Shown one piece after another: positions 1 through 64,000 of a stretch of DNA of 64,000 nucleotides. Positions within the stretch are counted from its first letter, which is position 1; each line of letters opens with the position of its first letter. The position numbers and the translations under genes are program-made. Below the pieces are notes generated by a model, which saw only the letters and a list, made by a program, of their open reading frames with translations, was not told the origin of the DNA and made no database searches. This DNA is from Candidatus Aminicenantota bacterium (GTDB taxonomy: Bacteria; Acidobacteriota; Aminicenantia; S016-38): the NCBI GenBank assembly GCA_027068075.1, contig JAMOUJ010000003.1, forward strand, positions 60,001 through 124,000, given 5' to 3'.

Positions 1-2238
1 GAGTACTTGTCCGATGTGGCGGAGGTTTACTACTCCGGGGACCCTTCCGACGCTTATTTTGCCAATGAGTTTTCCATGGCGGACCTTCGGAGGCTCACGC
101 CCATGGTAATCCTCCTCATAGTTCTGGTTCTCTTCTTCTCCTTCAGATCCTGGAAGGGGGTTTTTTATCCATCGCTGGTGGTGTTGCTTTCCACCATCTG
201 GACCTTCGGCACCATGGGGCTTCTGAGAAAGCCCATGGACCTCCTCACCCCCATCCTCCCGGTGCTTCTCATAGCCCTGGGTTCAGCCTACGGTATACAT
301 GTTCTCAACAAGATCCTCCACGAGGATTCGGTGGAGACGGCCACGGCGGAGATTTTTCTTCCCGTCCTGATGGCCGGGCTCACCACCGTGGTGGGTTTTT
401 TGTCCTTTTCCACGGCAAAACTTAGCCTCATAGTGAACCTCGGGCTTTTTTCAGCCCTCGGAATTTTTTACGCCATGGTGATAGCCCTTTCCCTCATCCC
501 GGCCATGATGTCCCTCCGGCGGGAGAAAGGGCGAAGGAGGGTGGAAAAACACGGATACTCTGCCCTGCTTAGGCCCCTCTCCGCCCTGGTACTGAAAAGG
601 AAGGGACTTATTGCCGCCGGGTTCCTCATCCTTCTTGTCTTTTTCTCCCTCTGGATCCCCAGAATCCGGAGGGAGGTAAACTTCACCGAGTATTATCCCG
701 AGGACAGCGTTCCCAGGGTCTCCCTGAAGGTGGTCAAGGAGCACTTCGCAGGGGCCTACCCCCTCACCCTTTACCTCAAGGCCCTCTCCTTCCGGGACCC
801 CGCAGTTCTCCGGGTGCTGAGGCTGGCCGAATATAGGCTTTACTCCATGAAGGAGGCTTCCCTTCCCATCTCCCTGGCCGACTTCCTCCAGGAGTTGAAC
901 TTCCAGTTGAACGGAAGATACCACCTCCCCGCCAGCCGGGGGGAAGTCTCCAACCTCTGGTTCTTCATGGAAGGCAGGGAAGAAATTTCGCAGATTCTCA
1001 CCCACGACGAAAAGGAGGCCCTCGTCTTCGCCAAACTTCCCGAAGCATCCACCACCCTGATGAGGGAAACTTACCAAAGACTGGAAGAGGTCCTGGAAAA
1101 ATTCAAGGGAGGATTTGAGGCCTACCGCATCAACGACCTTTCACCCAAAGAAGGGGAACGGGTGAGGGAGGCAGAAACCAAACAGGTGGAGGCACAACTC
1201 CGATCCCTCGCCGGCAAATACGAAGTTACCCTGAAGGGCAGCCTGGGGAAGATATGGAAAAGGTTCCCCCCGGATAGCGACCCGCAGGTGGTGGAGGTTT
1301 TTCGCAACAAGGTGAAGGAAGAGATCCTATCCCCGGACTTTGACTTTGAACTTTCCCGGCGGCAGGGGGAAGCCCTGGTCCGGGAACTTGCGGCCATTAC
1401 CCGGAAAGGAAAGGCCGGAAAGGAATCCTTCCTTTCCGCACTTCGCCGCAGGGTCTCCCCGGAGGAGTGGGAAGAGGAAACGGCCCGGGATGTGGTGGAG
1501 GGCCTCCTTTACAGGCTCAGGGAAGCCCGGGGGGAAGTCTTCGTGAATAGGGCGTGGGAAAAACTGAATGTAGAGGATGAAAATTCCCACTTCAGGAAAA
1601 AGGCCCGGGGACTCCTATGGGAATTGGCCGACGACCTGGCGGTCCTACCCTACGGAACCCTCCCCTTCCGGGGAAAAAGGGTGGGGGTGGATAAAATAAC
1701 CCAGAGCGGGTTTCCAGCGGCCATGACCAGGCTGGACCACTTCCTCTACACCTCCCAACTTCAGTCCCTGGCCATAGCCCTCCTGCTCACCTTTCTATTG
1801 ATGGTGGCCCTCCGGGGCTCCCTGGGGGTGGGGGCCGTATCCACCACCCCCATTCTCTTTACCCTGGGGGTGATTTACGGATTCCTGGGGCTTTCGGGAA
1901 TACCTCTGAGTTACGCCACCATGATGATCGCAGGGATCTCCATCGGCGTTGGTATTGACTACGCCATTCACTTTATCCACGGGGTCCACGGGGAAATGGA
2001 TAAGGGCCTTGATTTAACCCAGGCCATAGAGAAAACCTTTATAGAAAAGGGAAGGGCCATCCTTTCCAATTCCATAGCCGTAATACTGGGCTTCGGGGTG
2101 CTCCTCTTTTCCCGCTTAAAACCCCTTCACCAGTTCGGGGCCACCATGATGGGCTCCATGTTCTTAGCGGCCCTGGCGGCCCTGACCCTGCTCCCTTCCC
2201 TTTTAGTTTTAATAAAGAAAAACGGAGGTGAAAAATGA
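1..2238 (+). CDS. RND-superfamily (MMPL/HpnN-like) exporter, 5'-truncated
   Basis: The reading frame is open from the first base, so the N-terminus lies outside the window; about 745 residues remain. Visible layout: a cluster of hydrophobic segments in the first 170 residues, another membrane helix near residue 200 that begins the second RND repeat, a long periplasmic loop to about residue 585, and a final cluster of about five helices including SIGVGIDYAIHFIHG, a typical RND membrane motif with an acidic residue. The family exports lipids or other hydrophobic molecules using proton flow. The second periplasmic loop carries a highly charged helical insert (about residues 360-560). The stop overlaps the start of the LolA-like gene by 4 nt, and a beta-barrel gene follows, so the three probably form one envelope transport system. 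The substrate is unknown. Confidence 0.88.
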   Translation, partial: EYLSDVAEVYYSGDPSDAYFANEFSMADLRRLTPMVILLIVLVLFFSFRSWKGVFYPSLVVLLSTIWTFGTMGLLRKPMDLLTPILPVLLIALGSAYGIHVLNKILHEDSVETATAEIFLPVLMAGLTTVVGFLSFSTAKLSLIVNLGLFSALGIFYAMVIALSLIPAMMSLRREKGRRRVEKHGYSALLRPLSALVLKRKGLIAAGFLILLVFFSLWIPRIRREVNFTEYYPEDSVPRVSLKVVKEHFAGAYPLTLYLKALSFRDPAVLRVLRLAEYRLYSMKEASLPISLADFLQELNFQLNGRYHLPASRGEVSNLWFFMEGREEISQILTHDEKEALVFAKLPEASTTLMRETYQRLEEVLEKFKGGFEAYRINDLSPKEGERVREAETKQVEAQLRSLAGKYEVTLKGSLGKIWKRFPPDSDPQVVEVFRNKVKEEILSPDFDFELSRRQGEALVRELAAITRKGKAGKESFLSALRRRVSPEEWEEETARDVVEGLLYRLREARGEVFVNRAWEKLNVEDENSHFRKKARGLLWELADDLAVLPYGTLPFRGKRVGVDKITQSGFPAAMTRLDHFLYTSQLQSLAIALLLTFLLMVALRGSLGVGAVSTTPILFTLGVIYGFLGLSGIPLSYATMMIAGISIGVGIDYAIHFIHGVHGEMDKGLDLTQAIEKTFIEKGRAILSNSIAVILGFGVLLFSRLKPLHQFGATMMGSMFLAALAALTLLPSLLVLIKKNGGEK

Positions 2239-2990
2239 AACGCTGGATGTCCGTCATAACGGTGCTTGCCCTGGTCCTACCGATCTTCTCTGCCGACGGC
2301 AACGCCATCCTTAAAAAGGTGGAGGAAAGGCTCGTAGGGGATCTCGCCCCCAGGGATACCCACGCCGTCATGGTTATGACCATCGTGGATCCCCGGGGAA
2401 ACAAAAAGATCAGGGAAATGGAAATCTGGGAAAAAAACAACCCCGGCGGCGAAGACTGGCGTCTGATGAAGTTCCGCAGGCCGGCGGATGTGAAGGGTCT
2501 GGGATTCCTGGTTTTATCGGAAGATCAGATGTACCTTTATCTCCCAGAATTCCATAGAATCAGGAGAATAGCCTCACATGCCCGGAAGGAGTCCTTCGTG
2601 GGCTCGGACTTCTCCTACGAGGACATGGGAACCATTCGCTTCTCAAAATACTACTACGCCAGGCTGGTGGAAGAGACCCCGGACCAATATGTCCTCCTCC
2701 TGACCCTCAAGCCCGGGGTGAAAAAACCCTACGGGAAGATAAAGATGTGGGTGAGCAAGAAAACCCTGCTCCCCACAAAAATGGAACTCTACGGCCCCTC
2801 CGGAGAACTCCTGAAGGTTTCCCAGCAGGAGGTCAGGAAAATCGGAAAATACTGGATTCCCGTAAAAATAAAGATGACTTCCGTGAAGAAGGGAGGCTAT
2901 ACTCTTCTTGAAATGAAGGAAATAGAAGTGGACCGGGGAATTGACAGAAAGGTCTTCACCAAAAGATTTTTAAAGAGGAGGGTGAAATGA
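2235..2990 (+). CDS. LolA-like outer-membrane lipoprotein-sorting protein
   Basis: A 251-residue exported protein with a signal peptide (about residues 1-20, ending near FSADG). The body has the LolA/LolB-type half-barrel pattern used to carry a lipid or lipoprotein through the periplasm, with the phrases WRLMKFRRPADVKGLGFLVL and YLYLPEFHRIRRI, typical of the family that accompanies RND exporters (COG2834-type). ATGA overlap with the RND gene upstream and with the beta-barrel downstream indicates one operon. By context it probably hands a hydrophobic substrate from the RND pump to the outer membrane; cargo cannot be deduced. The start has an SD-like GGAGGTG just upstream. Confidence 0.82.
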   Translation: MKRWMSVITVLALVLPIFSADGNAILKKVEERLVGDLAPRDTHAVMVMTIVDPRGNKKIREMEIWEKNNPGGEDWRLMKFRRPADVKGLGFLVLSEDQMYLYLPEFHRIRRIASHARKESFVGSDFSYEDMGTIRFSKYYYARLVEETPDQYVLLLTLKPGVKKPYGKIKMWVSKKTLLPTKMELYGPSGELLKVSQQEVRKIGKYWIPVKIKMTSVKKGGYTLLEMKEIEVDRGIDRKVFTKRFLKRRVK

Positions 2991-4378
2991 AAAAACTGGC
3001 GCTTATGGTGGCAATGGCCACCGTCCTGACCGGCGCAGAGGTTACGGGAAGGGTAAAGGCCTTTTCTTCCCTCTTCCTCTCAGGGAATGCCAGGGGCCCC
3101 TACCTAACCCACAGGTCCGGAGAATTCTTCGTAAAGCGAATGGAAGTCAGGCTCAAAATACAGGGGGAAGTCTCCGATAAAATATCCTACGGGATAAGGT
3201 TTGACGCCTTTTCCGGGGCGGATGCCGGATTTTTTCCCTTTCCCGAATCGGGTCCCCTGGGCTCGCCCGTCCGCTCGGAGCCCTTTGAAGTGAACCTCTA
3301 CGAAGCCTATGCCAGGATAAGCGACTTTCTGGTGGAAAACCTGGACTTTACCCTGGGAAAACAGAGGATCAGTTGGGGCACCGCCGACAAAATAAGCGTT
3401 GTGGACAACCTGAATCCCTTGGACTTCGCCAATTTCCTTACCTTTGACCCCGATTACTTCGCCGAAAGAAGACCCCAATTGGCGGCTAATTTTGAATATT
3501 ATGCCGGCGAAAACACCAAGATTCAGGCCGTTTTCCTTCCTGAGAAGCAGTACTCGCCCCTCCCATATGGATTTTCCTCCCTGCTCTTCCCGGGTCCCTC
3601 CGTGTCCACGCACCACCCCTCGGCGGCGGTGAAAAGGAAGGAAAACCTCCTGAAAAACTCCAACTTCGGCCTCAGATTGTCCACGGTGATATTCAACACC
3701 GATGTGGGCCTCTCCTGGTACCACGGAAACCTACACCTTCCCCTCTTTGAAGGCATCACCTATGCGGTTCCCAACCCGGAATTTCAGCCCATTCCCCAGC
3801 CCCAACTTCAGTTCTCTTACCCTGACCTGGATGTGGTGGGGGTGGACCTCTCCGGAGAACTCTTCTCCGTGGGATTCTGGGCGGAGTTTGCCTACTTCAT
3901 CCCCGAAAAGGTGGAAGGAGAGATAAGGATAGGCATGGGTCCCAGCATCCCCTTCCAGATCCTGGAGGACGGGTACTTCAAATATGTCCTTGGTTTTGAT
4001 TACACCCTGGGGATAGGCACGGGTCTCTACATAAACGCTCAATTCCTCCACGGGTTCTTTGACGAAAGGGACTACACCTCCCGGGCCGAAAAGATTCTCG
4101 GCATCGGGAAATGGCATTTCTTCGGGGAAATAGAAAACTACATCCTGGCCAGGGCAGAATACAAACTGGCCTCGGAGACGGTGAAGGTTTCCCTGGGAAC
4201 CCTGGTGGAACTGGGTCAAGAAACCTCCTACGCGGTGATGCCCGGAATAGAATTCCGCCTTAAGGACGCCCTCTCCGTCCAATCCGGCCTATTTCTTGTG
4301 GGAGGAAGCCGCCAGACGAAATTCGGAGCCTTCAGGGACGATGGAATGGCCTTCGTTTCCGTAAAACTTGATTTTTAA
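2987..4378 (+). CDS. Outer-membrane beta-barrel protein (DUF1302/porin-like)
   Basis: A 463-residue protein with a short signal peptide (MKKLALMVAMATVLTGAEV) and alternating amphipathic strands throughout, ending in an aromatic residue (VSVKLDF), the usual C-terminal signature of outer-membrane barrels. The segment DFTLGKQRISWGTADKISVVDNLNP resembles DUF1302-type barrels that co-occur with RND and LolA-like genes. It is last in a three-gene operon and overlaps the preceding gene by 4 nt. Likely role: the outer-membrane end of the export system. Family assignment is from motif memory; barrel nature is well supported. Confidence 0.78.
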   Translation: MKKLALMVAMATVLTGAEVTGRVKAFSSLFLSGNARGPYLTHRSGEFFVKRMEVRLKIQGEVSDKISYGIRFDAFSGADAGFFPFPESGPLGSPVRSEPFEVNLYEAYARISDFLVENLDFTLGKQRISWGTADKISVVDNLNPLDFANFLTFDPDYFAERRPQLAANFEYYAGENTKIQAVFLPEKQYSPLPYGFSSLLFPGPSVSTHHPSAAVKRKENLLKNSNFGLRLSTVIFNTDVGLSWYHGNLHLPLFEGITYAVPNPEFQPIPQPQLQFSYPDLDVVGVDLSGELFSVGFWAEFAYFIPEKVEGEIRIGMGPSIPFQILEDGYFKYVLGFDYTLGIGTGLYINAQFLHGFFDERDYTSRAEKILGIGKWHFFGEIENYILARAEYKLASETVKVSLGTLVELGQETSYAVMPGIEFRLKDALSVQSGLFLVGGSRQTKFGAFRDDGMAFVSVKLDF

Positions 4379-4380
4379 TC

Positions 4381-4833
4381 TCAGGAAGGGGAGGACCTTT
4401 CCCTGAGCCTCTTTGCTTCGTAAACCAGGCCCTCCACCGCCATGCCGTAGGGAAACACCATGAGGGTGGTGACCACGGCGATGAGGATCATTATAAGGGA
4501 ATACTTCAAAAGCCCGGTGGTGAAGTACAAAACCAGGGCCAGGCCGGCCAGGGAACTGGCCACGGCGGAGAGAACTACGAAGGAAGAAGCCACGGCCGGT
4601 ATCATCCGGCCCTCATCCATGGCGGCAAATCTTGAAGGCCGAAGCATGGTTCTCTTAAGTACGAGCATTAAAACCACTATGCCCGCCCCGGCGTAATAAA
4701 TGGGCCTCAACAGAGCCGGATTGGGCTTTACCGTCGCAAGGGAAAATCTGTGAATCAGGTAGATGGCAAGGCCCACGGCCAACTCCGCCGCCAGCACCAA
4801 AAAACAAATCGTTCTGGCCCGCTTTAAACTCAT
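4381..4833 (-). CDS. Small integral membrane protein, unknown function
   Basis: A 150-residue protein with four predicted hydrophobic helices (around residues 10-27, 45-60, 80-105 and 112-135) and basic ends. I do not recognise a family. It overlaps the stop of the thiamine-binding-type gene by 4 nt, so the two are cotranscribed from the divergent promoter at 5150-5155. Its stop lies 2 nt from the stop of the convergent beta-barrel gene. It could be a transport partner of the thiamine-binding protein, but nothing in the sequence proves this. Confidence 0.7.
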   Translation of the reverse strand: MSLKRARTICFLVLAAELAVGLAIYLIHRFSLATVKPNPALLRPIYYAGAGIVVLMLVLKRTMLRPSRFAAMDEGRMIPAVASSFVVLSAVASSLAGLALVLYFTTGLLKYSLIMILIAVVTTLMVFPYGMAVEGLVYEAKRLRERSSPS

Positions 4834-5132
4834 AACTTCTCCTCCACGGTTTTAATCTTTTCCTCCATATGGAGTTTTTTATCCCGGCGCTCGTCCACCG
4901 TTATCCGGGTAGAAACCCTAAGAACCCCCATCTCAAAGGGTTTCTCGTGCATGGCCTTTATGGCCCTGAAGACCTCGTCCCACTCCCCTTCAATTATCGT
5001 AGACATGGGGGTAAGAGTAGTCTTAAGGTCAAATTCTCTGAGGACCTTCTCCACCTCGGCCACATATCTGCTGAGGCTGGGACTGGCAGTTCCCAGGGGA
5101 ACCACGGTGACCTCGGCTATAATCCAGCCCAT
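4830..5132 (-). CDS. Thiamine-binding-type protein, MTH1187/UPF0045 family
   Basis: A 100-residue protein matching the small ferredoxin-like-fold MTH1187/YkoF family: AEVTVVPLGTASPSLSRYVAE at the start and LTPMSTIIEGEWDEVFRAIK in the middle, both characteristic. Some members bind thiamine or a related pyrimidine. It begins with ATG behind a strong SD (GGGAGGTG) and is first in a two-gene operon. Transcription probably starts at the palindromic promoter it shares with the SDR gene. The thiamine role is a family property, not shown here. Confidence 0.85.
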   Translation of the reverse strand: MGWIIAEVTVVPLGTASPSLSRYVAEVEKVLREFDLKTTLTPMSTIIEGEWDEVFRAIKAMHEKPFEMGVLRVSTRITVDERRDKKLHMEEKIKTVEEKL

Positions 5133-5149
5133 TTTTCACCTCCCACGGA

Positions 5150-5161
5150 ATTATATATAAT
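5150..5161. promoter_or_regulatory. Palindromic bidirectional -10 region
   Basis: The perfect 14-nt palindrome AATTATATATAATT (5149-5162) contains a TATAAT on each strand: plus at 5156-5161, minus at 5150-5155. The plus element has TTTTCA at 5133-5138 (17-nt spacer) and ends 6 nt before the GTG of the SDR gene. The minus element drives the thiamine-binding gene, which has a leader of about 10 nt containing an SD; a TTTTCT lies 17 nt behind it (5173-5178). Confidence 0.65.
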
Positions 5162-5167
5162 TTCCCT

Positions 5168-6211
5168 GTGAAAGAAAAAACCCTCTTCATGACGGGATTT
5201 CCCGGATTTCTGGCCTCCAGAATCCTCCAGGAAATAATCCCCTCCTTCGGTAAAACCTACTTACTGGTGGAAAAAAGGTTCAGGGAAAGGGCCGAGGAAG
5301 AAGTTAAGAAAAGGGGGTGGAAGGCAGATGTGGTGGTGGGGGACATAACCATGGAGAACCTGGGATTAAAGGATAAGGTAGCCGGGGAAATCACCCACGC
5401 CTTTCACCTGGCGGCAATTTACAACCTGGCGGTAAAAAAAGAGCCGGCCTTCCGGGTCAATGTGAAGGGCACTGAAAATGTCCTGAATTTTCTGGCCTCT
5501 GCCCCCAAACTGGAAAGTTTTGTCTACTTCTCCACCGCCTATGTGGCGGGATGGAGGAAGGGAGAAATAAGGGAGGAGGACCTGAAGGACGAAGGTTTTA
5601 AAAACTGGTACGAGTGGTCCAAGTTCCACGCCGAGAAACTGGTGAGGAGCAAAATGGGGGAACTCCCCACGGTTATAATCCGACCTGGCATAGTGGTGGG
5701 GGATAGCAGAACCGGAGAGATACCGAAGTTTGACGGTCCCTATTACATGATGAACCTCTTTGCTTCCACCGGAAAACTTCCCCTGCCCTACATAGGAAGG
5801 AAAACCCCTGAGGTAAACCTGGTGCCGGTGGACTTCGTGGTCAAGGCGGCGGCCTTCCTGGCCCAGGAACCCGGGGCCCTGGGGAAAACCTTTCACCTGA
5901 CGGACCCCAGCCCCCTGGGGGCCAGGGACCTATACGGCCTTTTCCACCGCTTGATAAAGGGGAAGGAGCCCCGGTTCACCGTGCCTCTGGGAGCGGTGAA
6001 GGTGGCCCTCAGCATCCCCGCAGGTGGGAAGTTGATGAAAATTCCCCGTCAGATATTGCCCTACCTCTACCATCCCCAGCGCTTTATCCCCGAAAACTCG
6101 GAGAAAGTCCTCTACCCCCGGGGAATAAAACCTCCCCCCATAGAAACCTACGCCCAAAACCTGGTGGATTTTTTCACGAAAAACAGAAAAAGAATAAACT
6201 TCGTAATTTAA
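5168..6211 (+). CDS. Extended SDR-family NAD(P)-dependent reductase, acyl-reductase-like
   Basis: A 347-residue Rossmann protein. The N-terminal dinucleotide loop is TGFPGFLA (the last Gly of TGxxGxxG is Ala), followed by the acidic GDIT, HLAAIYN, FVYFSTAYVAG and the catalytic Tyr-Lys pair in YEWSK. The layout resembles the extended SDRs related to fatty acyl-CoA/thioester reductases (Male-sterility type). The aldehyde dehydrogenase follows 10 nt later, so the pair may interconvert a long-chain thioester or acid and its aldehyde. The GTG start has no Shine-Dalgarno and lies 6 nt after a TATAAT, which points to a leaderless mRNA. Exact substrate unknown. Confidence 0.8.
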   Translation: MKEKTLFMTGFPGFLASRILQEIIPSFGKTYLLVEKRFRERAEEEVKKRGWKADVVVGDITMENLGLKDKVAGEITHAFHLAAIYNLAVKKEPAFRVNVKGTENVLNFLASAPKLESFVYFSTAYVAGWRKGEIREEDLKDEGFKNWYEWSKFHAEKLVRSKMGELPTVIIRPGIVVGDSRTGEIPKFDGPYYMMNLFASTGKLPLPYIGRKTPEVNLVPVDFVVKAAAFLAQEPGALGKTFHLTDPSPLGARDLYGLFHRLIKGKEPRFTVPLGAVKVALSIPAGGKLMKIPRQILPYLYHPQRFIPENSEKVLYPRGIKPPPIETYAQNLVDFFTKNRKRINFVI

Positions 6212-6221
6212 GGAGGCTGAA

Positions 6222-7826
6222 ATGGCCAGAGGAAATTTCGTGGGGGGACGGTTCGTGGGGGGCTCCAAAACCATAAGAACCATATCCCCCGCCAACGGAG
6301 AGAGCATAGAAGAGGTTTTTCTGGCGGAGGGAAACCTAATTGAGGAAGCCCTTTGGGCGGCGGAGAAGGGCGTAGGAATAAGGCCGGGAAAAAAGATTTT
6401 TGAAAAATTGAAGGATGTTCTCTCGGAAAGGGCCCTGGAAATAGCGGAACTCATAGCGCTGGAACAGGGAAAACCCGTCCAGGAAGCCCTGGCTGCGGAA
6501 ATTTACCCTTCCCTTTCTTACCTGGACTTTCTCGTACATCGGGGGGAAGAAATCCTGGCGGTGAAGGAGAATCCCCCCTACGAGGCCATGTTCGCCGGAA
6601 GAAGGGCTATCCTTTACCGTCAGGCCCTGGGGGTGAACCTTGTAATTTCCCCCTGGAACTACCCCTTCGCCATACCCTTTCTGGACATAATAGCCTCGGT
6701 TTTTGGAGGAGCCCCGGTAATATTCAGGCCCTCCTCCAGAACCCCCCTGGTGGGGCTTGAAATAGGGAAACTGTTTAAGGATACAGGGTTTCCACCCCAC
6801 AGCCTCCAGGTCCTCGTCACTTCCCACGGAGACGCCGAAAAAATGCTGAGGGACCCCAGGGTAGGGGGAGTTTTCTTCACCGGAAGTCTGGAAGTGGGAA
6901 GGAAGATGGGAGAAATGGCCGGAAGGTTGCTCAAGAGGGCGGTTCTGGAGTTGGGGGGCAAGGACGCCATGGTGGTATTCGGAGATGCCCCCCTGGAAAG
7001 GGCAGTAAACGGAGCCCTGTGGGCCGGGTTCATGAACGCCGGTCAGACCTGTGCCTCGGTGGAGAGGCTCCTTCTGGACCGGAAGATTTCCCAAAAATTT
7101 CTCTCCAAACTCCTGGAGAAAACCCGGGCCCTGAGGCCGGGCCATCCTCTGGAGCCCACCACCGACCTGGGCCCCCTGATTTCGGAAGAACAGAGGGAAA
7201 AGGTCCTGAGATTGATAAAGAACAGCGGCGGAGAGGTTTTAACCGGAGGAAGGAGTCTGGAAAGGGAAGGATTTTTCATGGAACCCACCCTGGTCCTGGA
7301 ACCCGGTGAAGCCTCCCCCCTCTGGCAGGAGGAGGTCTTCGGCCCCGTTATCGCCATAAAAACCTTTGAAACGGAGGAGGAGGCGGTGGCCCTGGCCAAC
7401 GACAGCAGATACGGCCTCACCGCTTCGGTCTGGACCCTCAATCGGGAGAGGGCCAGAAGGGTGGCCGAAGGTCTCCAGGCAGGAGCCGTCACCGTAAACG
7501 ACCACCTGAGTTCCTACGCGGAGCCCTCGGCCCCCTGGGGAGGGGTAAAGGGAAGTGGCCTGGGCAGAACCCACGGCCCCTTTGCCATCCAGGAGGCCCT
7601 CCACCTCAAATATGTTATGGAGGATTTTTCCCGGAGAAAGAAACTCCTGTGGTGGTTCCCCTATTCCCCCAGAGCCAGAAAAACCCTCCACCTGGCATCT
7701 CAGATGCTCTACGGCAGGCGCAGGTTCATGGCCCTGATAAAACTCCTGCCCTCCCTGCCGAAACTGCTGAAGGAAGCGGGACTGGCACCTGTGCTCGCCT
7801 CCCTGGCCAGGACCCTGGGACTTTAA
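6222..7826 (+). CDS. Aldehyde dehydrogenase (NAD(P)+-dependent)
   Basis: A 534-residue ALDH. Visible landmarks are VISPWNYPF (substrate/cofactor channel), FFTGSLEVG (NAD loop), ELGGKDAMVV (general-base Glu), GQTCASVERLLL (catalytic Cys) and EEVFGPVIAI. The C-terminal 60 residues after the ALDH core (from about 475) are basic and amphipathic, as in aldehyde dehydrogenases that touch membranes, suiting long-chain aldehydes. A good SD (AGGAGG) precedes the ATG. It is cotranscribed with the SDR reductase. The stop TAA overlaps the stop of the convergent helicase gene. Confidence 0.9.
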   Translation: MARGNFVGGRFVGGSKTIRTISPANGESIEEVFLAEGNLIEEALWAAEKGVGIRPGKKIFEKLKDVLSERALEIAELIALEQGKPVQEALAAEIYPSLSYLDFLVHRGEEILAVKENPPYEAMFAGRRAILYRQALGVNLVISPWNYPFAIPFLDIIASVFGGAPVIFRPSSRTPLVGLEIGKLFKDTGFPPHSLQVLVTSHGDAEKMLRDPRVGGVFFTGSLEVGRKMGEMAGRLLKRAVLELGGKDAMVVFGDAPLERAVNGALWAGFMNAGQTCASVERLLLDRKISQKFLSKLLEKTRALRPGHPLEPTTDLGPLISEEQREKVLRLIKNSGGEVLTGGRSLEREGFFMEPTLVLEPGEASPLWQEEVFGPVIAIKTFETEEEAVALANDSRYGLTASVWTLNRERARRVAEGLQAGAVTVNDHLSSYAEPSAPWGGVKGSGLGRTHGPFAIQEALHLKYVMEDFSRRKKLLWWFPYSPRARKTLHLASQMLYGRRRFMALIKLLPSLPKLLKEAGLAPVLASLARTLGL

Positions 7827-9826
7827 TCCAGAAATTCAATCTTTACGAAGTCCTCCAGGAAGGTCACAATCCTTCCGTCCTCCATCCGGGCGGTTATCCT
7901 CCCCCCTTCCCTCCTGATAATCTCCCCGTAGCCCAGGGAAGGGTGTAAAAACCTGCCGGAGGAGGGGGAAGCCACCTGGGATGGGTGCTCCACCACCTGA
8001 ACCAGGTCCGGGGGTATGCCGGCCAAAAACCGGGAGGGAAGGGAGGTGGCGGTGGAAAGAAGAAGAAGTTTTTTGGCCCGGGTCATACCCACATAGAGGA
8101 GACGCCTCTCCTCCTCAATGCCCTCGGGGGTCTCCACCTTGGCGTGGGGGATGAACCCCTCGTCTATGCTCACGATGATGACCGATTCAAACTCAAGGCC
8201 CTTGGCGGCGTGGAGGGTGGAAAGCAGGACATCACCGCCGGAGCCGGAGTCCAGGGAGGTGGTTAGGGAAGCCCTCTGGAGAAATTCCTCCAGGCCCAGG
8301 CCGGCGGACTCCATGGCCCTGGTCATTCTCATAAGTTCCTGGATGTTCTCCACCCGGGAGCCGGTCCTGTCGTTCTCCCTCAGGTACTCCATGAAGTTGG
8401 TGGCGGAAACCACGAACTCCACCGCCGAGCCTATTCCCCCCTCCCTCAGCCTCCTCTCCACCCCCTGGAGAACGGAGAGGAAGTCCTCCACCCCCCTTTT
8501 TCTCTTCCCGGAAAGTTGCCGGACCACCGCCTTAAGGGCCTCTATGCCGTGGCCCAACCGTTTTTTTTCCCGAAGGATGGCCTCATCGGTGGCCCTTCCC
8601 ACGCCCCGGGGAACCTGGTGAAGGGCCCTGATGAGGGAAACTTCATCGGCGGGGTTGTGGATTACCCGCAGGTAGGCTACGATGTCCTTCACCTCCTTCC
8701 TTTCAAAGAAGCCAACGGAACCCACCAGGCGGTAGGTTATCCCCTTCAGGGAAAGGGCCTCCTCCAGGAGCCTGGACTGGTAGTTGGCCCTGTAGAAAAC
8801 CGCCACCGGCAGGAGGTCCCCCCTGGCGAGGAGGTTGCTGACCACCTCCGCCACGAAAAGGGCCTCCTCCTCCCGGGAAAAATTTCTCCGGAAGAAAATG
8901 GGCAGGGCCCCCTGTCTGAAGTTCCTGAGGTTCTTGGGATGTCTCCTCCGGTTGGCGGATATCATGCTGGAGGCGGCCTTCACTATGGATGGGATGGAGC
9001 GGTAGTTTACATCCAGGACCACCACCTTGGCATCGGGAAAATCCCTTTCAAAATCAAATATGTTTTCCAGGCTGGCCCCACGCCAGGAGTATATGGACTG
9101 GTCCTCGTCCCCCACCACGCACACATGGGGAGACGATGCGATCCTCTTGAGAATTTCGTACTGACCGGGGCTGGTGTCCTGGAATTCGTCCACCAGTATG
9201 TATCCGTAGAGGCTTCTGAAGTAAGAAGCCACCTCCGGCCTTTCGTCCATGAGAAGAACGGTCCTGGCTATCAGGTCGTCAAAATCAGCCCCATGAACCT
9301 CGTCTATTTTCTCCTGGTAGTCCACATAAATCTCCACCTCCTCCGGGCTGAAACCCATGAGAAAGAGTTGATCCTCATCCCGGGGATAAACCAGGTTGGC
9401 CTTGGCCCTGGATATCCTCTCCAGAACCTGGGAGGCCCCGGTTTCCTTCCAGCCCCTTTCCTTCATGAGCCTTTTCAGAATGGCCAGACTGTCGTCCCGG
9501 TCAAATATGGTCTTGAGGTCCGAAAACTTCCTCAAAACCCTGGCACCGAAGGCGTGGAAGGTCATGAGGTCCACGGGGGCGGAGTTTCCCACCAGCCTTT
9601 CCACCCTCTCCCTCATCTCCCCGGCGGCCTTGTTGGTAAAGGTAATCCCCAGGAGCCTCCGGAAGGGAACGGGCCTCTTCCAGAGGATGTAGGCTATTTT
9701 GTGAACTATTACCCTGGTTTTCCCGGCGCCGGGCCCTGCAAGAACCAGGAGGGGCCTTCCAAAACTGAGAACGGCCTCCAGTTGGGCTTCGTTGAGGGGC
9801 TCTAAGATCTCCTCTTCCTTTCCCAC
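7823..9826 (-). CDS. UvrD/PcrA/Rep-type superfamily 1A DNA helicase
   Basis: A 667-residue SF1A helicase. Motifs: Walker A AGPGAGKT (I), GITFTNKAAGEM (Ia), VDEFQDTSPGQY (II), VVGDEDQSIYSWRGA (III), NYRS (IV) and STLHAAKGLEFESV (V), with YVGMTRAKKLL (VI) near 570. The C-terminal 70 residues hold a small tail ending FLEDFVKIEFLD, like the Tudor-type ends of UvrD/PcrA that bind RNA polymerase. It unwinds DNA 3'-to-5' in repair or fork clearing. The start is a GTG inside the end of the GlmU-like gene (25-nt overlap), indicating translational coupling. UvrD, PcrA and Rep cannot be separated by eye. Confidence 0.92.
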   Translation of the reverse strand: MGKEEEILEPLNEAQLEAVLSFGRPLLVLAGPGAGKTRVIVHKIAYILWKRPVPFRRLLGITFTNKAAGEMRERVERLVGNSAPVDLMTFHAFGARVLRKFSDLKTIFDRDDSLAILKRLMKERGWKETGASQVLERISRAKANLVYPRDEDQLFLMGFSPEEVEIYVDYQEKIDEVHGADFDDLIARTVLLMDERPEVASYFRSLYGYILVDEFQDTSPGQYEILKRIASSPHVCVVGDEDQSIYSWRGASLENIFDFERDFPDAKVVVLDVNYRSIPSIVKAASSMISANRRRHPKNLRNFRQGALPIFFRRNFSREEEALFVAEVVSNLLARGDLLPVAVFYRANYQSRLLEEALSLKGITYRLVGSVGFFERKEVKDIVAYLRVIHNPADEVSLIRALHQVPRGVGRATDEAILREKKRLGHGIEALKAVVRQLSGKRKRGVEDFLSVLQGVERRLREGGIGSAVEFVVSATNFMEYLRENDRTGSRVENIQELMRMTRAMESAGLGLEEFLQRASLTTSLDSGSGGDVLLSTLHAAKGLEFESVIIVSIDEGFIPHAKVETPEGIEEERRLLYVGMTRAKKLLLLSTATSLPSRFLAGIPPDLVQVVEHPSQVASPSSGRFLHPSLGYGEIIRREGGRITARMEDGRIVTFLEDFVKIEFLD

Positions 9827-10854
9827 TCCTTCCTCTTCTTTATAACCCAGCCTTCCTTGTTTTCCTGCTTTGCCCGGGCAATGGCCAGGGCGAACCGGGG
9901 AACCTTTTTGGTTATGGTGGAGCCGGCGGCCACGAAGGTGTCGTCCTCCAGTTGAACCGGGGCCACCAGTTCCACCCCGGAGCCCACAAAAACCCTCTTC
10001 CCGATGAGGGTCCTGTTTTTGCGGAACCCGTCGTAGTTGCAGGTGATGGTGCCTGCCCCTATGTTGCTGTCCTCCCCCACCTCGGCATCCCCTATGTAGG
10101 TAAGGTGCTGGGCCTTGACCCTGGGGCCTATGAGGCTTTTCTTAACCTCCACGAAATTGCCTATCCTGGCATCCTCTCCTATCTCCGCATCCAGCCTTAA
10201 CCTGGAAAAGGGACCTACCTGGGCCCCACGCCTTATCATCATGGGATTTTCCCCGGGGTTTTCAAGATAGGAATGGGCCTTGATCACGGCGTCCCCTTCC
10301 ACATGGATTCTTCCTTTCATCACCACGAAGGGCTCCACCACCGCCCCGGCATCCAGCCTCACATCCTCCCATATCCAGACGGTAGAAGGGTCCATGATGA
10401 AAGCCCCTTCCGCAAGGAGTTCCTCTATCTTCCTGTACCTGAGGAGGGAGAGGGCATCCACGAAGTCAAAGACATCCCTCACCCTTATGGCTTCTATTTC
10501 CATCCGTTCCTCTATTTTTTCAGGGTCCTGCCCCCTTTTTACCACGCCGCCAATCACCTCTCCCTGACTCAGGAAAAGAAGGGAATCTCCCTCCAGGGCC
10601 TCCAGGATCTCCTCGGCGAAGATCCCCACCACCGAAGGATAGGTGAAAAACACCCTTTCCAACTCCGGAAACCTGGAGAAGAGGTCCCGAAGGCTGGAAG
10701 CATCAACCCTTTCAGCCCCCTCTAATTCCCGGGGAGAATATAGGTTCTGAAAGACCTTCCGGGCCTCCTTGAGGGGATAATAATAGAGGGGACGCCCCAG
10801 GGCCTCCCGGTTTATCAAGGGATTGTCCTCGTCCAGGAAAAACGCAGCCTCCAT
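9802..10854 (-). CDS. glmU: GlmU-like protein: intact acetyltransferase, decayed uridylyltransferase
   Basis: A 350-residue protein. From about residue 123 it follows GlmU: the helical linker, then a left-handed beta-helix with the acetyltransferase core including IGNFVEVKKS, KAQHLTYIGDAEVG (catalytic His about 250), NIGAGTITCNYDG and GSTITKKVP. This half acetylates glucosamine-1-phosphate. The first 120 residues look like a shrunken nucleotidyltransferase: the usual LAAGxGTRM loop is replaced by FFLDEDNPLIN before GRPLYYYPL, so UTP transfer is unlikely. Bifunctional GlmU is about 450 residues. The ATG with GAGGTG ahead is preferred; a TTG at 10866 overlapping the upstream TGA is the alternative (354 residues). 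Confidence 0.82.
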   Translation of the reverse strand: MEAAFFLDEDNPLINREALGRPLYYYPLKEARKVFQNLYSPRELEGAERVDASSLRDLFSRFPELERVFFTYPSVVGIFAEEILEALEGDSLLFLSQGEVIGGVVKRGQDPEKIEERMEIEAIRVRDVFDFVDALSLLRYRKIEELLAEGAFIMDPSTVWIWEDVRLDAGAVVEPFVVMKGRIHVEGDAVIKAHSYLENPGENPMMIRRGAQVGPFSRLRLDAEIGEDARIGNFVEVKKSLIGPRVKAQHLTYIGDAEVGEDSNIGAGTITCNYDGFRKNRTLIGKRVFVGSGVELVAPVQLEDDTFVAAGSTITKKVPRFALAIARAKQENKEGWVIKKRKEWERKRRS

Positions 10855-10862
10855 GGGCCACC

Positions 10863-11327
10863 TCAAAAATCGTCAAGTTTGCCCGTGTCCCAGAGGGGGA
10901 AAAGGTCCGGCTCCTTTCTGGCCAGGTAAAAGAACCTCCGGTCCAGGGAAACCGCCTTCTTCAGGGCCTCCGCCGCCTCATCCACCCTGTCCAGGAGGGT
11001 CAAAGCAATGGACCTGAGATACCAGACCCTGGCGTCTCCTTCGTCCAGGCCCTCCAGGGCCTGAAGGGCCGCCTCCGGCTCCTTCTCGTTTATGAGGCGC
11101 ACGGCCTTGTCCAGGGGGTCTTCCTTTTTGTTTTTCTTGCGGGAACTGAGTTTCTCAATTATCTGAAGGTAAACCTCCGCCTTGTGCTGAAACTCCAGAA
11201 CCTTGCCGTTTTTCAGTTTGTTGAAAACGGCCTTGGCTTCCTTGAGTTTTCCCTGATTGAAGAGGTCCAGGGCCTTATTTAAAAGTTCGGCGTGTTCTTC
11301 GTAAATCCTTTCGCTCTCTGTTTTCAT
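10863..11327 (-). CDS. TPR-like protein of unknown function
   Basis: A 154-residue, highly charged helical protein with tetratricopeptide-like helix pairs: LLNKALDLFNQGKLKEAKAVF near the start and ALQALEGLDEGDARVWYLRSIALTLLD followed by EAAEALKKAVSLD. No signal peptide, so it is cytoplasmic and probably binds another protein. The ATG at 11327 has AGGAGG eight nt upstream; an in-frame codon 18 nt earlier lacks one. It lies between lpxC and the GlmU-like gene, so it may be tied to early envelope-precursor steps, an inference from position only. Confidence 0.75.
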   Translation of the reverse strand: MKTESERIYEEHAELLNKALDLFNQGKLKEAKAVFNKLKNGKVLEFQHKAEVYLQIIEKLSSRKKNKKEDPLDKAVRLINEKEPEAALQALEGLDEGDARVWYLRSIALTLLDRVDEAAEALKKAVSLDRRFFYLARKEPDLFPLWDTGKLDDF

Positions 11328-11390
11328 GAAATAAACCTCCTGCAAAAATCCTCTATATTTTACAAATTTTAAGGGAAGTTTGAAAGGACC

Positions 11391-12200
11391 TTATCGGAGT
11401 TCGCCCCGGGCCATTATCTCCCGGGCCAGGGCTATGTGGAGTTTGTGGCCTGCCCGATAGGCCTCTATGCTTACCCTGGGCTTGAACTGGAGGAAGGAAA
11501 GGTCCCCTATGAGGTCCAGGACCTTGTGGCGGACAAACTCGTCCTTGAACCTCAACTTGGTCCCGTTGTAGAGGCCGGTGGATGTGAGGACTATCACCCC
11601 CTCCGGGTCCTTCTTCTGGGCCAGCCCCTGTTTTCTCAATTTGTTGACGGCGGAGATGGGGACAAAGGTTCTGGCAGGGGCCAGTTCCTCCACAAAGGAT
11701 TCCTCGGAATAGGTGTATTCAAGGGTTTGTTTTCCTATGAGGGGATGGTCAAACTCTATGGTGTAGAGAACTTCAAATTTATCCGACGGGGTGGCCCGGA
11801 TAAACCCATCCTCGCTCTTTATTTCTATAGGTTCGTTTATTACCCAGTGCTTCTCTTTTTCGTCCAGTTTCTCCAGGGTCCTGGTGAGAATATTCACGAA
11901 CTCCTTGGAACTTCCGTCCAAAAGAGGGATTTCCTTCCCCTGCTCCAGGGTTATTCTGGCCCCCCGGAGGGAAAGACCGTAGATGGCCGCCAGAAGGTGC
12001 TCAATGGTGAAAACCACGAAACCGTTGTGGGCAAATATGGTGGCCCACCTGGTTTCCACCTTGTTTATGTCCAGGGGGAAAATGTGGCCGTTTTTTTCAA
12101 AGACTATCCAATCGTAGTGGTCAAAAACCCGGATTTTTGCGTATTCTCCGGTATGGGCGCCTTCGCCTTCAAATTCTGCGAACTTCACCATCTTGTTCAT
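11391..12200 (-). CDS. lpxC: UDP-3-O-acyl-N-acetylglucosamine deacetylase
   Basis: A 269-residue LpxC, the zinc deacetylase for the committed step of lipid A synthesis. Visible: FTIEHLLAAIYGL (first zinc His), PLLDGSSKEFV, TIEFDHPLIG, ARTFV and HKVLDLIGDLSFL (second His and the Asp ligand), then GHKLHIALA. Length is slightly below the E. coli enzyme (305). Its presence implies a lipid A outer membrane. No SD precedes the start; an extended -10 (TGC TACTCT) ends 8 nt before the ATG at 12200, consistent with a leaderless transcript. A TTG at 12218 is less likely. It is divergent from larB. Confidence 0.9.
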   Translation of the reverse strand: MNKMVKFAEFEGEGAHTGEYAKIRVFDHYDWIVFEKNGHIFPLDINKVETRWATIFAHNGFVVFTIEHLLAAIYGLSLRGARITLEQGKEIPLLDGSSKEFVNILTRTLEKLDEKEKHWVINEPIEIKSEDGFIRATPSDKFEVLYTIEFDHPLIGKQTLEYTYSEESFVEELAPARTFVPISAVNKLRKQGLAQKKDPEGVIVLTSTGLYNGTKLRFKDEFVRHKVLDLIGDLSFLQFKPRVSIEAYRAGHKLHIALAREIMARGELR

Positions 12201-12207
12201 CAATAAA

Positions 12208-12217
12208 AAGAGTAGCA
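12208..12217 (-). promoter_or_regulatory. Extended -10 for lpxC (weak)
   Basis: On the minus strand TGC followed by TACTCT ends 8 nt before the lpxC ATG, and no Shine-Dalgarno is present. No convincing -35 is seen at 17 nt. Coordinates are approximate by one or two bases. Confidence 0.35.
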
Positions 12218-12295
12218 ATTTTCATGCCAGATGCGGGACGGCTTCTGAAGGGCATTCATCGCCAATCACCATGGGTTATTTTAACAACATTGATG

Positions 12296-12301
12296 TATAA
12301 T
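12296..12301 (+). promoter_or_regulatory. -10 element for larB (leaderless)
   Basis: A consensus TATAAT lies 8 nt before the larB ATG, with TACAACAC between and no Shine-Dalgarno. No good -35 is visible at 16-18 nt upstream. Confidence 0.55.
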
Positions 12302-12309
12302 TACAACAC

Positions 12310-13077
12310 ATGGAGGAACTGAGAAAAACTCTTGAGGCCCTCGTTCACGGGAAAATAAGTCTGGAGGAAGCCCAGGAAAACCTCCGTCAACTTTTCGCCA
12401 GGGCCCCCTTCCTTGAACTGGAGAACATAAGGCTTGACACCCACCGGAGGCTTCGGAGGGGCTTCCCCGAACTCATATATGGGGAAGGAAAGGACGCCGA
12501 AGTCCTCAGGAAAATAGCCTCGGCACTGCTGGAGAAGGGGGAACCGGTAATAATTACCCGGCTGAGTCGGGAAAAATTCGCACACATGGAACTCTCGGAA
12601 GGCCTGAGGTATTACCCAATGGCCCGGATCGCCTCCAATTTACCCCCCCGACCGCACCGGGGTCTGGTTTCTGTGGTAAGCGCCGGGGCCTCCGATGAAC
12701 CCGTGGCGGAGGAGGCCTCCATAATACTGGAGATGCTGGGCATAAGGGTGGAGCGGTTTTACGATGTGGGGGTGGCGGGGCTCCACCGGCTTCTTCCCCA
12801 CCTTGCGAAAATAAATTCCTCTTCGGCGGCCATAGTGGTGGCAGGGATGGAGGGAGCCCTGCCCACCCTGGTCTCCGCCCTGACCTCCACCCCGGTGATA
12901 GGAGTCCCTACCAGCGTGGGATACGGAGCATCCCTGGGTGGGTTTTCCGCCCTCCTCACCATGCTCAATTCATGCTCCAACGGGGTAGCGGTGGTGAACA
13001 TAGACAACGGGGTCTCGGCGGCCCTCTTCGCATACCTCATAGAGGAGAAAAGGCATGAGCATAAGGGAAAAATATGA
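12310..13077 (+). CDS. larB: Nickel pincer cofactor biosynthesis protein LarB
   Basis: A 255-residue LarB. The N-terminal helical part ([15 protein letters not shown], then [20 protein letters not shown]) is diagnostic, followed by the PurE-like AIR-carboxylase domain with [35 protein letters not shown] and [19 protein letters not shown]. LarB carboxylates and hydrolyses nicotinic acid adenine dinucleotide to start the nickel-pincer (NPN) cofactor. LarE is encoded 21 kb away (34241) and LarC is not in the window. The start codon follows a TATAAT by 8 nt with no SD. Its end overlaps dgt by 23 nt. Confidence 0.93.
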
Positions 13078-14101
13078 AGAACTGGAGTTAACCCTCCTCC
13101 ATCCCCGGGCCGCCAAAAGCCGCCTTTCCCGGGGCAGGGAGAAGCCTGAGCCGCCGTGTTCGGTTAGAACTGCCTTTCAGAGGGACCGGGACAGAATAAT
13201 ACACAGCAAAGCCTTCCGCCGGCTAATGCACAAAACCCAGGTATTCCTTTCCCCCTCGGGGGACCATTACAGAACCCGCCTGACCCACACCCTGGAGGTG
13301 GCCCAGATATCCAGGACCATAGCCAGAGCCCTTCGCCTCAACGAAGACCTTACCGAAGCCATAGCCCTGGGCCACGACCTGGGACACACCCCCTTTGGCC
13401 ACGCCGGAGAGGAAGCCCTGGACGCCGTCCTGAGGGAGGTGGGATTTGAAGAGGGTTTTTCCCATGTTCGCCAGTCCCTGAGGATCGTGGAAAAACTGGA
13501 AAAGGACGGCATGGGCCTTAACCTCACCTGGGAGGTCCGCGACGGCATCGTCCATCACTCCAAGGGTCTGCACGGCGAAATACTCTCCGGGGCCCCCGCC
13601 ACCCTGGAGGGCCAGATAGTCAGGCTTTCCGACATAATTGCCTATGTCAACCACGACCTGGACGACTCCATGAGGGCAGGGCTTATAAAGGAGGTCCCGG
13701 AAAAATTCCTGCACGGAATAGGACAAACCCACGCCAAAAGGATAAACAACCTCGTCCTGAATGTCATTGAGGCCACGAAGGAGGAGGATTACCGGAGGGT
13801 TTCCATGAAGCCGGAAATGCATTCCCTCCTGCTGGAACTCAGAGAATTCCTGAAGGAGAAGGTATACTTTCACCCCCTCAAGGCCAGAGAATTTGAAAAG
13901 GCCAAGGGGGTGGTGAGGGGGTTGTTTTTGTTCCTCCTGGAGGACTGCCGGGGGGTTAAAGCCTACTGTCCCCTCTACATAAAGGAAGGAAAGGACCCCC
14001 TGGTCCAGAGGATAGCGGATTTCATCTCCGGCGCCACCGACCGCTTCGCCCTCCACCTTTACAACAAATTTTTCGTCCCCAAACCCTGGGAGGTTTTTTG
14101 A
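13055..14101 (+). CDS. dgt: Deoxyguanosinetriphosphate triphosphohydrolase (HD family)
   Basis: A 348-residue dGTPase-like HD protein. It shows the family opening [25 protein letters not shown], then [13 protein letters not shown] (H of the metal centre) and [16 protein letters not shown] (HD pair), with [11 protein letters not shown] (third metal Asp) later. These enzymes release triphosphate from dNTPs and control nucleotide pools. Length suits the shorter, bacterial type-2 clade. The start overlaps the end of larB, with GAGGAGA upstream as ribosome-binding site, so the two are translationally linked although their functions appear unrelated. Confidence 0.92.
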
Positions 14102-14120
14102 TGCACTTTTTGAAACAAAA

Positions 14121-14129
14121 TGTTATAAT
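14121..14129 (+). promoter_or_regulatory. Extended -10 upstream of the pseudo-receiver gene
   Basis: TGT followed by TATAAT, a perfect extended -10, about 60 nt before the ATG at 14190 in the gap after dgt. This gene has a conventional leader with GGAAGGA ahead of the start, unlike the leaderless genes nearby. Confidence 0.55.
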
Positions 14130-14189
14130 ACGAGGGGGGATAAAATTCAGGAAAGTTTTTGATTTTATCGTTTTTTGGAAGGACACGGA

Positions 14190-15014
14190 ATGAAAGGATT
14201 GCTGTTCACCAACCGGGATGATTTTTTGAGTTCTCTGGTAAAAACCCTGGAAAAGCAAAAGGTTTATGTGGAGAGAGGTCAGGACATAGAAGCCCTTTCC
14301 AACGCCGCCAGCCTTTCCCCTAACTTCGTTATAACGGAATTTCCCCTGTGGAACCTTCCCAGGGGAAGGTTTTTCTCCTATTTCTCCCGCCTGTGGGACG
14401 AGAAGATACCCACCATAATAATATCCAGCACCTTCCGTTTCCGGGAGCAGGACAACAAGCCCTTCGTTCACATAATTCCCAATTCCCACGCCCTGGAGGA
14501 AAGGATACTGGAAATCCTGGGCAATTATCTGGGTATAGAACTGGAACTGGGGGAGGAAATTTCTGAGGAGGATTCCCCGGAAATTCAGGAGAAACTGGAA
14601 ACCGGCCTTTCCCATTACGGCGTTGGAAAATTACAGGAGGCATACCGGGAATGGCTCTCCATTCTCAAGAAGCACAACTGCCACGAGAAGGCCTACGAAT
14701 ACATATCCATCGCCAGGAAGGATTTTGAGGAGGCGGGAATAGACCTCAGGGAGTTTTATTCCCTCACCTCCCAGATAAGGGAACTGGAGGAGGATTTCAA
14801 ACTCCGGGGTGGAGACCGCTATCAGTTAAACATGCTTCCGGAAAAAATAGAGGAACTCACCCTTCACCCCTTTGAGGCTTTCATCCTCTCCCTACTTGAC
14901 GGGAAAACTACCATCAGGGAAATCTGGCTTCTGGTACCCCAGGAAAAGAGGGGGTGTCTAAAGTACGCCATCCACCACCTCCTGCAGAAGGGTATAATAA
15001 AAAAAGCCAACTGA
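14190..15014 (+). CDS. Pseudo-receiver protein with TPR-like middle and winged-helix-like C-terminus
   Basis: A 274-residue soluble protein. Residues 1-120 look like a response-regulator receiver, but the phosphoacceptor strand reads NFVITEFPLWN, with Glu or Asn instead of Asp, and the following loop is TIIISSTF. A helical section (about 130-195) resembles tetratricopeptide pairs. The C-terminus (HPFEAFILSLLDGKTTIREIW to HHLLQKGIIKK) is like the PatA/DUF4388-associated helical modules of delta-proteobacterial-type regulators. Likely a phosphorylation-independent scaffold. The ATG at 14190 is chosen over an upstream TTG because GGAAGGA precedes it. Confidence 0.65.
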   Translation: MKGLLFTNRDDFLSSLVKTLEKQKVYVERGQDIEALSNAASLSPNFVITEFPLWNLPRGRFFSYFSRLWDEKIPTIIISSTFRFREQDNKPFVHIIPNSHALEERILEILGNYLGIELELGEEISEEDSPEIQEKLETGLSHYGVGKLQEAYREWLSILKKHNCHEKAYEYISIARKDFEEAGIDLREFYSLTSQIRELEEDFKLRGGDRYQLNMLPEKIEELTLHPFEAFILSLLDGKTTIREIWLLVPQEKRGCLKYAIHHLLQKGIIKKAN

Positions 15015-15057
15015 AGAAAAACTTCTTTTTCTTTCGTATAAGTAATGGGAGGTGAAA

Positions 15058-15456
15058 ATGGAAGAAAAATCTCCAGTAGTGGCAGCCTTCCTTTCCTTGC
15101 TTTTCCCCGGCGTGGGAAGTCTTTACGCAGGAAAGGTCCACAAGGGGCTGGCCTTCATGGCCATCTTCATATACATAATACACATCCTCAGTCACTGCTC
15201 CGCATCGGCCCTATTCCTGGTAGCCTTCTGGTTTTTTTCCTCTCTGGAGGCCTACAACGATGTATCCGGCCAGATTTATTCCCCCCGGGGAAACCTGGGA
15301 TGGGGTATTTTCTGGATCCTGGTGGGAGCAATCTTCCAGATATGGGCCCTGGAAGTGGTGGAATGGGCTCTCATAGCCAAACTCTGGCCCGCCCTTCTGG
15401 TGGTGGCTGGCCTTTACATGATTTACCTGGGCCTGAAAAACGGAGGTGAGGAATGA
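15058..15456 (+). CDS. TM2-like small membrane protein
   Basis: A 132-residue membrane protein with four or more hydrophobic helices. The start, SPVVAAFLSLLFPGVGSLYAGKVHKG, matches the TM2-domain/DUF5683-type motif of bacterial small membrane proteins. Function is not known. The ATG at 15058 follows GGGAGGTG at 15047-15054. It overlaps the next gene by 4 nt, and both are short membrane proteins of envelope-stress-operon type. Confidence 0.7.
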   Translation: MEEKSPVVAAFLSLLFPGVGSLYAGKVHKGLAFMAIFIYIIHILSHCSASALFLVAFWFFSSLEAYNDVSGQIYSPRGNLGWGIFWILVGAIFQIWALEVVEWALIAKLWPALLVVAGLYMIYLGLKNGGEE

Positions 15457-15671
15457 AAAGATCCCACGGCGGAAGAATATTTCTGGGCCTGACCCTTCTG
15501 GTGTTGGGTCTCCTTCTCCTGCTGGAGGCCTTTTCCGGAAGGATATGCCCTTATTTTGAGATCCTGTTCAAGTTATGGCCCCTCTTTCTGATTTATGTGG
15601 GGGTAAGGAAAATTTTGGCCATCAGAAAAGAAGAAGATCAGAGGGAGATGCCCACCCCTGCTTCCAACTGA
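15453..15671 (+). CDS. LiaI/LiaF-like transmembrane protein (DUF5668-type)
   Basis: A 72-residue protein with two hydrophobic helices: IFLGLTLLVLGLLLLLEAF and the LWPLFLIYVGVRKIL pattern, typical of LiaI-LiaF-like TM regions. The tail is hydrophilic. It is coupled by ATGA to the preceding TM2-like gene. The last 34 nt overlap the end of the convergent outer-membrane protein gene, an unusually deep overlap. Confidence 0.68.
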   Translation: MKRSHGGRIFLGLTLLVLGLLLLLEAFSGRICPYFEILFKLWPLFLIYVGVRKILAIRKEEDQREMPTPASN

Positions 15672-16153
15672 AGGCCCCCGAGATCGCTCTCCAGTTCCTC
15701 CACCTTCTTTTTGGCCATGGAATATTCCGCCCTGAACCTCAGGTAAAATTTCGTGAAGGTATAGCGGAACCCGGCCCCCAGGAAAAACCCCGTAAGTGAA
15801 CCGGAGGCAGATGCAAACTCTGCCTTTTCGCTGTAGTTCCAACTTCCCACCCCAGCATCCACGAAGGCGGAGGAGAAATGGAACCTCACCCCGGCGGAGA
15901 CTGGAACCACGGTTAGGGTAAGGGGTTCGGCGGAATAGGTGAGTTTTCCGCCCTTGTGGAGGTAGTCCATTCCGAGAAAAGCCCCCACCGAGGGAATTAT
16001 CCGGTATTCCCCCTCCAGGGAGAAATTGAATATGGTGCTCCCGTAGGCGTCCTTATAATACGAAGCCTTTGGAAGGAATAGATTTCCGGAAAGAGTAAGA
16101 TCCACCCCTGCCCACAGGGGCAGAAGAAAGAAAAGCACCAGAAATTTCTTCAT
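15638..16153 (-). CDS. Small outer-membrane beta-barrel protein
   Basis: A 171-residue protein with a signal peptide (MKKFLVLFFLLPLWAGVDLTL) and about eight amphipathic strands of alternating hydrophobic residues, such as YRIIPSVGAFLGMDYLHKGG and FFLGAGFRYTFTKFYLRFRAEY. It looks like the eight-stranded OmpA/OprW type. The end GVGISL lacks a final Phe. A strong SD (GGAGG) precedes the ATG. It lies 97 nt after the Ser/Thr kinase gene. Confidence 0.72.
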   Translation of the reverse strand: MKKFLVLFFLLPLWAGVDLTLSGNLFLPKASYYKDAYGSTIFNFSLEGEYRIIPSVGAFLGMDYLHKGGKLTYSAEPLTLTVVPVSAGVRFHFSSAFVDAGVGSWNYSEKAEFASASGSLTGFFLGAGFRYTFTKFYLRFRAEYSMAKKKVEELESDLGGLQLEAGVGISL

Positions 16154-16194
16154 TTTTTCCTCCTTCTCTCTACTTGAATCCCTTGTAATGGGAG

Positions 16195-16224
16195 GTTCGG
16201 GACCTTCACTGAGTCCCCGCGAAC
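16195..16224 (-). other. Imperfect hairpin between the kinase and the barrel gene
   Basis: In the 97-nt gap, GTTC and GGGAC (16195-16203) can pair with GTCCC (16213-16217) and GAAC (16221-16224) around a 9-nt loop, with a 3-nt bulge. No T-run follows on the minus strand, so this is not a classic intrinsic terminator. It may be a 3'-end structure or simply chance. Confidence 0.3.
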
Positions 16225-16250
16225 AAACAGCGAAATCACAGGTTCCTTCC

Positions 16251-17969
16251 TCATTTTTCTTCCCTCTTGAGTATTACGGAAACCGCCCTCCTCTCATCGG
16301 GCTTCAGAAACAGTTTGACCTCTTCGGGCTTGTATCCCTTTCTCACGAACTTGATGATGTGTTCCCCCGAGGCCAGGGAAAGTTTGTTTATGGGGGTGGT
16401 TCCCATGAACCTGCCGTCTATGTAAACATTGGCCCAGGGTTTTGAGTCTATGGTGGTTAGCATGGAGGAGAAGCCGAACTTCCGAACGACGGTCTTCCGT
16501 TCCCCTTCCCCCAGGGTAATCACCTGTTCCTGGACCTGCCCCCCGTAGAGGGGAAAGTATTTTACGGTATGCTCCCCGACCTTCAGGGCCACCGTCAAGG
16601 CCTTACCTGGCAGGACCTCCCCCACCTCCCTTCCATCCACTTCAACCCGGGCGGGATAATCCACCTTCAGGGTGAGGGTGGGCGACGAAGTTTCAGTCGG
16701 CCCGGGGGCGAATTCTCCGGAGAAACCCTCTCCTTCCAACTCTTCCCCCACGATGTCCACCGGTGGAAAAAGGTCCTCTTGGACTTCTCTGGACTCCACG
16801 GGCATGGGAAGAATCTCCGAATAGAGAAGAGTTCTACCCGGAGGCAAAGCCGCCTCCGTCCATCCCCCTCTCCCCGAAAGGAGGGAAAGGGGAAAGACCC
16901 GGGCTCCCCTGGAAGAGAGAAAATACCCCAACGCCCCCAGAACCGCCGCCAGCACCAGGGAAGCCAGGAGGAGGGGTAGCCTGCTCCTTCTGGACCTGGT
17001 AAGCCTCGCTTTTTCCCTCAGAGCCTCTATGTCCCGAAGCATCTCCGCCGCGCTGGAGTACCTGTTAGCCGGCTTCTTCTCCGTGGCCTTGAAAATTATC
17101 CTTTCCACTTCCGCAGGAAGGGAAGGGTTTACCTTCCGGGGCTCTGGCAGGGGCTCCTTCACATGCTTCCAAAGGATCTGGAGGGGAGAATCCCCCTCAA
17201 AGGGAAGCCTTCCGGTGAGCATTTCAAAGAGGGTGATGCCGAAGGAATAAACATCGGAGGCAGGGGTTATCTTTTCGCCCCTGGCCTGTTCCGGGGAAAG
17301 GTAGTGGGGAGTTCCAAGAAGTTGGCCGGACCGGGTGAGTTTCGTCCCGGCGTCCACCCTCTTGGCCAGGCCGAAATCCGTGAGAATGGCCCTTCCCGTC
17401 CCCTCCTCTATGATGATGTTGGAAGGCTTTATGTCCCTGTGGATTATCCCGCGGGCGTGCATGTAAGAGAGGGCCGAAAGGATGTCCCGGCTTATTTTAA
17501 GGGCCGCCTCCATGGGCAGGGAACCGCTCCTGGAAATAATGTCCCTGAGGTTCCTTCCCTCTATGTATTTCATTATCAAATAAGCCCGATTTCCCTCAAA
17601 GCCCACATCGTAGATGGGAACGATGTGGGGATGCTCCAGTTCCGCGTAAAGCCTGGCCTCCCTCAGGAACCTCTCCACGGCCTCCGAGGAGAAACCGGTA
17701 ACCTGGGACGAAAGAACCTTCAGAGCACATTTCCGCCTCAGGAGTTTGTCCTCCAGAAGAAAGACTTGGGAAAAACCTCCCTTCCCCAGGAAGCCCAGAA
17801 CCCTGTATTTTTTGGAGAGGGCTTCAAAAATCTCCTTGAACTCCCGGAGCGCATACTCGGGAATCTCCTTTATCTCCACGGTATTGCCCTCCAGTTGAGG
17901 AAAACCGCAATGGGGACAGAACTGGGCTCCCTCCGGGACCTCCCCTCCGCAATTAGGGCATTTTCCCAT
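16251..17969 (-). CDS. Ser/Thr protein kinase with zinc ribbon and PEGA domain
   Basis: A 572-residue transmembrane kinase. Order: a zinc ribbon (Cys 4, 7, 18, 21), the kinase domain with GKGGFSQV (62-69), Lys84, HRDIKPSN (177-184), DFG (198-200) and SPEQARGEK, one membrane helix (331-351), a linker, and a PEGA-like C-terminus (about 504-560: TTIDSKPWANVYIDGRFMG). All catalytic residues are present. The PEGA domain should lie on the periplasmic side and bind a cell-wall component. Upstream is a TTGACT/TATCAT promoter that ends 6 nt before the ATG with no SD. Confidence 0.92.
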   Translation of the reverse strand: MGKCPNCGGEVPEGAQFCPHCGFPQLEGNTVEIKEIPEYALREFKEIFEALSKKYRVLGFLGKGGFSQVFLLEDKLLRRKCALKVLSSQVTGFSSEAVERFLREARLYAELEHPHIVPIYDVGFEGNRAYLIMKYIEGRNLRDIISRSGSLPMEAALKISRDILSALSYMHARGIIHRDIKPSNIIIEEGTGRAILTDFGLAKRVDAGTKLTRSGQLLGTPHYLSPEQARGEKITPASDVYSFGITLFEMLTGRLPFEGDSPLQILWKHVKEPLPEPRKVNPSLPAEVERIIFKATEKKPANRYSSAAEMLRDIEALREKARLTRSRRSRLPLLLASLVLAAVLGALGYFLSSRGARVFPLSLLSGRGGWTEAALPPGRTLLYSEILPMPVESREVQEDLFPPVDIVGEELEGEGFSGEFAPGPTETSSPTLTLKVDYPARVEVDGREVGEVLPGKALTVALKVGEHTVKYFPLYGGQVQEQVITLGEGERKTVVRKFGFSSMLTTIDSKPWANVYIDGRFMGTTPINKLSLASGEHIIKFVRKGYKPEEVKLFLKPDERRAVSVILKREEK

Positions 17970-17975
17970 GGGTTT

Positions 17976-18004
17976 ATGATATATACATGCCGAAAGAAAG
18001 TCAA
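17976..18004 (-). promoter_or_regulatory. Promoter for the PEGA kinase
   Basis: Minus-strand -35 TTGACT at 17999-18004, a 17-nt spacer, and -10 TATCAT at 17976-17981. The last base of the -10 is separated by AAACCC from the kinase ATG at 17969. The -35 overlaps the stop codon of the SelB-like gene. No Shine-Dalgarno: leaderless. Confidence 0.65.
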
Positions 18005-19413
18005 CGCACCGAATAGGGGGGCTTCAATCGGTTCACGACCACCCTCCGGTGGGAGTTTTCCCTGCGGGTGATTCCCAGGGAATCCAGAAGTTCCAGGAGG
18101 GGTATGGCGTATTTTCTTGAGAGTCCCGTTATCTTCTTAAAATCCTGAATACTGAACTTCTCCATCCCCTTCAACTTCTCCAGCACATCTTCCAGGTAAT
18201 CCCTGTGGACCAGGAACCCTCCGGTAAAGAACACTACCCCTTCGCTTAGAAGTTTGGCTATTATCTGCTCCACCATTCTGCGGTTTTTCAGGCCCCGCAG
18301 AATTTTATCCATCTCCACCATGGAGGGTCTTATCATACCCTCCACCAGGTCCTGCATCTGCTGGAGTTTTCTTTCGTCCTCGGGGACGAACTCCGCCAGG
18401 GAAACGGCCTCCCCCCTCATCTTCAGCCGCCCCTGGGCGATGCCGGAGGAGAGGGCCAGGGAAAAAACCTCCTTTCCCACCCCCAACTTCTCCATGAGTT
18501 TTTCCTTCTCCATCCCCATGAGGTCAGGCCTGGCCCTGTGGAAGGGCTTGAGTTTTGCCTCCATTTTATCAACCAGTTCCTCCACCCCCTCCCGGCTGAG
18601 GGCAGAGAGTTCGGAAAAACTCAAAATTCTGATTTTCCCCTCTCCGCTGAGCCTTACCATCAACTCCTCTATGTAGGCCCTTCTCCATCCCGTCTGCAGC
18701 ATAATTTCCGCGGCGGAAATCGGCCTCCGAGCAAGATAAAGCAGGAACTCCTCGTCGGTAGTGGAGGGAACCCTCCTGCCCTCTCCCCTCCTTATTCTAA
18801 GAACCCTTCCGCAGAACCTGCGATTTTCGGAAGAAAGGATAATGGAATCGCCCCGGAAGAAAAGAAATGGATTGGAAAGTTTTAAAATGCCTTCCGAAAG
18901 ATAACCTCCGGTGGAAAATCCGTGTCCCAGAACCCTGTACTCTCCGTCGGGAGCCTCTCCCTCTATTTCGTATTCGTGGGATGGGGGGATCTCCTCCCCC
19001 ACCAGAACCACCCCCCTTCTGGGGGGCCTTCCGCCCTCAAAGGAAATCTTTAAAACCTGGGGAGACAAAATGCTGGATATGGGCTGGTTCAGAAACCGAA
19101 TCTCCTTCACCCTGAGCCAGGCTCCCCTGAGGGGAGCGTAAAGACTCATCCCCCGCCGGAGCCTTCCCCATTTTTTGATAAAGTATCCGTCACCGGCGCT
19201 AACCAGGTATGCGGTGGCCGGGGAGCGGAAGGGAGCCACCTCCCCCTTCCACGGGAGAAGACCGCAGGGACGAAAAGATTCCCCGGGGGAGTAATACAAG
19301 GCCAGGGTGGACCACTTCAGGGGACCGAGAACTTCACCTACTCTCAATTCCCCCTCTACCCTTTGGCGGACGGAAAATCTGGTTTCTTTAAAATAGACCA
19401 GGGCGTCCTTCAT
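18001..19413 (-). CDS. SelB-like protein lacking the GTPase domain
   Basis: A 470-residue protein matching the C-terminal part of the selenocysteine-specific elongation factor SelB. Residues about 66-210 resemble domains II and III (GHGFSTGGYLSEGILKLS, RGDSIIL). Residues about 215-470 follow the four winged helices, including KPFHRARPDLMGMEKEKL and the near-diagnostic FKKITGLSRKYAIPLLELLD with GITRR. SelB is about 600-640 residues and starts with an EF-Tu-like G domain; here no P-loop (GHxDxGKT), DxxG or NKxD is seen, and only about 65 unrecognised residues precede domain II. The ATG overlaps the pgi stop by 4 nt, so a missing upstream fragment is unlikely. Probably a repurposed RNA-binding paralogue. 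Confidence 0.78.
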   Translation of the reverse strand: MKDALVYFKETRFSVRQRVEGELRVGEVLGPLKWSTLALYYSPGESFRPCGLLPWKGEVAPFRSPATAYLVSAGDGYFIKKWGRLRRGMSLYAPLRGAWLRVKEIRFLNQPISSILSPQVLKISFEGGRPPRRGVVLVGEEIPPSHEYEIEGEAPDGEYRVLGHGFSTGGYLSEGILKLSNPFLFFRGDSIILSSENRRFCGRVLRIRRGEGRRVPSTTDEEFLLYLARRPISAAEIMLQTGWRRAYIEELMVRLSGEGKIRILSFSELSALSREGVEELVDKMEAKLKPFHRARPDLMGMEKEKLMEKLGVGKEVFSLALSSGIAQGRLKMRGEAVSLAEFVPEDERKLQQMQDLVEGMIRPSMVEMDKILRGLKNRRMVEQIIAKLLSEGVVFFTGGFLVHRDYLEDVLEKLKGMEKFSIQDFKKITGLSRKYAIPLLELLDSLGITRRENSHRRVVVNRLKPPYSVR

Positions 19414-20630
19414 GTGGTCCTTGCTTCCTCTGCCTTCGTCTTTCCCAGGAGCATATCTCTGGCCAGTTTTTTCATCCTCTCCACCCCAGGCTGATCAAAG
19501 GGGTTTACGCCGGCCAGACGGGAAATAAACCACACCTGAGATTGAAGAACCATGAGAAACTGCCCCAGAAACCTTTCCTCTATCCTGGGGACTTCCATGG
19601 CCAGGGTGGGTCTTCCGCTTTCCGCCAGGGCCCTCTGGGTGGAAAGGGCCATGACCCTGTATATCTGAGACATTTTTCTTCCGAAGAGGCCCGATTTAAT
19701 ACCCTCAATTTCAGGGACGAAGGGATCTCTGCGGAATTCCCCCACCCTCCAGAAGGTGTAGATTTTATCGTCGGGCCCGTCCAGGTAGAGTTGTAGTTTG
19801 GAGTGCTGGTCCACGGAACCCAGGTCAATAACCGGAGTGATTCCCCATCCGGCCTTTCCCAGACTTTCGCTGAAAAGTTGTCTATACCAGAAACCCGCAA
19901 AGTAAAGGTGCTCGCTGTAGGAAAGCACCACATGGATGTTCTTGCCCCTCTTCCACTCCTGATAGATGGCGGCGGCGGAAAACAGGGCGGGGTTTTCAAG
20001 GAGGGGTTTGGAACTCAGTTCTAACCCTTCCTTGGCCCCCCGGAGCAGGGCCTCCGTGTCCACGCCGGCCAGATAAAGGGGGACGAGGGCCACCGGGGAA
20101 AACACCGAAAACCTGCCGGGCAGGTATTCCGGCACGGAAAAGGTGATAAACCTCTCCGTCTCTGCCACGGTCTTCAGGGTTCCTCCGGAGGTGATGGCAA
20201 TGAAGCGCTCCCTTTCGGGGAAGCGCTGAAAAAGCACGGAAAAATTGGCCAGGGTTTCCGTGGTGTTTCCCGACTTGGAGATCACTATGAAGGCGGTGCG
20301 CTCCGGCTCCACCAGTTCTGCCAGTTCCTCCGCCCTTTCCGGGTCCACATTGTCAAAGAAAAAAATCCTCCTTCCCCGGGAGTTGAAACTGGCCGGGAGG
20401 AGGGCCCGGAGAAGGGCCTCGGCCCCCAGGGAACTTCCCCCTATGCCCACGATGACCAGGTCCCTGGGTTTGAACCCCTTGAGTTTTTCCTCTATTTCTT
20501 CCAGCCAGGGATGGGTCAATGCTTTGACGAAGGGAAGGCCCTCCCTTGCCCGAAGGAAATCCTCCAGGAGGTCACGGTAGCCGGAGGGAAGTTCGTAATA
20601 GGTGTAATCCAGAACAACTTTTCTTTCCAT
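19410..20630 (-). CDS. pgi: Glucose-6-phosphate isomerase
   Basis: A 406-residue Pgi, converting glucose-6-phosphate and fructose-6-phosphate. Landmarks: VIVGIGGSSLGAEALLRAL and FIVISKSGNTTETLANF (sugar-phosphate site), FSVFSPVALVPLYLAG, WKRGKNIHVVLSYSE and DQHSKLQLYLDG. The size matches the short bacterial type (about 400-450). It lies 17 nt after rnr and overlaps the SelB-like gene by 4 nt. An AAGGTGAT sits 12 nt ahead of the ATG, so it is probably read from the operon. Confidence 0.93.
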   Translation of the reverse strand: MERKVVLDYTYYELPSGYRDLLEDFLRAREGLPFVKALTHPWLEEIEEKLKGFKPRDLVIVGIGGSSLGAEALLRALLPASFNSRGRRIFFFDNVDPERAEELAELVEPERTAFIVISKSGNTTETLANFSVLFQRFPERERFIAITSGGTLKTVAETERFITFSVPEYLPGRFSVFSPVALVPLYLAGVDTEALLRGAKEGLELSSKPLLENPALFSAAAIYQEWKRGKNIHVVLSYSEHLYFAGFWYRQLFSESLGKAGWGITPVIDLGSVDQHSKLQLYLDGPDDKIYTFWRVGEFRRDPFVPEIEGIKSGLFGRKMSQIYRVMALSTQRALAESGRPTLAMEVPRIEERFLGQFLMVLQSQVWFISRLAGVNPFDQPGVERMKKLARDMLLGKTKAEEARTT

Positions 20631-20647
20631 GGAAATATGATATCACC

Positions 20648-22729
20648 TTATTTCTTGGTTTTTCTGGACCTTTTGCTCTTCTTTTTCTTCTTTTTTCTCT
20701 TTTCCTTTTCTCCCTCCGCCGGAAAGAGGTATATGGTTCTGCGATAAGGATCAATGGAGCCCAGAATAACATCTATTTTCTGGCCGATCCTGTAAGTTTT
20801 CCCGCTCCTCTTTCCCCGGGCGATCCAACCGTCGCTCACCACGAAATAATCCTCCTTCATGTCCGAGAAGAGGACGGAGCCCTGGATCATGTATTTGTCC
20901 AGTTCCACATGGAGGCCATCGCTTCCCACACCCACGATCACACCGGAAAACCTTTCGCCGATTTTCTCCGCAAGAAACCGCACCGTTCTCCAGTGTATGA
21001 GTTCCGCCTCCATCTGGTCCGCCCGCCTCTCCGTGAAGGAACTGTGGGCGGCTATTTTTTCAAGTTCCTTCTCGCCGTAGGGAGGAGGAGAACCCGCCAG
21101 GGCCGCCTTTACCGTTCTGTGAACCACCAGGTCCGGATACCTCCTTATGGGCGATGTGAAATGGAGGTAATCCTCCTTGGCCAGGGCGAAATGCCCCCGG
21201 GGCTCCGGGGAATACTTGGCCAGTTTAAGAGAGCGGAGAATCATTATGTTTATGAGTTTTTCCTCCTCCTTTCCCTGGGCCTGCTCCACCACCCTCTGAA
21301 GGTCCCCCACGGTAATTTCCTCCCCTTCCAGACGATAGCCAAATATGGCGAGGACCTTTTTAAGAGATTCAATTTTCCTGGGGTCCGGGGGCTCGTGAAT
21401 TCGGAATATGGTGGGATAACCCTTGCTCCGAAGGAAATGGGCCACGGACTCGTTGGCGGCCAGCATGAATTCCTCTATTATCTGATGGGCAAAATTCCTT
21501 TCAAAGGGGAGTATGTCCAGAAGAATACCGTCCTCGGTGTATATGAACTCCGGTTCAGGAAGGTCAAAATCCAAACTTCCCATCCTCCGGCGACGGCTCA
21601 AAAGGGCCTCCGCCGCCTCCGCCATGGTCTCCAGGGAAGGAAGGATGTGCTGGTATTGCCTTCTCAGGTCCTTATCCCCCTGGAGAATGGCCCAGACCTT
21701 GTTGTAGGTCATCCTCTCGGCGCTGCGTATGACCGAGGGGTAAATCCTGTAGGCCCTCACTTCCCCCTGCCTGTTTATGTCCATTTCCACGGTCATGGTA
21801 AATCGGTCTTCCCTGGGCCTCAGAGATGCCAGGTCTTCGCTCAGGGCTGGAGGGAGCATGGGGACCGCCCTTTCGGGGAAGTATATGGAATTGCCCCGCA
21901 GGGCTCCTTCGGCATCCAGGAGGGTCCCTTTCCTCACGAAGTGGGAAACATCGGCAATGTGAACTCCCAGGCGGTATCCCCCCCTTATTTTCTTTATGCT
22001 AACTGCATCGTCAAAGTCCTTGGCGGTCTCGCCGTCTATGGTGAAAATCACCTCCCTCCTCAGGTCCTTTCTTTTGAGTTTTTCCCTGGGTTTATCTATC
22101 TTCAGATCCGGAAATTCCACGGGAACATCGTAGTGGGCCAGGATGGCTTCCACATCCTTCCCAGGCTCCTGGGGATCCCCTATGACCCTTTTAACCACGC
22201 ATTTTTTGCCCGAAAGTTCCGCCTCCACCAGATGCCCCTGGATTATGGGCTCCGTGGGGATTTTCTTCACCTCCACCTCCGGGAGCCTCCTCTCCACCGG
22301 AATCACCACCGGCATTTTCCTCTCCCACACGAAGAATCCCGCCACCTTCTTCCGCTTCCTCTCCACCACCCGCAAAATTCTCCCTTCGGTCTTGGTTCCC
22401 TTCTTTATTATCAGGGCCTCCACTATGTCTCCGTGGAGGGCGTCCTTTTTAAACCTCCTGGGAATGAAAAAATCCCCCTTGGGGGTAACCAGAAATCCGT
22501 ATCCGAACTGGGTATCCTCAAACCTCCCCTGGACCACATCCACGCTGGAGGAAAGCATGTACTTCTTTCCCACCCTCACCACCAGACCGGATTTTATCAG
22601 GCGGTTCAATTCCCTCTTCAACTGCTTCTCCTTGCCCTTCTTCAGCCTGAGTTGGTCCTTTAATTGCCTGAAGGTCGCTCCTCTGGCATTTCTCTTTAAA
22701 ACCTTTAGTATACTATCCCTCCATCCCAT
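20648..22729 (-). CDS. rnr: Ribonuclease R (RNase II family exoribonuclease)
   Basis: A 693-residue RNase R-type 3'-to-5' exoribonuclease. N-terminal winged helix (about 1-60), cold-shock domains (about 65-230), the RNB catalytic domain starting near FTIDGETAKDFDDAVSI with metal Asp residues in DFDDAV, RIHEPPDP and TSPIRRYPDLVVHR, and an S1 domain (GVIVGVGSDGLHVEL). It ends with a basic lysine-rich tail, as in RNase R. SD AAAGGAGAG precedes the ATG. It follows the pseudokinase gene by 25 nt in the same strand run. Confidence 0.93.
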   Translation of the reverse strand: MGWRDSILKVLKRNARGATFRQLKDQLRLKKGKEKQLKRELNRLIKSGLVVRVGKKYMLSSSVDVVQGRFEDTQFGYGFLVTPKGDFFIPRRFKKDALHGDIVEALIIKKGTKTEGRILRVVERKRKKVAGFFVWERKMPVVIPVERRLPEVEVKKIPTEPIIQGHLVEAELSGKKCVVKRVIGDPQEPGKDVEAILAHYDVPVEFPDLKIDKPREKLKRKDLRREVIFTIDGETAKDFDDAVSIKKIRGGYRLGVHIADVSHFVRKGTLLDAEGALRGNSIYFPERAVPMLPPALSEDLASLRPREDRFTMTVEMDINRQGEVRAYRIYPSVIRSAERMTYNKVWAILQGDKDLRRQYQHILPSLETMAEAAEALLSRRRRMGSLDFDLPEPEFIYTEDGILLDILPFERNFAHQIIEEFMLAANESVAHFLRSKGYPTIFRIHEPPDPRKIESLKKVLAIFGYRLEGEEITVGDLQRVVEQAQGKEEEKLINIMILRSLKLAKYSPEPRGHFALAKEDYLHFTSPIRRYPDLVVHRTVKAALAGSPPPYGEKELEKIAAHSSFTERRADQMEAELIHWRTVRFLAEKIGERFSGVIVGVGSDGLHVELDKYMIQGSVLFSDMKEDYFVVSDGWIARGKRSGKTYRIGQKIDVILGSIDPYRRTIYLFPAEGEKEKRKKKKKKSKRSRKTKK

Positions 22730-22754
22730 GTTCTCTCCTTTAACTTAATTCTTC

Positions 22755-24623
22755 TTACTTGAACTGAATGGTTACTACCTTCCAGACCTTCACGGGAACC
22801 CCCCTCTTGCGGGGAGGCGAAAACTTCCACTTGAGGAGGGTTCTGTAGGCTTCCTCCTCAAAGAACCCCTTGGGGGTAGCCCTTATGATTCTGACCTGAG
22901 CCACATTGCCGTTTTCGTCTATCAGTATTGAGGCCATAACGCTGCCCCGCACCCTGAGACGCAACGCCTTCACCGGCATCCTGGGCGACACCCTTTTTAT
23001 AAGGCGGAGGGGAACATCCAGTTCGTTTATGGGAACCACGGAGCCCGGGGTCACCGCCGGTTTGATTTCCCGGGAGGATTCCTGGGAAGAAGGGGCAGAA
23101 GGCTTCACCTCCTCCGGGGGTTTCGCCTGAGTTTCCCCGGAAACCTCTTTCTCCTCAGTCTTTTCCGCTTCCTGCTTTTCAGGCAGGGAAACCTCCCCCT
23201 GGGATTTCACCTGCTCCGCCACCGTCGGAGTCTCCGGAGTCTGCTCCTGGCTCTTTTCCGGCTGGATCGGGGGCGTCTCTGATTCCACCTGGGTCTGAAC
23301 TTCCTCCTGCTTCTGGGCTTCCGCCTGGGCGAACTGCTGCCTCCTCATCTGCGCCAGGACCCTCTGCCTTTCCTTTTCCAGGGCCTTCTTCAACTCCTCC
23401 TCCTTCTGGGCTGTGAGTTTTCCGTATTTTTCTTCGTATTCCTTTCTTATGAGCGCTTCCCTCTCCTTCATCTTCTGTTCCACCAACTGGTTTATCCGCC
23501 GCTCCATTTCCTCCGGACTCAAGCCCCTGGGGGCCGGCTTCTTAAGCAGAAATAGCCCGGCGATCACGAGAAGAAGGAGGGCCGCCAGTGCTCCGGCCAG
23601 GATGGCCGGAAACTTCTTCTTCTCCTCCACCACCCCTTCCACCAGGGGCTTTTTCTCCTCCGGCTCCTCTATTATCTCCACGGGAACCTTACCCCGGCTT
23701 TCCCGGATCAGCCTCTCCCTCTCCTCCTTTTCCTCCTGGAAGAGGGTGTTCATGTAGTAGGCGAGGTTGAAGGTGGTGGGGGTTATGTCCTCTTCAGCCA
23801 CGAAGGCCTCCAGGGCCTCCGTAAACTCCGCCATGGTCTTGAAGCGGGCCTCCGCCGGGGCCAGGGCCTTTTTCAGAATTTCCCTCAGGGCCCCGGGAAT
23901 TTCCTCTCCCCCTTCCCACCTGGCGATCATCCTGGCTTCCTTCAACTGGGCATCCAGGTCCCTCTGGGGGGAAAGAAGTTTTCCCGTTAGAAGGTAAAAA
24001 AGCAATACCCCCACCGAATATATATCCGCCTGGGGGCCGGGCTTCTTCCTGTCAAGTATCTCCGGGGCAAGGAAGGCGGACCTCTCCACCGCCAGTTCCC
24101 CGGCCAGGGACCTGTCCTGGGAGTAGACGGTCTGATAAATTCCGAAGTTCGCTATGTAAACCACCCCATCCAGACTGATCATTATGTCCTCGGGGGTGAT
24201 CAGGTTGTGATATATAGGGCTCCCCTTGTAACTGGTGTTGGCAAGGTATTGTAGCCCCGTGCTCAACTGAAAGATGGCCTGAATGGGGATGTCAAAGGAA
24301 AAGGGGAGGTCCCGTTTTTTCAACTGGGCCAGGACGGAGGATAGGGAAAAGAACTCCCGACACCTGGTGGCGGCGTAATAACCGTCCCTGCACTTACCCC
24401 ACACATCGTAGGGCAGAATGTTGGGATGGGAAAGTTTCCTGGAAAAGCGGAAAAATTCGGTGAGGGCGGTCCAGAGTTTGGGTTTATGGTATTCCTCCCG
24501 AACCTCCACCAGCATGTAATCCCTGAGTTTTTTCTCCTCGTCCCTGGTTACCGAATAGAAAACTCCTCCCAGGGCGTTGCTTCCGACCTTTTTAAGTTCG
24601 TAGAATCTACAGAACTTTTTCAT
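22755..24623 (-). CDS. Pseudokinase-transmembrane-TonB C-terminal fusion
   Basis: A 622-residue protein. Residues 1-275 have a protein-kinase fold: GSNALGGVF (Gly loop), FLAPEIL (APE), ADIYSVGVLLFYLLTG. But the VAIK lysine is replaced by Glu40 (MLVEV), HRD by HNL (139-141), the catalytic-loop Asn by Asp146, and DFG by NFG (159-161). It is therefore very probably inactive. A membrane helix (339-360) is followed by a charged coiled coil (about 366-440), a Pro/Glu/Gln-rich linker (445-525) and a TonB C-terminal domain (about 556-622: ILIDENGNVAQVRII, KWKFSPPRKRGVPV). The helix lacks the classical TonB SHLS motif, so coupling to ExbBD is uncertain. It sits between a TPR gene and rnr. Confidence 0.83.
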   Translation of the reverse strand: MKKFCRFYELKKVGSNALGGVFYSVTRDEEKKLRDYMLVEVREEYHKPKLWTALTEFFRFSRKLSHPNILPYDVWGKCRDGYYAATRCREFFSLSSVLAQLKKRDLPFSFDIPIQAIFQLSTGLQYLANTSYKGSPIYHNLITPEDIMISLDGVVYIANFGIYQTVYSQDRSLAGELAVERSAFLAPEILDRKKPGPQADIYSVGVLLFYLLTGKLLSPQRDLDAQLKEARMIARWEGGEEIPGALREILKKALAPAEARFKTMAEFTEALEAFVAEEDITPTTFNLAYYMNTLFQEEKEERERLIRESRGKVPVEIIEEPEEKKPLVEGVVEEKKKFPAILAGALAALLLLVIAGLFLLKKPAPRGLSPEEMERRINQLVEQKMKEREALIRKEYEEKYGKLTAQKEEELKKALEKERQRVLAQMRRQQFAQAEAQKQEEVQTQVESETPPIQPEKSQEQTPETPTVAEQVKSQGEVSLPEKQEAEKTEEKEVSGETQAKPPEEVKPSAPSSQESSREIKPAVTPGSVVPINELDVPLRLIKRVSPRMPVKALRLRVRGSVMASILIDENGNVAQVRIIRATPKGFFEEEAYRTLLKWKFSPPRKRGVPVKVWKVVTIQFK

Positions 24624-24658
24624 AACTTCCCCCTTTTCTTAATCATAAAATCTTCCCT

Positions 24659-25405
24659 TTATTTTTCAAGTTTTTTAAGCCTTTCCTCCGCCTTCACCCG
24701 AAGTTCCGGGTCCACCGGGAGAACCAGAACCTTTCCGTAGGCCACCTTGGCCCCCTGGAGGTCCCCCAGTTTTTCAAGGATTTCTCCCAGGGCAAACCAA
24801 TACCTCCCGTTTTCCCTGTCCCGGTCTATGGCGGCCTTGTAAAGTTCCTTGGCCCTGGCGTAATCCCCGTTGAGGGCGTAGATGTAACCCTTCAGGGCGT
24901 AGGCTGGGCTGTAGTTCTTGTTGACTATTATGGCCTGGTCCAGGGCGGCGATGGCCTTCTGGGTCTTTCCCATTTTAAGATAAAGTTTGGCCATGTTCAG
25001 GTAAACCACCTCCCTGGTGGGGTAGGCGATGTCGTCCAGGGCCCTCCTGAACTCCTGTTCTGCCTTGTCGTAAAGCCCCTTCTGGGTGTAAATCACCCCC
25101 AGAAGATTGTGGGAGGGACCGTAGGCCGGATTCAGGGATATGGCGATTTTGAAGTATTCCTCAGCCCGATTAAGTTCCCCCAGCATGGAATACGCTATAC
25201 CCAGGGCGTGGAAGATTTGAAAATTCTTGGGATTCATCCTGGCGGCCTTCTCCAGGAAGGGTATTGCCTTTTCCGGATCCTTCTTCTCCAGGTATGAAAC
25301 TCCCATGTTGTAGTAGTATAGGTCCGTTTTCTTCTTTTTCTTCTTCCCCTCCACCGCCGGAACCATCAATACGAGAAGCAAAAACAAAATCAGTATTTTC
25401 CTCAT
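24659..25405 (-). CDS. Exported TPR-repeat protein
   Basis: A 248-residue protein with a signal peptide (MRKILILFLLLVLMVPAVEG) and about six tetratricopeptide repeats (for example YYNMGVSYLEKKDPEKAIPFLEKAARMNPKN). These helix-turn-helix units bind partners in the periplasm; no lipobox Cys is seen. It overlaps the cyclase gene by ATGA upstream with GGAGGTAAAAGA as SD, and lies 35 nt before the pseudokinase-TonB gene. A common complex with the TonB-like protein is plausible but only inferred. Confidence 0.82.
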   Translation of the reverse strand: MRKILILFLLLVLMVPAVEGKKKKKKTDLYYYNMGVSYLEKKDPEKAIPFLEKAARMNPKNFQIFHALGIAYSMLGELNRAEEYFKIAISLNPAYGPSHNLLGVIYTQKGLYDKAEQEFRRALDDIAYPTREVVYLNMAKLYLKMGKTQKAIAALDQAIIVNKNYSPAYALKGYIYALNGDYARAKELYKAAIDRDRENGRYWFALGEILEKLGDLQGAKVAYGKVLVLPVDPELRVKAEERLKKLEK

Positions 25406-26916
25406 TCTTTTACCTCCTTTAGAAGGAAAGCGTCCACTTCCTCCTTTATTCCTTTTACCTTAAATTTTCCCTTGGGCTCAAAGACGAATCCTTCCCCTGC
25501 CTGACTCACCGTAGTTCTGCCCACCACCACCTCCCCTGGATCCGCCACCTCGCTCTGGAGCCGGGAGGCCAGGTTCACGCTGTGACCCAGAACGGTGAAC
25601 TCCAGCCTTTTTTCCGAGCCGAAATCCCCCGCTATCATGGGGCCGGAGTTGAGCCCGATTCTAAGTTTCATGGGCCTGCCCCTCCACTTAAATTCCCCGC
25701 TTTTCTCCCTCATGCGGTAGGCCGCCATGAGGGCCCTGCGGGCGTGGTCCTCCATGGAAAAGGGGACCCCGAAGACAGCCATTATACCATCTCCCAGGTA
25801 TTTATCCAGGGTGCCTTCGTGTTCAAAGACTATCTCCGTCATGGCGGAGAGGAAATCGTTGAGAAATTTCCCCACCTCCCCGGCGGATCCCGTCTCCATC
25901 ATGGAAGAAAAACCCACCAGGTCTGCAAAAAGCACCGTTCCCGTGGCGTGGAAGAACCTCCCCGGGGCCAGGGTAATCTCCTCGTCCTGGGCCAGCATCC
26001 TCCTTATAACCGCCGGAGAATGGTACCTCTCAAGCCTTTCCCTTATCCTTCTCTGTCTTTCCAGTTCTTCAAAGAGTTTTCTCTGCTCCAGAACGATACC
26101 CACATAATTACCCAGAACCGTAAGTATCTCCAGATCGTCCAGGGTTTGAATCTTCCTGGCCACGGAACTGTCCACATATATGGCTCCCAGCACTTCGTCC
26201 TGCTTCCATATGGGAACGCAGGCCGCCGAGCGGATCCCCATGGTCACCACGCTTTCCTCTCCGTGGAACCTGATGTCTGTAAGGGCATCGCTGGTCAGGA
26301 CTCCCACCCTCTCCTCTATGGCCTTTCTCAAAATGGAACGGCTCAAGCCTATGCTTCTCTCGCCTCCCTCCTGGAAGGAAGTGGCCACTATCCTGTCCTG
26401 GCCGCCTTCCCTAACCACCACGGCGGCCCTCTCGGCCCCCAGGGCTTCCCTGGCCACCTCCGCCACCCGGTGGAGAAGCCTCTCCGGCGAAGGTGAGGAT
26501 ATTATCTCCTTGCTTAGTTCCTCTATGGTCTTCATTATCCTTTTCCACTTCTCCGTATCCACCCGGGTTAGGCTTTCCCCAACCTGGGTCCGGGAGGCGG
26601 TGTCCTCCATTTTGAGGGGTGAGGAGACCTCTAACACCTTCACCACCCGGTTGCCCAGGGAAATCTCGTCCCCGGGCAAGACCCTGGCAGGCTCCTCCAC
26701 GGGCTCTCCGTTGAGGAATGTTCCGTTCTTGCTTCCCAGGTCCTCTACCATCCACATTCCCTCCCTGGAAAACAACCTGGCATGTTTTCTGGAAACGGTG
26801 GAATCTCTGAAGACCAGATGGTTTTCTGAGGCTCTTCCCATACTCACCTCCGGGGGAGGAAAGGAATACCTCCGCCCCTCCCGGGGGTCCTCAAGGACGA
26901 TGCCCTCAGTACTCAC
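25402..26916 (-). CDS. FHA-GAF-class III adenylate/guanylate cyclase
   Basis: A 504-residue soluble signalling protein. Order: FHA domain (about 1-100: VSMGRASENHL, SRKHARLF, LGSKNGTFLNG) that binds phosphothreonine peptides, a linker helix, a GAF domain (about 140-290), then a class III cyclase domain (about 325-500: GTVLFADLVGFSSM, LDKYLGDGIMAVFGVP with two metal Asp residues). It should make cAMP or cGMP in response to phosphorylated partners and a small ligand. The FHA domain suggests control by the Ser/Thr kinase 8 kb away. It starts with GTG 11 nt inside the end of gpsA. Confidence 0.9.
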   Translation of the reverse strand: MSTEGIVLEDPREGRRYSFPPPEVSMGRASENHLVFRDSTVSRKHARLFSREGMWMVEDLGSKNGTFLNGEPVEEPARVLPGDEISLGNRVVKVLEVSSPLKMEDTASRTQVGESLTRVDTEKWKRIMKTIEELSKEIISSPSPERLLHRVAEVAREALGAERAAVVVREGGQDRIVATSFQEGGERSIGLSRSILRKAIEERVGVLTSDALTDIRFHGEESVVTMGIRSAACVPIWKQDEVLGAIYVDSSVARKIQTLDDLEILTVLGNYVGIVLEQRKLFEELERQRRIRERLERYHSPAVIRRMLAQDEEITLAPGRFFHATGTVLFADLVGFSSMMETGSAGEVGKFLNDFLSAMTEIVFEHEGTLDKYLGDGIMAVFGVPFSMEDHARRALMAAYRMREKSGEFKWRGRPMKLRIGLNSGPMIAGDFGSEKRLEFTVLGHSVNLASRLQSEVADPGEVVVGRTTVSQAGEGFVFEPKGKFKVKGIKEEVDAFLLKEVKE

Positions 26917-27886
26917 TCTTTAAACTCCGGAGCATAAGTTCCCTGATGGCCCTGGAAGGTTCCTTTTCCTCGTATAGGACCTCCACCACCTTCTCGGTGA
27001 TGGGCATTTCAACCCCCAACCGCCTGGCCAGGGAAAGAACGGCCTTGCTGGTGGTCACCCCCTCCGCCACCATCCTCATTCCCCCCAGGATCTCCCGAAG
27101 GGTCTTCCCCTTCCCCAGTTCGTAGCCCACCTTCCTGTTGCGGCTGAGGGCTCCGGTGGCGGTCAGAACCAGGTCCCCCACCCCTGCTATGCCCGAGACC
27201 GTATCCGAACTTCCACCCATGGCCATTACGAAGCGGCGCATCTCCGCAATCCCCCGGACTATGAGAGCCGAAAGGGTGTTGTGGCCTAAACCCAGGCCCG
27301 TCACAACCCCGGCGGCGATGGCCAGAACATTCTTCACCGCAGCACAGAGTTCTACCCCCACCACATCGGAGGAGGTATAGGCCCTGAGATATTCGTCGGA
27401 GACCAGGACCTGAACCTCAGAGGCGAAATTCTGATTCTCAGAAGCCACCACCACCACCGTGGGACTCCCCTGGGCCACCTCCCGGGCAAAACTCGGCCCC
27501 GAAAGCACGGCGTAGTCCAGTTTGCCCAGTTCCTCCCTGACCACATGGCTCATGGTGGCCAGGGTATCCTCCTCTATGCCCTTGGTCAGGCTTACCAGGT
27601 GCTGGGGTCTTAGGGGAAGTTTGCGCAGGATTCCCCGGGCGTAACGGGAGGGAACGGCCATGAAGTAAATTCCACCGGGCTTAAGTTCGGAAAAATCCCT
27701 GAAGGGTCTCAGGTTATTCGGCAGTTTAAAGCCCGGAAGGAATACCTTGTTTTCCCCCTCCTCCTTTATCTGGCGAAAAACATCCTCCTCCCTCACCCAT
27801 AGGTTCACCGAAAGACCTTTTCTGGCCAGGTGATAGGCAAAGGCGGTGCCCCAACTCCCGGCACCGATCACATAAATCCCTTCCAT
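26906..27886 (-). CDS. gpsA: Glycerol-3-phosphate dehydrogenase [NAD(P)+]
   Basis: A 326-residue GpsA, making glycerol-3-phosphate for phospholipids from dihydroxyacetone phosphate. Visible: IGAGSWGTAFAYHLARKG (dinucleotide fold), LTKGIEEDT, LSGPSFAREVAQGSPT, and AAVKNVLAIAAGVVTGLGLG (catalytic Lys). A long in-frame extension upstream is not part of the protein: it overlaps plsY antisense-free sequence and lacks the family start; the ATG at 27886 gives the conserved N-terminus. It overlaps plsY by 19 nt, so the next step (acylation) is coupled. Confidence 0.93.
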   Translation of the reverse strand: MEGIYVIGAGSWGTAFAYHLARKGLSVNLWVREEDVFRQIKEEGENKVFLPGFKLPNNLRPFRDFSELKPGGIYFMAVPSRYARGILRKLPLRPQHLVSLTKGIEEDTLATMSHVVREELGKLDYAVLSGPSFAREVAQGSPTVVVVASENQNFASEVQVLVSDEYLRAYTSSDVVGVELCAAVKNVLAIAAGVVTGLGLGHNTLSALIVRGIAEMRRFVMAMGGSSDTVSGIAGVGDLVLTATGALSRNRKVGYELGKGKTLREILGGMRMVAEGVTTSKAVLSLARRLGVEMPITEKVVEVLYEEKEPSRAIRELMLRSLKSEY

Positions 27887-28452
27887 ATTTTTCTCTCCCT
27901 TCCCTGAAGAATTCTCTTTATGTTGCCGCGGTGGCGGTAGATAACCACCAGGGAGGCCAGGGCTTGAAGCAAGGAAAGTCCGGGACTCCTGTAGAGAAAG
28001 AAACTTGCCACCGGAACCGCCAGGACCAGAATAAGGGAACCCACCGAAACCATGCCCGAGAATACGGCCCCTACCAGAAAAGCCCCCAGACCCGCCAGGG
28101 CGGAAAGGGGGGAGGATACCAGGGAAGCCCCCACATAGGTGGCCACCCCCTTTCCTCCGTTGAACCCGAGCCAGGGAGTAAAGCAATGGCCCAGAACCGC
28201 CGCAAGGCCACAGGCAAAGGCAAACTCACGGCCCTGGGGAAGGGCCAGGTACACGGGAAGGGCCGCCTTGGATATGTCAAGGACGGCCACTGCCAACCCT
28301 ATTCCCACCCCTCCGCTTCGCAAAACATTGGTGGCCCCCACATTTCCACTCCCCTTCTTCCTTATGTCCTCCCCCCGGAACCACCGGTAAAGGAGGTAGG
28401 CAAAGGGAATGGATCCCGAAAGGAATGAAAGTGCCAGAAAAATTGCCTTCAT
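27868..28452 (-). CDS. plsY: Acyl-phosphate glycerol-3-phosphate acyltransferase
   Basis: A 194-residue inner-membrane PlsY that acylates glycerol-3-phosphate using acyl-phosphate. Conserved phrases: SGSIPFAYLLYRWF, GSGNVGATNVLR and GFNGGKGVATYVG (glycine-rich substrate sites), with five membrane helices and a basic tail. It sits between thpR and gpsA with 4-nt and 19-nt overlaps; gpsA makes its substrate. Confidence 0.93.
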   Translation of the reverse strand: MKAIFLALSFLSGSIPFAYLLYRWFRGEDIRKKGSGNVGATNVLRSGGVGIGLAVAVLDISKAALPVYLALPQGREFAFACGLAAVLGHCFTPWLGFNGGKGVATYVGASLVSSPLSALAGLGAFLVGAVFSGMVSVGSLILVLAVPVASFFLYRSPGLSLLQALASLVVIYRHRGNIKRILQGRERKIWKGFM

Positions 28453-29006
28453 TTCAACTCCGATGCGTAAATTTCTGTGTATATGGGCCCCTCCGGGGTA
28501 AGTTTTGAGCGGAACAAGACAATTCTTTCAACCTTAACCCGGCCGAAGTCCTCGTCCTTCAAAGCCTTTATTTCCTCCACTATTTTTCTCAGAGCCGATG
28601 TTCCCTTGACCCTGCCCATGGTCACATGGGGGTGAAAGGCCCTGGTTTCCTTGTGAAATCCCTCCCGGAGAAGTTCATCCTCCAAGATTTCCTGAAGGTT
28701 GTTTATCTCCCCGGGCTCCTCCACCCCCACCCACAGGACCCGGGGTCTGGGAGAATCGGGGGGGAATCTTCCACAACCCTTCAAATCCAGGGAAAAGGAC
28801 CTTACCCGGGAAGCCGTCCTATCCATGGCTCTCTCTATGTCCCCAATCCGGGAAGGATCCACATTCCCAAGGAACTTCAGGGTTATGTGCATGGCTTCCC
28901 TCTTGACCCACCGGATGTTGCCCCCCATCCTCTTGAGCCTGTTTATGTGCCCTTCAATCCTGTCCTTTATCTCCCCGGTGAGTTCCACGGCTATGAAAAG
29001 CCTCAA
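28449..29006 (-). CDS. thpR: RNA 2',3'-cyclic phosphodiesterase (2H family)
   Basis: A 185-residue 2H phosphoesterase (ThpR/LigT). The two HxTx motifs are MHITLKFLG and FHPHVTMGR. It hydrolyses RNA 2',3'-cyclic phosphate. The start is TTG at 29006, overlapping the cinA TGA as TTGA, with AGGAGG 5 nt ahead; reading frames reaching further upstream carry no family sequence. ATGA links it to plsY. Confidence 0.88.
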   Translation of the reverse strand: MRLFIAVELTGEIKDRIEGHINRLKRMGGNIRWVKREAMHITLKFLGNVDPSRIGDIERAMDRTASRVRSFSLDLKGCGRFPPDSPRPRVLWVGVEEPGEINNLQEILEDELLREGFHKETRAFHPHVTMGRVKGTSALRKIVEEIKALKDEDFGRVKVERIVLFRSKLTPEGPIYTEIYASELK

Positions 29007-30238
29007 ATCAACCTCCTGCGCAGCATGTCCAGGGCATGGGTTGTGGAATAGGTCTTTATCTGCAATCTGGTCCCCCAGAATCTCTTCCGGTGAACCTCGG
29101 TTCCCCCTTCCCAACTCAGGGCAATGTAAACCAGGCCCACGGGTTTCTGGGGGGTTCCACCGCCGGGCCCTGCTATTCCGGTAATCCCTATTCCGAAGTG
29201 GGACCCCGCCAGTTTCTTGACCCCCTCGGCCATCTGTGCGGCCACTTCCTGGCTTACGGCCCCGTGCTCCTCAAGGTCCTGAGGGTTTACCCCCAGAACC
29301 TTAACCTTGGCTTCGTTGCTGTAGGTGACGGCCCCCAGTAGAAAATAATCGGAACTTCCGGGAATGTTGGTAATGCGGTGAGAAAGAAGACCGCCGCTAC
29401 AACTCTCCGCCACCGCCAGGGTTTTCCCCCGGGCCCTGAGGAGGTCCCCCACCACCTTTTCCAGGGGCTCATCTTCAAGGGAGTATATGTTGTCCCCCAG
29501 GACTTCCTTGAACTTCTCCACCATCTCTTCCACCAGCCGGCGGGCCTCCTCCGGATCCCTGGAAACGGCGATTATGTGCAGTTGAACATCCTCCGGAGAT
29601 GCGAGGATGGTTACCGAAGGGTTCTTCACTCCGGTGATGAAGGGGGAAATCCTCTCCTCCACCTCCGCCTCCCGAAGACCCGCCACCCTGAGAACCCTCC
29701 TCTCCACATCCTTCCTGCCCAGGGCCTCCAGCCTTTCCCGCATCGCCTCCATCATGGGCTTCCACTCGGCAGGGGGACCGGGAAGGGCCAGGACCCTTAG
29801 GTCCTTTCCCTCCACCTCTATCCACAGTCCCGGGGCTGCCCCCACCGTATTGGGAATAATCTCTGCTCCCCGGGGAACGAAGGCCATCCTGGCCAGGTTG
29901 TCCGGCGGTTCCTTCTTGTTAAGTTGCTTGAACCTCTCCTTCAGCCACTGGTGTATTTCCTCGTTGAATTCCAGATCCAATTTCAGAGCCTTGGAGATCC
30001 CCTCCCGGGTTCGGTCGTCGGCGGTGGGCCCCAGGCCACCGGTTATTATCACTAATTGGCCCCGTCCCATGGCGGATTTCACCGCCCTGGCTATCTCCTC
30101 GTCGTTGTCCGGCACTATGGTTATGCTCCCCACCTTGATCCCCAGATCCATGAGGAGGCGGGCGATTTCCTTTGAATTGGTATCCTGACGGTAAGGGGTT
30201 AAAAGTTCGGACCCCACGGCAATTATATGGGCTATCAT
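29003..30238 (-). CDS. cinA: CinA-family protein with nicotinamide-nucleotide amidase domain
   Basis: A 411-residue full-length CinA. The N-terminal MoCF-like/COG1058 domain (IAVGSELLTPYRQDTNSKEI, GGLGPTADDRTREG) is followed by the PncC domain (VAESCSGGLLSHRITNIPGSSDYF, GITGIAGPGGGT). These enzymes clean damaged pyridine nucleotides and deamidate NMN. The ATG overlaps the rsmD stop as ATGA. The gene also overlaps thpR by TTGA. Confidence 0.93.
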   Translation of the reverse strand: MIAHIIAVGSELLTPYRQDTNSKEIARLLMDLGIKVGSITIVPDNDEEIARAVKSAMGRGQLVIITGGLGPTADDRTREGISKALKLDLEFNEEIHQWLKERFKQLNKKEPPDNLARMAFVPRGAEIIPNTVGAAPGLWIEVEGKDLRVLALPGPPAEWKPMMEAMRERLEALGRKDVERRVLRVAGLREAEVEERISPFITGVKNPSVTILASPEDVQLHIIAVSRDPEEARRLVEEMVEKFKEVLGDNIYSLEDEPLEKVVGDLLRARGKTLAVAESCSGGLLSHRITNIPGSSDYFLLGAVTYSNEAKVKVLGVNPQDLEEHGAVSQEVAAQMAEGVKKLAGSHFGIGITGIAGPGGGTPQKPVGLVYIALSWEGGTEVHRKRFWGTRLQIKTYSTTHALDMLRRRLI

Positions 30239-30789
30239 CCTTGCCTCCTTAGGAAGGATACGCAGTTTTTTCCCTCCTTTATTTCTCTAACCACGGTAAA
30301 ATCAAAGGTGTTTTTGAGTTGCTGGCCGCAACCCCTCTGAAATAGGATAAGACCCCCTTCCCTGAGTATGTCCTTCTTGTGGAGTATTTTAAGGGGGTTG
30401 GCCTTCTCCAGAAGATCGTAGGGGGGATCAATGAAAACGAAGTCAAACTTCTCCCCCTCCTGGTGGAGTTTCCTCACCCCCATGTTGAACTCCGTCTCCA
30501 GAACTCTTATTTCCGGAGGGTTTCCCACCCTTTCTATGTTCTTTCTGAGTATTTTCAGGGCCTCGGGATCAGATTCAACGAAAACCACCCTGGAGGCCCC
30601 CAGGGAATAGGCCTCAAGACCCACGGCACCGGTTCCGGCAAAGCCGTCCAGAAAATGTGACCCCGCCACATCGTAGCCTAAGATGTCAAAAATCCTTTTG
30701 CGAAGCCTCACCGGGGTGGGCCTTACCTTCTTCCCCCGGGGGGTGGCGAGTTTCTTACCCTTTACCTTTCCGGATATTATTCTAAGCAT
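30235..30789 (-). CDS. rsmD: 16S rRNA (guanine(966)-N2)-methyltransferase
   Basis: A 184-residue RsmD: ISGKVKGKKLATPRG at the N-terminus, the SAM-binding FLDGFAGTGAVGLEAYSLGA and the catalytic DFVFIDPPYD. It methylates G966 of small-subunit rRNA. It lies between recG (1 nt away) and cinA (ATGA overlap). The usual bacterial partner coaD is not adjacent here. Confidence 0.92.
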   Translation of the reverse strand: MLRIISGKVKGKKLATPRGKKVRPTPVRLRKRIFDILGYDVAGSHFLDGFAGTGAVGLEAYSLGASRVVFVESDPEALKILRKNIERVGNPPEIRVLETEFNMGVRKLHQEGEKFDFVFIDPPYDLLEKANPLKILHKKDILREGGLILFQRGCGQQLKNTFDFTVVREIKEGKNCVSFLRRQG

Positions 30790-30790
30790 T

Positions 30791-32779
30791 TCAACCTAAG
30801 GTTATCTCCTCTTTTATTATATTAGAAACCTCCTCCCGGTGGGAAGAGAAAAACTCCCCGGCGTCCCTGCCCGCCTGCCTTAAAACATCCTCGTGAAGAA
30901 AGGGATGAAGAAGGCGAAATCTGGGTATTCCCCACTGCTCCCTTCCGGCGAAATTCCCCGGCCCTCTGACCCTGAGGTCGTATTCTGCCACTTCAAAACC
31001 GTCCTGGTGCTCCTGGAGGAACTTCAGCCTCCGGGAAGGGGAAGGGCTCAGGAGGAAAAAGTAACCCTCGTCCCTTCCCCTGCCGATCCTTCCCCTGAGT
31101 TGATGAAGTTGGGCCAGTCCAAACCTTTCGGCGTTGAAGACCACCATGAAATTGGCCTTTTCTATGTCTATACCTACCTCCACCACCGTGGTGCTCACCA
31201 GAAGGTGAACTTCCCCCCTTTCAAATCTTTCCATAACCTCCCGCCTTTCCTCCATCTTCATCCTTCCGTGGAGAAGGGCCAGTTTGAATTCGGGAAAATA
31301 CTCCCGGAGCCTTTCAAACCCCCTCTCCGCATCCACCACATCCAGATTCCCCTTTTCAATCACCGGAAAGATGGCAAAGCCCTGTCCTCCCCTCCCCATC
31401 AGGTCCTTGAGGAGGGGAACCAGTCGGCTGAACTCCTTCATCTTCAACAGGCGGGTTTTAACCCTCCGGGGCCGCGGCAACTGGCGGAGGGTGGAAAGGC
31501 TGAGTTCCGAATAAAGAACCAGGGCCAGGGTCCTGGGAATGGGAGTGGCGGAGAGGAGGAGAACATCCGGCTCTTCGCCCTTGGAGTAAAGCCTGGCCCG
31601 CTGGGCCACCCCGAATCGGTGCTGTTCGTCCACTATGGCGTAGGCCAATTTACGGAAATTCACCTGACCGTATAAAAGGGCGTGGGTTCCAAAAACGATC
31701 TTCGCCTCGCCGGAGGATATCTTCTCCAGGGCCTCCCGGCGATGGGAAGTTTTCATCCCGGAAACCAGCAAAACCGGAGAAAGACCCAGGGAAGAAAGTT
31801 TTTCCTCCAGTCTGGAGAAATGCTGAAAGGCCAGAATTTCCGTGGGCGCCATGAAGGCCACCTGATACCCGGACATGGCCACCAGAGCCGCCGAGGCCAC
31901 CGCCACGGCGGTCTTGCCGCTGCCCACCTCTCCGTGGAGAAGCCTCCTCATGGGATATGGGGAAGCCAGGTCTTCCACAATCTCCTCCAGGGCCCGGACC
32001 TGGGATTCGGTAAACTGGAAGGAAAACAGGGAAATGGCCCTGGAGAGGCCGGAGGGCTCCATCCGGTATTTCCTTCCCTTGGGCCTTTTCCCCTTCTCCT
32101 GGAGCCAGCGAACCTTCAATTGGTAAAAGAAGGCCTCTTCGTAGATCAGGCGGCGATGATAGGGGGTGAAGCCTGAATTGAGTTCCTCCAGGGAAGCCCC
32201 CTCCGGAGGCGAATGTAAAAACTCCAGACTTTTCCGCCGGGAAGGAAAGGAATACTTGTCCACGAGAACTCCGGGGAGGTTTTCGGAAATTTCCGTCTGC
32301 TCCAGGGCTTGAAGTATGAGCCTTCTTATGACGCCGGAACCTATCCCGTATATCCTTTCGTAAATCGGAAGGATGCCCCCGGGAACTTCACCCTTCACCT
32401 CCGGAGAGTAAAGAACCGGACTCTCCCCTTCCCTTTTTACCCTTCCCCTCATGTAGTATTTCTTTCCGGGAAATATCGTCCGCAGAAGCCTCCTCTGGTT
32501 GAACCACACCGCCTTCCCCCGCCCGGAATCGTCCCTGATCTCCGCCTCCAGGATAAAATACCTTTTTCCCCTCCACCACCTCCTCTTCACCACCTCCACC
32601 AGAACCTCCGCTTCTTCCGAGGCCTCCGCCAGGGGCCGAAGGTCTCCCCTCCTTTCGTATTTTCTGGGAAGATAGAGGAGGAGGTCCTCCACCGTGCGAA
32701 AACCCTTCTGGCGAAAAAGGGCAGCCCTCTTCTCCCCCACTCCCTTCAGGCGGGAAAGGGAAGAAAGGGGAGTTAGCAT
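30791..32779 (-). CDS. recG: ATP-dependent DNA helicase RecG
   Basis: A 662-residue RecG. An N-terminal wedge/OB region (about 1-230; KGVGEKRAALFRQKGF helix-hairpin start, then YYMRGRVKR), then SF2 motifs: LHGEVGSGKTAVAVAS (I), VDEQHRFGV (II, DEQH typical of RecG), LLSATPIPRTLAL (III), LGRIGRGRDEGY (VI). It reverses stalled replication forks. It is shorter than E. coli RecG (693). The ATG at 32779 overlaps the preceding TGA as TGATG; a TTG at 32782 is an alternative. Confidence 0.93.
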   Translation of the reverse strand: MLTPLSSLSRLKGVGEKRAALFRQKGFRTVEDLLLYLPRKYERRGDLRPLAEASEEAEVLVEVVKRRWWRGKRYFILEAEIRDDSGRGKAVWFNQRRLLRTIFPGKKYYMRGRVKREGESPVLYSPEVKGEVPGGILPIYERIYGIGSGVIRRLILQALEQTEISENLPGVLVDKYSFPSRRKSLEFLHSPPEGASLEELNSGFTPYHRRLIYEEAFFYQLKVRWLQEKGKRPKGRKYRMEPSGLSRAISLFSFQFTESQVRALEEIVEDLASPYPMRRLLHGEVGSGKTAVAVASAALVAMSGYQVAFMAPTEILAFQHFSRLEEKLSSLGLSPVLLVSGMKTSHRREALEKISSGEAKIVFGTHALLYGQVNFRKLAYAIVDEQHRFGVAQRARLYSKGEEPDVLLLSATPIPRTLALVLYSELSLSTLRQLPRPRRVKTRLLKMKEFSRLVPLLKDLMGRGGQGFAIFPVIEKGNLDVVDAERGFERLREYFPEFKLALLHGRMKMEERREVMERFERGEVHLLVSTTVVEVGIDIEKANFMVVFNAERFGLAQLHQLRGRIGRGRDEGYFFLLSPSPSRRLKFLQEHQDGFEVAEYDLRVRGPGNFAGREQWGIPRFRLLHPFLHEDVLRQAGRDAGEFFSSHREEVSNIIKEEITLG

Positions 32780-33339
32780 CAATAGTAAACCGTGAGTTTA
32801 CCCCTCTCTATTTCCACCCTTTTCACTCCCAAGGGAAGGGGTTCCCATCGGTTCTGATCAAAGTTAAGTCCCGTGGCGGCGGTGAGAACGGGAAGAAGGC
32901 TGGAAAAAAGTTCCAGGGGCACCTGGTTCCTGCCCAGAAAGGCCTCCTCCACCTTCACCCTGTATTTCCCGTCCTTCTGGAGGAGACGAAACTTCATCTG
33001 GAAGACCAGCAGTTGCCATCCCTGGGGGCCTATCTCAAAGCCCGGAAGAGGCTTTTTGGTTATAAGGCCGCCCCCCAACAGGACGAAACCCTCCCCCAGC
33101 ACCACCCGGGCGCCCCGGAGAAGAACATTCCCCTCCCTTTTTTCCAGGGCATAGTTTATGTAGGAATTGACCTCCTTCTGGGAAAAGACTTCCCTCCTGG
33201 TGGAAAGCCAGCGGAAAAACCTCCCGCTTTCCTTCTCAATCCTCTGGAGTTTCAGTTCCACCCTCCTGGCCAGGTCAGGATCGTAATCCCGGGCCAGGAG
33301 AAAAAAGGCCAGGAGGAAAAGCCCTGTAACCTTCCTCAA
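32779..33339 (-). CDS. Exported protein of unknown function
   Basis: A 186-residue protein with a short signal peptide (about 1-16, LFLLAFFLLARD) and no further membrane helix. I do not recognise it. The pattern FSQKEVNSYINYAL and the ending VKRVEIERGKLTVYY recall small periplasmic lipid-binding-type proteins of the YpmS/DUF2140 style, but this is weak. It starts with TTG overlapping the htpX TGA, and its own stop overlaps recG, so it is locked in the htpX-recG operon. Confidence 0.7.
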   Translation of the reverse strand: MRKVTGLFLLAFFLLARDYDPDLARRVELKLQRIEKESGRFFRWLSTRREVFSQKEVNSYINYALEKREGNVLLRGARVVLGEGFVLLGGGLITKKPLPGFEIGPQGWQLLVFQMKFRLLQKDGKYRVKVEEAFLGRNQVPLELFSSLLPVLTAATGLNFDQNRWEPLPLGVKRVEIERGKLTVYY

Positions 33340-34178
33340 CTGATTTCCCCTGCCATGGCCCTGAGCCGGGCTATCCTCTTTTCCACAGGGGGATGGGTGG
33401 CGAAAAGGGCGGCCAGCGATGCAGAGGAGAACCTGGGAGCCACGATGAAGAGATGGGAAGTGGCGGGATTTCCGGAAAGAGGAACCCTCCGGGAAAAGGA
33501 GTGAAGTTTCTCCAGGGCAGAGGCCAGGGCCAGGGGATCCCGGCTTATTCTGGCACCGGTTTCGTCGGCCAGGTATTCCCTGCTACGGGATATGGCCATC
33601 TGTATGAGAAGGGCCGCTATGGGAGCCACCAGAAGCATTACCAGAAGTTCCAGGGGATTGGTATCGTTATCCCTTCCCATTCCGAAAAATCTGGAGAAAT
33701 ACGCCATCCTGGCCAGGAAGGTGATGGCAGCACCCAGGGTGGCGGCGATGGTCTGGACCAGGGTATCCCGGTTCCTTATGTGGGAAAGTTCGTGGGAAAG
33801 AACCCCCCGGAGTTCCCTGAGGTCCAGTACCCTCAAAATACCCTCGGTGACCGCCACGGCGGAATGGGATGGGGACCTTCCGGTGGCAAAGGCGTTGGGC
33901 GCCTGCTGGGGAACCACATAGAGCCTGGGCTTAGGGATCCCTGCGGCAGCCGCCAGTTCTTCCACCACCTGGTGAAGTTCTGGGGCCTCCTCAGGGCTTA
34001 TCTCCTTCGCCTTGTACATGGAAAGAACGATTTTGTCCGAGAACCAGTAGGAAAGGAAGTTAAAGGCTCCGGCGAAAATTATGGCCATAATAAGACCGGC
34101 CCTTCCTCCCAGGGCCTGTCCTATCCACAAAAACAGGACGGTAAGAACCGTCAGTAGAAACAAAGTTCTGAACTTCAT
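33336..34178 (-). CDS. htpX: M48-family membrane metalloprotease HtpX
   Basis: A 280-residue HtpX. Two N-terminal membrane helices (about 5-40), the zinc motif HELSH in GVLSHELSHIRNRD, two further helices (about 155-205) and the third ligand Glu in SREYLADETGARIS. It degrades misfolded membrane proteins. The ATG lies 6 nt after a perfect extended -10 (TGGTATAAT) with no SD, so the mRNA appears leaderless. It is divergent from larE. Confidence 0.93.
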   Translation of the reverse strand: MKFRTLFLLTVLTVLFLWIGQALGGRAGLIMAIIFAGAFNFLSYWFSDKIVLSMYKAKEISPEEAPELHQVVEELAAAAGIPKPRLYVVPQQAPNAFATGRSPSHSAVAVTEGILRVLDLRELRGVLSHELSHIRNRDTLVQTIAATLGAAITFLARMAYFSRFFGMGRDNDTNPLELLVMLLVAPIAALLIQMAISRSREYLADETGARISRDPLALASALEKLHSFSRRVPLSGNPATSHLFIVAPRFSSASLAALFATHPPVEKRIARLRAMAGEIS

Positions 34179-34184
34179 GTAAAT

Positions 34185-34193
34185 ATTATACCA
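34185..34193 (-). promoter_or_regulatory. Extended -10 for htpX
   Basis: TGG followed by TATAAT on the minus strand, with ATTTAC between it and the htpX ATG at 34178. No Shine-Dalgarno is present. A -35 is not obvious (TCTCCT at 34208-34213) but an extended -10 can work without one. It overlaps the -35 area of the larE promoter. Confidence 0.65.
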
Positions 34194-34204
34194 AGACCGG
34201 GGAT

Positions 34205-34233
34205 TTGAGGAGAGGCTAAATTTATGCTTTAAT
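34205..34233 (+). promoter_or_regulatory. Promoter for larE
   Basis: TTGAGG at 34205-34210, a 17-nt spacer, and TTTAAT at 34228-34233 preceded by TGC, an extended -10. The larE ATG (34241) follows after TTTTTCC, with no Shine-Dalgarno, so the mRNA should be leaderless. Confidence 0.6.
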
Positions 34234-34240
34234 TTTTTCC

Positions 34241-34985
34241 ATGGAAAGGGTGAAGAAGTTTTTGAAAAATTACAGGGGCGGTGTGGTGGCTTTTTCCGGC
34301 GGCAGGGACTCCCTGGCTCTGTGCCTTCTGGCCAGGGAGGTTTACGGGAAAAATCATCTGTGCGTTACGGTGAAATACCCATACACCCACAGATGGACCG
34401 TGGAAAAGGCCCGGGAAATGGCGAAGAAGTTTTCCCTCAACCACCGGGTGGTGGAGATGCCCCTGCCCTACGAACTCAGGGAAAACCAGCCCCTGCGCTG
34501 TTATTGGTGCAAACGCAGGATGTTTGAAAAACTCAAGGAATTCGCCAAAAAGAACTGGGGGGTCTTTGAGGGCAGCCTCCTGAAGGAGGAAGCCCGGGAC
34601 GGCCTGCGGGCTGCCTGGGAGGAAGGAGTCCAGTCCCCCTTCGCCGAAGCCAGGATAGGCAGAAGGGCCGTCAACAGGTTCTTAAAGGAAAGGGGGGTGG
34701 AGGAAATTCCGCCGGAGACCTGCCTTCTCACCAGATTGCCCCTGAGGGCCCGGTTTAACGAAGAACTCCTGCGAAAACTGGAAAGGGTGGAGGACTTCCT
34801 GCGGGAGCACGGAATATCCGCTCCCCGGGCCCGGTGGCATTCGGGGGTGGTGAGGATTGAAGTCCCCGCCGGTCAGATCCGGAAAGCCCTGGGCCTTAGA
34901 AAGGACCTGGTAGAACTCGGAAAAGAAATAGGGTTTAAATTTCTATCCCTGGACCTGGAGGGTTACAGGACGGGGTCCATGGGAT

Positions 34986-35005
<20 letters not shown>
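34241..35005 (+). CDS. larE: LarE-like ATP-dependent sacrificial sulfur transferase
   Basis: A 254-residue PP-loop ATPase of the LarE/TIGR00268 family, which adds sulfur to the nickel-pincer cofactor precursor. PP-loop SGGRDS at 19-24; a CxxC pair in RCYWCKRR (Cys87, Cys90) and Cys161 in PPETCLLTRLPLR are the three residues that hold a [4Fe-4S] cluster in the cluster-type LarE branch, unlike the sacrificial-Cys enzyme of Lactiplantibacillus. EGSLLKEEARDGLRAA and QSPFAEARIGRRAV follow the family. Its 3' end overlaps atpC by 20 nt on the other strand. LarB is encoded 21 kb away. Confidence 0.85.
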
Positions 35006-37649
<2,644 letters not shown>

Positions 37650-37650
<1 letters not shown>

Positions 37651-39185
37651 CAGGCCTCCTCAGCCTCTATACCCTTGTCCTTCATGAAGAGTTCCTGGAA
37701 CTCCTTAACAGCCTGGGCCATCTTCTTATCCAGTTCCTCGTCTATGTCCTTCTTTTCCAGGATTTCCCGATATATATCGGGGTGGATCTTCTCCACATAG
37801 TCCAGCAAGCCCTTTTCAAATTCCCTGACCAGTTCCACGGGAATGGGGTCCAGGTAACCGCGGGTTCCGGCGTAAACGGCCACTATCTGTTTCTCCACGG
37901 GAACCGGCTGGTACTGGGGCTGTTTTAAAAGTTCCGTGAGCCTCTTTCCCCTCTCCAGTTGGGCCTGGGTGGTGGGGTCCAGTTCAGAGCCGAACTGGGC
38001 GAAGGCCTCCAGTTCCCTGAACTGGGCCAGTTCCAGACGCAACCTTCCCGCCACCCTCTTCATGGCCTTTATCTGTGCGTTTCCTCCAACCCTGGAGACG
38101 GAAATTCCCACATTGATGGCGGGCCTTATTCCCCGGTTGAAGAGGTCGGTTTGAAGGTAAATCTGTCCGTCGGTGATGGATATGACATTGGTGGGGATGT
38201 AGGCGGAAACATCGCCCTCCTGGGTCTCAATTATGGGAAGAGCCGTCAGGGAACCGCCTCCGTGTTCGTCGTTCAACTTTGCCGCCCTTTCCAGTAGGCG
38301 GGAGTGGAGGTAGAAGATGTCACCGGGATAGGCCTCCCTTCCAGGGGGACGCCGGAGAAGCAGGGAAATCTCCCTGTATGCGGCGGCGTGCTTGGAAAGA
38401 TCGTCGTATATGATCAGGGCATGTTTACCGTTATCCCTGAAATACTCCCCCATGGCGCATCCAGCGTAGGGGGCAAGATACTGAAGGGATGCGGGCTCCG
38501 AGGCGGTGGCGGCCACCACGATGGTGTAATCCATGGCCCCTTGGTCCTGCAGGGTTTTTATCACCTGGGCCACCGTGGAAGCCTTCTGCCCCACGGCCAC
38601 ATATATGCACACCACATCCTGGTCCTTCTGGTTTATTATGGCGTCCACGGCTATGGCGGTCTTTCCGGTCTGGCGGTCGCCGATGATAAGTTCACGCTGT
38701 CCCCTGCCTATGGGGATCATGGTATCTATGGCCTTTATTCCCGTCTGGAGGGGCTCCTTCACCGGCATACGCTCCACTATTCCCGGGGCCAGTCTCTCCA
38801 CGGGAAGGTATTTATCCGTTTTTATGGGACCCCTCCCGTCCACGGGCAGACCCAGGGGATTGACCACCCTGCCGATGAGACCTTCCCCCACGGGAACTTC
38901 AAAGATCCTCCTGGTCCTGCGGACCTTGTCCCCTTCCCTTATCTTCTCGTATTCTCCGAAGAGGACGGCCCCCACATTGTCCTCCTCCAACTGGAGGGCA
39001 AGCCCGTAGATGTTGTGGGGAAATTCCAGGAGTTCCCCGTACATGACATTTTCCAGACCGTACATTCTGGCGATGCCGTCGCCGGCCTGGACCACCACCC
39101 CCTCCTCCTCCACATCAATTTCGGGCTTGAACTCGGAGATCCTCTGCTGGATTAATTTGCTTATCTCTTCAATCTTTATTTCCAT
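37650..39185 (-). CDS. atpA: F1Fo ATP synthase alpha subunit
   Basis: A 511-residue alpha subunit: Walker [27 protein letters not shown] and [15 protein letters not shown]. Non-catalytic nucleotide-binding subunit of F1. It is 1 nt after atpH and overlaps atpG by one base. Confidence 0.97.
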
Positions 39186-39186
39186 C

Positions 39187-39720
39187 CTATTCCCCCTCTA
39201 TTATTTTTCTTTTTATGAGTTCCAGTTGCTTTTCAATGGAACCGTCGTAAACGGTGTACCCCTTCTTCAAAACGAGACCTCCGATGATGGAGGGATCCAC
39301 CTGGGTTCTTATTTTGATTTCCCCCTTGAACTTTCGGAGGAGGGCTTTCTTTATCCTCTCCACCAGATCCTCCTCGGGATCTACTGCAGAGATAAGGGTA
39401 AATTCGTAGATGCCGTGGACGGAATTCCAGAACTGGTGGAAGAACTCAAGGATCATGGGAAAAATCACCATGCGGTTCCTCTCCGCCAGCAGGACGAGAA
39501 AATTCCTTGTTTTCTTGTGGAAGTTGCGGGTTATCTCCTCCACCAAGCCCTTCTTCCTGGCAGGGGGAACGAAGTGGGAGGACAGGAATTCACCCAGGGG
39601 AGTTTCCTTGAAAAATCTGAGGAAAACCTTTAACTCCGAATCCACCTCAGGGTATTCCTGGTCCGTTACCGAAGCCACCAGGGCCCAGGCGTATCTCCTG
39701 GCTACAGCCCTTCCCTTCAA
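39187..39720 (-). CDS. atpH: F1Fo ATP synthase delta subunit
   Basis: A 177-residue delta (OSCP) subunit: [12 protein letters not shown] near the start and the C-terminal [25 protein letters not shown]. It links F1 to the stator. The start codon is TTG, overlapping the atpF TGA as TTGA, with GAGGAG ahead. Confidence 0.92.
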
Positions 39721-40271
39721 TTCTCCAACTCCTCTATGTATTTTTCCATGAGTTTCCGGTGCCTTTGGGGGGTCATTTTCCTCTTGATCCTTTCCCTGGC
39801 CACCTCCACCGCCAACTCTGCCGCATAGGCCCTCAGTTCCCTCTTGGCCTTTTCAAAATACGCCTCCATTTCCTCCCGGGCCATTCTTTTTATTTTTTCC
39901 GCTTCCTCCTCCGCCTGCTGGAGTATTTTTTCCCGTTCCCTGCGGGCATTTTCCAGGGCCTTGCCCTTGAGTTCTTCAATTTCTCTGCCGAGGTTGGCCA
40001 GTCTTTCCTCGGCTTCCTTTAGTTTGGCCTCCGCTTCCCTGGCCCTTTCCTCCGCCTCCTTAAGTTTGGCCTTAACCGAGGAGGAGTAGTTCAAAAAGGC
40101 CTCCTTGATGGGCTTCCCCAGATAATAAATCAGTATCGCCATTAGAACGGAAAAATTCAGGGTTTTCCAGAGAAAACCCGAAGATTCCGAGGCCAGAAGA
40201 TTGCCGGGCAGGGCGAGAAAGAGAAGCCCTACCAGGAAAGCAATTTCTTTTCTATTTCCTGGGCTATCCAT
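39717..40271 (-). CDS. atpF: F1Fo ATP synthase b subunit with signal-peptide-like N-terminus
   Basis: A 184-residue stator b subunit. Its N-terminus (about residues 11-30, FLVGLLFLALPGNLLASESS) looks like a cleavable signal peptide, ahead of the real membrane helix (about 34-50, NFSVLMAILIYYLGKP) and a long coiled coil (EEAERAR to KREL). Such extended b subunits exist in several anaerobic lineages. It overlaps b' by 43 nt. The start at 40271 lacks a clear SD, and no later start is better. Confidence 0.82.
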   Translation of the reverse strand: MDSPGNRKEIAFLVGLLFLALPGNLLASESSGFLWKTLNFSVLMAILIYYLGKPIKEAFLNYSSSVKAKLKEAEERAREAEAKLKEAEERLANLGREIEELKGKALENARREREKILQQAEEEAEKIKRMAREEMEAYFEKAKRELRAYAAELAVEVARERIKRKMTPQRHRKLMEKYIEELEN

Positions 40272-40651
40272 TCTACATTCCCCCGGAGGGATTCTCTGGT
40301 TTTGCGGATTTCCTCCTGGATTTTTTCCCTGAACTTCCTCTCCTCCTGGGCCAGGGCCTCCCTCAGGACCCGGAGTTTTTCCTCCTTGGCCCTTTCCGCT
40401 TCCTTCCTGATTTTGTCCACCTCCTCCAGGGCTTCCCGCCTGGCCTTTTCCAATTCCTCCCGGATTAGCCGGGTTTTCTCCTCAAAGGCGGCCAGGGCCC
40501 TGGTGTATACCTCCTCCTTTTCCGCCAGGAACCCTTCCCTCTCCTCAATGGCCCTCCTATAGGGCTCAAAATAAAGTTTTTTAAGTAGCAGGAAGGTGCC
40601 CCAGAAGATAAAGAATATGGCTATCAGGGAACCATCCAGCGTAAGGGTCAT
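40229..40651 (-). CDS. atpF': F1Fo ATP synthase b' subunit
   Basis: A 140-residue second b-type subunit: one membrane helix (AIFFIFWGTFLLLKKLYF) then YRRAIEEREG and a long charged coiled coil, as in the b/b' pairs of photosynthetic and some anaerobic bacteria. First gene of the ATP synthase run here; the a and c genes are absent, so they lie elsewhere. A CATAAT ends 6 nt before the ATG with no SD. Confidence 0.85.
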   Translation of the reverse strand: MTLTLDGSLIAIFFIFWGTFLLLKKLYFEPYRRAIEEREGFLAEKEEVYTRALAAFEEKTRLIREELEKARREALEEVDKIRKEAERAKEEKLRVLREALAQEERKFREKIQEEIRKTRESLRGNVEWIAQEIEKKLLSW

Positions 40652-40657
40652 TGGGTC

Positions 40658-40663
40658 ATTATG
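40658..40663 (-). promoter_or_regulatory. Possible -10 for the atp operon (leaderless)
   Basis: CATAAT on the minus strand, followed by GACCCA and the b' ATG at 40651. A TTGGAA at 40684-40689 is a possible -35 but at a 20-nt spacer, so the promoter call is tentative. Confidence 0.4.
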
Positions 40664-40758
40664 ATATCAAAAAAACTTTAAATTTCCAATGCTTTGATTT
40701 TGACCCCGGGGAGGATTTTATGGGAGAATTTCTGACCTAAGAAAAGGGAGGTAGAAAA

Positions 40759-42363
40759 ATGAGGAAATTGGCCTCACTCGCTGTTTTTTTAACTCTGATT
40801 TTAACGGTTTTTCCGTGCACCAACATCCTGGTAACCCGGGGAGCCACCGCCGACGGTAGCACCATGATAGCCTATGTGGCGGATTCTCACACCCTCTACG
40901 GTGCCCTTTACTTCACCCCGGCCCGGGACCACATCCCCGGGGAAACCGTTGATGTTTACGAATGGGACACGGGTAAGTATTTGATGAGCATCCCCCAGGT
41001 GGCCCATACCTACCGGGTGGTAGGCTTCATGAACGAACACCAGGTTTCCATAGGCGAAACCACCTTCGGCGGAAGGCACGAACTCCGCTCCAAGGTGGGT
41101 ATAGATTACGGAAGTTTGATGTTTCTGGCCCTTCAGAGGGCAAAAACCGCCAGGGAAGCCATAAAAGTAATGACCTCCCTGGTGGAAAAATACGGTTATT
41201 ACAGCGAGGGGGAAAGTTTTTCCATCGCTGACCCCCGGGAGGTCTGGATCCTGGAGATGGTGGGTAAGGGCAAGGAAAAGGGGGCGGTATGGGTGGCCTG
41301 CCGGGTCCCCGACGGCTACATCTCTGCCCACGCCAACCAATCAAGGATACGAAAATTTCCCCTCCACGACCCGGATAAATGCATCTACTCCCGGGATGTA
41401 ATCTCCTTTGCCAGGAAAATGGGATACTTCAAGGGAAGGGACGAAGACTTCAGTTTTGCCGACGCCTATGCCCCGGTGGATTTCGGTGGCCTGAGGTTCT
41501 GCGAAGCGAGGGTGTGGGACATTTTCAGAAGGGTAGCCCCCTCCCTTCAACTTCCCGACGACTACATCAAGGGAAACCCCGACGCAAAACCCCTTCCCCT
41601 GTGGATAAAACCGAAGAAGAAATTGACGGTGAGGGATGTCATTTCCCTGCTCCGGAGCCACTTTGAAGGAACGGATCTGGACATGACCAGGGATGTGGGG
41701 GCGGGTCCCTTCAAACTGCCCTATCGCTGGAGGCCCCTGGTGTGGAAATACAACGGAAAGAAATACTTTAACGAAAGGGCTATTTCCACCCAGCAGACGG
41801 GGTTCTCCTTTGTGGCCCACATGCGCTCCTGGCTTCCCGCTCCCATAGGCGGTGTCTTCTGGTTCGGGGTGGACGATACCTACAGCAATGTGTATGTCCC
41901 CTTCTACGCCGGGATAAGGTCCGTGCCCAGGGCCTGGTCCGTGGAAGGCGGGGACTTCAGCCGTTTCTCCTGGGACTCCGCCTTCTGGGTTTTCAACTTC
42001 GTTGCCAATTACGCCTACTCAAGATACTGCGACATGATAAAGGACATTCAGAAGGTCCAGTGGGAACTGGAGGGCAGGTTTTTTGCCGAGCAGAAGGAAG
42101 TGGAAACCACGGCCATGGCCCTCTACAAACAGGCCCCGGGCCTTGCCAGGGATTACCTCACCAGGTACTCCCACAGTCAGGCAACCTATGTCCTCCGCCG
42201 GTGGAAAAAACTGGGGGAATTCCTCATCTGGAAGTACCTGGACGGAAATGTAAAGGACGAGTTCGGAGGGGTAACCCATCCGGGCTACCCCAAGGAGTGG
42301 TATAAGAGGATAGTGGAGGAAACCGGCGATAAATTCCTCTACCGGGAAAAGAAAAAGGAATAG
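40759..42363 (+). CDS. C69-family dipeptidase (U34), exported
   Basis: A 534-residue Ntn-hydrolase of peptidase family C69. A signal peptide (about 1-19) ends in VFP, and the next residue Cys20 (CTNILVTRGATADGSTMIA) should become the N-terminal nucleophile after cleavage. The order VGFMNEHQVSIGETTFGG, EGESFSIADPREVWILEM and FSFVAHMRSWLP is typical of this family. It probably cleaves peptides in the periplasm. SD GGGAGGT precedes the ATG; the stop sits 1 nt from the convergent M16 stop. A TTGACC with an extended TGG GAGAAT (about 40699-40728) may be its promoter. Confidence 0.9.
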   Translation: MRKLASLAVFLTLILTVFPCTNILVTRGATADGSTMIAYVADSHTLYGALYFTPARDHIPGETVDVYEWDTGKYLMSIPQVAHTYRVVGFMNEHQVSIGETTFGGRHELRSKVGIDYGSLMFLALQRAKTAREAIKVMTSLVEKYGYYSEGESFSIADPREVWILEMVGKGKEKGAVWVACRVPDGYISAHANQSRIRKFPLHDPDKCIYSRDVISFARKMGYFKGRDEDFSFADAYAPVDFGGLRFCEARVWDIFRRVAPSLQLPDDYIKGNPDAKPLPLWIKPKKKLTVRDVISLLRSHFEGTDLDMTRDVGAGPFKLPYRWRPLVWKYNGKKYFNERAISTQQTGFSFVAHMRSWLPAPIGGVFWFGVDDTYSNVYVPFYAGIRSVPRAWSVEGGDFSRFSWDSAFWVFNFVANYAYSRYCDMIKDIQKVQWELEGRFFAEQKEVETTAMALYKQAPGLARDYLTRYSHSQATYVLRRWKKLGEFLIWKYLDGNVKDEFGGVTHPGYPKEWYKRIVEETGDKFLYREKKKE

Positions 42364-42364
42364 G

Positions 42365-43702
42365 TCAGAACCTGGGAGGTTTTATCACCTCCAGGGGACC
42401 GAAGTTCTTCAGTTGGGGCTTTATCTTTTCCGCCGGGCCAACGCAGACTACAACCACTGGCTTTTCGTGAAAATACCTTCTGGCTGCCCGGTTTACCTCC
42501 CTCAGGCCAAGGGGAGGAACGAACTTCCTTTCCCAGTGTATGTAATCCCTTCCGTAGCCGTAGAGTTCGGAGTTTAGCACCCGGTAGGCTAAATCCAGAG
42601 GGGTCTCCATCCTCAGGGGGTATCCTCCCAGGTAATAGCCCTTGGCTCTGCGAAGTTCGTCGGCGGTGGCCCCCTTCTCCCTGAATTCCCTTATCAGTTT
42701 AAGAATGAGGCCCACGGTCTTCCCCACGGTCTCGTTCTTGGTGAAGGTGCTTACGGCGAAATAATCGCCCCGCCGGAACCCGGTGAAATAGGAGTAAATC
42801 CCGTAGGTGAGCCCCTCCTGGGACCTTATGACCTTCATCATCCTGGAGGAAAATCCTCCTCCTCCCAGGATGTAATTGGCCACTTTCCTGGTCACCATCT
42901 CCCTGAGGGGAAGGGCAGGGGCCAGATAACCCAGCCTTATCTGGGTCTGGGGGGCCTGGGGACGATCCACTATGTAAATTCTGGTCTCAAGGGTTCTGGT
43001 GCGGAGGGGAAGGAATTTAGCGGCCCGCCCAGAAGGCATGGAAGCCAGGTATTTCTTCACCAGTTCCCTGGCCCGGGAGGGGGAAACATTACCGGCCACC
43101 ACCACGAAAACATTGGCCTTGTTGAAAAACCCGTGGTGGTAGTTCACGAGGTCCTTGCGGTCTATCCTCTCCACGGTTTTAGGGGTGGCTTCCCTTCCGA
43201 AGGCGGTCCCCGCCAGAAGTTTTGAGCGGAAAACCTCCGAGGCCAGATAACCGGGTTCGTCCCATTTCTGGGCCAGGGAGGTTACAAGCCTCCTTTTCTC
43301 CTTGGCTATTTCCTTCTCCGGAAAAGAAGGATGAAGCAGGGCATCCGCCACCAGGGAAAAGGTCTCGTCAAAGTGCTCCTTGAGGCTCCATCCGTAAATG
43401 TAAAGGGCTTCGTCCTCGGCATAGGCCGTGACGGTGGAGCCCAGGGTTTCGGTCTTTTCTGCGAATTCTCTGGCAGAGTATTTATCCGTTCCCTTAGTAA
43501 GCAGGGAAGAGAGAAGTTCGGCCAATCCCTCTTTCCCCGCCGGGTCGTATCCGCTTCCGCCTTTGACCATGATGTAAATCACGGCGCTGTCTATGTCGTT
43601 TCTGGGGATCACGGCTCCCCTTATACCGCTTACCTTAAAGTATTGAAGGCTGCCCGAAAGGACAAAACCCACGAAGATTAGAAAGAACGATAATTTCCTC
43701 AT
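42365..43702 (-). CDS. M16-family peptidase-like protein, catalytically inactive subunit
   Basis: A 445-residue M16B protein with a signal peptide. The zinc motif HxxEH of active members is missing: the equivalent region reads KEGLAELLSSLLTKG. The rest of the two-domain fold is present (RLGYLAPALPLREMV and the SRMMKVIRSQEGLTYGIYSYF of the substrate-binding half). M16B enzymes often work as heterodimers of one active and one inactive subunit; the active partner is the next gene, overlapping by ATGA. Confidence 0.87.
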   Translation of the reverse strand: MRKLSFFLIFVGFVLSGSLQYFKVSGIRGAVIPRNDIDSAVIYIMVKGGSGYDPAGKEGLAELLSSLLTKGTDKYSAREFAEKTETLGSTVTAYAEDEALYIYGWSLKEHFDETFSLVADALLHPSFPEKEIAKEKRRLVTSLAQKWDEPGYLASEVFRSKLLAGTAFGREATPKTVERIDRKDLVNYHHGFFNKANVFVVVAGNVSPSRARELVKKYLASMPSGRAAKFLPLRTRTLETRIYIVDRPQAPQTQIRLGYLAPALPLREMVTRKVANYILGGGGFSSRMMKVIRSQEGLTYGIYSYFTGFRRGDYFAVSTFTKNETVGKTVGLILKLIREFREKGATADELRRAKGYYLGGYPLRMETPLDLAYRVLNSELYGYGRDYIHWERKFVPPLGLREVNRAARRYFHEKPVVVVCVGPAEKIKPQLKNFGPLEVIKPPRF

Positions 43703-45003
43703 TTTTCACCTCCCTGGGGAAGGATGTAAACCACATTCCTTTTCTGAAATTTAAAATACTTTTCCGCCGCCTTCTTTACATCCTCCCCGGTTATCCTGCG
43801 ATAGGCCTCCAGCCGCTTGAGAAAGAAGGTGGGGTCTCCCGTGTTCAGATAACTTTCCCCCACCATGTATCCCACATAAAAGGCCCTTTCCAGGTTCCTC
43901 ACCATGGATGCGAGAATCTGATTCCTGGCCTTTTCTAACTCCCAGGGCTCTATTTTACCCTCGTGGAAGTTCTCCACGATGGAAAACATCTCATTCCCGG
44001 CCTCGTCCAGGTCCTTTCCCATGTTCACCATGAGATAGGTAAAGAAGTATCCTCCGTCCATCATGGGCCTTATGCCGCCACCGGCCTGCATGGCCACGGC
44101 CTTTTCCTCCACCAGTTTTGCATAAATCCTGCTGCTCCTACCCTGTCCTAAGATTCTGGCCGCCACTTCCAGGGCGGGGATGTCCTGGCTTCTGTAGGGA
44201 GGAACCCGGTATGCGGCGAAGAGGAAGGGAACATGGACCTTCATGTAAACCTTGGCGTACCTGGGACCCTTCTGCTGCGGTTCCCGGGTTACCACCGGCG
44301 GCACCTTGGGGCCCTTCTTCCAGGAAGAGAAGTATTTTTTGAGGGTGGTCACCACTGCATCCCTATTAAATCCGCCGCTCACCACTATGAAAACATTGGA
44401 GGGGTTGTACCTTTCCTCGTAGTATTGGCGGACCTTCTCTGCGGTGTAGGCCAGGATGTCGCTGGGCCACCCTATAACGGGCCAGTGGTAGGGATGGGCC
44501 ATGAAGGTAAGCCCCTGGAGAAGTTCAAAGGCCTTACCGAAGGGGGAATTGTCCACGCCCATAAGCCTTTCCTCGTAAACCACCTTCCTTTCCGAGGCAA
44601 AGGCCCCGGGGTCTATTTTAGCGAACATGAAGCGGTCCGCTTCCAGCCTGGCCACTAAGTCAATTTTTCCCGGGGATATGTTGTCAAAATAAACGGTTTT
44701 GTCTTCGGATGTGAAGGCATTGACCTCCCCTCCGTTTTCCTTGATTATCCTGGCGTGCTCCTCGGGTCCGTAGTGCCTGGACCCCTTGAACATCATGTGC
44801 TCCAGCATGTGGGAAATTCCGGTGATTCCAGGTCTTTCGTTCCGGGAACCGGTCCTCACCCACACCTGAAAACTCATCACCGGCGTGTTGGGGTTGGGAA
44901 CCAGTAAAACCTCAAGCCCGTTGGGCAAAACCTCCTTCTGGACCTTCACATTGAGGGCCCAGGTGGGGGCTAAAAACAAGATTAAAAGGACAAATCTCCT
45001 CAT
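43699..45003 (-). CDS. M16-family zinc peptidase, active subunit
   Basis: A 434-residue M16B peptidase with a signal peptide and the inverted zinc motif HMLEH (65-69) in GISHMLEHMMFKGS, plus the downstream Glu in VVYEERL. It pairs with the inactive subunit encoded next (ATGA). The ATG at 45003 follows AAGGAGG; an in-frame TTG one codon earlier is less likely. A TATAAT at 45030-45035 is the probable -10. Confidence 0.9.
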   Translation of the reverse strand: MRRFVLLILFLAPTWALNVKVQKEVLPNGLEVLLVPNPNTPVMSFQVWVRTGSRNERPGITGISHMLEHMMFKGSRHYGPEEHARIIKENGGEVNAFTSEDKTVYFDNISPGKIDLVARLEADRFMFAKIDPGAFASERKVVYEERLMGVDNSPFGKAFELLQGLTFMAHPYHWPVIGWPSDILAYTAEKVRQYYEERYNPSNVFIVVSGGFNRDAVVTTLKKYFSSWKKGPKVPPVVTREPQQKGPRYAKVYMKVHVPFLFAAYRVPPYRSQDIPALEVAARILGQGRSSRIYAKLVEEKAVAMQAGGGIRPMMDGGYFFTYLMVNMGKDLDEAGNEMFSIVENFHEGKIEPWELEKARNQILASMVRNLERAFYVGYMVGESYLNTGDPTFFLKRLEAYRRITGEDVKKAAEKYFKFQKRNVVYILPQGGEK

Positions 45004-45029
45004 CAAAACCTCCTTGGCGGTCTCTTAAA

Positions 45030-45035
45030 ATTATA
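45030..45035 (-). promoter_or_regulatory. -10 for the M16 peptidase pair
   Basis: A consensus TATAAT on the minus strand, 26 nt ahead of the ATG at 45003; with AAGGAGG in the leader. No clear -35. Confidence 0.5.
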
Positions 45036-45083
45036 CGGCAACGGATCCCTTTTTCCCTGGAAAAACGGGAAATAGAAGGATGT

Positions 45084-46226
45084 TTAGTCCACGAAGGGAT
45101 TTTCGTAGGAGAGTATCACCTCCGCCACCTCCGGCCGCATGAGGAGTTCCGGAGGCCTTTCTCCCTTCTGAAGAAGTCCCCTTATCTTGGTTCCGGAAAA
45201 GTTCACATGGTCCTCGGGAGGATGAGGACAGGTCTTATCGTTGGCCACGGAATTGCACTTCTTGCAGTAGAAGAAACTACGGAAGAAAATGGGCTCTATT
45301 CCCAGGTCCGGATACTCCTTGAATATCTCGTGGGCATCGTAGGGACCGTAGAAATTGCCCACGCCGGCGTGGTCCCTGCCCACGATGAAGTGGGTACATC
45401 CGAAGTTCTTGCGGATGATGGCGTGGTGTATGGCCTCCCGGGGGCCTGCATACCTCATCTCCATGGGGAGAATGGAGAGGACCACCCGGTTCTTAGGATA
45501 ATAGTTTTCTATAAGGGCCCAGTAGGCGTGAAGGATCACCTCGTCGCGGAAGTCCCCTTTCTTCTTTTTGCCTATTACGGGGTTTACGAAGAGTCCATCC
45601 ACCACGGTGAGGGCCGCCTTCTGGACATATTCGTGGCCTATGTGGGGAACATTCCGGGTCTGGAAGCCCACCACTTTTTCCCAGCCCATGGTTTCAAAGA
45701 GAACCCTGGTCTCCCTGGGGGAAAGGTTTACCTCGGGGAAGGGTTCCTCTATGCCGTCCAGGAGGAGAATATCCCCGGAAACAAGAAAGTCCTCCATGGA
45801 GAAGGTCCTCTCCACTCCGGGATGGGACCTATCGGTGGTCCTGTAAACCTTCAGGGCGAATTCCTCCTTGTCCCAGGAGTATATACTCTCTATTTCCATA
45901 AAGGCTACCTTTCTCCCCCGGTGGGTTAAAACAACCCCCTGGTGGGCAATCAGCCTCTCCCTCTCAGCCTCCCCCACATCCAGAACTATGGGAACCGTCC
46001 ACGGGAGGCCGTCGGAAAGCCTCCCATGGTCCAGGACCGATTGAAGGTCCTTTCTATTCAGAAACCCGGTGAGTGGAGAATACAGACCCCGGGCTATGTT
46101 CACCACATCCTTGGCCCTTTCGTACGAAATCTCCAGTTCAGGATAATTCCCGGAAAGGACCTCTTCCCTCTGCTGCCGGGAAGCCACCCGATTTATTAAT
46201 TCTCCTCCGTGGGGTGGTATAAGCAT
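45084..46226 (-). CDS. sat: Sulfate adenylyltransferase (ATP sulfurylase)
   Basis: A 380-residue single-chain ATP sulfurylase. The motif GFQTRNVPHIGHEYVQKAAL is the QTRNP/HxxH-type ATP site, followed by MRYAGPREAIHHAIIRKNFGCTHFIVGRDHAGVG. Near the C-terminus four Cys and His residues in YCKKCNSVANDKTCPHP suggest a zinc site as in thermophilic Sat. It makes APS from sulfate and ATP. It lies 3 nt after apsK in the same operon. No APS or PAPS reductase is nearby. Confidence 0.94.
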   Translation of the reverse strand: MLIPPHGGELINRVASRQQREEVLSGNYPELEISYERAKDVVNIARGLYSPLTGFLNRKDLQSVLDHGRLSDGLPWTVPIVLDVGEAERERLIAHQGVVLTHRGRKVAFMEIESIYSWDKEEFALKVYRTTDRSHPGVERTFSMEDFLVSGDILLLDGIEEPFPEVNLSPRETRVLFETMGWEKVVGFQTRNVPHIGHEYVQKAALTVVDGLFVNPVIGKKKKGDFRDEVILHAYWALIENYYPKNRVVLSILPMEMRYAGPREAIHHAIIRKNFGCTHFIVGRDHAGVGNFYGPYDAHEIFKEYPDLGIEPIFFRSFFYCKKCNSVANDKTCPHPPEDHVNFSGTKIRGLLQKGERPPELLMRPEVAEVILSYENPFVD

Positions 46227-46229
46227 GGC

Positions 46230-46958
46230 TCACTCCAGATAGCCGAGGCTGCGAAGCCTCTCCTTTATTTTTTCCTTTTCTTCCGGAGAAAGGTCAGGGG
46301 TTGCCTCCTGGACCAGAGGGGTTACGGCGCTGAGAACCAGACGCTGAAGGTCCATCCCCCTCTTTTCCGCCACCTTTTTGAGTTTATCAGAAAGATACCT
46401 GGGGATGGCCACGAACTCCGGCTTGGCCTTCTCTATGTACCCCAATTCCTCCAGTTTTCCCACCACCTTGGCGGCGGATTCCTCTATGGTTTCCTTATCG
46501 GTGTCCACCACCACTTCAGGGTTACGGGGCTCCTCGTAGGGATCGGAAATTCCGGTGAAGTTCTTTATCTCCCCTGCCAGGGCCTTTTTGTACATGCCCT
46601 TCACATCCCTTTCAATGCAGACCTCCACGGGGCAGCGGACATACACCAGAACGAAGTCCTTTATTTGCTCCCTTATCTCCTGGCGGATGGCCTCGTAGGG
46701 AGAAACGAAGGCGGCGGTGACGATGGCCCCTGCCCTGGTGAGCAGGGAACAAACGAACCCCACCCTCCTTATGTTCTCATCCCGGTCCTCCTTGGAAAAT
46801 CCAAGCCCCTTGGACAGATACTTCCGGGTAACATCCCCGTCCAGGGACTCCACATAATACCCCCTCCTTTCCAGTTCGTCCCTGACGGCCTTGGCCAGGG
46901 TGGTCTTTCCGGAGCAGGGAAGCCCGGTAAACCATATGGTAACTCCCTTTGGATTCAT
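46230..46958 (-). CDS. cysC: Adenylylsulfate kinase with C-terminal extension
   Basis: A 242-residue APS kinase: Walker A GLPCSGKTTLA, SLDGDVTRKYLSKGLGF (APS site), FVSPYEAIRQEIREQI and FTGISDPYEEPRNPE. The normal domain ends near residue 176; about 65 extra residues follow (helical, basic) and end in ERLRSLGYLE. Together with sat it makes PAPS. The extra tail is unusual. The start has GAGAAGGAGG upstream and the gene is the first of the operon. Confidence 0.93.
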   Translation of the reverse strand: MNPKGVTIWFTGLPCSGKTTLAKAVRDELERRGYYVESLDGDVTRKYLSKGLGFSKEDRDENIRRVGFVCSLLTRAGAIVTAAFVSPYEAIRQEIREQIKDFVLVYVRCPVEVCIERDVKGMYKKALAGEIKNFTGISDPYEEPRNPEVVVDTDKETIEESAAKVVGKLEELGYIEKAKPEFVAIPRYLSDKLKKVAEKRGMDLQRLVLSAVTPLVQEATPDLSPEEKEKIKERLRSLGYLE

Positions 46959-46996
46959 ACTTCCTCCTTCTCAACCGTTTTAGATTCAGAGAAGAA

Positions 46997-47025
46997 ATTT
47001 TATTTTAAAAAGCGGAAAACTTCAA
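46997..47025 (-). promoter_or_regulatory. Promoter for apsK-sat
   Basis: TTGAAG at 47020-47025, a 17-nt spacer, and TAAAAT at 46997-47002. The transcript would carry a leader of about 32 nt with an SD. A second overlapping TAAAAT (47002-47007) has a 12-nt spacer and is less likely. It occupies the gap after mraY. Confidence 0.55.
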
Positions 47026-47033
47026 TTTTTTCC

Positions 47034-48125
47034 TCACCTGATCTTCAGGGAAGATAGGGCTATGAGGAAGAGGAGGAAGGATATAATCCAGAGCCTTATT
47101 ACGATCTTCGTTTCCCCCCACCCCATGTGCTGAAGGGTGTGATGAAGGGGTGCCCTGTAAATCAACCTTCTCTTGAATCTCTTTATCCCGATAAGGTCCT
47201 GGAGGAAGGAAGAGAGAAGTTCCGCCACGAAAACCCCGCCGGCAATTAAAAACAAGGCCTCCTGCTTCAGTAGGATGGCCTGGGTGGCCATGAACCCTCC
47301 CAGAAGCAGGGAGCCGGTATCCCCCAGGAAAACCTGGGCGGGATAACTGTTGTACCACAGAAATCCTATGCCCGCCCCCACCAGGGCCGCCGAAAAGATG
47401 ACGATTTCGTGGGCCCCGGGGATGAAGGGAAAGAGGAGGTAATTGGCCATCCTCACATTCCCCATGACATAGGCGAAGATTCCGAAAAGCCCTATGACCA
47501 TCAGGGATGGAACTATGGCAAGACCGTCCAGTCCGTCGGTGAGGTTCACCGAATTGGTCACCAGGGCGTAGTACAGGGTTATGCCCAGGCCGTAGACCAG
47601 GGGAGGCAGAAGAAGGACCGGGTATTTAACGAAGGGAAGGTAGAGTTGAAAGGTGAGGGCACTGGGCAGGGGAGAGATGGCAGGGGTGAGGATGATCAGG
47701 GAGGCCAGGACCCCGAAGGAAAGTTGGGAGAAAAGTTTGGGCCATCGGCTTATCCCCTCCCCCACCCTTATTTTCAAAACATCGTCCAGGGCCCCCAGGA
47801 AGGAAAACCAGAGCATGGACAGGAAGAGGATGTAAACGAATTTATTGGAAAGGTCGCACCAGAGCAGGGCCGAAAGACCCCCGGAGAGGAGGATTATAAC
47901 TCCCCCCATGGTGGGAGTCCCCACCTTTGACCTGGTGTAATCCAGATACTCCCTGGGATTATCTCTGATGCCATGCCTGTAGAGGAACCTTATGAGGGGC
48001 CAACCCAGGAAAACCGCCAGGAGCAGGGCGGTGAGACCGGCAAAAATCGTCCGGGAAGACACATAAACCAGCAACCTGGAGGCCGGAAATTTGCCCAGAA
48101 ACATCTTTCCGAGAAGGTATATCAT
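47034..48125 (-). CDS. mraY: Phospho-N-acetylmuramoyl-pentapeptide-transferase
   Basis: A 363-residue integral membrane MraY that makes lipid I. Visible: KVGTPTMGGVIIL, FVNSVNLTDGLDGLAIV-like VTNSVNLTDGLDGLAI (catalytic Asp region), LGDTGSLLLGGF and APLHHTLQHMGWGETKIVIR. About ten membrane helices. It overlaps the MurG-MurJ fusion by 4 nt, which makes the next two steps. Confidence 0.94.
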   Translation of the reverse strand: MIYLLGKMFLGKFPASRLLVYVSSRTIFAGLTALLLAVFLGWPLIRFLYRHGIRDNPREYLDYTRSKVGTPTMGGVIILLSGGLSALLWCDLSNKFVYILFLSMLWFSFLGALDDVLKIRVGEGISRWPKLFSQLSFGVLASLIILTPAISPLPSALTFQLYLPFVKYPVLLLPPLVYGLGITLYYALVTNSVNLTDGLDGLAIVPSLMVIGLFGIFAYVMGNVRMANYLLFPFIPGAHEIVIFSAALVGAGIGFLWYNSYPAQVFLGDTGSLLLGGFMATQAILLKQEALFLIAGGVFVAELLSSFLQDLIGIKRFKRRLIYRAPLHHTLQHMGWGETKIVIRLWIISFLLFLIALSSLKIR

Positions 48126-51100
48126 TCTTCCTCCATCAGCCGGGCCACCTTTTCCCTTATGGGAAACCTCGGCTCAAAGCCTTCGCTTATCAGCAGAATC
48201 CCCCTGGCCTCCTGCCGGGCCTCCGCCAACCCGATAATTCCCCTCTTCTTGAGAATCAAGAGGGCCTCCACCGAGGCCAGCCTCAGGCGGTAATTTACAT
48301 CCTGGTAAAAGGGCCTTATCAAAGGAAGGACATCCCTATCCCCTATTTTCGCCAGGGAGATAATGGCCTTTTCCCTCACCTCAAACCACCTGTCCTTTAG
48401 CAGAGTTTCAAGGACCTCCCTTCCCTCGGGATACTTCCCCAGGGCCTCCGCCACCGCCGCCCGGACCTCAAAATACGGATCCGAACTTGCCTCCTTAAGG
48501 ACCTCCAGGGTGGAAGGAGCAGGAGGGAGTTTTCCCAGGGCTGCCACGGCATTCCTCCTGACGAATCCGTATTCGTGCTTGACGAACTTTTCCAGGACAG
48601 GTCTGAACTCCTCCAGCCCCATTTCCCCCGCCAGTTTAATTCCCTGGTTAACCTTCTTCCAGTGGGAACTCATCAGGAGGGCCTCCACCTCCTCCCGGGA
48701 TGGAAGTTTTTTAGGGCCCGGGGTGGAAACGGGGAGGCCGTTTCCCGGCCTGGTTATAAAATAGTAAACCAGAAGAAAGACCACGGAAACCGTCAGGGAA
48801 ACCCCCAGGGCAAAGAGATTTGAAAGGAAACTGGAACCCAGGTTTATACCGGAAAACAGTTGATAGAAAAGGTATCCGCTGGCCACGCTGAAGGCCACCC
48901 CCAGGGTCCACCGCCCCAGGGAAGCCATCACCCGGTTCCATTCTATCTCCACACCGTCCCTTCTCATCCTTTTGTTTAGTATAAAAAATCTGAGGGCCGC
49001 CGCAAAATAAAGGGAGAGGGAAGTGGCCAACGCAAGGCCCGTGTACCCCATCCTCTGCACCAGAATTATACTCAAGACCACATTGAGGGATATGGCGGCG
49101 GCGTTGGTCCACATGGAGAGATGGGTTTCCAGCCTGGCGGCAAAGATCTTACCGGCCATGGCACTCAGACCCCACGCCACTATGGCCAGGGCGTAGTAGG
49201 AAAGGGCAGCGGCGGTCATGTCCAGGGACCGGGCTCCAAAGGCTCCCCTTTGGAACAGCACGGCTATTATGGGTCTGGCGAAGACGAAGGTGAAGGCGGT
49301 GGCAGGAAGCAGGAAGATGAAGTGGTAATTGAAACCCCGATGGAGGACCTCCGAGGCTCCCCTTCTGTCCCCTCCATGAAATTTCTGGGAAAAATCCCTC
49401 AGGACCACATTGTTTATGGAGTTTCCTACGATGTTGGCGGGAAGGCGGAACACTATGGCGGCAAAGTAAAGGGCCGCCACGGCCCCGTTCTGGAGGGGAG
49501 TGGCCAGGACTTTATCCACGAAATCCGATAATTTAGAAAAGGAGACATCCAGGAGAATGGGCAGGGTGAGGAGGGCCACGGTAAATACCCCCGGATCCAG
49601 TTTCAGCCCCCCTTTCCCTTCCTCCCCCATGTATTCCCGTCTCAAATTTCCCAGGAGAAAGGCCGCCTGGAGCAAACCTCCCATCAAAACTCCGATCCCC
49701 AGGGAGTAGAAGGAAAACCTTTTGTAGAAAAACAGTATTCCCAGGACTATCCCCACGCTGTAGAAGGCCGAGGATCCCTCGGCGGTGGCAAACCTGTTGT
49801 TTCCCTTCAATATGGCCCCTGCCCACCCGATAACCGTAGCGAAGAGGAGGTAGGGAAGCATGAGCCGGGTCAGGGCTATGCCCTCCTCCAAAACCCCCTT
49901 CTTCACGAATCCCGGGGCTATGTAGGGGAACCAGGAAGGCAGGCTGAACTCCAGGGCCAGGACTATCAGGGCGGTGGCCAGGGTGAAGAAAAACAGCACC
50001 GACAAGGCCAAAGACCTCCCCCTTCCCCTTTCCCTGGCCTTGAGAAAGGAGGGGAGAAAGGCGTTGTCCATGGCGTTTTCCCCCACCACTCGTCTGAAAA
50101 AACTGGCCACGGTGAGGGCCACGGCGAAGATGTCCGTGGCCAGGGTGGTGCCGAAGTATCCTCCGATAAAAACTTCCCTCAGAAACCCAAAGACCCTGGA
50201 TATGGAAACCCCGGTGGCGGAGGAAAGAACCCTCCTTCCGAACCCAGGTCCCCGCTGAACCACCTCCTCTATCAATTCCCTGAAACCCTTTTCCGGGGGC
50301 TCTTCCTTCAACTTCCCGTAGGCCCTTTCCATTTCGTGGCGGTGGGAAACCACCCTCTCCAGGGCTGAAAGGAGTTTTGAAGGTGGGATTCCCCCGGGTC
50401 CCTCCAGAACCACCTCCCCGGCGCCGATTTCTTTAAAAAACAGGGCGTTGTGGAGTTGATGTTCCCCGGGAAGCCCCATCTTAGGAACCAACACCGCCGG
50501 TTTTCTTACCCTCTTCAGTTCCTCCACGGTGCCGGCCCCGGCCCGGCACACCACCACATCCGCCGCAGAATAGGCGTTCTCCATATCCTCAATGTACTCC
50601 CTGAGGATGTACGAAGGCTCCTCCAGAACCCCCTTTTCTTTTAAAAGATCCCTGGTTTCTTCAAAGGCCCGGTATCCCCTCCCCCCTATGCCGCAGGAGT
50701 GAAGAACCCACCACCCCTTTTTCACCAGTTCCGGCGATATCTCTGCCATGGCCATGTTTAGGTTTCGGGCCCCCCGACTTCCACCGAAGGCCAGGACGAG
50801 AACCACATCCTCGGGAATCTCCAGTTTTTTCCTGGCCTCCGCCCTGGGAAGCCTTCTTATCCTGCTACGGAGGGGATATCCGGTGTAGTAAACCCTGCCC
50901 CGGAATTTTTCCCTGGTCCCGGGGAAACTAACCGCCACCGCCGAAGCCAGCCGGGAAAGGAGTTTATTGGCCCTTCCCGGAACGAGGTTTTGCTCGTGGA
51001 GAATTATGGGGATGCCCCTGAGTTTTGCCGCCAGGACCCCGGGCACCGAGACATATCCGCCGCTGGATATAAGCACCCGGGGTTTGAACTTTCCCAGAAC

Positions 51101-51346
51101 CCACCAGGCCCTGACCACCCCCGGTATAAGTTTTAGCAGAAACTTCAAAAAACCGGGGAGATCCCTTCTGGAAGTGGGAAAGGGGGCGGCGGGAACGGCC
51201 ACGAACTTCATCCCCCGGACCATTCTGGCCTCGGCCCCCCGGCGGGTTCCTATGTAGAGAAATTCCCCATTCTCCAGAGCCTCGGCTATGGCCAGAAGGG
51301 GATAAACATGACCCCCGGTTCCTCCTCCGGTCAGGGCTATCTTCAT
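48122..51346 (-). CDS. MurG-MurJ-HEAT tripartite fusion protein
   Basis: One uninterrupted 1074-residue frame. Residues 1-362 are MurG (lipid II synthase): GGGTGGHVYP (7-16), LHEQN (116-120), AFGGSRGARN (186-195), CRAGAGTVEEL and EHQLHNA (295-301). Residues about 366-868 are MurJ/MviN, the lipid II flippase: SISRVFGFLREV (381-392), NAFLPSFLKA, then about 14 membrane helices including AAIVFRLPANIVGNSINNVVL. Residues about 885-1074 are at least four HEAT repeats (FVRRNAVAALGKLPP, FEVRAAVAEALGKYP, FEVREKAIISLAKIG, RLRLASVEALLILKK) that should lie in the cytoplasm. No stop or frameshift separates them. It is coupled to mraY by ATGA. Confidence 0.9.
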   Translation of the reverse strand: MKIALTGGGTGGHVYPLLAIAEALENGEFLYIGTRRGAEARMVRGMKFVAVPAAPFPTSRRDLPGFLKFLLKLIPGVVRAWWVLGKFKPRVLISSGGYVSVPGVLAAKLRGIPIILHEQNLVPGRANKLLSRLASAVAVSFPGTREKFRGRVYYTGYPLRSRIRRLPRAEARKKLEIPEDVVLVLAFGGSRGARNLNMAMAEISPELVKKGWWVLHSCGIGGRGYRAFEETRDLLKEKGVLEEPSYILREYIEDMENAYSAADVVVCRAGAGTVEELKRVRKPAVLVPKMGLPGEHQLHNALFFKEIGAGEVVLEGPGGIPPSKLLSALERVVSHRHEMERAYGKLKEEPPEKGFRELIEEVVQRGPGFGRRVLSSATGVSISRVFGFLREVFIGGYFGTTLATDIFAVALTVASFFRRVVGENAMDNAFLPSFLKARERGRGRSLALSVLFFFTLATALIVLALEFSLPSWFPYIAPGFVKKGVLEEGIALTRLMLPYLLFATVIGWAGAILKGNNRFATAEGSSAFYSVGIVLGILFFYKRFSFYSLGIGVLMGGLLQAAFLLGNLRREYMGEEGKGGLKLDPGVFTVALLTLPILLDVSFSKLSDFVDKVLATPLQNGAVAALYFAAIVFRLPANIVGNSINNVVLRDFSQKFHGGDRRGASEVLHRGFNYHFIFLLPATAFTFVFARPIIAVLFQRGAFGARSLDMTAAALSYYALAIVAWGLSAMAGKIFAARLETHLSMWTNAAAISLNVVLSIILVQRMGYTGLALATSLSLYFAAALRFFILNKRMRRDGVEIEWNRVMASLGRWTLGVAFSVASGYLFYQLFSGINLGSSFLSNLFALGVSLTVSVVFLLVYYFITRPGNGLPVSTPGPKKLPSREEVEALLMSSHWKKVNQGIKLAGEMGLEEFRPVLEKFVKHEYGFVRRNAVAALGKLPPAPSTLEVLKEASSDPYFEVRAAVAEALGKYPEGREVLETLLKDRWFEVREKAIISLAKIGDRDVLPLIRPFYQDVNYRLRLASVEALLILKKRGIIGLAEARQEARGILLISEGFEPRFPIREKVARLMEEE

Positions 51347-51414
51347 AACTCCTATGTTACCACCCGGAAAGAAACCTCCGCAATTTCCCTTAACTTTTAA
51401 TAAAAATCAAACCG

Positions 51415-51423
51415 TGTTAGAAT
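51415..51423 (+). promoter_or_regulatory. Extended -10 for the ODP-like gene
   Basis: TGT followed by TAGAAT at 51418-51423, about 37 nt before the ATG at 51460; SD GGAAGGAGG at 51445-51453. No strong -35. Confidence 0.5.
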
Positions 51424-51459
51424 AGGAGAAAGTTTCCAGTTTAAGGAAGGAGGTTGAAA

Positions 51460-52587
51460 ATGCACGGTGAAATTCAGGAAATAGGCAAGGAATTTTACCT
51501 CTTGAGGAGCGATGAAAAGGATTTTCACCGAAACATTTACATAAAGAGATTCGTGGGGCCCAACGGGGACAGTTTGAACATGATAATGGACCCCGGAACT
51601 CCCCTGGACTATCCCAGCCTGAGCAAGGCCCTGAAGGAACTCATCGGGGGGGTGAAAAACATCCACATAGTCTTCCTGAGTCACCAGGACCCGGATGTTT
51701 CCTCCAACATAGGGGCGATCCTCGCCTCCGCCCCCAAGGCCCTGGTCTTCACCTCCATAGATACCTGGAGGCTGGTGAAGATGTACGGGATTCCGGAAAA
51801 GAGGTTTAAACCCATTGAGTCCTTCAAGAAGGACCTCCTTAAAGTGAAAAGGACCGGGCACTGGATCCAGTTCGTCCCGGCCAGGTATTGCCACTTCCGC
51901 GGGGCCATGATGATATACGACCACGAAAGCAGAATTCTGTTTTCCGGGGACTTCATGGCCGGTGTGAACACCAGGAAGGGTCCCGGTATCTACGCCAACG
52001 AGGAGTCCTGGGAAGGGATATCCCTTTTCCATCAGATATACATGCCATCCAAAAGGGCAATCCAGATGACCGTGGATAGAATCAACATGCTCAATCCCAC
52101 CCCCAAGGTCATAGCGCCCCAGCACGGCGACATCGTGAAGGGACAACTCCTGGAGGACTTCCTCCAGAGACTGGCCTCCCTGGATGTGGGCCTGGATACC
52201 GAGGAGAACATAGAGGCGGAGAAGGAAAACCTCTATGTGGCCCTGTCCTCCTTCCTGGAAATGCTGAAGTTAACCTATCCGGATGTTCACTCCAGCCTCA
52301 TGGAACTGCTGACCTCCGCCGGAGAGTTCACCACGGCCTTCAAGATAGTGGGGGGAAGCGTCATGGAGATAAAACTCCTGCCCAAGACCGCCATAAACCA
52401 CTTTTGGAAGGCCTTGAAAAAGGCCAGCAGTCCCGATCTGCACGAGGAACTGGGCGGGCTTTTTGCCAATTCCCTCAAGAGTTTCGGCATAGAACCCCCC
52501 GAAGAGACCCTGCCGGAAGGACCCGAGGAAGAGGACACCAAGGACCTTACCAGCGAACTGGTGGACCTGGACAAACTTTTCGGCTAA
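51460..52587 (+). CDS. Metallo-beta-lactamase-fold diiron protein (ODP/flavodiiron-like)
   Basis: A 375-residue protein with a beta-lactamase-like metal domain: LSHQDPDVSSN (ligands His75, Asp77, perhaps Asp79), RYCHFRGAMMIY (His145), FSGDFMAG (Asp164) and APQHGDI (His222). It matches the flavodiiron/ODP clade but lacks the flavodoxin domain. ODP proteins bind oxygen at a diiron site and act as sensors. The C-terminal 150 residues are helical and ends with acidic EELVDLDKLFG. The ATG at 51460 is chosen because GGAAGGAGG lies 6 nt upstream. It faces the MurG-MurJ gene. Confidence 0.83.
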   Translation: MHGEIQEIGKEFYLLRSDEKDFHRNIYIKRFVGPNGDSLNMIMDPGTPLDYPSLSKALKELIGGVKNIHIVFLSHQDPDVSSNIGAILASAPKALVFTSIDTWRLVKMYGIPEKRFKPIESFKKDLLKVKRTGHWIQFVPARYCHFRGAMMIYDHESRILFSGDFMAGVNTRKGPGIYANEESWEGISLFHQIYMPSKRAIQMTVDRINMLNPTPKVIAPQHGDIVKGQLLEDFLQRLASLDVGLDTEENIEAEKENLYVALSSFLEMLKLTYPDVHSSLMELLTSAGEFTTAFKIVGGSVMEIKLLPKTAINHFWKALKKASSPDLHEELGGLFANSLKSFGIEPPEETLPEGPEEEDTKDLTSELVDLDKLFG

Positions 52588-52592
52588 GGGGG

Positions 52593-54986
52593 TTATTTAA
52601 GCACAACCTCCACGGGTTTGCCGAGGCCCTGCCACGCTTCCACCAGACGGGCTCTGGGGATCTTCTCAATGAGGGCGGGAAGTTTGTAGAGGTAATCCGG
52701 AGAAAACCCCAGATAAAGGTAATATCCCGTGTAATAGGCCCTGTTTATCTTCCTCTCCCCGTATCTTAAGACCCGGCTGGCCAGGGAAACCTTCAGGCGA
52801 TGGAAATCCTCGGGACCTATCTTTTCCGGGGAAAACCTGGAAAGGACCTCGGAGACCGCCTCCTTAACTCCGGGGAGGGCTTTTTTTCCGGTGGGGATGA
52901 TTATTTCAAGACTCCCCTCGCCGTTGCTGTAGGGAACGAAGGAAGAGCCCACGGAATAGGCCAATCCCCGCCTTTCCCTCACCTCTTCCACCAGGGCATC
53001 CCTTAGAGCCCAGGCCAGAAGCATGTAAACCGGATAATCGCTCTTCCCCCACTTCAACTTCCACCCCAGGCCGTAGGCGGCGTTCTTAGGGTGAGGTGAG
53101 AACTGAGTTTTTTCGGAAAACGCCGGGGAACCCTTCCACGAACGATGGGGAAGGGAATCCAGGCAGGGCGGAAGGGAAGACCAGGAGGCCGTGTAAACGA
53201 TGTTTGAAGCGGAAAAGGCCCTCGCCCTTAGTTCCTGCAGGTCGGCAAATCTGGCCCCTTCAACGAGTTTTCTGTTGCCGTAGAGGGGATAGGAAAGGGG
53301 AGGTTTAAAAAGCATGGCCCTGAGGGCCTCCCCCGCTGCCCAGGAAGGTCTGGAAGAGAGATAGCCCAATTCCCAGAGGACCTCCTCCTTTGCCTTCCGG
53401 AAAGCCTCCGGGGAAAGGGGAGTCTGAAGGATGCGGCAGACCAGTTTTTCAAGGGCTCCGGAGGAATAACCCTCCAGCCTGACATAGGCGTAATCCTTGC
53501 TCAGGTAAAAATCGTCAAAGGGGAAAAAGGGATAATCCGTAAACTGGGCGCTCACCCCTGCCCTCTCCAGTTCCCCCTCCAGTTCCTTCTCCAGGGTCTT
53601 CATAAGGAGGTGAACCTGGCCCGGAAAATCCTCCACCCAGGCCCTACGGCCCACCAGGATGTGGGCAGCGTAAATTCTGCCACGGCCCTGAAACAGGGCG
53701 TACCTCAATCCGTTGGGGAGCCGGGAGGAATTAACCCGGGGGGAAATCGCCTTGAATACCTCCCTCCGGAATTGGGGACCCTGAAGCAGGCCGTAGTACT
53801 TACCGCTTTTTTCAACCTTTACCCGGGCGGAATCCACGGCCTTTACATCGGCCGTATTCACCTCATCTACGAAGGAGGAATACCTTCCGGGGCAGAGGAC
53901 TTCCCATCCCGCCACCTCCCGGGCCAGGTGGATTTTCTTTTCCAGAACCATTATTCTGGATGAGAGAAACCACTTCCTGGCCACCTCCACTTCCGGGGAA
54001 GATACGGGTTCAGAAAGGATGCGCTTGAGGGCCTCTTCCACATTCCTTCCCTCGGTCTTCCCCCGGATCAAAGAGGAAAGGTGAATAAAGCCGAAGTTTC
54101 TGTGTTTTTCGTACTCGCCGGAAACGCGGGGCAGGGAAATCTCCTTCATGAGCCTCCTGGCCAGAATCCGGGCCAGAAGTTCGTAACGGCCCGACCCTTT
54201 CTGACAGGGAGAGGGAGCCTCCAGGGCCAAATCAAGCCTGCTCACCCTGGACTGAACCGCATCCATCCCTCCCCACCGGGGATGGACCTCCACCGCCGGA
54301 GTATCCGTTCCCTGGCGGGGAAAGGAGAATATCCTCTCCAGTTCCGGTCTTATGGCCTCAAAGGAAAAATCCCCCAGAATGACCACCTTCATCCTGGAGG
54401 GGGCGTAATACCTCCTCCAGAAATCCATAACCCTTTCCCTGGTGAGGTTCTTTATCACCTCGGGATAGCCCAGAACCGGCTCCGCATAGGGACTTGCCTC
54501 CAGAAACCTCCGGTAGAATTCGTAGGAGGAGCCGGCCACGGGATTGGCGTAATCCTTAATTATTTCCTGATAAACCACCCCCTTTTCCTTTTCAAACTCC
54601 TTCTCCGGGAAGGAACTCAAAAACAGCATCTCGGAGATGAGGCGAAAGGATGGAAGGAGGGCGGAGGGAGGAGAAACGAATTCAAAGACCACATAATCCT
54701 TGCGGGTGAAGGCGTTGTAATAGGTGCCCAGGTCCGCAAAGGCCTTCTCCAGCGAATCCCTGTCCCGGCGGAAGGTGCCGTCAAAGAGCATGTGCTCAAG
54801 GAAATGGCTCAGTCCCCTCTCGGCCGGGGCCTCGTAGGAAGAGCCCGCCTCCACGGCTATGGCCACAGAAACCAGGGGATAGGACCTGTCCTGTTGATAT
54901 ATGACCCGGGTGCCGCTTTTAAGGGTGACCCGTTGAAAGGCCAGAAGTGAAAAACCTAAAAGGCTCAAAACCAGAATCTTTCTCAT
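52593..54986 (-). CDS. M16-family zinc peptidase, two-domain single chain
   Basis: A 797-residue M16 protease with a signal peptide. HFLEH (61-65) in GLSHFLEHMLFDG and the downstream Glu near GVVYQEII give the zinc site. The second half (about 400-797) is the inactive domain pair, ending in ALIEKIPRARLVEAWQGLG. Exported peptide-degrading enzyme. The start has no SD; TAGAAT ends 6 nt before it. Its promoter is duplicated 1.4 kb away. Confidence 0.9.
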   Translation of the reverse strand: MRKILVLSLLGFSLLAFQRVTLKSGTRVIYQQDRSYPLVSVAIAVEAGSSYEAPAERGLSHFLEHMLFDGTFRRDRDSLEKAFADLGTYYNAFTRKDYVVFEFVSPPSALLPSFRLISEMLFLSSFPEKEFEKEKGVVYQEIIKDYANPVAGSSYEFYRRFLEASPYAEPVLGYPEVIKNLTRERVMDFWRRYYAPSRMKVVILGDFSFEAIRPELERIFSFPRQGTDTPAVEVHPRWGGMDAVQSRVSRLDLALEAPSPCQKGSGRYELLARILARRLMKEISLPRVSGEYEKHRNFGFIHLSSLIRGKTEGRNVEEALKRILSEPVSSPEVEVARKWFLSSRIMVLEKKIHLAREVAGWEVLCPGRYSSFVDEVNTADVKAVDSARVKVEKSGKYYGLLQGPQFRREVFKAISPRVNSSRLPNGLRYALFQGRGRIYAAHILVGRRAWVEDFPGQVHLLMKTLEKELEGELERAGVSAQFTDYPFFPFDDFYLSKDYAYVRLEGYSSGALEKLVCRILQTPLSPEAFRKAKEEVLWELGYLSSRPSWAAGEALRAMLFKPPLSYPLYGNRKLVEGARFADLQELRARAFSASNIVYTASWSSLPPCLDSLPHRSWKGSPAFSEKTQFSPHPKNAAYGLGWKLKWGKSDYPVYMLLAWALRDALVEEVRERRGLAYSVGSSFVPYSNGEGSLEIIIPTGKKALPGVKEAVSEVLSRFSPEKIGPEDFHRLKVSLASRVLRYGERKINRAYYTGYYLYLGFSPDYLYKLPALIEKIPRARLVEAWQGLGKPVEVVLK

Positions 54987-55031
54987 GGGGAAATTCTATA
55001 AAACCCCGGGAATGAAATAAAATTTTTCGCT
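54987..55031 (-). promoter_or_regulatory. Promoter copy A (duplicated), upstream of M16
   Basis: Minus strand: TTTATT at 55016-55021, 17-nt spacer, TAGAAT at 54993-54998, then TTCCCC and the ATG at 54986. The sequence from 54991 to about 55027 repeats at 56371-56408 (copy B) with few changes. Confidence 0.6.
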
Positions 55032-55053
55032 TTAAAATTCGGGGGAAAGGCGA

Positions 55054-56172
55054 TCAGCCTCCGGACCCTTCTATGAGGGATACCAGGGTTTCAAACCTCC
55101 TCTCCCAGGAGTTCTCCCGGGCCACCCGCATCCTGGACTTCACCTTCTCCTCCGTTTCCCACTCCGGAAGATTGAGCACCACTTCCCTCATCTGCCCGGG
55201 GGTGCTGGCCGGATAAACCAGGTCCAGGTAGTCCCGGATGTTCTCCTCAATGCCCGAAACTATCAGGGGCTTTCCCGTGGCCAGGGACTCAAAAAACTTG
55301 GCGGGGATAATTCCCCGGGTAAACTCGTCCCTCCTGTAAGGGAGGAGCAAGGCGTGGCAATCTTTAAGAATAAGTGGAAGTTCGCCGTAAGCCACGGGCC
55401 CATGAAATACGATGTTTCGGGGAACATTCGGGGGAACCTCCATTAAAAGAGGCCCTATAAATACGAATTCTCTTTGCGGGAGCATCTCCGCCGTCTTTAA
55501 TATCAGTTCCAGGTCTATTTCCCATCTTACCCCCCCGAAAAAGCATAGGCGCTTTACCTCCCGGATGGGACCGGAATAAGCCCGGGCGAAATGCTTAAAA
55601 TCCACCCCCGGAGGTAGACGATATACGGCGGAGGTTTTCTCCTTCATTTTCCTATACAGGTATTGGGAATCGGTAACCACGAAGTCGCTTCTTCTTACGA
55701 GTTCTTCCTCCGTTTCCCCTATGTCCGAAGGAGCCCCTGGAAAAGCCTCAAAATTAACCACGCAATCGTAGATGAGAAGGCGATGGGGAAGAGAATCCAG
55801 AAGGGCCAGTGTGGTGTCCGTGGGGGAATAGGCGATTATAACCGGGCTCTGGAGACCCAGGGAAGAAATTTTCTTCACCAGGCGGGGAACGAAAACCCTT
55901 CTGTTTATCCGGCGGAATAGTCTGTAGGTGGGAGGAAGAACCAGGGGATTTACTACGGACAATCCCCGGGGCCTGGGGTTCTTGATTCTTTTCACGCCCA
56001 CATACCTCCTCAAAATTACCTTCCCAAGACCCTTGAGGTTGGGATTGGCTATGCCCGTGCTCTCCACATAGACGGTTTTCCATCCCGCCCGGTAGAAAAG
56101 GGTGGCGAAAATTTGATGTCTCTGCCACAGAAAATCCCATTGGATGGAACTGAGAAAGATTATTTCCTTCAT
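55054..56172 (-). CDS. Glycosyltransferase, GT-B-like, copy 1
   Basis: A 372-residue glycosyltransferase of the group-1 type found in teichuronic or surface-polysaccharide clusters. The N-terminus is MKEIIFLSSIQWDFLWQRHQ; the acceptor half has IIAYSPTDTTLALLDSLPHRLLIYDC, the donor half LLPYRRDEFTRGIIPAKFFESLATGKPLIVSG with the nucleotide-sugar Glu/Lys region. Its ATG at 56172 overlaps the TGA of the small gene ahead (ATGA). Its C-terminal part is nearly identical in DNA to copy 2. Sugar specificity unknown. Confidence 0.83.
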   Translation of the reverse strand: MKEIIFLSSIQWDFLWQRHQIFATLFYRAGWKTVYVESTGIANPNLKGLGKVILRRYVGVKRIKNPRPRGLSVVNPLVLPPTYRLFRRINRRVFVPRLVKKISSLGLQSPVIIAYSPTDTTLALLDSLPHRLLIYDCVVNFEAFPGAPSDIGETEEELVRRSDFVVTDSQYLYRKMKEKTSAVYRLPPGVDFKHFARAYSGPIREVKRLCFFGGVRWEIDLELILKTAEMLPQREFVFIGPLLMEVPPNVPRNIVFHGPVAYGELPLILKDCHALLLPYRRDEFTRGIIPAKFFESLATGKPLIVSGIEENIRDYLDLVYPASTPGQMREVVLNLPEWETEEKVKSRMRVARENSWERRFETLVSLIEGSGG

Positions 56173-56366
56173 AAACAATCCGGACGGCGGAATTTGTATT
56201 CTATCCCCTCCAGAGCCCATTGTTGCTCCAGGGAATTCCGGCCCCTGTGGAAAATCCCGTTAAAGGACAGAGACTCAGGAAAAGGTCTCACTTCCCCTAT
56301 CCGAACTTCACGGTAGTAAACCGCTCTATCCAACTCCACGGGGGATAAGGCCAAAAATTCTTTCAC
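56169..56366 (-). CDS. Small 65-residue protein of unknown function
   Basis: A short frame starting with GTG at 56366 and ending in TGA that overlaps the glycosyltransferase ATG (ATGA), so translation of the two is coupled. The protein is soluble and mixed in charge: LALSPVELDRAVYYREVRIG near the start, then NGIFHRGRNSLEQQWALEG and a basic end FRRPDCL. I know no relative. A TAGAAT (promoter copy B) ends 7 nt before the GTG, without an SD. An ATG at 56426 would add 20 residues but has no ribosome-binding site. Confidence 0.55.
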   Translation of the reverse strand: MKEFLALSPVELDRAVYYREVRIGEVRPFPESLSFNGIFHRGRNSLEQQWALEGIEYKFRRPDCL

Positions 56367-56408
56367 GGGAAAAATTCTATAAAACCCCCGGAGGGAAACA
56401 AAATTTTT
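56367..56408 (-). promoter_or_regulatory. Promoter copy B (duplicated), upstream of the small gene
   Basis: Minus strand: TTTGTT at 56397-56402, 17-nt spacer, TAGAAT at 56374-56379, then TTTTCCC and the GTG at 56366. Nearly the same as copy A at 54991-55027. Confidence 0.58.
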
Positions 56409-56409
56409 T

Positions 56410-57564
56410 TCAGGAACGGGCTCCATGGGGCAAAGGGGAAAAATTGCTACCTTCGGCCCTTTCTATGAGGGATACCAGGGTTTCAAACCTCCTCTCCCAG
56501 GAGTTCTCCTCCGCCACCCGCATCCTGGCTTTAACCTTTTCCTCCGTCTCCAGTTCCGGAATCCTCTTTACAACTTCCTTTATCCGCCCGGGGGTGCTGG
56601 CCGGATAAACCAGGTCCAGGTAGTCCCGAATGTTCTCCTCAATGCCCGAAACTATCAGGGGCTTTCCCGTGGCCAGGGACTCAAAAAACTTGGCGGGAAA
56701 AACCCCTTCAATTAAATCGCTTTTTTTGTAGGGAATAACGAGGGCATCGCAATCTCTGAGGAAATCAACCAATTTTTCCGGTGCCATGGGCGGAAAGAAT
56801 CTAACATTATCAGGGGGAGAAGGGGGCTTCACCTTTAAAAGGCCCACCAGGTAAAACTTAACCTCCGGAAGGAGAGAGGCTGCCCCCCAGAGAAGTTCAA
56901 AATCCATCCTCTGGCTCACGGTGCCGTAGAAGCACAGGCTTCGGACCTCCCTAACCACCCCGGTAAAGGCCTTGGAAAAAAGCGCGTAATCCACTCCGTT
57001 GTAGAAGGGATAGGTTTTATCGGGAAAACTTTGACGGAGCCTCTCGTATAGAAAGGGGGAACTGGCGGTTATGATGTGAGATCTGGAGGCCAATTCCTCT
57101 TCCCACCGGGGGATTTCCTTAGCCGCCCGGGGAAAGGCCTCGTATTTATCCGAGCAATCGTAAACCAGGAGGCGGTGTGGAACCTCGTCAATTATCCTCA
57201 GGGTGGTCTCCGTGGGGAGATTCGCCACGATCACCGGACGGGAGAGACCGATGGACCTCAAGTTTGCCACCACCCTGGGGATGAAAATCTTGCGGTTCAC
57301 CAGGCGGAACAACTTAAAGGTAGGGGGAAGGATCAATGGGTCTATTATGTCCAGGCCCCGAGGCCTTGGATTCTTCAACCTCTCTATCCCCGCAAACCTC
57401 CTGAGGGCTATTCTAAAGACATCCTTCAGCGTGGGATTGGCTATGCCCGTGCTTTCAAGGTATACGGTCCTCCATCCGGCCCGGTGAAAAAGGAAGGCAA
57501 GAATTTGCGAACGCTGCCAGAGAAAATCCCAGTGGACGGGTCCCAGAAAGAGGATCTCCTTCAT
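56410..57564 (-). CDS. Glycosyltransferase, GT-B-like, copy 2
   Basis: A 384-residue paralogue of the gene at 55054-56172: KEILFLGPVHWDFLWQRSQI at the start, VANLPTETTLRIIDEVPHRLLVYDC, then KFFESLATGKPLIVSGIEEN identical to copy 1. The two proteins differ across the N-terminal half yet share a long near-identical C-terminal stretch. It overlaps the alkaline-phosphatase-fold gene by ATGA, so it belongs to the polysaccharide operon. Substrate unknown. Confidence 0.85.
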   Translation of the reverse strand: MKEILFLGPVHWDFLWQRSQILAFLFHRAGWRTVYLESTGIANPTLKDVFRIALRRFAGIERLKNPRPRGLDIIDPLILPPTFKLFRLVNRKIFIPRVVANLRSIGLSRPVIVANLPTETTLRIIDEVPHRLLVYDCSDKYEAFPRAAKEIPRWEEELASRSHIITASSPFLYERLRQSFPDKTYPFYNGVDYALFSKAFTGVVREVRSLCFYGTVSQRMDFELLWGAASLLPEVKFYLVGLLKVKPPSPPDNVRFFPPMAPEKLVDFLRDCDALVIPYKKSDLIEGVFPAKFFESLATGKPLIVSGIEENIRDYLDLVYPASTPGRIKEVVKRIPELETEEKVKARMRVAEENSWERRFETLVSLIERAEGSNFSPLPHGARS

Positions 57565-59156
57565 AGGTATCCGAGGTCGTGTAGTCTTTCCTCCATGGCT
57601 CCTTCTTCATCGTAGGTTTTGCCCGGCTCCCTGTGGGGATCCATTTCAACCCTTCTTTCCTCCCGGGAGGCGGAAAATTTCTCCTCAAAGGCTTCCTTTA
57701 CGACCCTTCCCTCAGCGTAGGCGGGAATGTCCAGGCCCATGTACCAGAGAACCGTGGGAAGAAGGTCCTTTATTTCTGCGTTTACCCGATTCCCCTCCCT
57801 TACCCCTTCTCCGCTTAAAATCCATATCCCATCTATACGGTGGCCCCCGGTGTGATCCGTCCTTAGCCGGTGCTTGATGTACACCCTTCTGGGATCCGCA
57901 AGAAGGGAGCAGGTGAAGGTGTAGCCATCCTCCGGAACCACCACCAGGTCCGGAACCGAAGGAACCCGGGTTTCCCCGTAAACCTCCTCCCTGGTAAGAA
58001 CCCTATCAATCCCCCTTTCCTCCTCCAGTCCCCCTTTAATCTCCTCCCGAAGCCTGTGGTAATCCCCCTCCTCCACAATGCCTCGGGGCTGGCGACCCTT
58101 CAGGTTTATGAATATGTTTCCGTAAACCCACCCGTTTATGGAAAAGGCCACGGAAGAGGAAAAATCTATGTTGTTTACCTGGAGGGAGGATATCATTTTT
58201 TCCCGGGTTTTTCCCTGTAAAAACCAGCGGTTAAGGTTAAAAACATCCATCCTCCGGACGAACTTGAGGGCCTCCCACATGAGCCTCCTGGGAAGGCTCT
58301 GAACCCTGGGCTTCAGCCATCCTTTCTTGAGAAGAAGGGAATTCAGCATTATGGTGGTGTGGATGCCGGTAAAACCGTGGTCCGAAAGAAAAACCTTCAG
58401 GGACACTCCCCTCTCTTCCGCCGTCTCCACCACCCGGCCTATGGCCCTGTCCAGTTCCCTGTAGACCTCCAGCACCTTGTCCCGGCAGGACGGATCGTGA
58501 TAGGGATGGGAGGGGTCAAGGCAGTGATAGGCGAAGTGCTGGATGGTATCCGAGGAGAAAAAATGGACCATGGCCAGATCCCATTCTTTTGTGGAGAAGA
58601 GGTAAGAGGCCACCTCCGCCCTTTCCTTCACGGTCTCCTTGAGTTCATCCACGAAGCGGTCAAGGCCGTGAAGGAGGAAAACCTTGCCCGTGGTGAGGAT
58701 TCTGTAGCCTCCGAATTCCTCCAGAATCTCCTCCCTCAGCGATGGGGGATAGGTAAAGCGGGTGGTATCCGGGGTCAGCATTCCCGTGATCATGTAACCC
58801 CGCACCGGGAAGGGGGGATAAGTCAGAGGAACATTTATGCTGATGACCCGGAGGCCCATGTCGCTGAGAAGTTCCCATACGGTTTTATACTTTATGGAGG
58901 TGTTGTTGACTATGTAGGTGCCGTATTTCCCATCGTAATTGTTAAATTCTATGATCCCGTGGGTTCCGGGACCCACTCCGGTCATGAAGGTGGTCCAGGC
59001 GGTGGGAGTTAGGGGGGGTATCGTGGAATCCAGAACTCCCCATGTTCCCCCCTCCACCAGGGACCTGAGGTTCGGCATTACCCCCTCCTCCATGAGGGGT
59101 TTCAAAATGCTCCAGGTCCCCCCGTCTATCCCCACCATCAAAACTTTACTGCTCAT
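57561..59156 (-). CDS. Alkaline-phosphatase-fold phosphodiesterase/nucleotide pyrophosphatase family
   Basis: A 531-residue cytosolic-looking protein (no signal peptide). Metal/catalytic residues: VGIDGGTWSIL (Asp), PPLTPTAWTTFMTG (nucleophile Thr), FFSSDTIQHFAYH (Asp, His), FLSDHGFTG (Asp, His) and RTDHTGGHR (His). It fits the type I phosphodiesterase branch (COG3379-like) that occurs beside surface-polysaccharide genes. Ends in MEERLHDLGYL. Reaction unknown; it may transfer or release a phospho-group on the polymer precursor. Confidence 0.85.
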   Translation of the reverse strand: MSSKVLMVGIDGGTWSILKPLMEEGVMPNLRSLVEGGTWGVLDSTIPPLTPTAWTTFMTGVGPGTHGIIEFNNYDGKYGTYIVNNTSIKYKTVWELLSDMGLRVISINVPLTYPPFPVRGYMITGMLTPDTTRFTYPPSLREEILEEFGGYRILTTGKVFLLHGLDRFVDELKETVKERAEVASYLFSTKEWDLAMVHFFSSDTIQHFAYHCLDPSHPYHDPSCRDKVLEVYRELDRAIGRVVETAEERGVSLKVFLSDHGFTGIHTTIMLNSLLLKKGWLKPRVQSLPRRLMWEALKFVRRMDVFNLNRWFLQGKTREKMISSLQVNNIDFSSSVAFSINGWVYGNIFINLKGRQPRGIVEEGDYHRLREEIKGGLEEERGIDRVLTREEVYGETRVPSVPDLVVVPEDGYTFTCSLLADPRRVYIKHRLRTDHTGGHRIDGIWILSGEGVREGNRVNAEIKDLLPTVLWYMGLDIPAYAEGRVVKEAFEEKFSASREERRVEMDPHREPGKTYDEEGAMEERLHDLGYL

Positions 59157-60081
59157 CCTTGACCCCCTTTAGCAGTCCCAGCAACAGAACCAGGAAAATC
59201 CCGCCGAAGAACCCACCGCCAGCCCAACTGAAAACTTTAAAGGGGGAAGCGGAGGGCAATTCCTCCCACTTCTGGTTAACGAAGAGGGTATCCAGCGCAG
59301 TGCAGACGGAGACCCTGTAGGCTTCCAGATAAGGATCCCCATCCATCCATTTCTTTCCCTCCCCCCGGCAGAAGGTCTCCCCCAGTTCCTCGTCCTCCAT
59401 CTCCACCATCTCCTTGACCTTCTCTATCCTCCTACGGTCCTCCTCTATAAAATCCCGGGTTATCCTGTTGGTGGATTCCCTGTTGGCAATCCTGTATTTA
59501 AAGACATATACCTGGGCTTCGGGAGGCAGAACATCCACCTGACGGAGGCGAAAAGACTCCCTGGAATACTGGTTGGGATAGTATTTTTTGCTCTCCTCCG
59601 CCAGCCTTACCCGTTCTTTAAAAAAGATTATTTTCTTCTGGTTGGCGAGGATTCTTCTCAGGGCGGCACTTATGGCATCCGCCCTCATGGCCGCAAACCG
59701 GGAAAGTTGGAACTTAACGAACATGCCCTTGAGTATTCTGATGTCCTGAAGTATTTTTTCCTTCTCCCCGGTGAGTCTGAGGGAAGCGATCCTCTCCCCT
59801 ATCCTGATCCAACTCACATTTACATCCTTTAAAAAGGGCCTAACATTTTGATAGAAAAACCTGCCCTGGAAAAAATAATTCTTCGGCCCCTCCTCCTGGG
59901 ATGAGAAATTGCTCTCCAGAAAGGACACATTTCCCACGGAGGTCAGATAAAATCTATAAATGGGTCTGGAGGACTTGTAGGCCACCACGCCCAGAACTGC
60001 ACCCAGAAGGGTAAGTGCGAAAATTAAATACTTACCTCTCCTCAGGATCCTCCAGATCCTGGAAATCTCAATTGCCTCCAT
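59146..60081 (-). CDS. Wzz-like polysaccharide chain-length regulator
   Basis: A 311-residue protein with one membrane helix at each end (about 18-34 and 283-302) and a long helical periplasmic part (about 40-275), the layout of Wzz/PCP polysaccharide co-polymerases. The C-terminal end SPFKVFSWAGGGFFGGIFLVLLLGLL fits the Pro/Gly-rich second helix. No kinase domain, so PCP-1-like. SD GGAGGAAAC precedes the ATG; it overlaps the ligase gene by 14 nt and the phosphodiesterase gene by 11 nt. Confidence 0.78.
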   Translation of the reverse strand: MEAIEISRIWRILRRGKYLIFALTLLGAVLGVVAYKSSRPIYRFYLTSVGNVSFLESNFSSQEEGPKNYFFQGRFFYQNVRPFLKDVNVSWIRIGERIASLRLTGEKEKILQDIRILKGMFVKFQLSRFAAMRADAISAALRRILANQKKIIFFKERVRLAEESKKYYPNQYSRESFRLRQVDVLPPEAQVYVFKYRIANRESTNRITRDFIEEDRRRIEKVKEMVEMEDEELGETFCRGEGKKWMDGDPYLEAYRVSVCTALDTLFVNQKWEELPSASPFKVFSWAGGGFFGGIFLVLLLGLLKGVKDEQ

Positions 60082-61312
60082 CGTTTCCTCCTTTCAAATT
60101 GTATTTTATCAGAACCCCGTTGAGGGAGAAGAACAAAAAGGCGACCAGGGCCGGGGCATCCAAATCCTCAAAGAACATCCATACAAACATCAAAAAAACT
60201 CCCGCGGCGATGTAGGGAAACCGCTTCCCTTTCAGAAAGGTCTTCACCAGGGAGATCTGATAGGCCAGAAAGGTCAGAAAACCCATCAACCCCGTTTTTT
60301 GCAGGAGTCCAATGTAGGTGGAATGGGAACCCAGGGGAATGGATGGAAGGTAAGAAGGCTTCAGACCTATTCCCAGGATGGGATGGGCCCCTATGAGTTT
60401 CAGCGCCTCCCTGTATTGCTTTATCCTGGTCTCCGTGCTGCCGTAGGAGATTTTTTCAAAAACCTCCAGGGGATTTACCCCCAGGAAAAACAAACCAGCC
60501 AACAGAAGGGAAGAGAATGCCAGAAGGGCCAGGGAACCGGAGAGGGAAAGAAGGGTGAATTCAAAGTAGAAAAACAGCAGGGCCCCTATGAAAAAACTGG
60601 CCCGGGACATGGAGAGAAACAGAAGGAAAAAGCCCACGAGGTTGGCCAGATGGGCTTTCTTCACATTTCCCTTCCCCCGATAATAGGTCAGGGCCATGGG
60701 CCAGATGAGAATCATCGTTCCCGCAAAGGCGTTGGCGTAGGGGGAATAATAGGAAACCCTGGGTAGAAAGGACAGGGGTCCCCGGCCCACGATGTGGAGT
60801 TTCACCTGGAAGAAAAGTTTTATTATCAGGCTGGAGCCCGACGGGGAAAAGGGAAGGAGAAGCCCCAGGAGGGTTGGAAAATTCAGCATTTTATACTTGA
60901 GGAAAAGCAGATAATCAAACAGGAAAAACCCCAGGGTAAACCAGAGGAGGAAGGTTCCGGCCTCCAGGAGACCCCGAAGGTCAAAGTGGCTGTCTATGTA
61001 AATGCCCACCACCAACAAAAAGCCCATAACCCATATGCTCAGGTTGTAAAGGGAGGCCAGGCCCCTGCTCAGCGGAAAGTTCACCCAGTTCAGGGAAAAG
61101 GAAAAGGCATACAATACCATGAACAAAAGGAGAAAAAGGGACGGGGCCGGAAACACTATCCTCTCCCGCCGGGCCACCGCATAAAAATAAAGGAGGACGG
61201 AGATGTGATAGACCACGGGAGAAAACCCCATAATCCACCACAGGGGCACCAGGTAAAGGGTGTAACTTAAAATTCTGGAGGGCTCCGTTCCTTTAAGTTC
61301 AATAGTTACCAT
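60068..61312 (-). CDS. O-antigen ligase/polymerase family membrane protein (Wzy/WaaL)
   Basis: A 414-residue polytopic protein with about eleven hydrophobic helices. Near residue 320 the loop KLIGAHPILGIGLKPSYLPSIPLGSHSTYIGLLQKTGL has the HPxxGxG and HxxY/xxE features of O-antigen ligase/polymerase. It joins polymer chains or transfers them to lipid A. The start lies 9 nt after an extended -10 (TGATATAAT), without SD. First gene of the polysaccharide run that continues to GT copy 1. Confidence 0.82.
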   Translation of the reverse strand: MVTIELKGTEPSRILSYTLYLVPLWWIMGFSPVVYHISVLLYFYAVARRERIVFPAPSLFLLLFMVLYAFSFSLNWVNFPLSRGLASLYNLSIWVMGFLLVVGIYIDSHFDLRGLLEAGTFLLWFTLGFFLFDYLLFLKYKMLNFPTLLGLLLPFSPSGSSLIIKLFFQVKLHIVGRGPLSFLPRVSYYSPYANAFAGTMILIWPMALTYYRGKGNVKKAHLANLVGFFLLFLSMSRASFFIGALLFFYFEFTLLSLSGSLALLAFSSLLLAGLFFLGVNPLEVFEKISYGSTETRIKQYREALKLIGAHPILGIGLKPSYLPSIPLGSHSTYIGLLQKTGLMGFLTFLAYQISLVKTFLKGKRFPYIAAGVFLMFVWMFFEDLDAPALVAFLFFSLNGVLIKYNLKGGNDGGN

Positions 61313-61321
61313 GAAGAGAAA

Positions 61322-61330
61322 ATTATATCA
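61322..61330 (-). promoter_or_regulatory. Extended -10 for the polysaccharide operon
   Basis: TGA followed by TATAAT on the minus strand, then TTTCTCTTC and the ATG at 61312. No SD. A TTTACA at 61340-61345 is too close (12 nt) to act as a -35. Confidence 0.6.
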
Positions 61331-61371
61331 CCGAAGGGGTGTAAAACGGGTAAATGTAAAAAGGAAGTTTT

Positions 61372-62682
61372 TTAAAGGAGGCGGGCTAATTCCCCTTCCT
61401 TCCAATCCTCCAGATCCCTCAAGGCCCTTCGGGATAGGGCCAGCCTCCTCTCCCTCCTCTTCCTGATCCTTTTCTTGAGGGGAGGCAAAAGCCCGAAGAC
61501 GAAGTTCATGGGCTGGAAATTTCTCCAGTCCGCCCGGGAGACATAGTTCAGCAGGGAACCTATGGCGGTGGTGGGGGGAGGAGGGGATATCTCCCTTCCC
61601 TTCACCAGGGCGGCGGCGAAAATCCCTGCCATTATACCCGTGGCCGCCGATTCCATGTAACCTTCCACCCCCACTATCTGGCCGGCAAAGAACACATCCT
61701 GTTTTTTTCGGAACTGAAGGGTGGGAAGAAGAAGGGCGGGGGAGTTAATGTATGTATTGCGGTGCATGACCCCGTACTTAACGAACTCCGCCCGGCGGAG
61801 ACAGGGGATCATGGAGAAAACCCTCTTTTGCTCACCCCACTTAAGCCTGGTCTGGAAACCCACCATGCTGTAGAGGGTGGCGGCGATGTTGTCCTGCCTC
61901 AGTTGAACCACGGCGTAGGGCATTTCTCCCGTCCGGGGGTCCACCAAACCCACCGGCTTGAGGGGACCGAAGATGAGGGTCTGGGGTCCCCGCCTGGCCA
62001 GTTCCTCTATGGGAAGACAGGATTCAAAAAGATGTTTTTCAAAATCGTGCAGGGGGACGGTTTCCGCCTCCACCAGGGCCTTCCAGAATTCCATGTACTC
62101 CTCCTCGGTCATGGGGCAGTTGATGTAATCTGCCCCTCCCTTTCCATACCGGGAGGCCACGAAGGCCCTCCCCATGTCTATGGAGGAGGCTGAGACTATG
62201 GGACTGGTGGCGTCGTAGAAGAAGAGGTTTTTCCTGCCCGTCAGGTCCACTATGGACCGGGAAAGTTCCTCGGAAGTGAGGGGACCCGTGGCTATTATTA
62301 CGGGTCCCGGGGGGATTTCCCGAACCTCTTCCCTCACCACCTCCAGCCCCGGCAGGGATTCCAGAAACTCCGTCACTTCCCGGGCAAAGGCTTCCCTGTC
62401 CACCGCCAGGGCCTGGCCCGCCGGCACCGCTGCCCTTTTGGCGACTTTGAGGACCAGGGAATCCATGGCCTCCATTTCTGCCTTAAGGAGACCGGATGGG
62501 GTGGAAAGGGATGTGGCCCCGAAGGAATTGGAACACACCACCTCCGCCAAATATCCCGTGGAGTGAGCCGGGGTCATTTTCCGGGGTCTCATCTCGTAGA
62601 GTTTCACCTCAACTCCGGCCTTGGACAGGGCATAGGCGGCCTCCACTCCGGCCAGCCCCCCTCCGATCACCTTAACTTCCAT
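61372..62682 (-). CDS. trmFO: tRNA uracil-54 methyltransferase, folate/FAD-dependent
   Basis: A 436-residue TrmFO: KVIGGGLAGVEAAYALSKAG (FAD fold), LYEMRPRKMTPAHSTGYLAEVVCSNSF, FYDATSPIVSASSIDM, and FFAGQIVGVEGYMESAATG. It makes ribothymidine 54 in tRNA using methylene-THF. The ATG at 62682 lies inside the end of topA, giving an 11-nt overlap, as often seen with topA-trmFO pairs in Gram-positive and thermophilic bacteria. Confidence 0.94.
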   Translation of the reverse strand: MEVKVIGGGLAGVEAAYALSKAGVEVKLYEMRPRKMTPAHSTGYLAEVVCSNSFGATSLSTPSGLLKAEMEAMDSLVLKVAKRAAVPAGQALAVDREAFAREVTEFLESLPGLEVVREEVREIPPGPVIIATGPLTSEELSRSIVDLTGRKNLFFYDATSPIVSASSIDMGRAFVASRYGKGGADYINCPMTEEEYMEFWKALVEAETVPLHDFEKHLFESCLPIEELARRGPQTLIFGPLKPVGLVDPRTGEMPYAVVQLRQDNIAATLYSMVGFQTRLKWGEQKRVFSMIPCLRRAEFVKYGVMHRNTYINSPALLLPTLQFRKKQDVFFAGQIVGVEGYMESAATGIMAGIFAAALVKGREISPPPPTTAIGSLLNYVSRADWRNFQPMNFVFGLLPPLKKRIRKRRERRLALSRRALRDLEDWKEGELARLL

Positions 62683-64000
62683 GGGCCTTCTCCTCGTGTC
62701 CACACCTGGGGCACACCAGTTTTCTGCCCCTCTTGAGCATGTAGGGGAGACCGCATTGGGGACAGGGTTCCCTCACCGGAGCATAGGGGGTAATGAAGTC
62801 ACAGTTGGGATAATTGGAGCATCCGTAAAAATACCGACCCTTCCTACCCCTCCTTTTTACCAGATGGCCCCCGCATCCCTCCTTGGGACAGGGGAGGTCC
62901 TCGGTCTCGTTGTATATGTAATTGCAACTGGGATAATTGGAACAGGCGATGAATTCCTCCCCCCGCCGGCTCCTCTTCACCGTCATGGGGGACCCGCACC
63001 GGGGGCATTTCATCTTGATGGCCTCCACGATAAGGTCGGAAAACTGGGATTTATACTGGCAGGAGTCGCACTGAAAATACAGCCCAAACCTGCTTCTTTT
63101 CAGCAATAGTTCCCCGCCGCAGGCTGGGCATTTCAACCCCGTTTTAATCCCCTGGGTAACCGAGGGCATGTTCTCCTGGGCTTTGTTAAGATTGCTTTCC
63201 AGGGTTGAGAAAAACTTCCCCACCACCTCAGACCATTCCACTTCTCCCCTCTCCACCCTGTCCAGTTCTTCCTCCACCTCTGCGGTATAGCGGTAATCCA
63301 TTATGTCGGGGAAACTTTCCTCTAAAAGTCTCACCACCAGGCGGCCCAGGAAGGTGGGGATGAATTTTCCCCTTTCCTTTCTCACATAGGTCCTATCCTG
63401 AATGGTGGAGATTATGCTGGCATAGGTGGAGGGCCTGCCGATGCCCTTCTCCTCCAGTTCCTTTACCAGGCTGGCCTCGGTAAAGCGCGGGGGCGGCTGG
63501 GTCTCCTTCCTCTGGGAGGTTACATCCACCAGTTCCAGTACATCCCCGGTTTCCAAAGGAGGAAGGTCTTCTTCCCGGAAGGAGGGCTCCAGGATCCTCC
63601 TGAATCCGGGGAAGAGGGTTTGTTTTCCCTCCGACTCCAGGGTATACTCGCCGGCCCTGATCTCGGCCCTGGTTTCCCGGTAACGGTAGGGTTTCATCTG
63701 GGAAGCCACAAATCTCTTCCAGACCAGGGCGTATATCTTGAGTTCCTCGGGGCTGAGTTTTCCCCTCAGGCTTTCCGGGGTCATCTCCACATAGGTGGGT
63801 CTTATGGCCTCGTGGGCCTCCTGGGCTCCCTTCTTTGCCTTGAACTGGTTGGCCCGGGAGGGAAGGTAATCGTCACCGTATTTTTCCTTTATAAATTTTC
63901 TAACGGCCCTCAGGGCTTCGGGGGAAACCCTGAAGGAATCGGTTCTCATATAGGTTATAAGCCCCACGGGCCCGTCGCCCAGGTCCACCCCCTCGTAGAG
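62672..64000 (-). CDS. topA: DNA topoisomerase I, 5'-truncated
   Basis: The frame runs off the end of the window; the C-terminal 442 residues are present. GLITYMRTDS contains the active-site Tyr. Domain IV/II region RPSTYASIISTIQDRTYV follows, and the C-terminus carries four zinc-ribbon modules (CPACGGEL, CPRCGSPM with CSNYPSCNY, CPKEGCGGHL with CSNYPNCDF, CPQCGLPY with CPRCGHE). It relaxes negative supercoils. It overlaps trmFO. Confidence 0.95.
   Translation of the reverse strand, partial: LYEGVDLGDGPVGLITYMRTDSFRVSPEALRAVRKFIKEKYGDDYLPSRANQFKAKKGAQEAHEAIRPTYVEMTPESLRGKLSPEELKIYALVWKRFVASQMKPYRYRETRAEIRAGEYTLESEGKQTLFPGFRRILEPSFREEDLPPLETGDVLELVDVTSQRKETQPPPRFTEASLVKELEEKGIGRPSTYASIISTIQDRTYVRKERGKFIPTFLGRLVVRLLEESFPDIMDYRYTAEVEEELDRVERGEVEWSEVVGKFFSTLESNLNKAQENMPSVTQGIKTGLKCPACGGELLLKRSRFGLYFQCDSCQYKSQFSDLIVEAIKMKCPRCGSPMTVKRSRRGEEFIACSNYPSCNYIYNETEDLPCPKEGCGGHLVKRRGRKGRYFYGCSNYPNCDFITPYAPVREPCPQCGLPYMLKRGRKLVCPRCGHEEKAHGS

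Follow-up and report, generated by a model that had tools for sequence, protein, structure and literature searches.

In true SelB, the fourth winged helix (WH4) is the head that binds the SECIS hairpin. Domain 4 of SelB holds the hairpin beside the ribosome, and SelB touches the 30S shoulder (PMC5311926). RNase R, the product of rnr, binds the 30S platform and degrades 16S rRNA (PMC10901742). In E. coli, RNase R needs SmpB for ribosome association, and in B. subtilis rnr and smpB share one operon, SmpB being the partner that recruits RNase R to the ribosome (PMC12320835).

Here we present a SelB-derived protein that lacks the GTPase (G) domain, encoded in a 64,000-nt stretch of DNA that is referred to as the window. 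For such G-less proteins we use "orphan" as shorthand; the copy in the window belongs to family f1. Among the open-access papers searched, we found nothing on a G-less bacterial SelB or on selenocysteine (Sec) in Aminicenantes. Surveys of translational GTPases query with the G domain and are blind to proteins of this kind. The family illustrates clearly how an elongation factor can shed its engine and yet be kept, as a predicted RNA-binding protein, by an entire bacterial class.

Domain organization of the orphan protein

The orphan gene starts with ATG, and its features are collected in Table 1. Pfam identified SelB-wing_3 at residues 414-457 (9.4e-16; 57.5 bits against a gathering cut-off of 23.2) and SelB-wing_2 at residues 287-339 (2.3e-6; 28.0 bits against 22.3), with no GTPase family at E<=10. 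The score for the NCBIfam selB model (TIGR00475), 36.5 bits, is below the curated cut-off of 242, and the top PDB sequence match is 1LVA, a C-terminal fragment of Moorella SelB (4.6e-13). Using hhalign, a profile of six close relatives was aligned to 17 full-length SelBs, 16 of them acidobacterial, and matched columns 169-641, from domain II to WH4 (E 1.7e-33).

Table 1. Positions of the orphan gene, its predicted domains and the adjacent genes in the window
Feature	Position	Strand	Evidence
G-less SelB-derived protein, 470 aa (domain II - III - WH1-4)	18001..19413	-	Pfam, hhalign, AlphaFold2, Foldseek
Winged helix 4 (Pfam SelB-wing_3), residues 404-460; most conserved part	18034..18204	-	Pfam, conservation, AlphaFold2
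Winged helix 3, residues 345-403	18205..18381	-	AlphaFold2
Winged helix 2 (Pfam SelB-wing_2), residues 274-344	18382..18594	-	Pfam, AlphaFold2
Winged helix 1, residues 213-273	18595..18777	-	AlphaFold2 secondary structure
EF domain III-like beta barrel, residues 141-212	18778..18993	-	hhalign, AlphaFold2, Foldseek
EF domain II-like segment, residues 75-140	18994..19191	-	hhalign to SelB; medium pLDDT; Foldseek EF-Tu ~180 columns
N-terminal 74 residues at the G domain position, no confident fold	19192..19413	-	pLDDT <50; alignment
Stop codon of pgi and start codon of the orphan, overlapping as ATGA	19410..19413	-	Sequence
pgi, glucose-6-phosphate isomerase	19410..20630	-	Pfam PGI
rnr, RNase R (CSD-CSD-RNB-S1, Lys-rich tail)	20648..22729	-	Pfam RNB 3e-110

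The AlphaFold2 model of the orphan (pLDDT 79.8), whose alignment held SelB rows from domain II on, so that the prediction was not SelB-blind, is confident for domain III (145-207) and the four winged helices (220-458), and of medium confidence for domain II. Conservation of the poorly modelled N-terminal 74 residues is limited to family f1. A second model, of a short family member aligned with no SelB rows (pLDDT 88.9), gave the same domain III and WH1-4. In Foldseek, the best matches of the window model were ribosome-bound SelB (5LZB; 441 columns, 4e-18) and then EF-Sec (4ZU9).

The preliminary description had proposed domains II-III followed by four winged helices, a missing G domain and a start that does not reflect a truncated longer gene. 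All of this is borne out: the architecture was recovered by Pfam, hhalign, AlphaFold2 and Foldseek (domain II at medium confidence), structure prediction followed by Foldseek returned SelB, the alignment begins only at SelB column 169, and the ATG overlaps the pgi stop, an arrangement for which translational coupling is likely. The protein, with a pI of 9.7, cannot act as a GTP-driven elongation factor.

Distribution, erosion and conservation of the family

In a scan of named genomes, relatives fell in Acidobacteriota, Candidatus Aminicenantes. G-less loci with an adjoining rnr came from genomes titled Aminicenantes or from MAGs of the same clade titled Acidobacteria(-ota) or bacterium; the other full-length acidobacterial matches were SelBs with a G domain. 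The G-less SelB derivative is near-universal in the class. A SelB-wing_3 protein, mostly in a frame of 250-500 codons, was found in 75/80 Aminicenantes genomes and 31/31 sampled genera, and the conservation in relatives that had been marked for checking is thereby confirmed. Among the five genomes with no match, the gene is cut by a contig end in one (G002), and the rest, all of family f5, are fragmented. True SelB over cut-off occurs in 14 of the 80 genomes, and SelA in 16. An unbiased PF09107 search took in 297 genomes of the phylum; nearly all matches listed outside the class lay in frames of 560-1200 codons and five in short frames, two of these <=300 bases from a contig start. The full-length SelBs of genus g5 (L047-L049, L051) occupy open frames of 1048-1063 codons, probably because of open frames in GC-rich DNA, an N-terminal extension being the alternative.

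A maximum likelihood tree built on the winged-helix region unites all the G-less proteins, the divergent f5 form among them, in a single clade (support 99/97), which sits with acidobacterial SelBs and apart from the SelBs owned by some Aminicenantes; its deeper placement is tentative, given the long branches. Family lengths span 255-470 aa. Whereas family f1 retains domains II-III and WH1-4, most other families start in domain III (hhalign to SelB 277-642, E 9e-50; Foldseek 1LVA and 5LZB), and some members consist of WH1-4 alone (255-270 aa). The family has thus eroded stepwise from the N-terminus, from II-III-WH1-4 through III-WH1-4 to WH1-4 only. Early in Candidatus Aminicenantes, a single event would have removed the GTPase domain of SelB, the remainder being kept as a stand-alone RNA-binding protein.

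Comparison of orphans with SelBs gave 49% identity between the two groups in WH4 and 16-23% in every other domain. Invariant across 23 orphans and 16 SelBs are R433, K434, Y435, I437, P438, L439, L440, E441, L443, D444, T449, R451 and R456, so that the RNA-binding core, which the preliminary description had singled out for inspection, is retained. The Arg of the SRKY motif probably corresponds to the SECIS-contacting Arg606 in the Moorella protein. One change is consistent and group-specific: Y442L, which turns the LEYLD of SelB into the LELLD of the orphan family and may alter ligand choice. To judge from these alignments, WH4 is the constrained part, and the series of N-terminal erosion shows selection keeping the putative hairpin-binding head.

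Between the window and its two nearest relatives, dN/dS is 0.125-0.144 for the orphan, 0.160-0.171 for pgi and 0.080-0.085 for rnr, values that are rough because dS is >1. The orphan is under purifying selection like its neighbours and is a working gene. Furthermore, with a whole frame and a start that overlaps the pgi stop, the 470-aa ORF is intact rather than broken.

Linkage to rnr and candidate functions

The preliminary description had spoken of a pgi-linked form, a label that did not hold: pgi is a variable neighbour, and the constant partner is rnr. In families f1, f3 and f6, pgi separates rnr from the orphan, and in f2 it adjoins the orphan; it is missing from the locus in f4 and f7-f10, where rnr is the direct neighbour. 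The 59 loci counted outside f5, which include six duplicates across two collections, comprise 43 rnr-orphan, 9 rnr-pgi-orphan and 4 pgi-orphan arrangements and 3 at a contig end. With duplicates removed, the orphan lies directly downstream of rnr or rnr-pgi at 46 distinct loci, and the rnr-orphan pairs mostly overlap or lie within about 100 bp. Of the four pgi-orphan loci, one is that of G021 (family f2), and the other three break off too early to reveal any rnr. Among assessable loci, rnr linkage is missing only in G021 and in f5, a divergent member located away from rnr. No rnr was found beside any of the full-length SelBs examined.

In G021 (L090:5988-8657), PGI and the SelB-derived protein form one 889-aa ORF with a charged linker; rnr does not adjoin it, and this fusion was not found in other relatives. 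An apparent rnr-orphan fusion in G069, a 1067-codon open frame, was rejected: the genome is GC-rich, and the open frame covers two genes that overlap in different reading frames.

Frozen gene order may explain part of the linkage in f4, f7, f8 and f10, where the conserved stretch is larger and comprises genes resembling valS, birA and coaX by sequence, a 213-aa gene, rnr and the orphan. In f1 neither flank is common to other families, yet the rnr-pgi-orphan unit persists. The conserved ~213-aa protein (L076:6249-6887, plus strand), directly upstream of rnr in several families, has no Pfam match. Convergent to the orphan in most families is the gene of a conserved ~690-aa protein (L076:10182-12263, minus strand) with no Pfam match at E<=0.01, which adjoins carbamoyltransferase-like and kinase-like genes. 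In the window, the unit is flanked by a Ser/Thr kinase gene (16251-17969, minus strand; zinc ribbon, kinase and PEGA domains by Pfam), and upstream of rnr by a second gene, kinase-like by sequence (22755-24623, minus strand). This placement between two kinase-type genes is common to the window and G003, and its upstream part also to G001. A phage origin was rejected, as no convincing PHROG match was obtained.

The rnr linkage suggests that an old translation factor has been reused in RNA or ribosome turnover. Since RNase R acts at the 30S subunit, SelB domain 4 holds a hairpin by the ribosome and the orphan lies in an rnr operon, the reading that we favour, at somewhat less than an even chance, is that the orphan is an accessory of RNase R that binds structured RNA or the 30S subunit. 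WH4 would grip structured RNA, for instance a hairpin that may lie in rRNA or in the mRNA of a stalled ribosome, while WH1-3 and, where kept, the EF-like beta barrels would rest on the small ribosomal subunit or a partner protein, as in SelB. The orphan would in this way bring RNase R to structured RNA or 30S particles, or regulate it there, a role that would parallel that of SmpB for RNase R in trans-translation. Both smpB and tmRNA were found elsewhere in the source genome (smpB in 39/40 genomes searched), and we accordingly rejected the orphan as a replacement for SmpB; with an intact smpB present, it would add to SmpB. Against a role as RNase R accessory count the G021 fusion, in which the partner is PGI and not RNase R, and the net charge of the window's WH4, which is only slightly positive. 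In f5, moreover, partnership with RNase R is not obligatory.

Extended to the whole class, this reading becomes a doubtful proposition: that SelB, after loss of Sec or duplication, shed its GTPase and became a hairpin- or 30S-binding adaptor steering RNase R. If true, such a dedicated targeting factor would add a third recruitment route for RNase R to the two through SmpB/tmRNA and through direct 30S binding. The rnr linkage makes a testable claim of how RNase R finds structured RNA or 30S subunits.

A translational regulator, as the preliminary description had suggested, but with no part in RNase R function, is an unlikely alternative. In it, WH4 would bind hairpins in a set of mRNAs, and the ribosome would be blocked or paused by the EF-like body, comparable to SECIS-bound SelB at the approach to the A site. 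SECIS-bound SelB does block access of RF2 to the A site (PMC5311926), and WH4 is conserved as in SelB. The retention of domains II-III in f1 and of domain III in most families is consistent with such a body, as are the f5 members with their genes away from rnr. However, in members reduced to WH1-4 the body is dispensable, and the strict rnr linkage outside f5 is left unexplained.

The same operon context, together with the basic character of the protein and the fact that winged helices are common DNA-binding folds, could point to an autoregulator of the rnr operon or a transcription factor controlling rnr expression. We regard this as improbable: what is conserved is SelB's RNA-specific head, WH4, which is not a DNA-binding family, four tandem winged helices with EF barrels would be unusual for a transcription factor, and the 64,000-nt window holds no Rfam element. 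More improbable still is a function as glucose-6-phosphate isomerase partner or metabolic sensor, for which the pgi overlap in f1, the adjacency in f2, f3 and f6 and the G021 fusion could be cited; most families (f4, f7-f10) have no pgi at the locus and rnr adjoining directly.

The source genome (1.9 Mb, 9 contigs, 100% complete) bears on the remaining explanations. Searched with TIGR00475, it holds no SelB over cut-off; the matches are IF-2, two EF-G, LepA and EF-Tu fragments at contig ends, plus two weak partial ones (E 0.009 and 0.04). A remote, frame-shifted or split G domain was rejected, since all strong matches are other GTPases. SelA was not found in any of the seven genomes of the window's family, the source genome included, and all SelD matches in the source genome fell below cut-off. 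Nor was tRNA-Sec found there: the best RF01852 match over cut-off is tRNA-Ser(UGA) by ARAGORN, and a cryptic tRNA-Sec was rejected on that ground. In this genome, the 771-kb contig G000:C5 carries the initial codons of EF-Tu at either end (L036, L037), the sign of a tuf duplication at which the assembly broke.

A split SelB, with domain I provided in trans by another GTPase so that selenocysteine can be inserted, has the domain make-up in its favour and nothing beyond, and is ruled out for this organism, whose complete genome lacks SelA, SelD, tRNA-Sec and any unassigned SelB-like G domain. A functionless relic, as the preliminary description had allowed, or an assembly or frameshift artefact would fit the missing Sec machinery but is refuted, given the G-less form in 31 genera, its intact frames, the start overlapping the upstream stop and purifying selection (dN/dS about 0.13). 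The term paralogue was likewise given up, the genome having no SelB and the clade grouping with other acidobacterial SelBs; to judge from sequence comparison, the window's orphan looks like a repurposed ancestral SelB. For annotation, orphan genes are no evidence of selenocysteine use.

Comparison with known systems

The closest system is bacterial SelB itself (TIGR00475; PDB 4ZU9, 5LZB, 1LVA, 2UWM), which has domains II-III and WH1-4 in the same order and a nearly identical WH4 core, and with whose acidobacterial members the orphans group in the tree. In contrast to SelB, the orphan lacks the GTPase domain (P-loop, DxxG, NKxD), carries LELLD in place of LEYLD, lies in an rnr operon, ranges over 255-470 aa and, in the source genome, has no Sec machinery around it. 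It cannot be classed as a SelB, given the missing G domain, the low model score and the Sec context, and the orphans constitute a SelB-derived protein family.

The fold of eukaryotic SBP2 is unrelated to that of the SelB-derived orphan. SBP2 binds an RNA hairpin on its own, apart from the GTPase (PMC4342817), as is predicted for the orphan, but it serves Sec insertion, which is absent from the source genome. SmpB is likewise a small RNA- and ribosome-binding protein encoded directly downstream of rnr (PMC12320835), as is predicted of the orphan's binding; it differs from the orphan in fold and family, and its gene stands separately in the source genome. Archaeal aSelBL is, like the orphan, a non-classical SelB derivative that occurs more widely than Sec itself and has a lost or doubtful GTPase function (PMC3037878). 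Under its definition, a disrupted G domain is retained and the C-terminal domain is missing, and by Pfam the window's orphan falls outside it (PMC3037878). The two are thus mirror images: in aSelBL a degenerate G domain survives and the C-terminal mRNA-binding domain is gone, and the orphan is the reverse.
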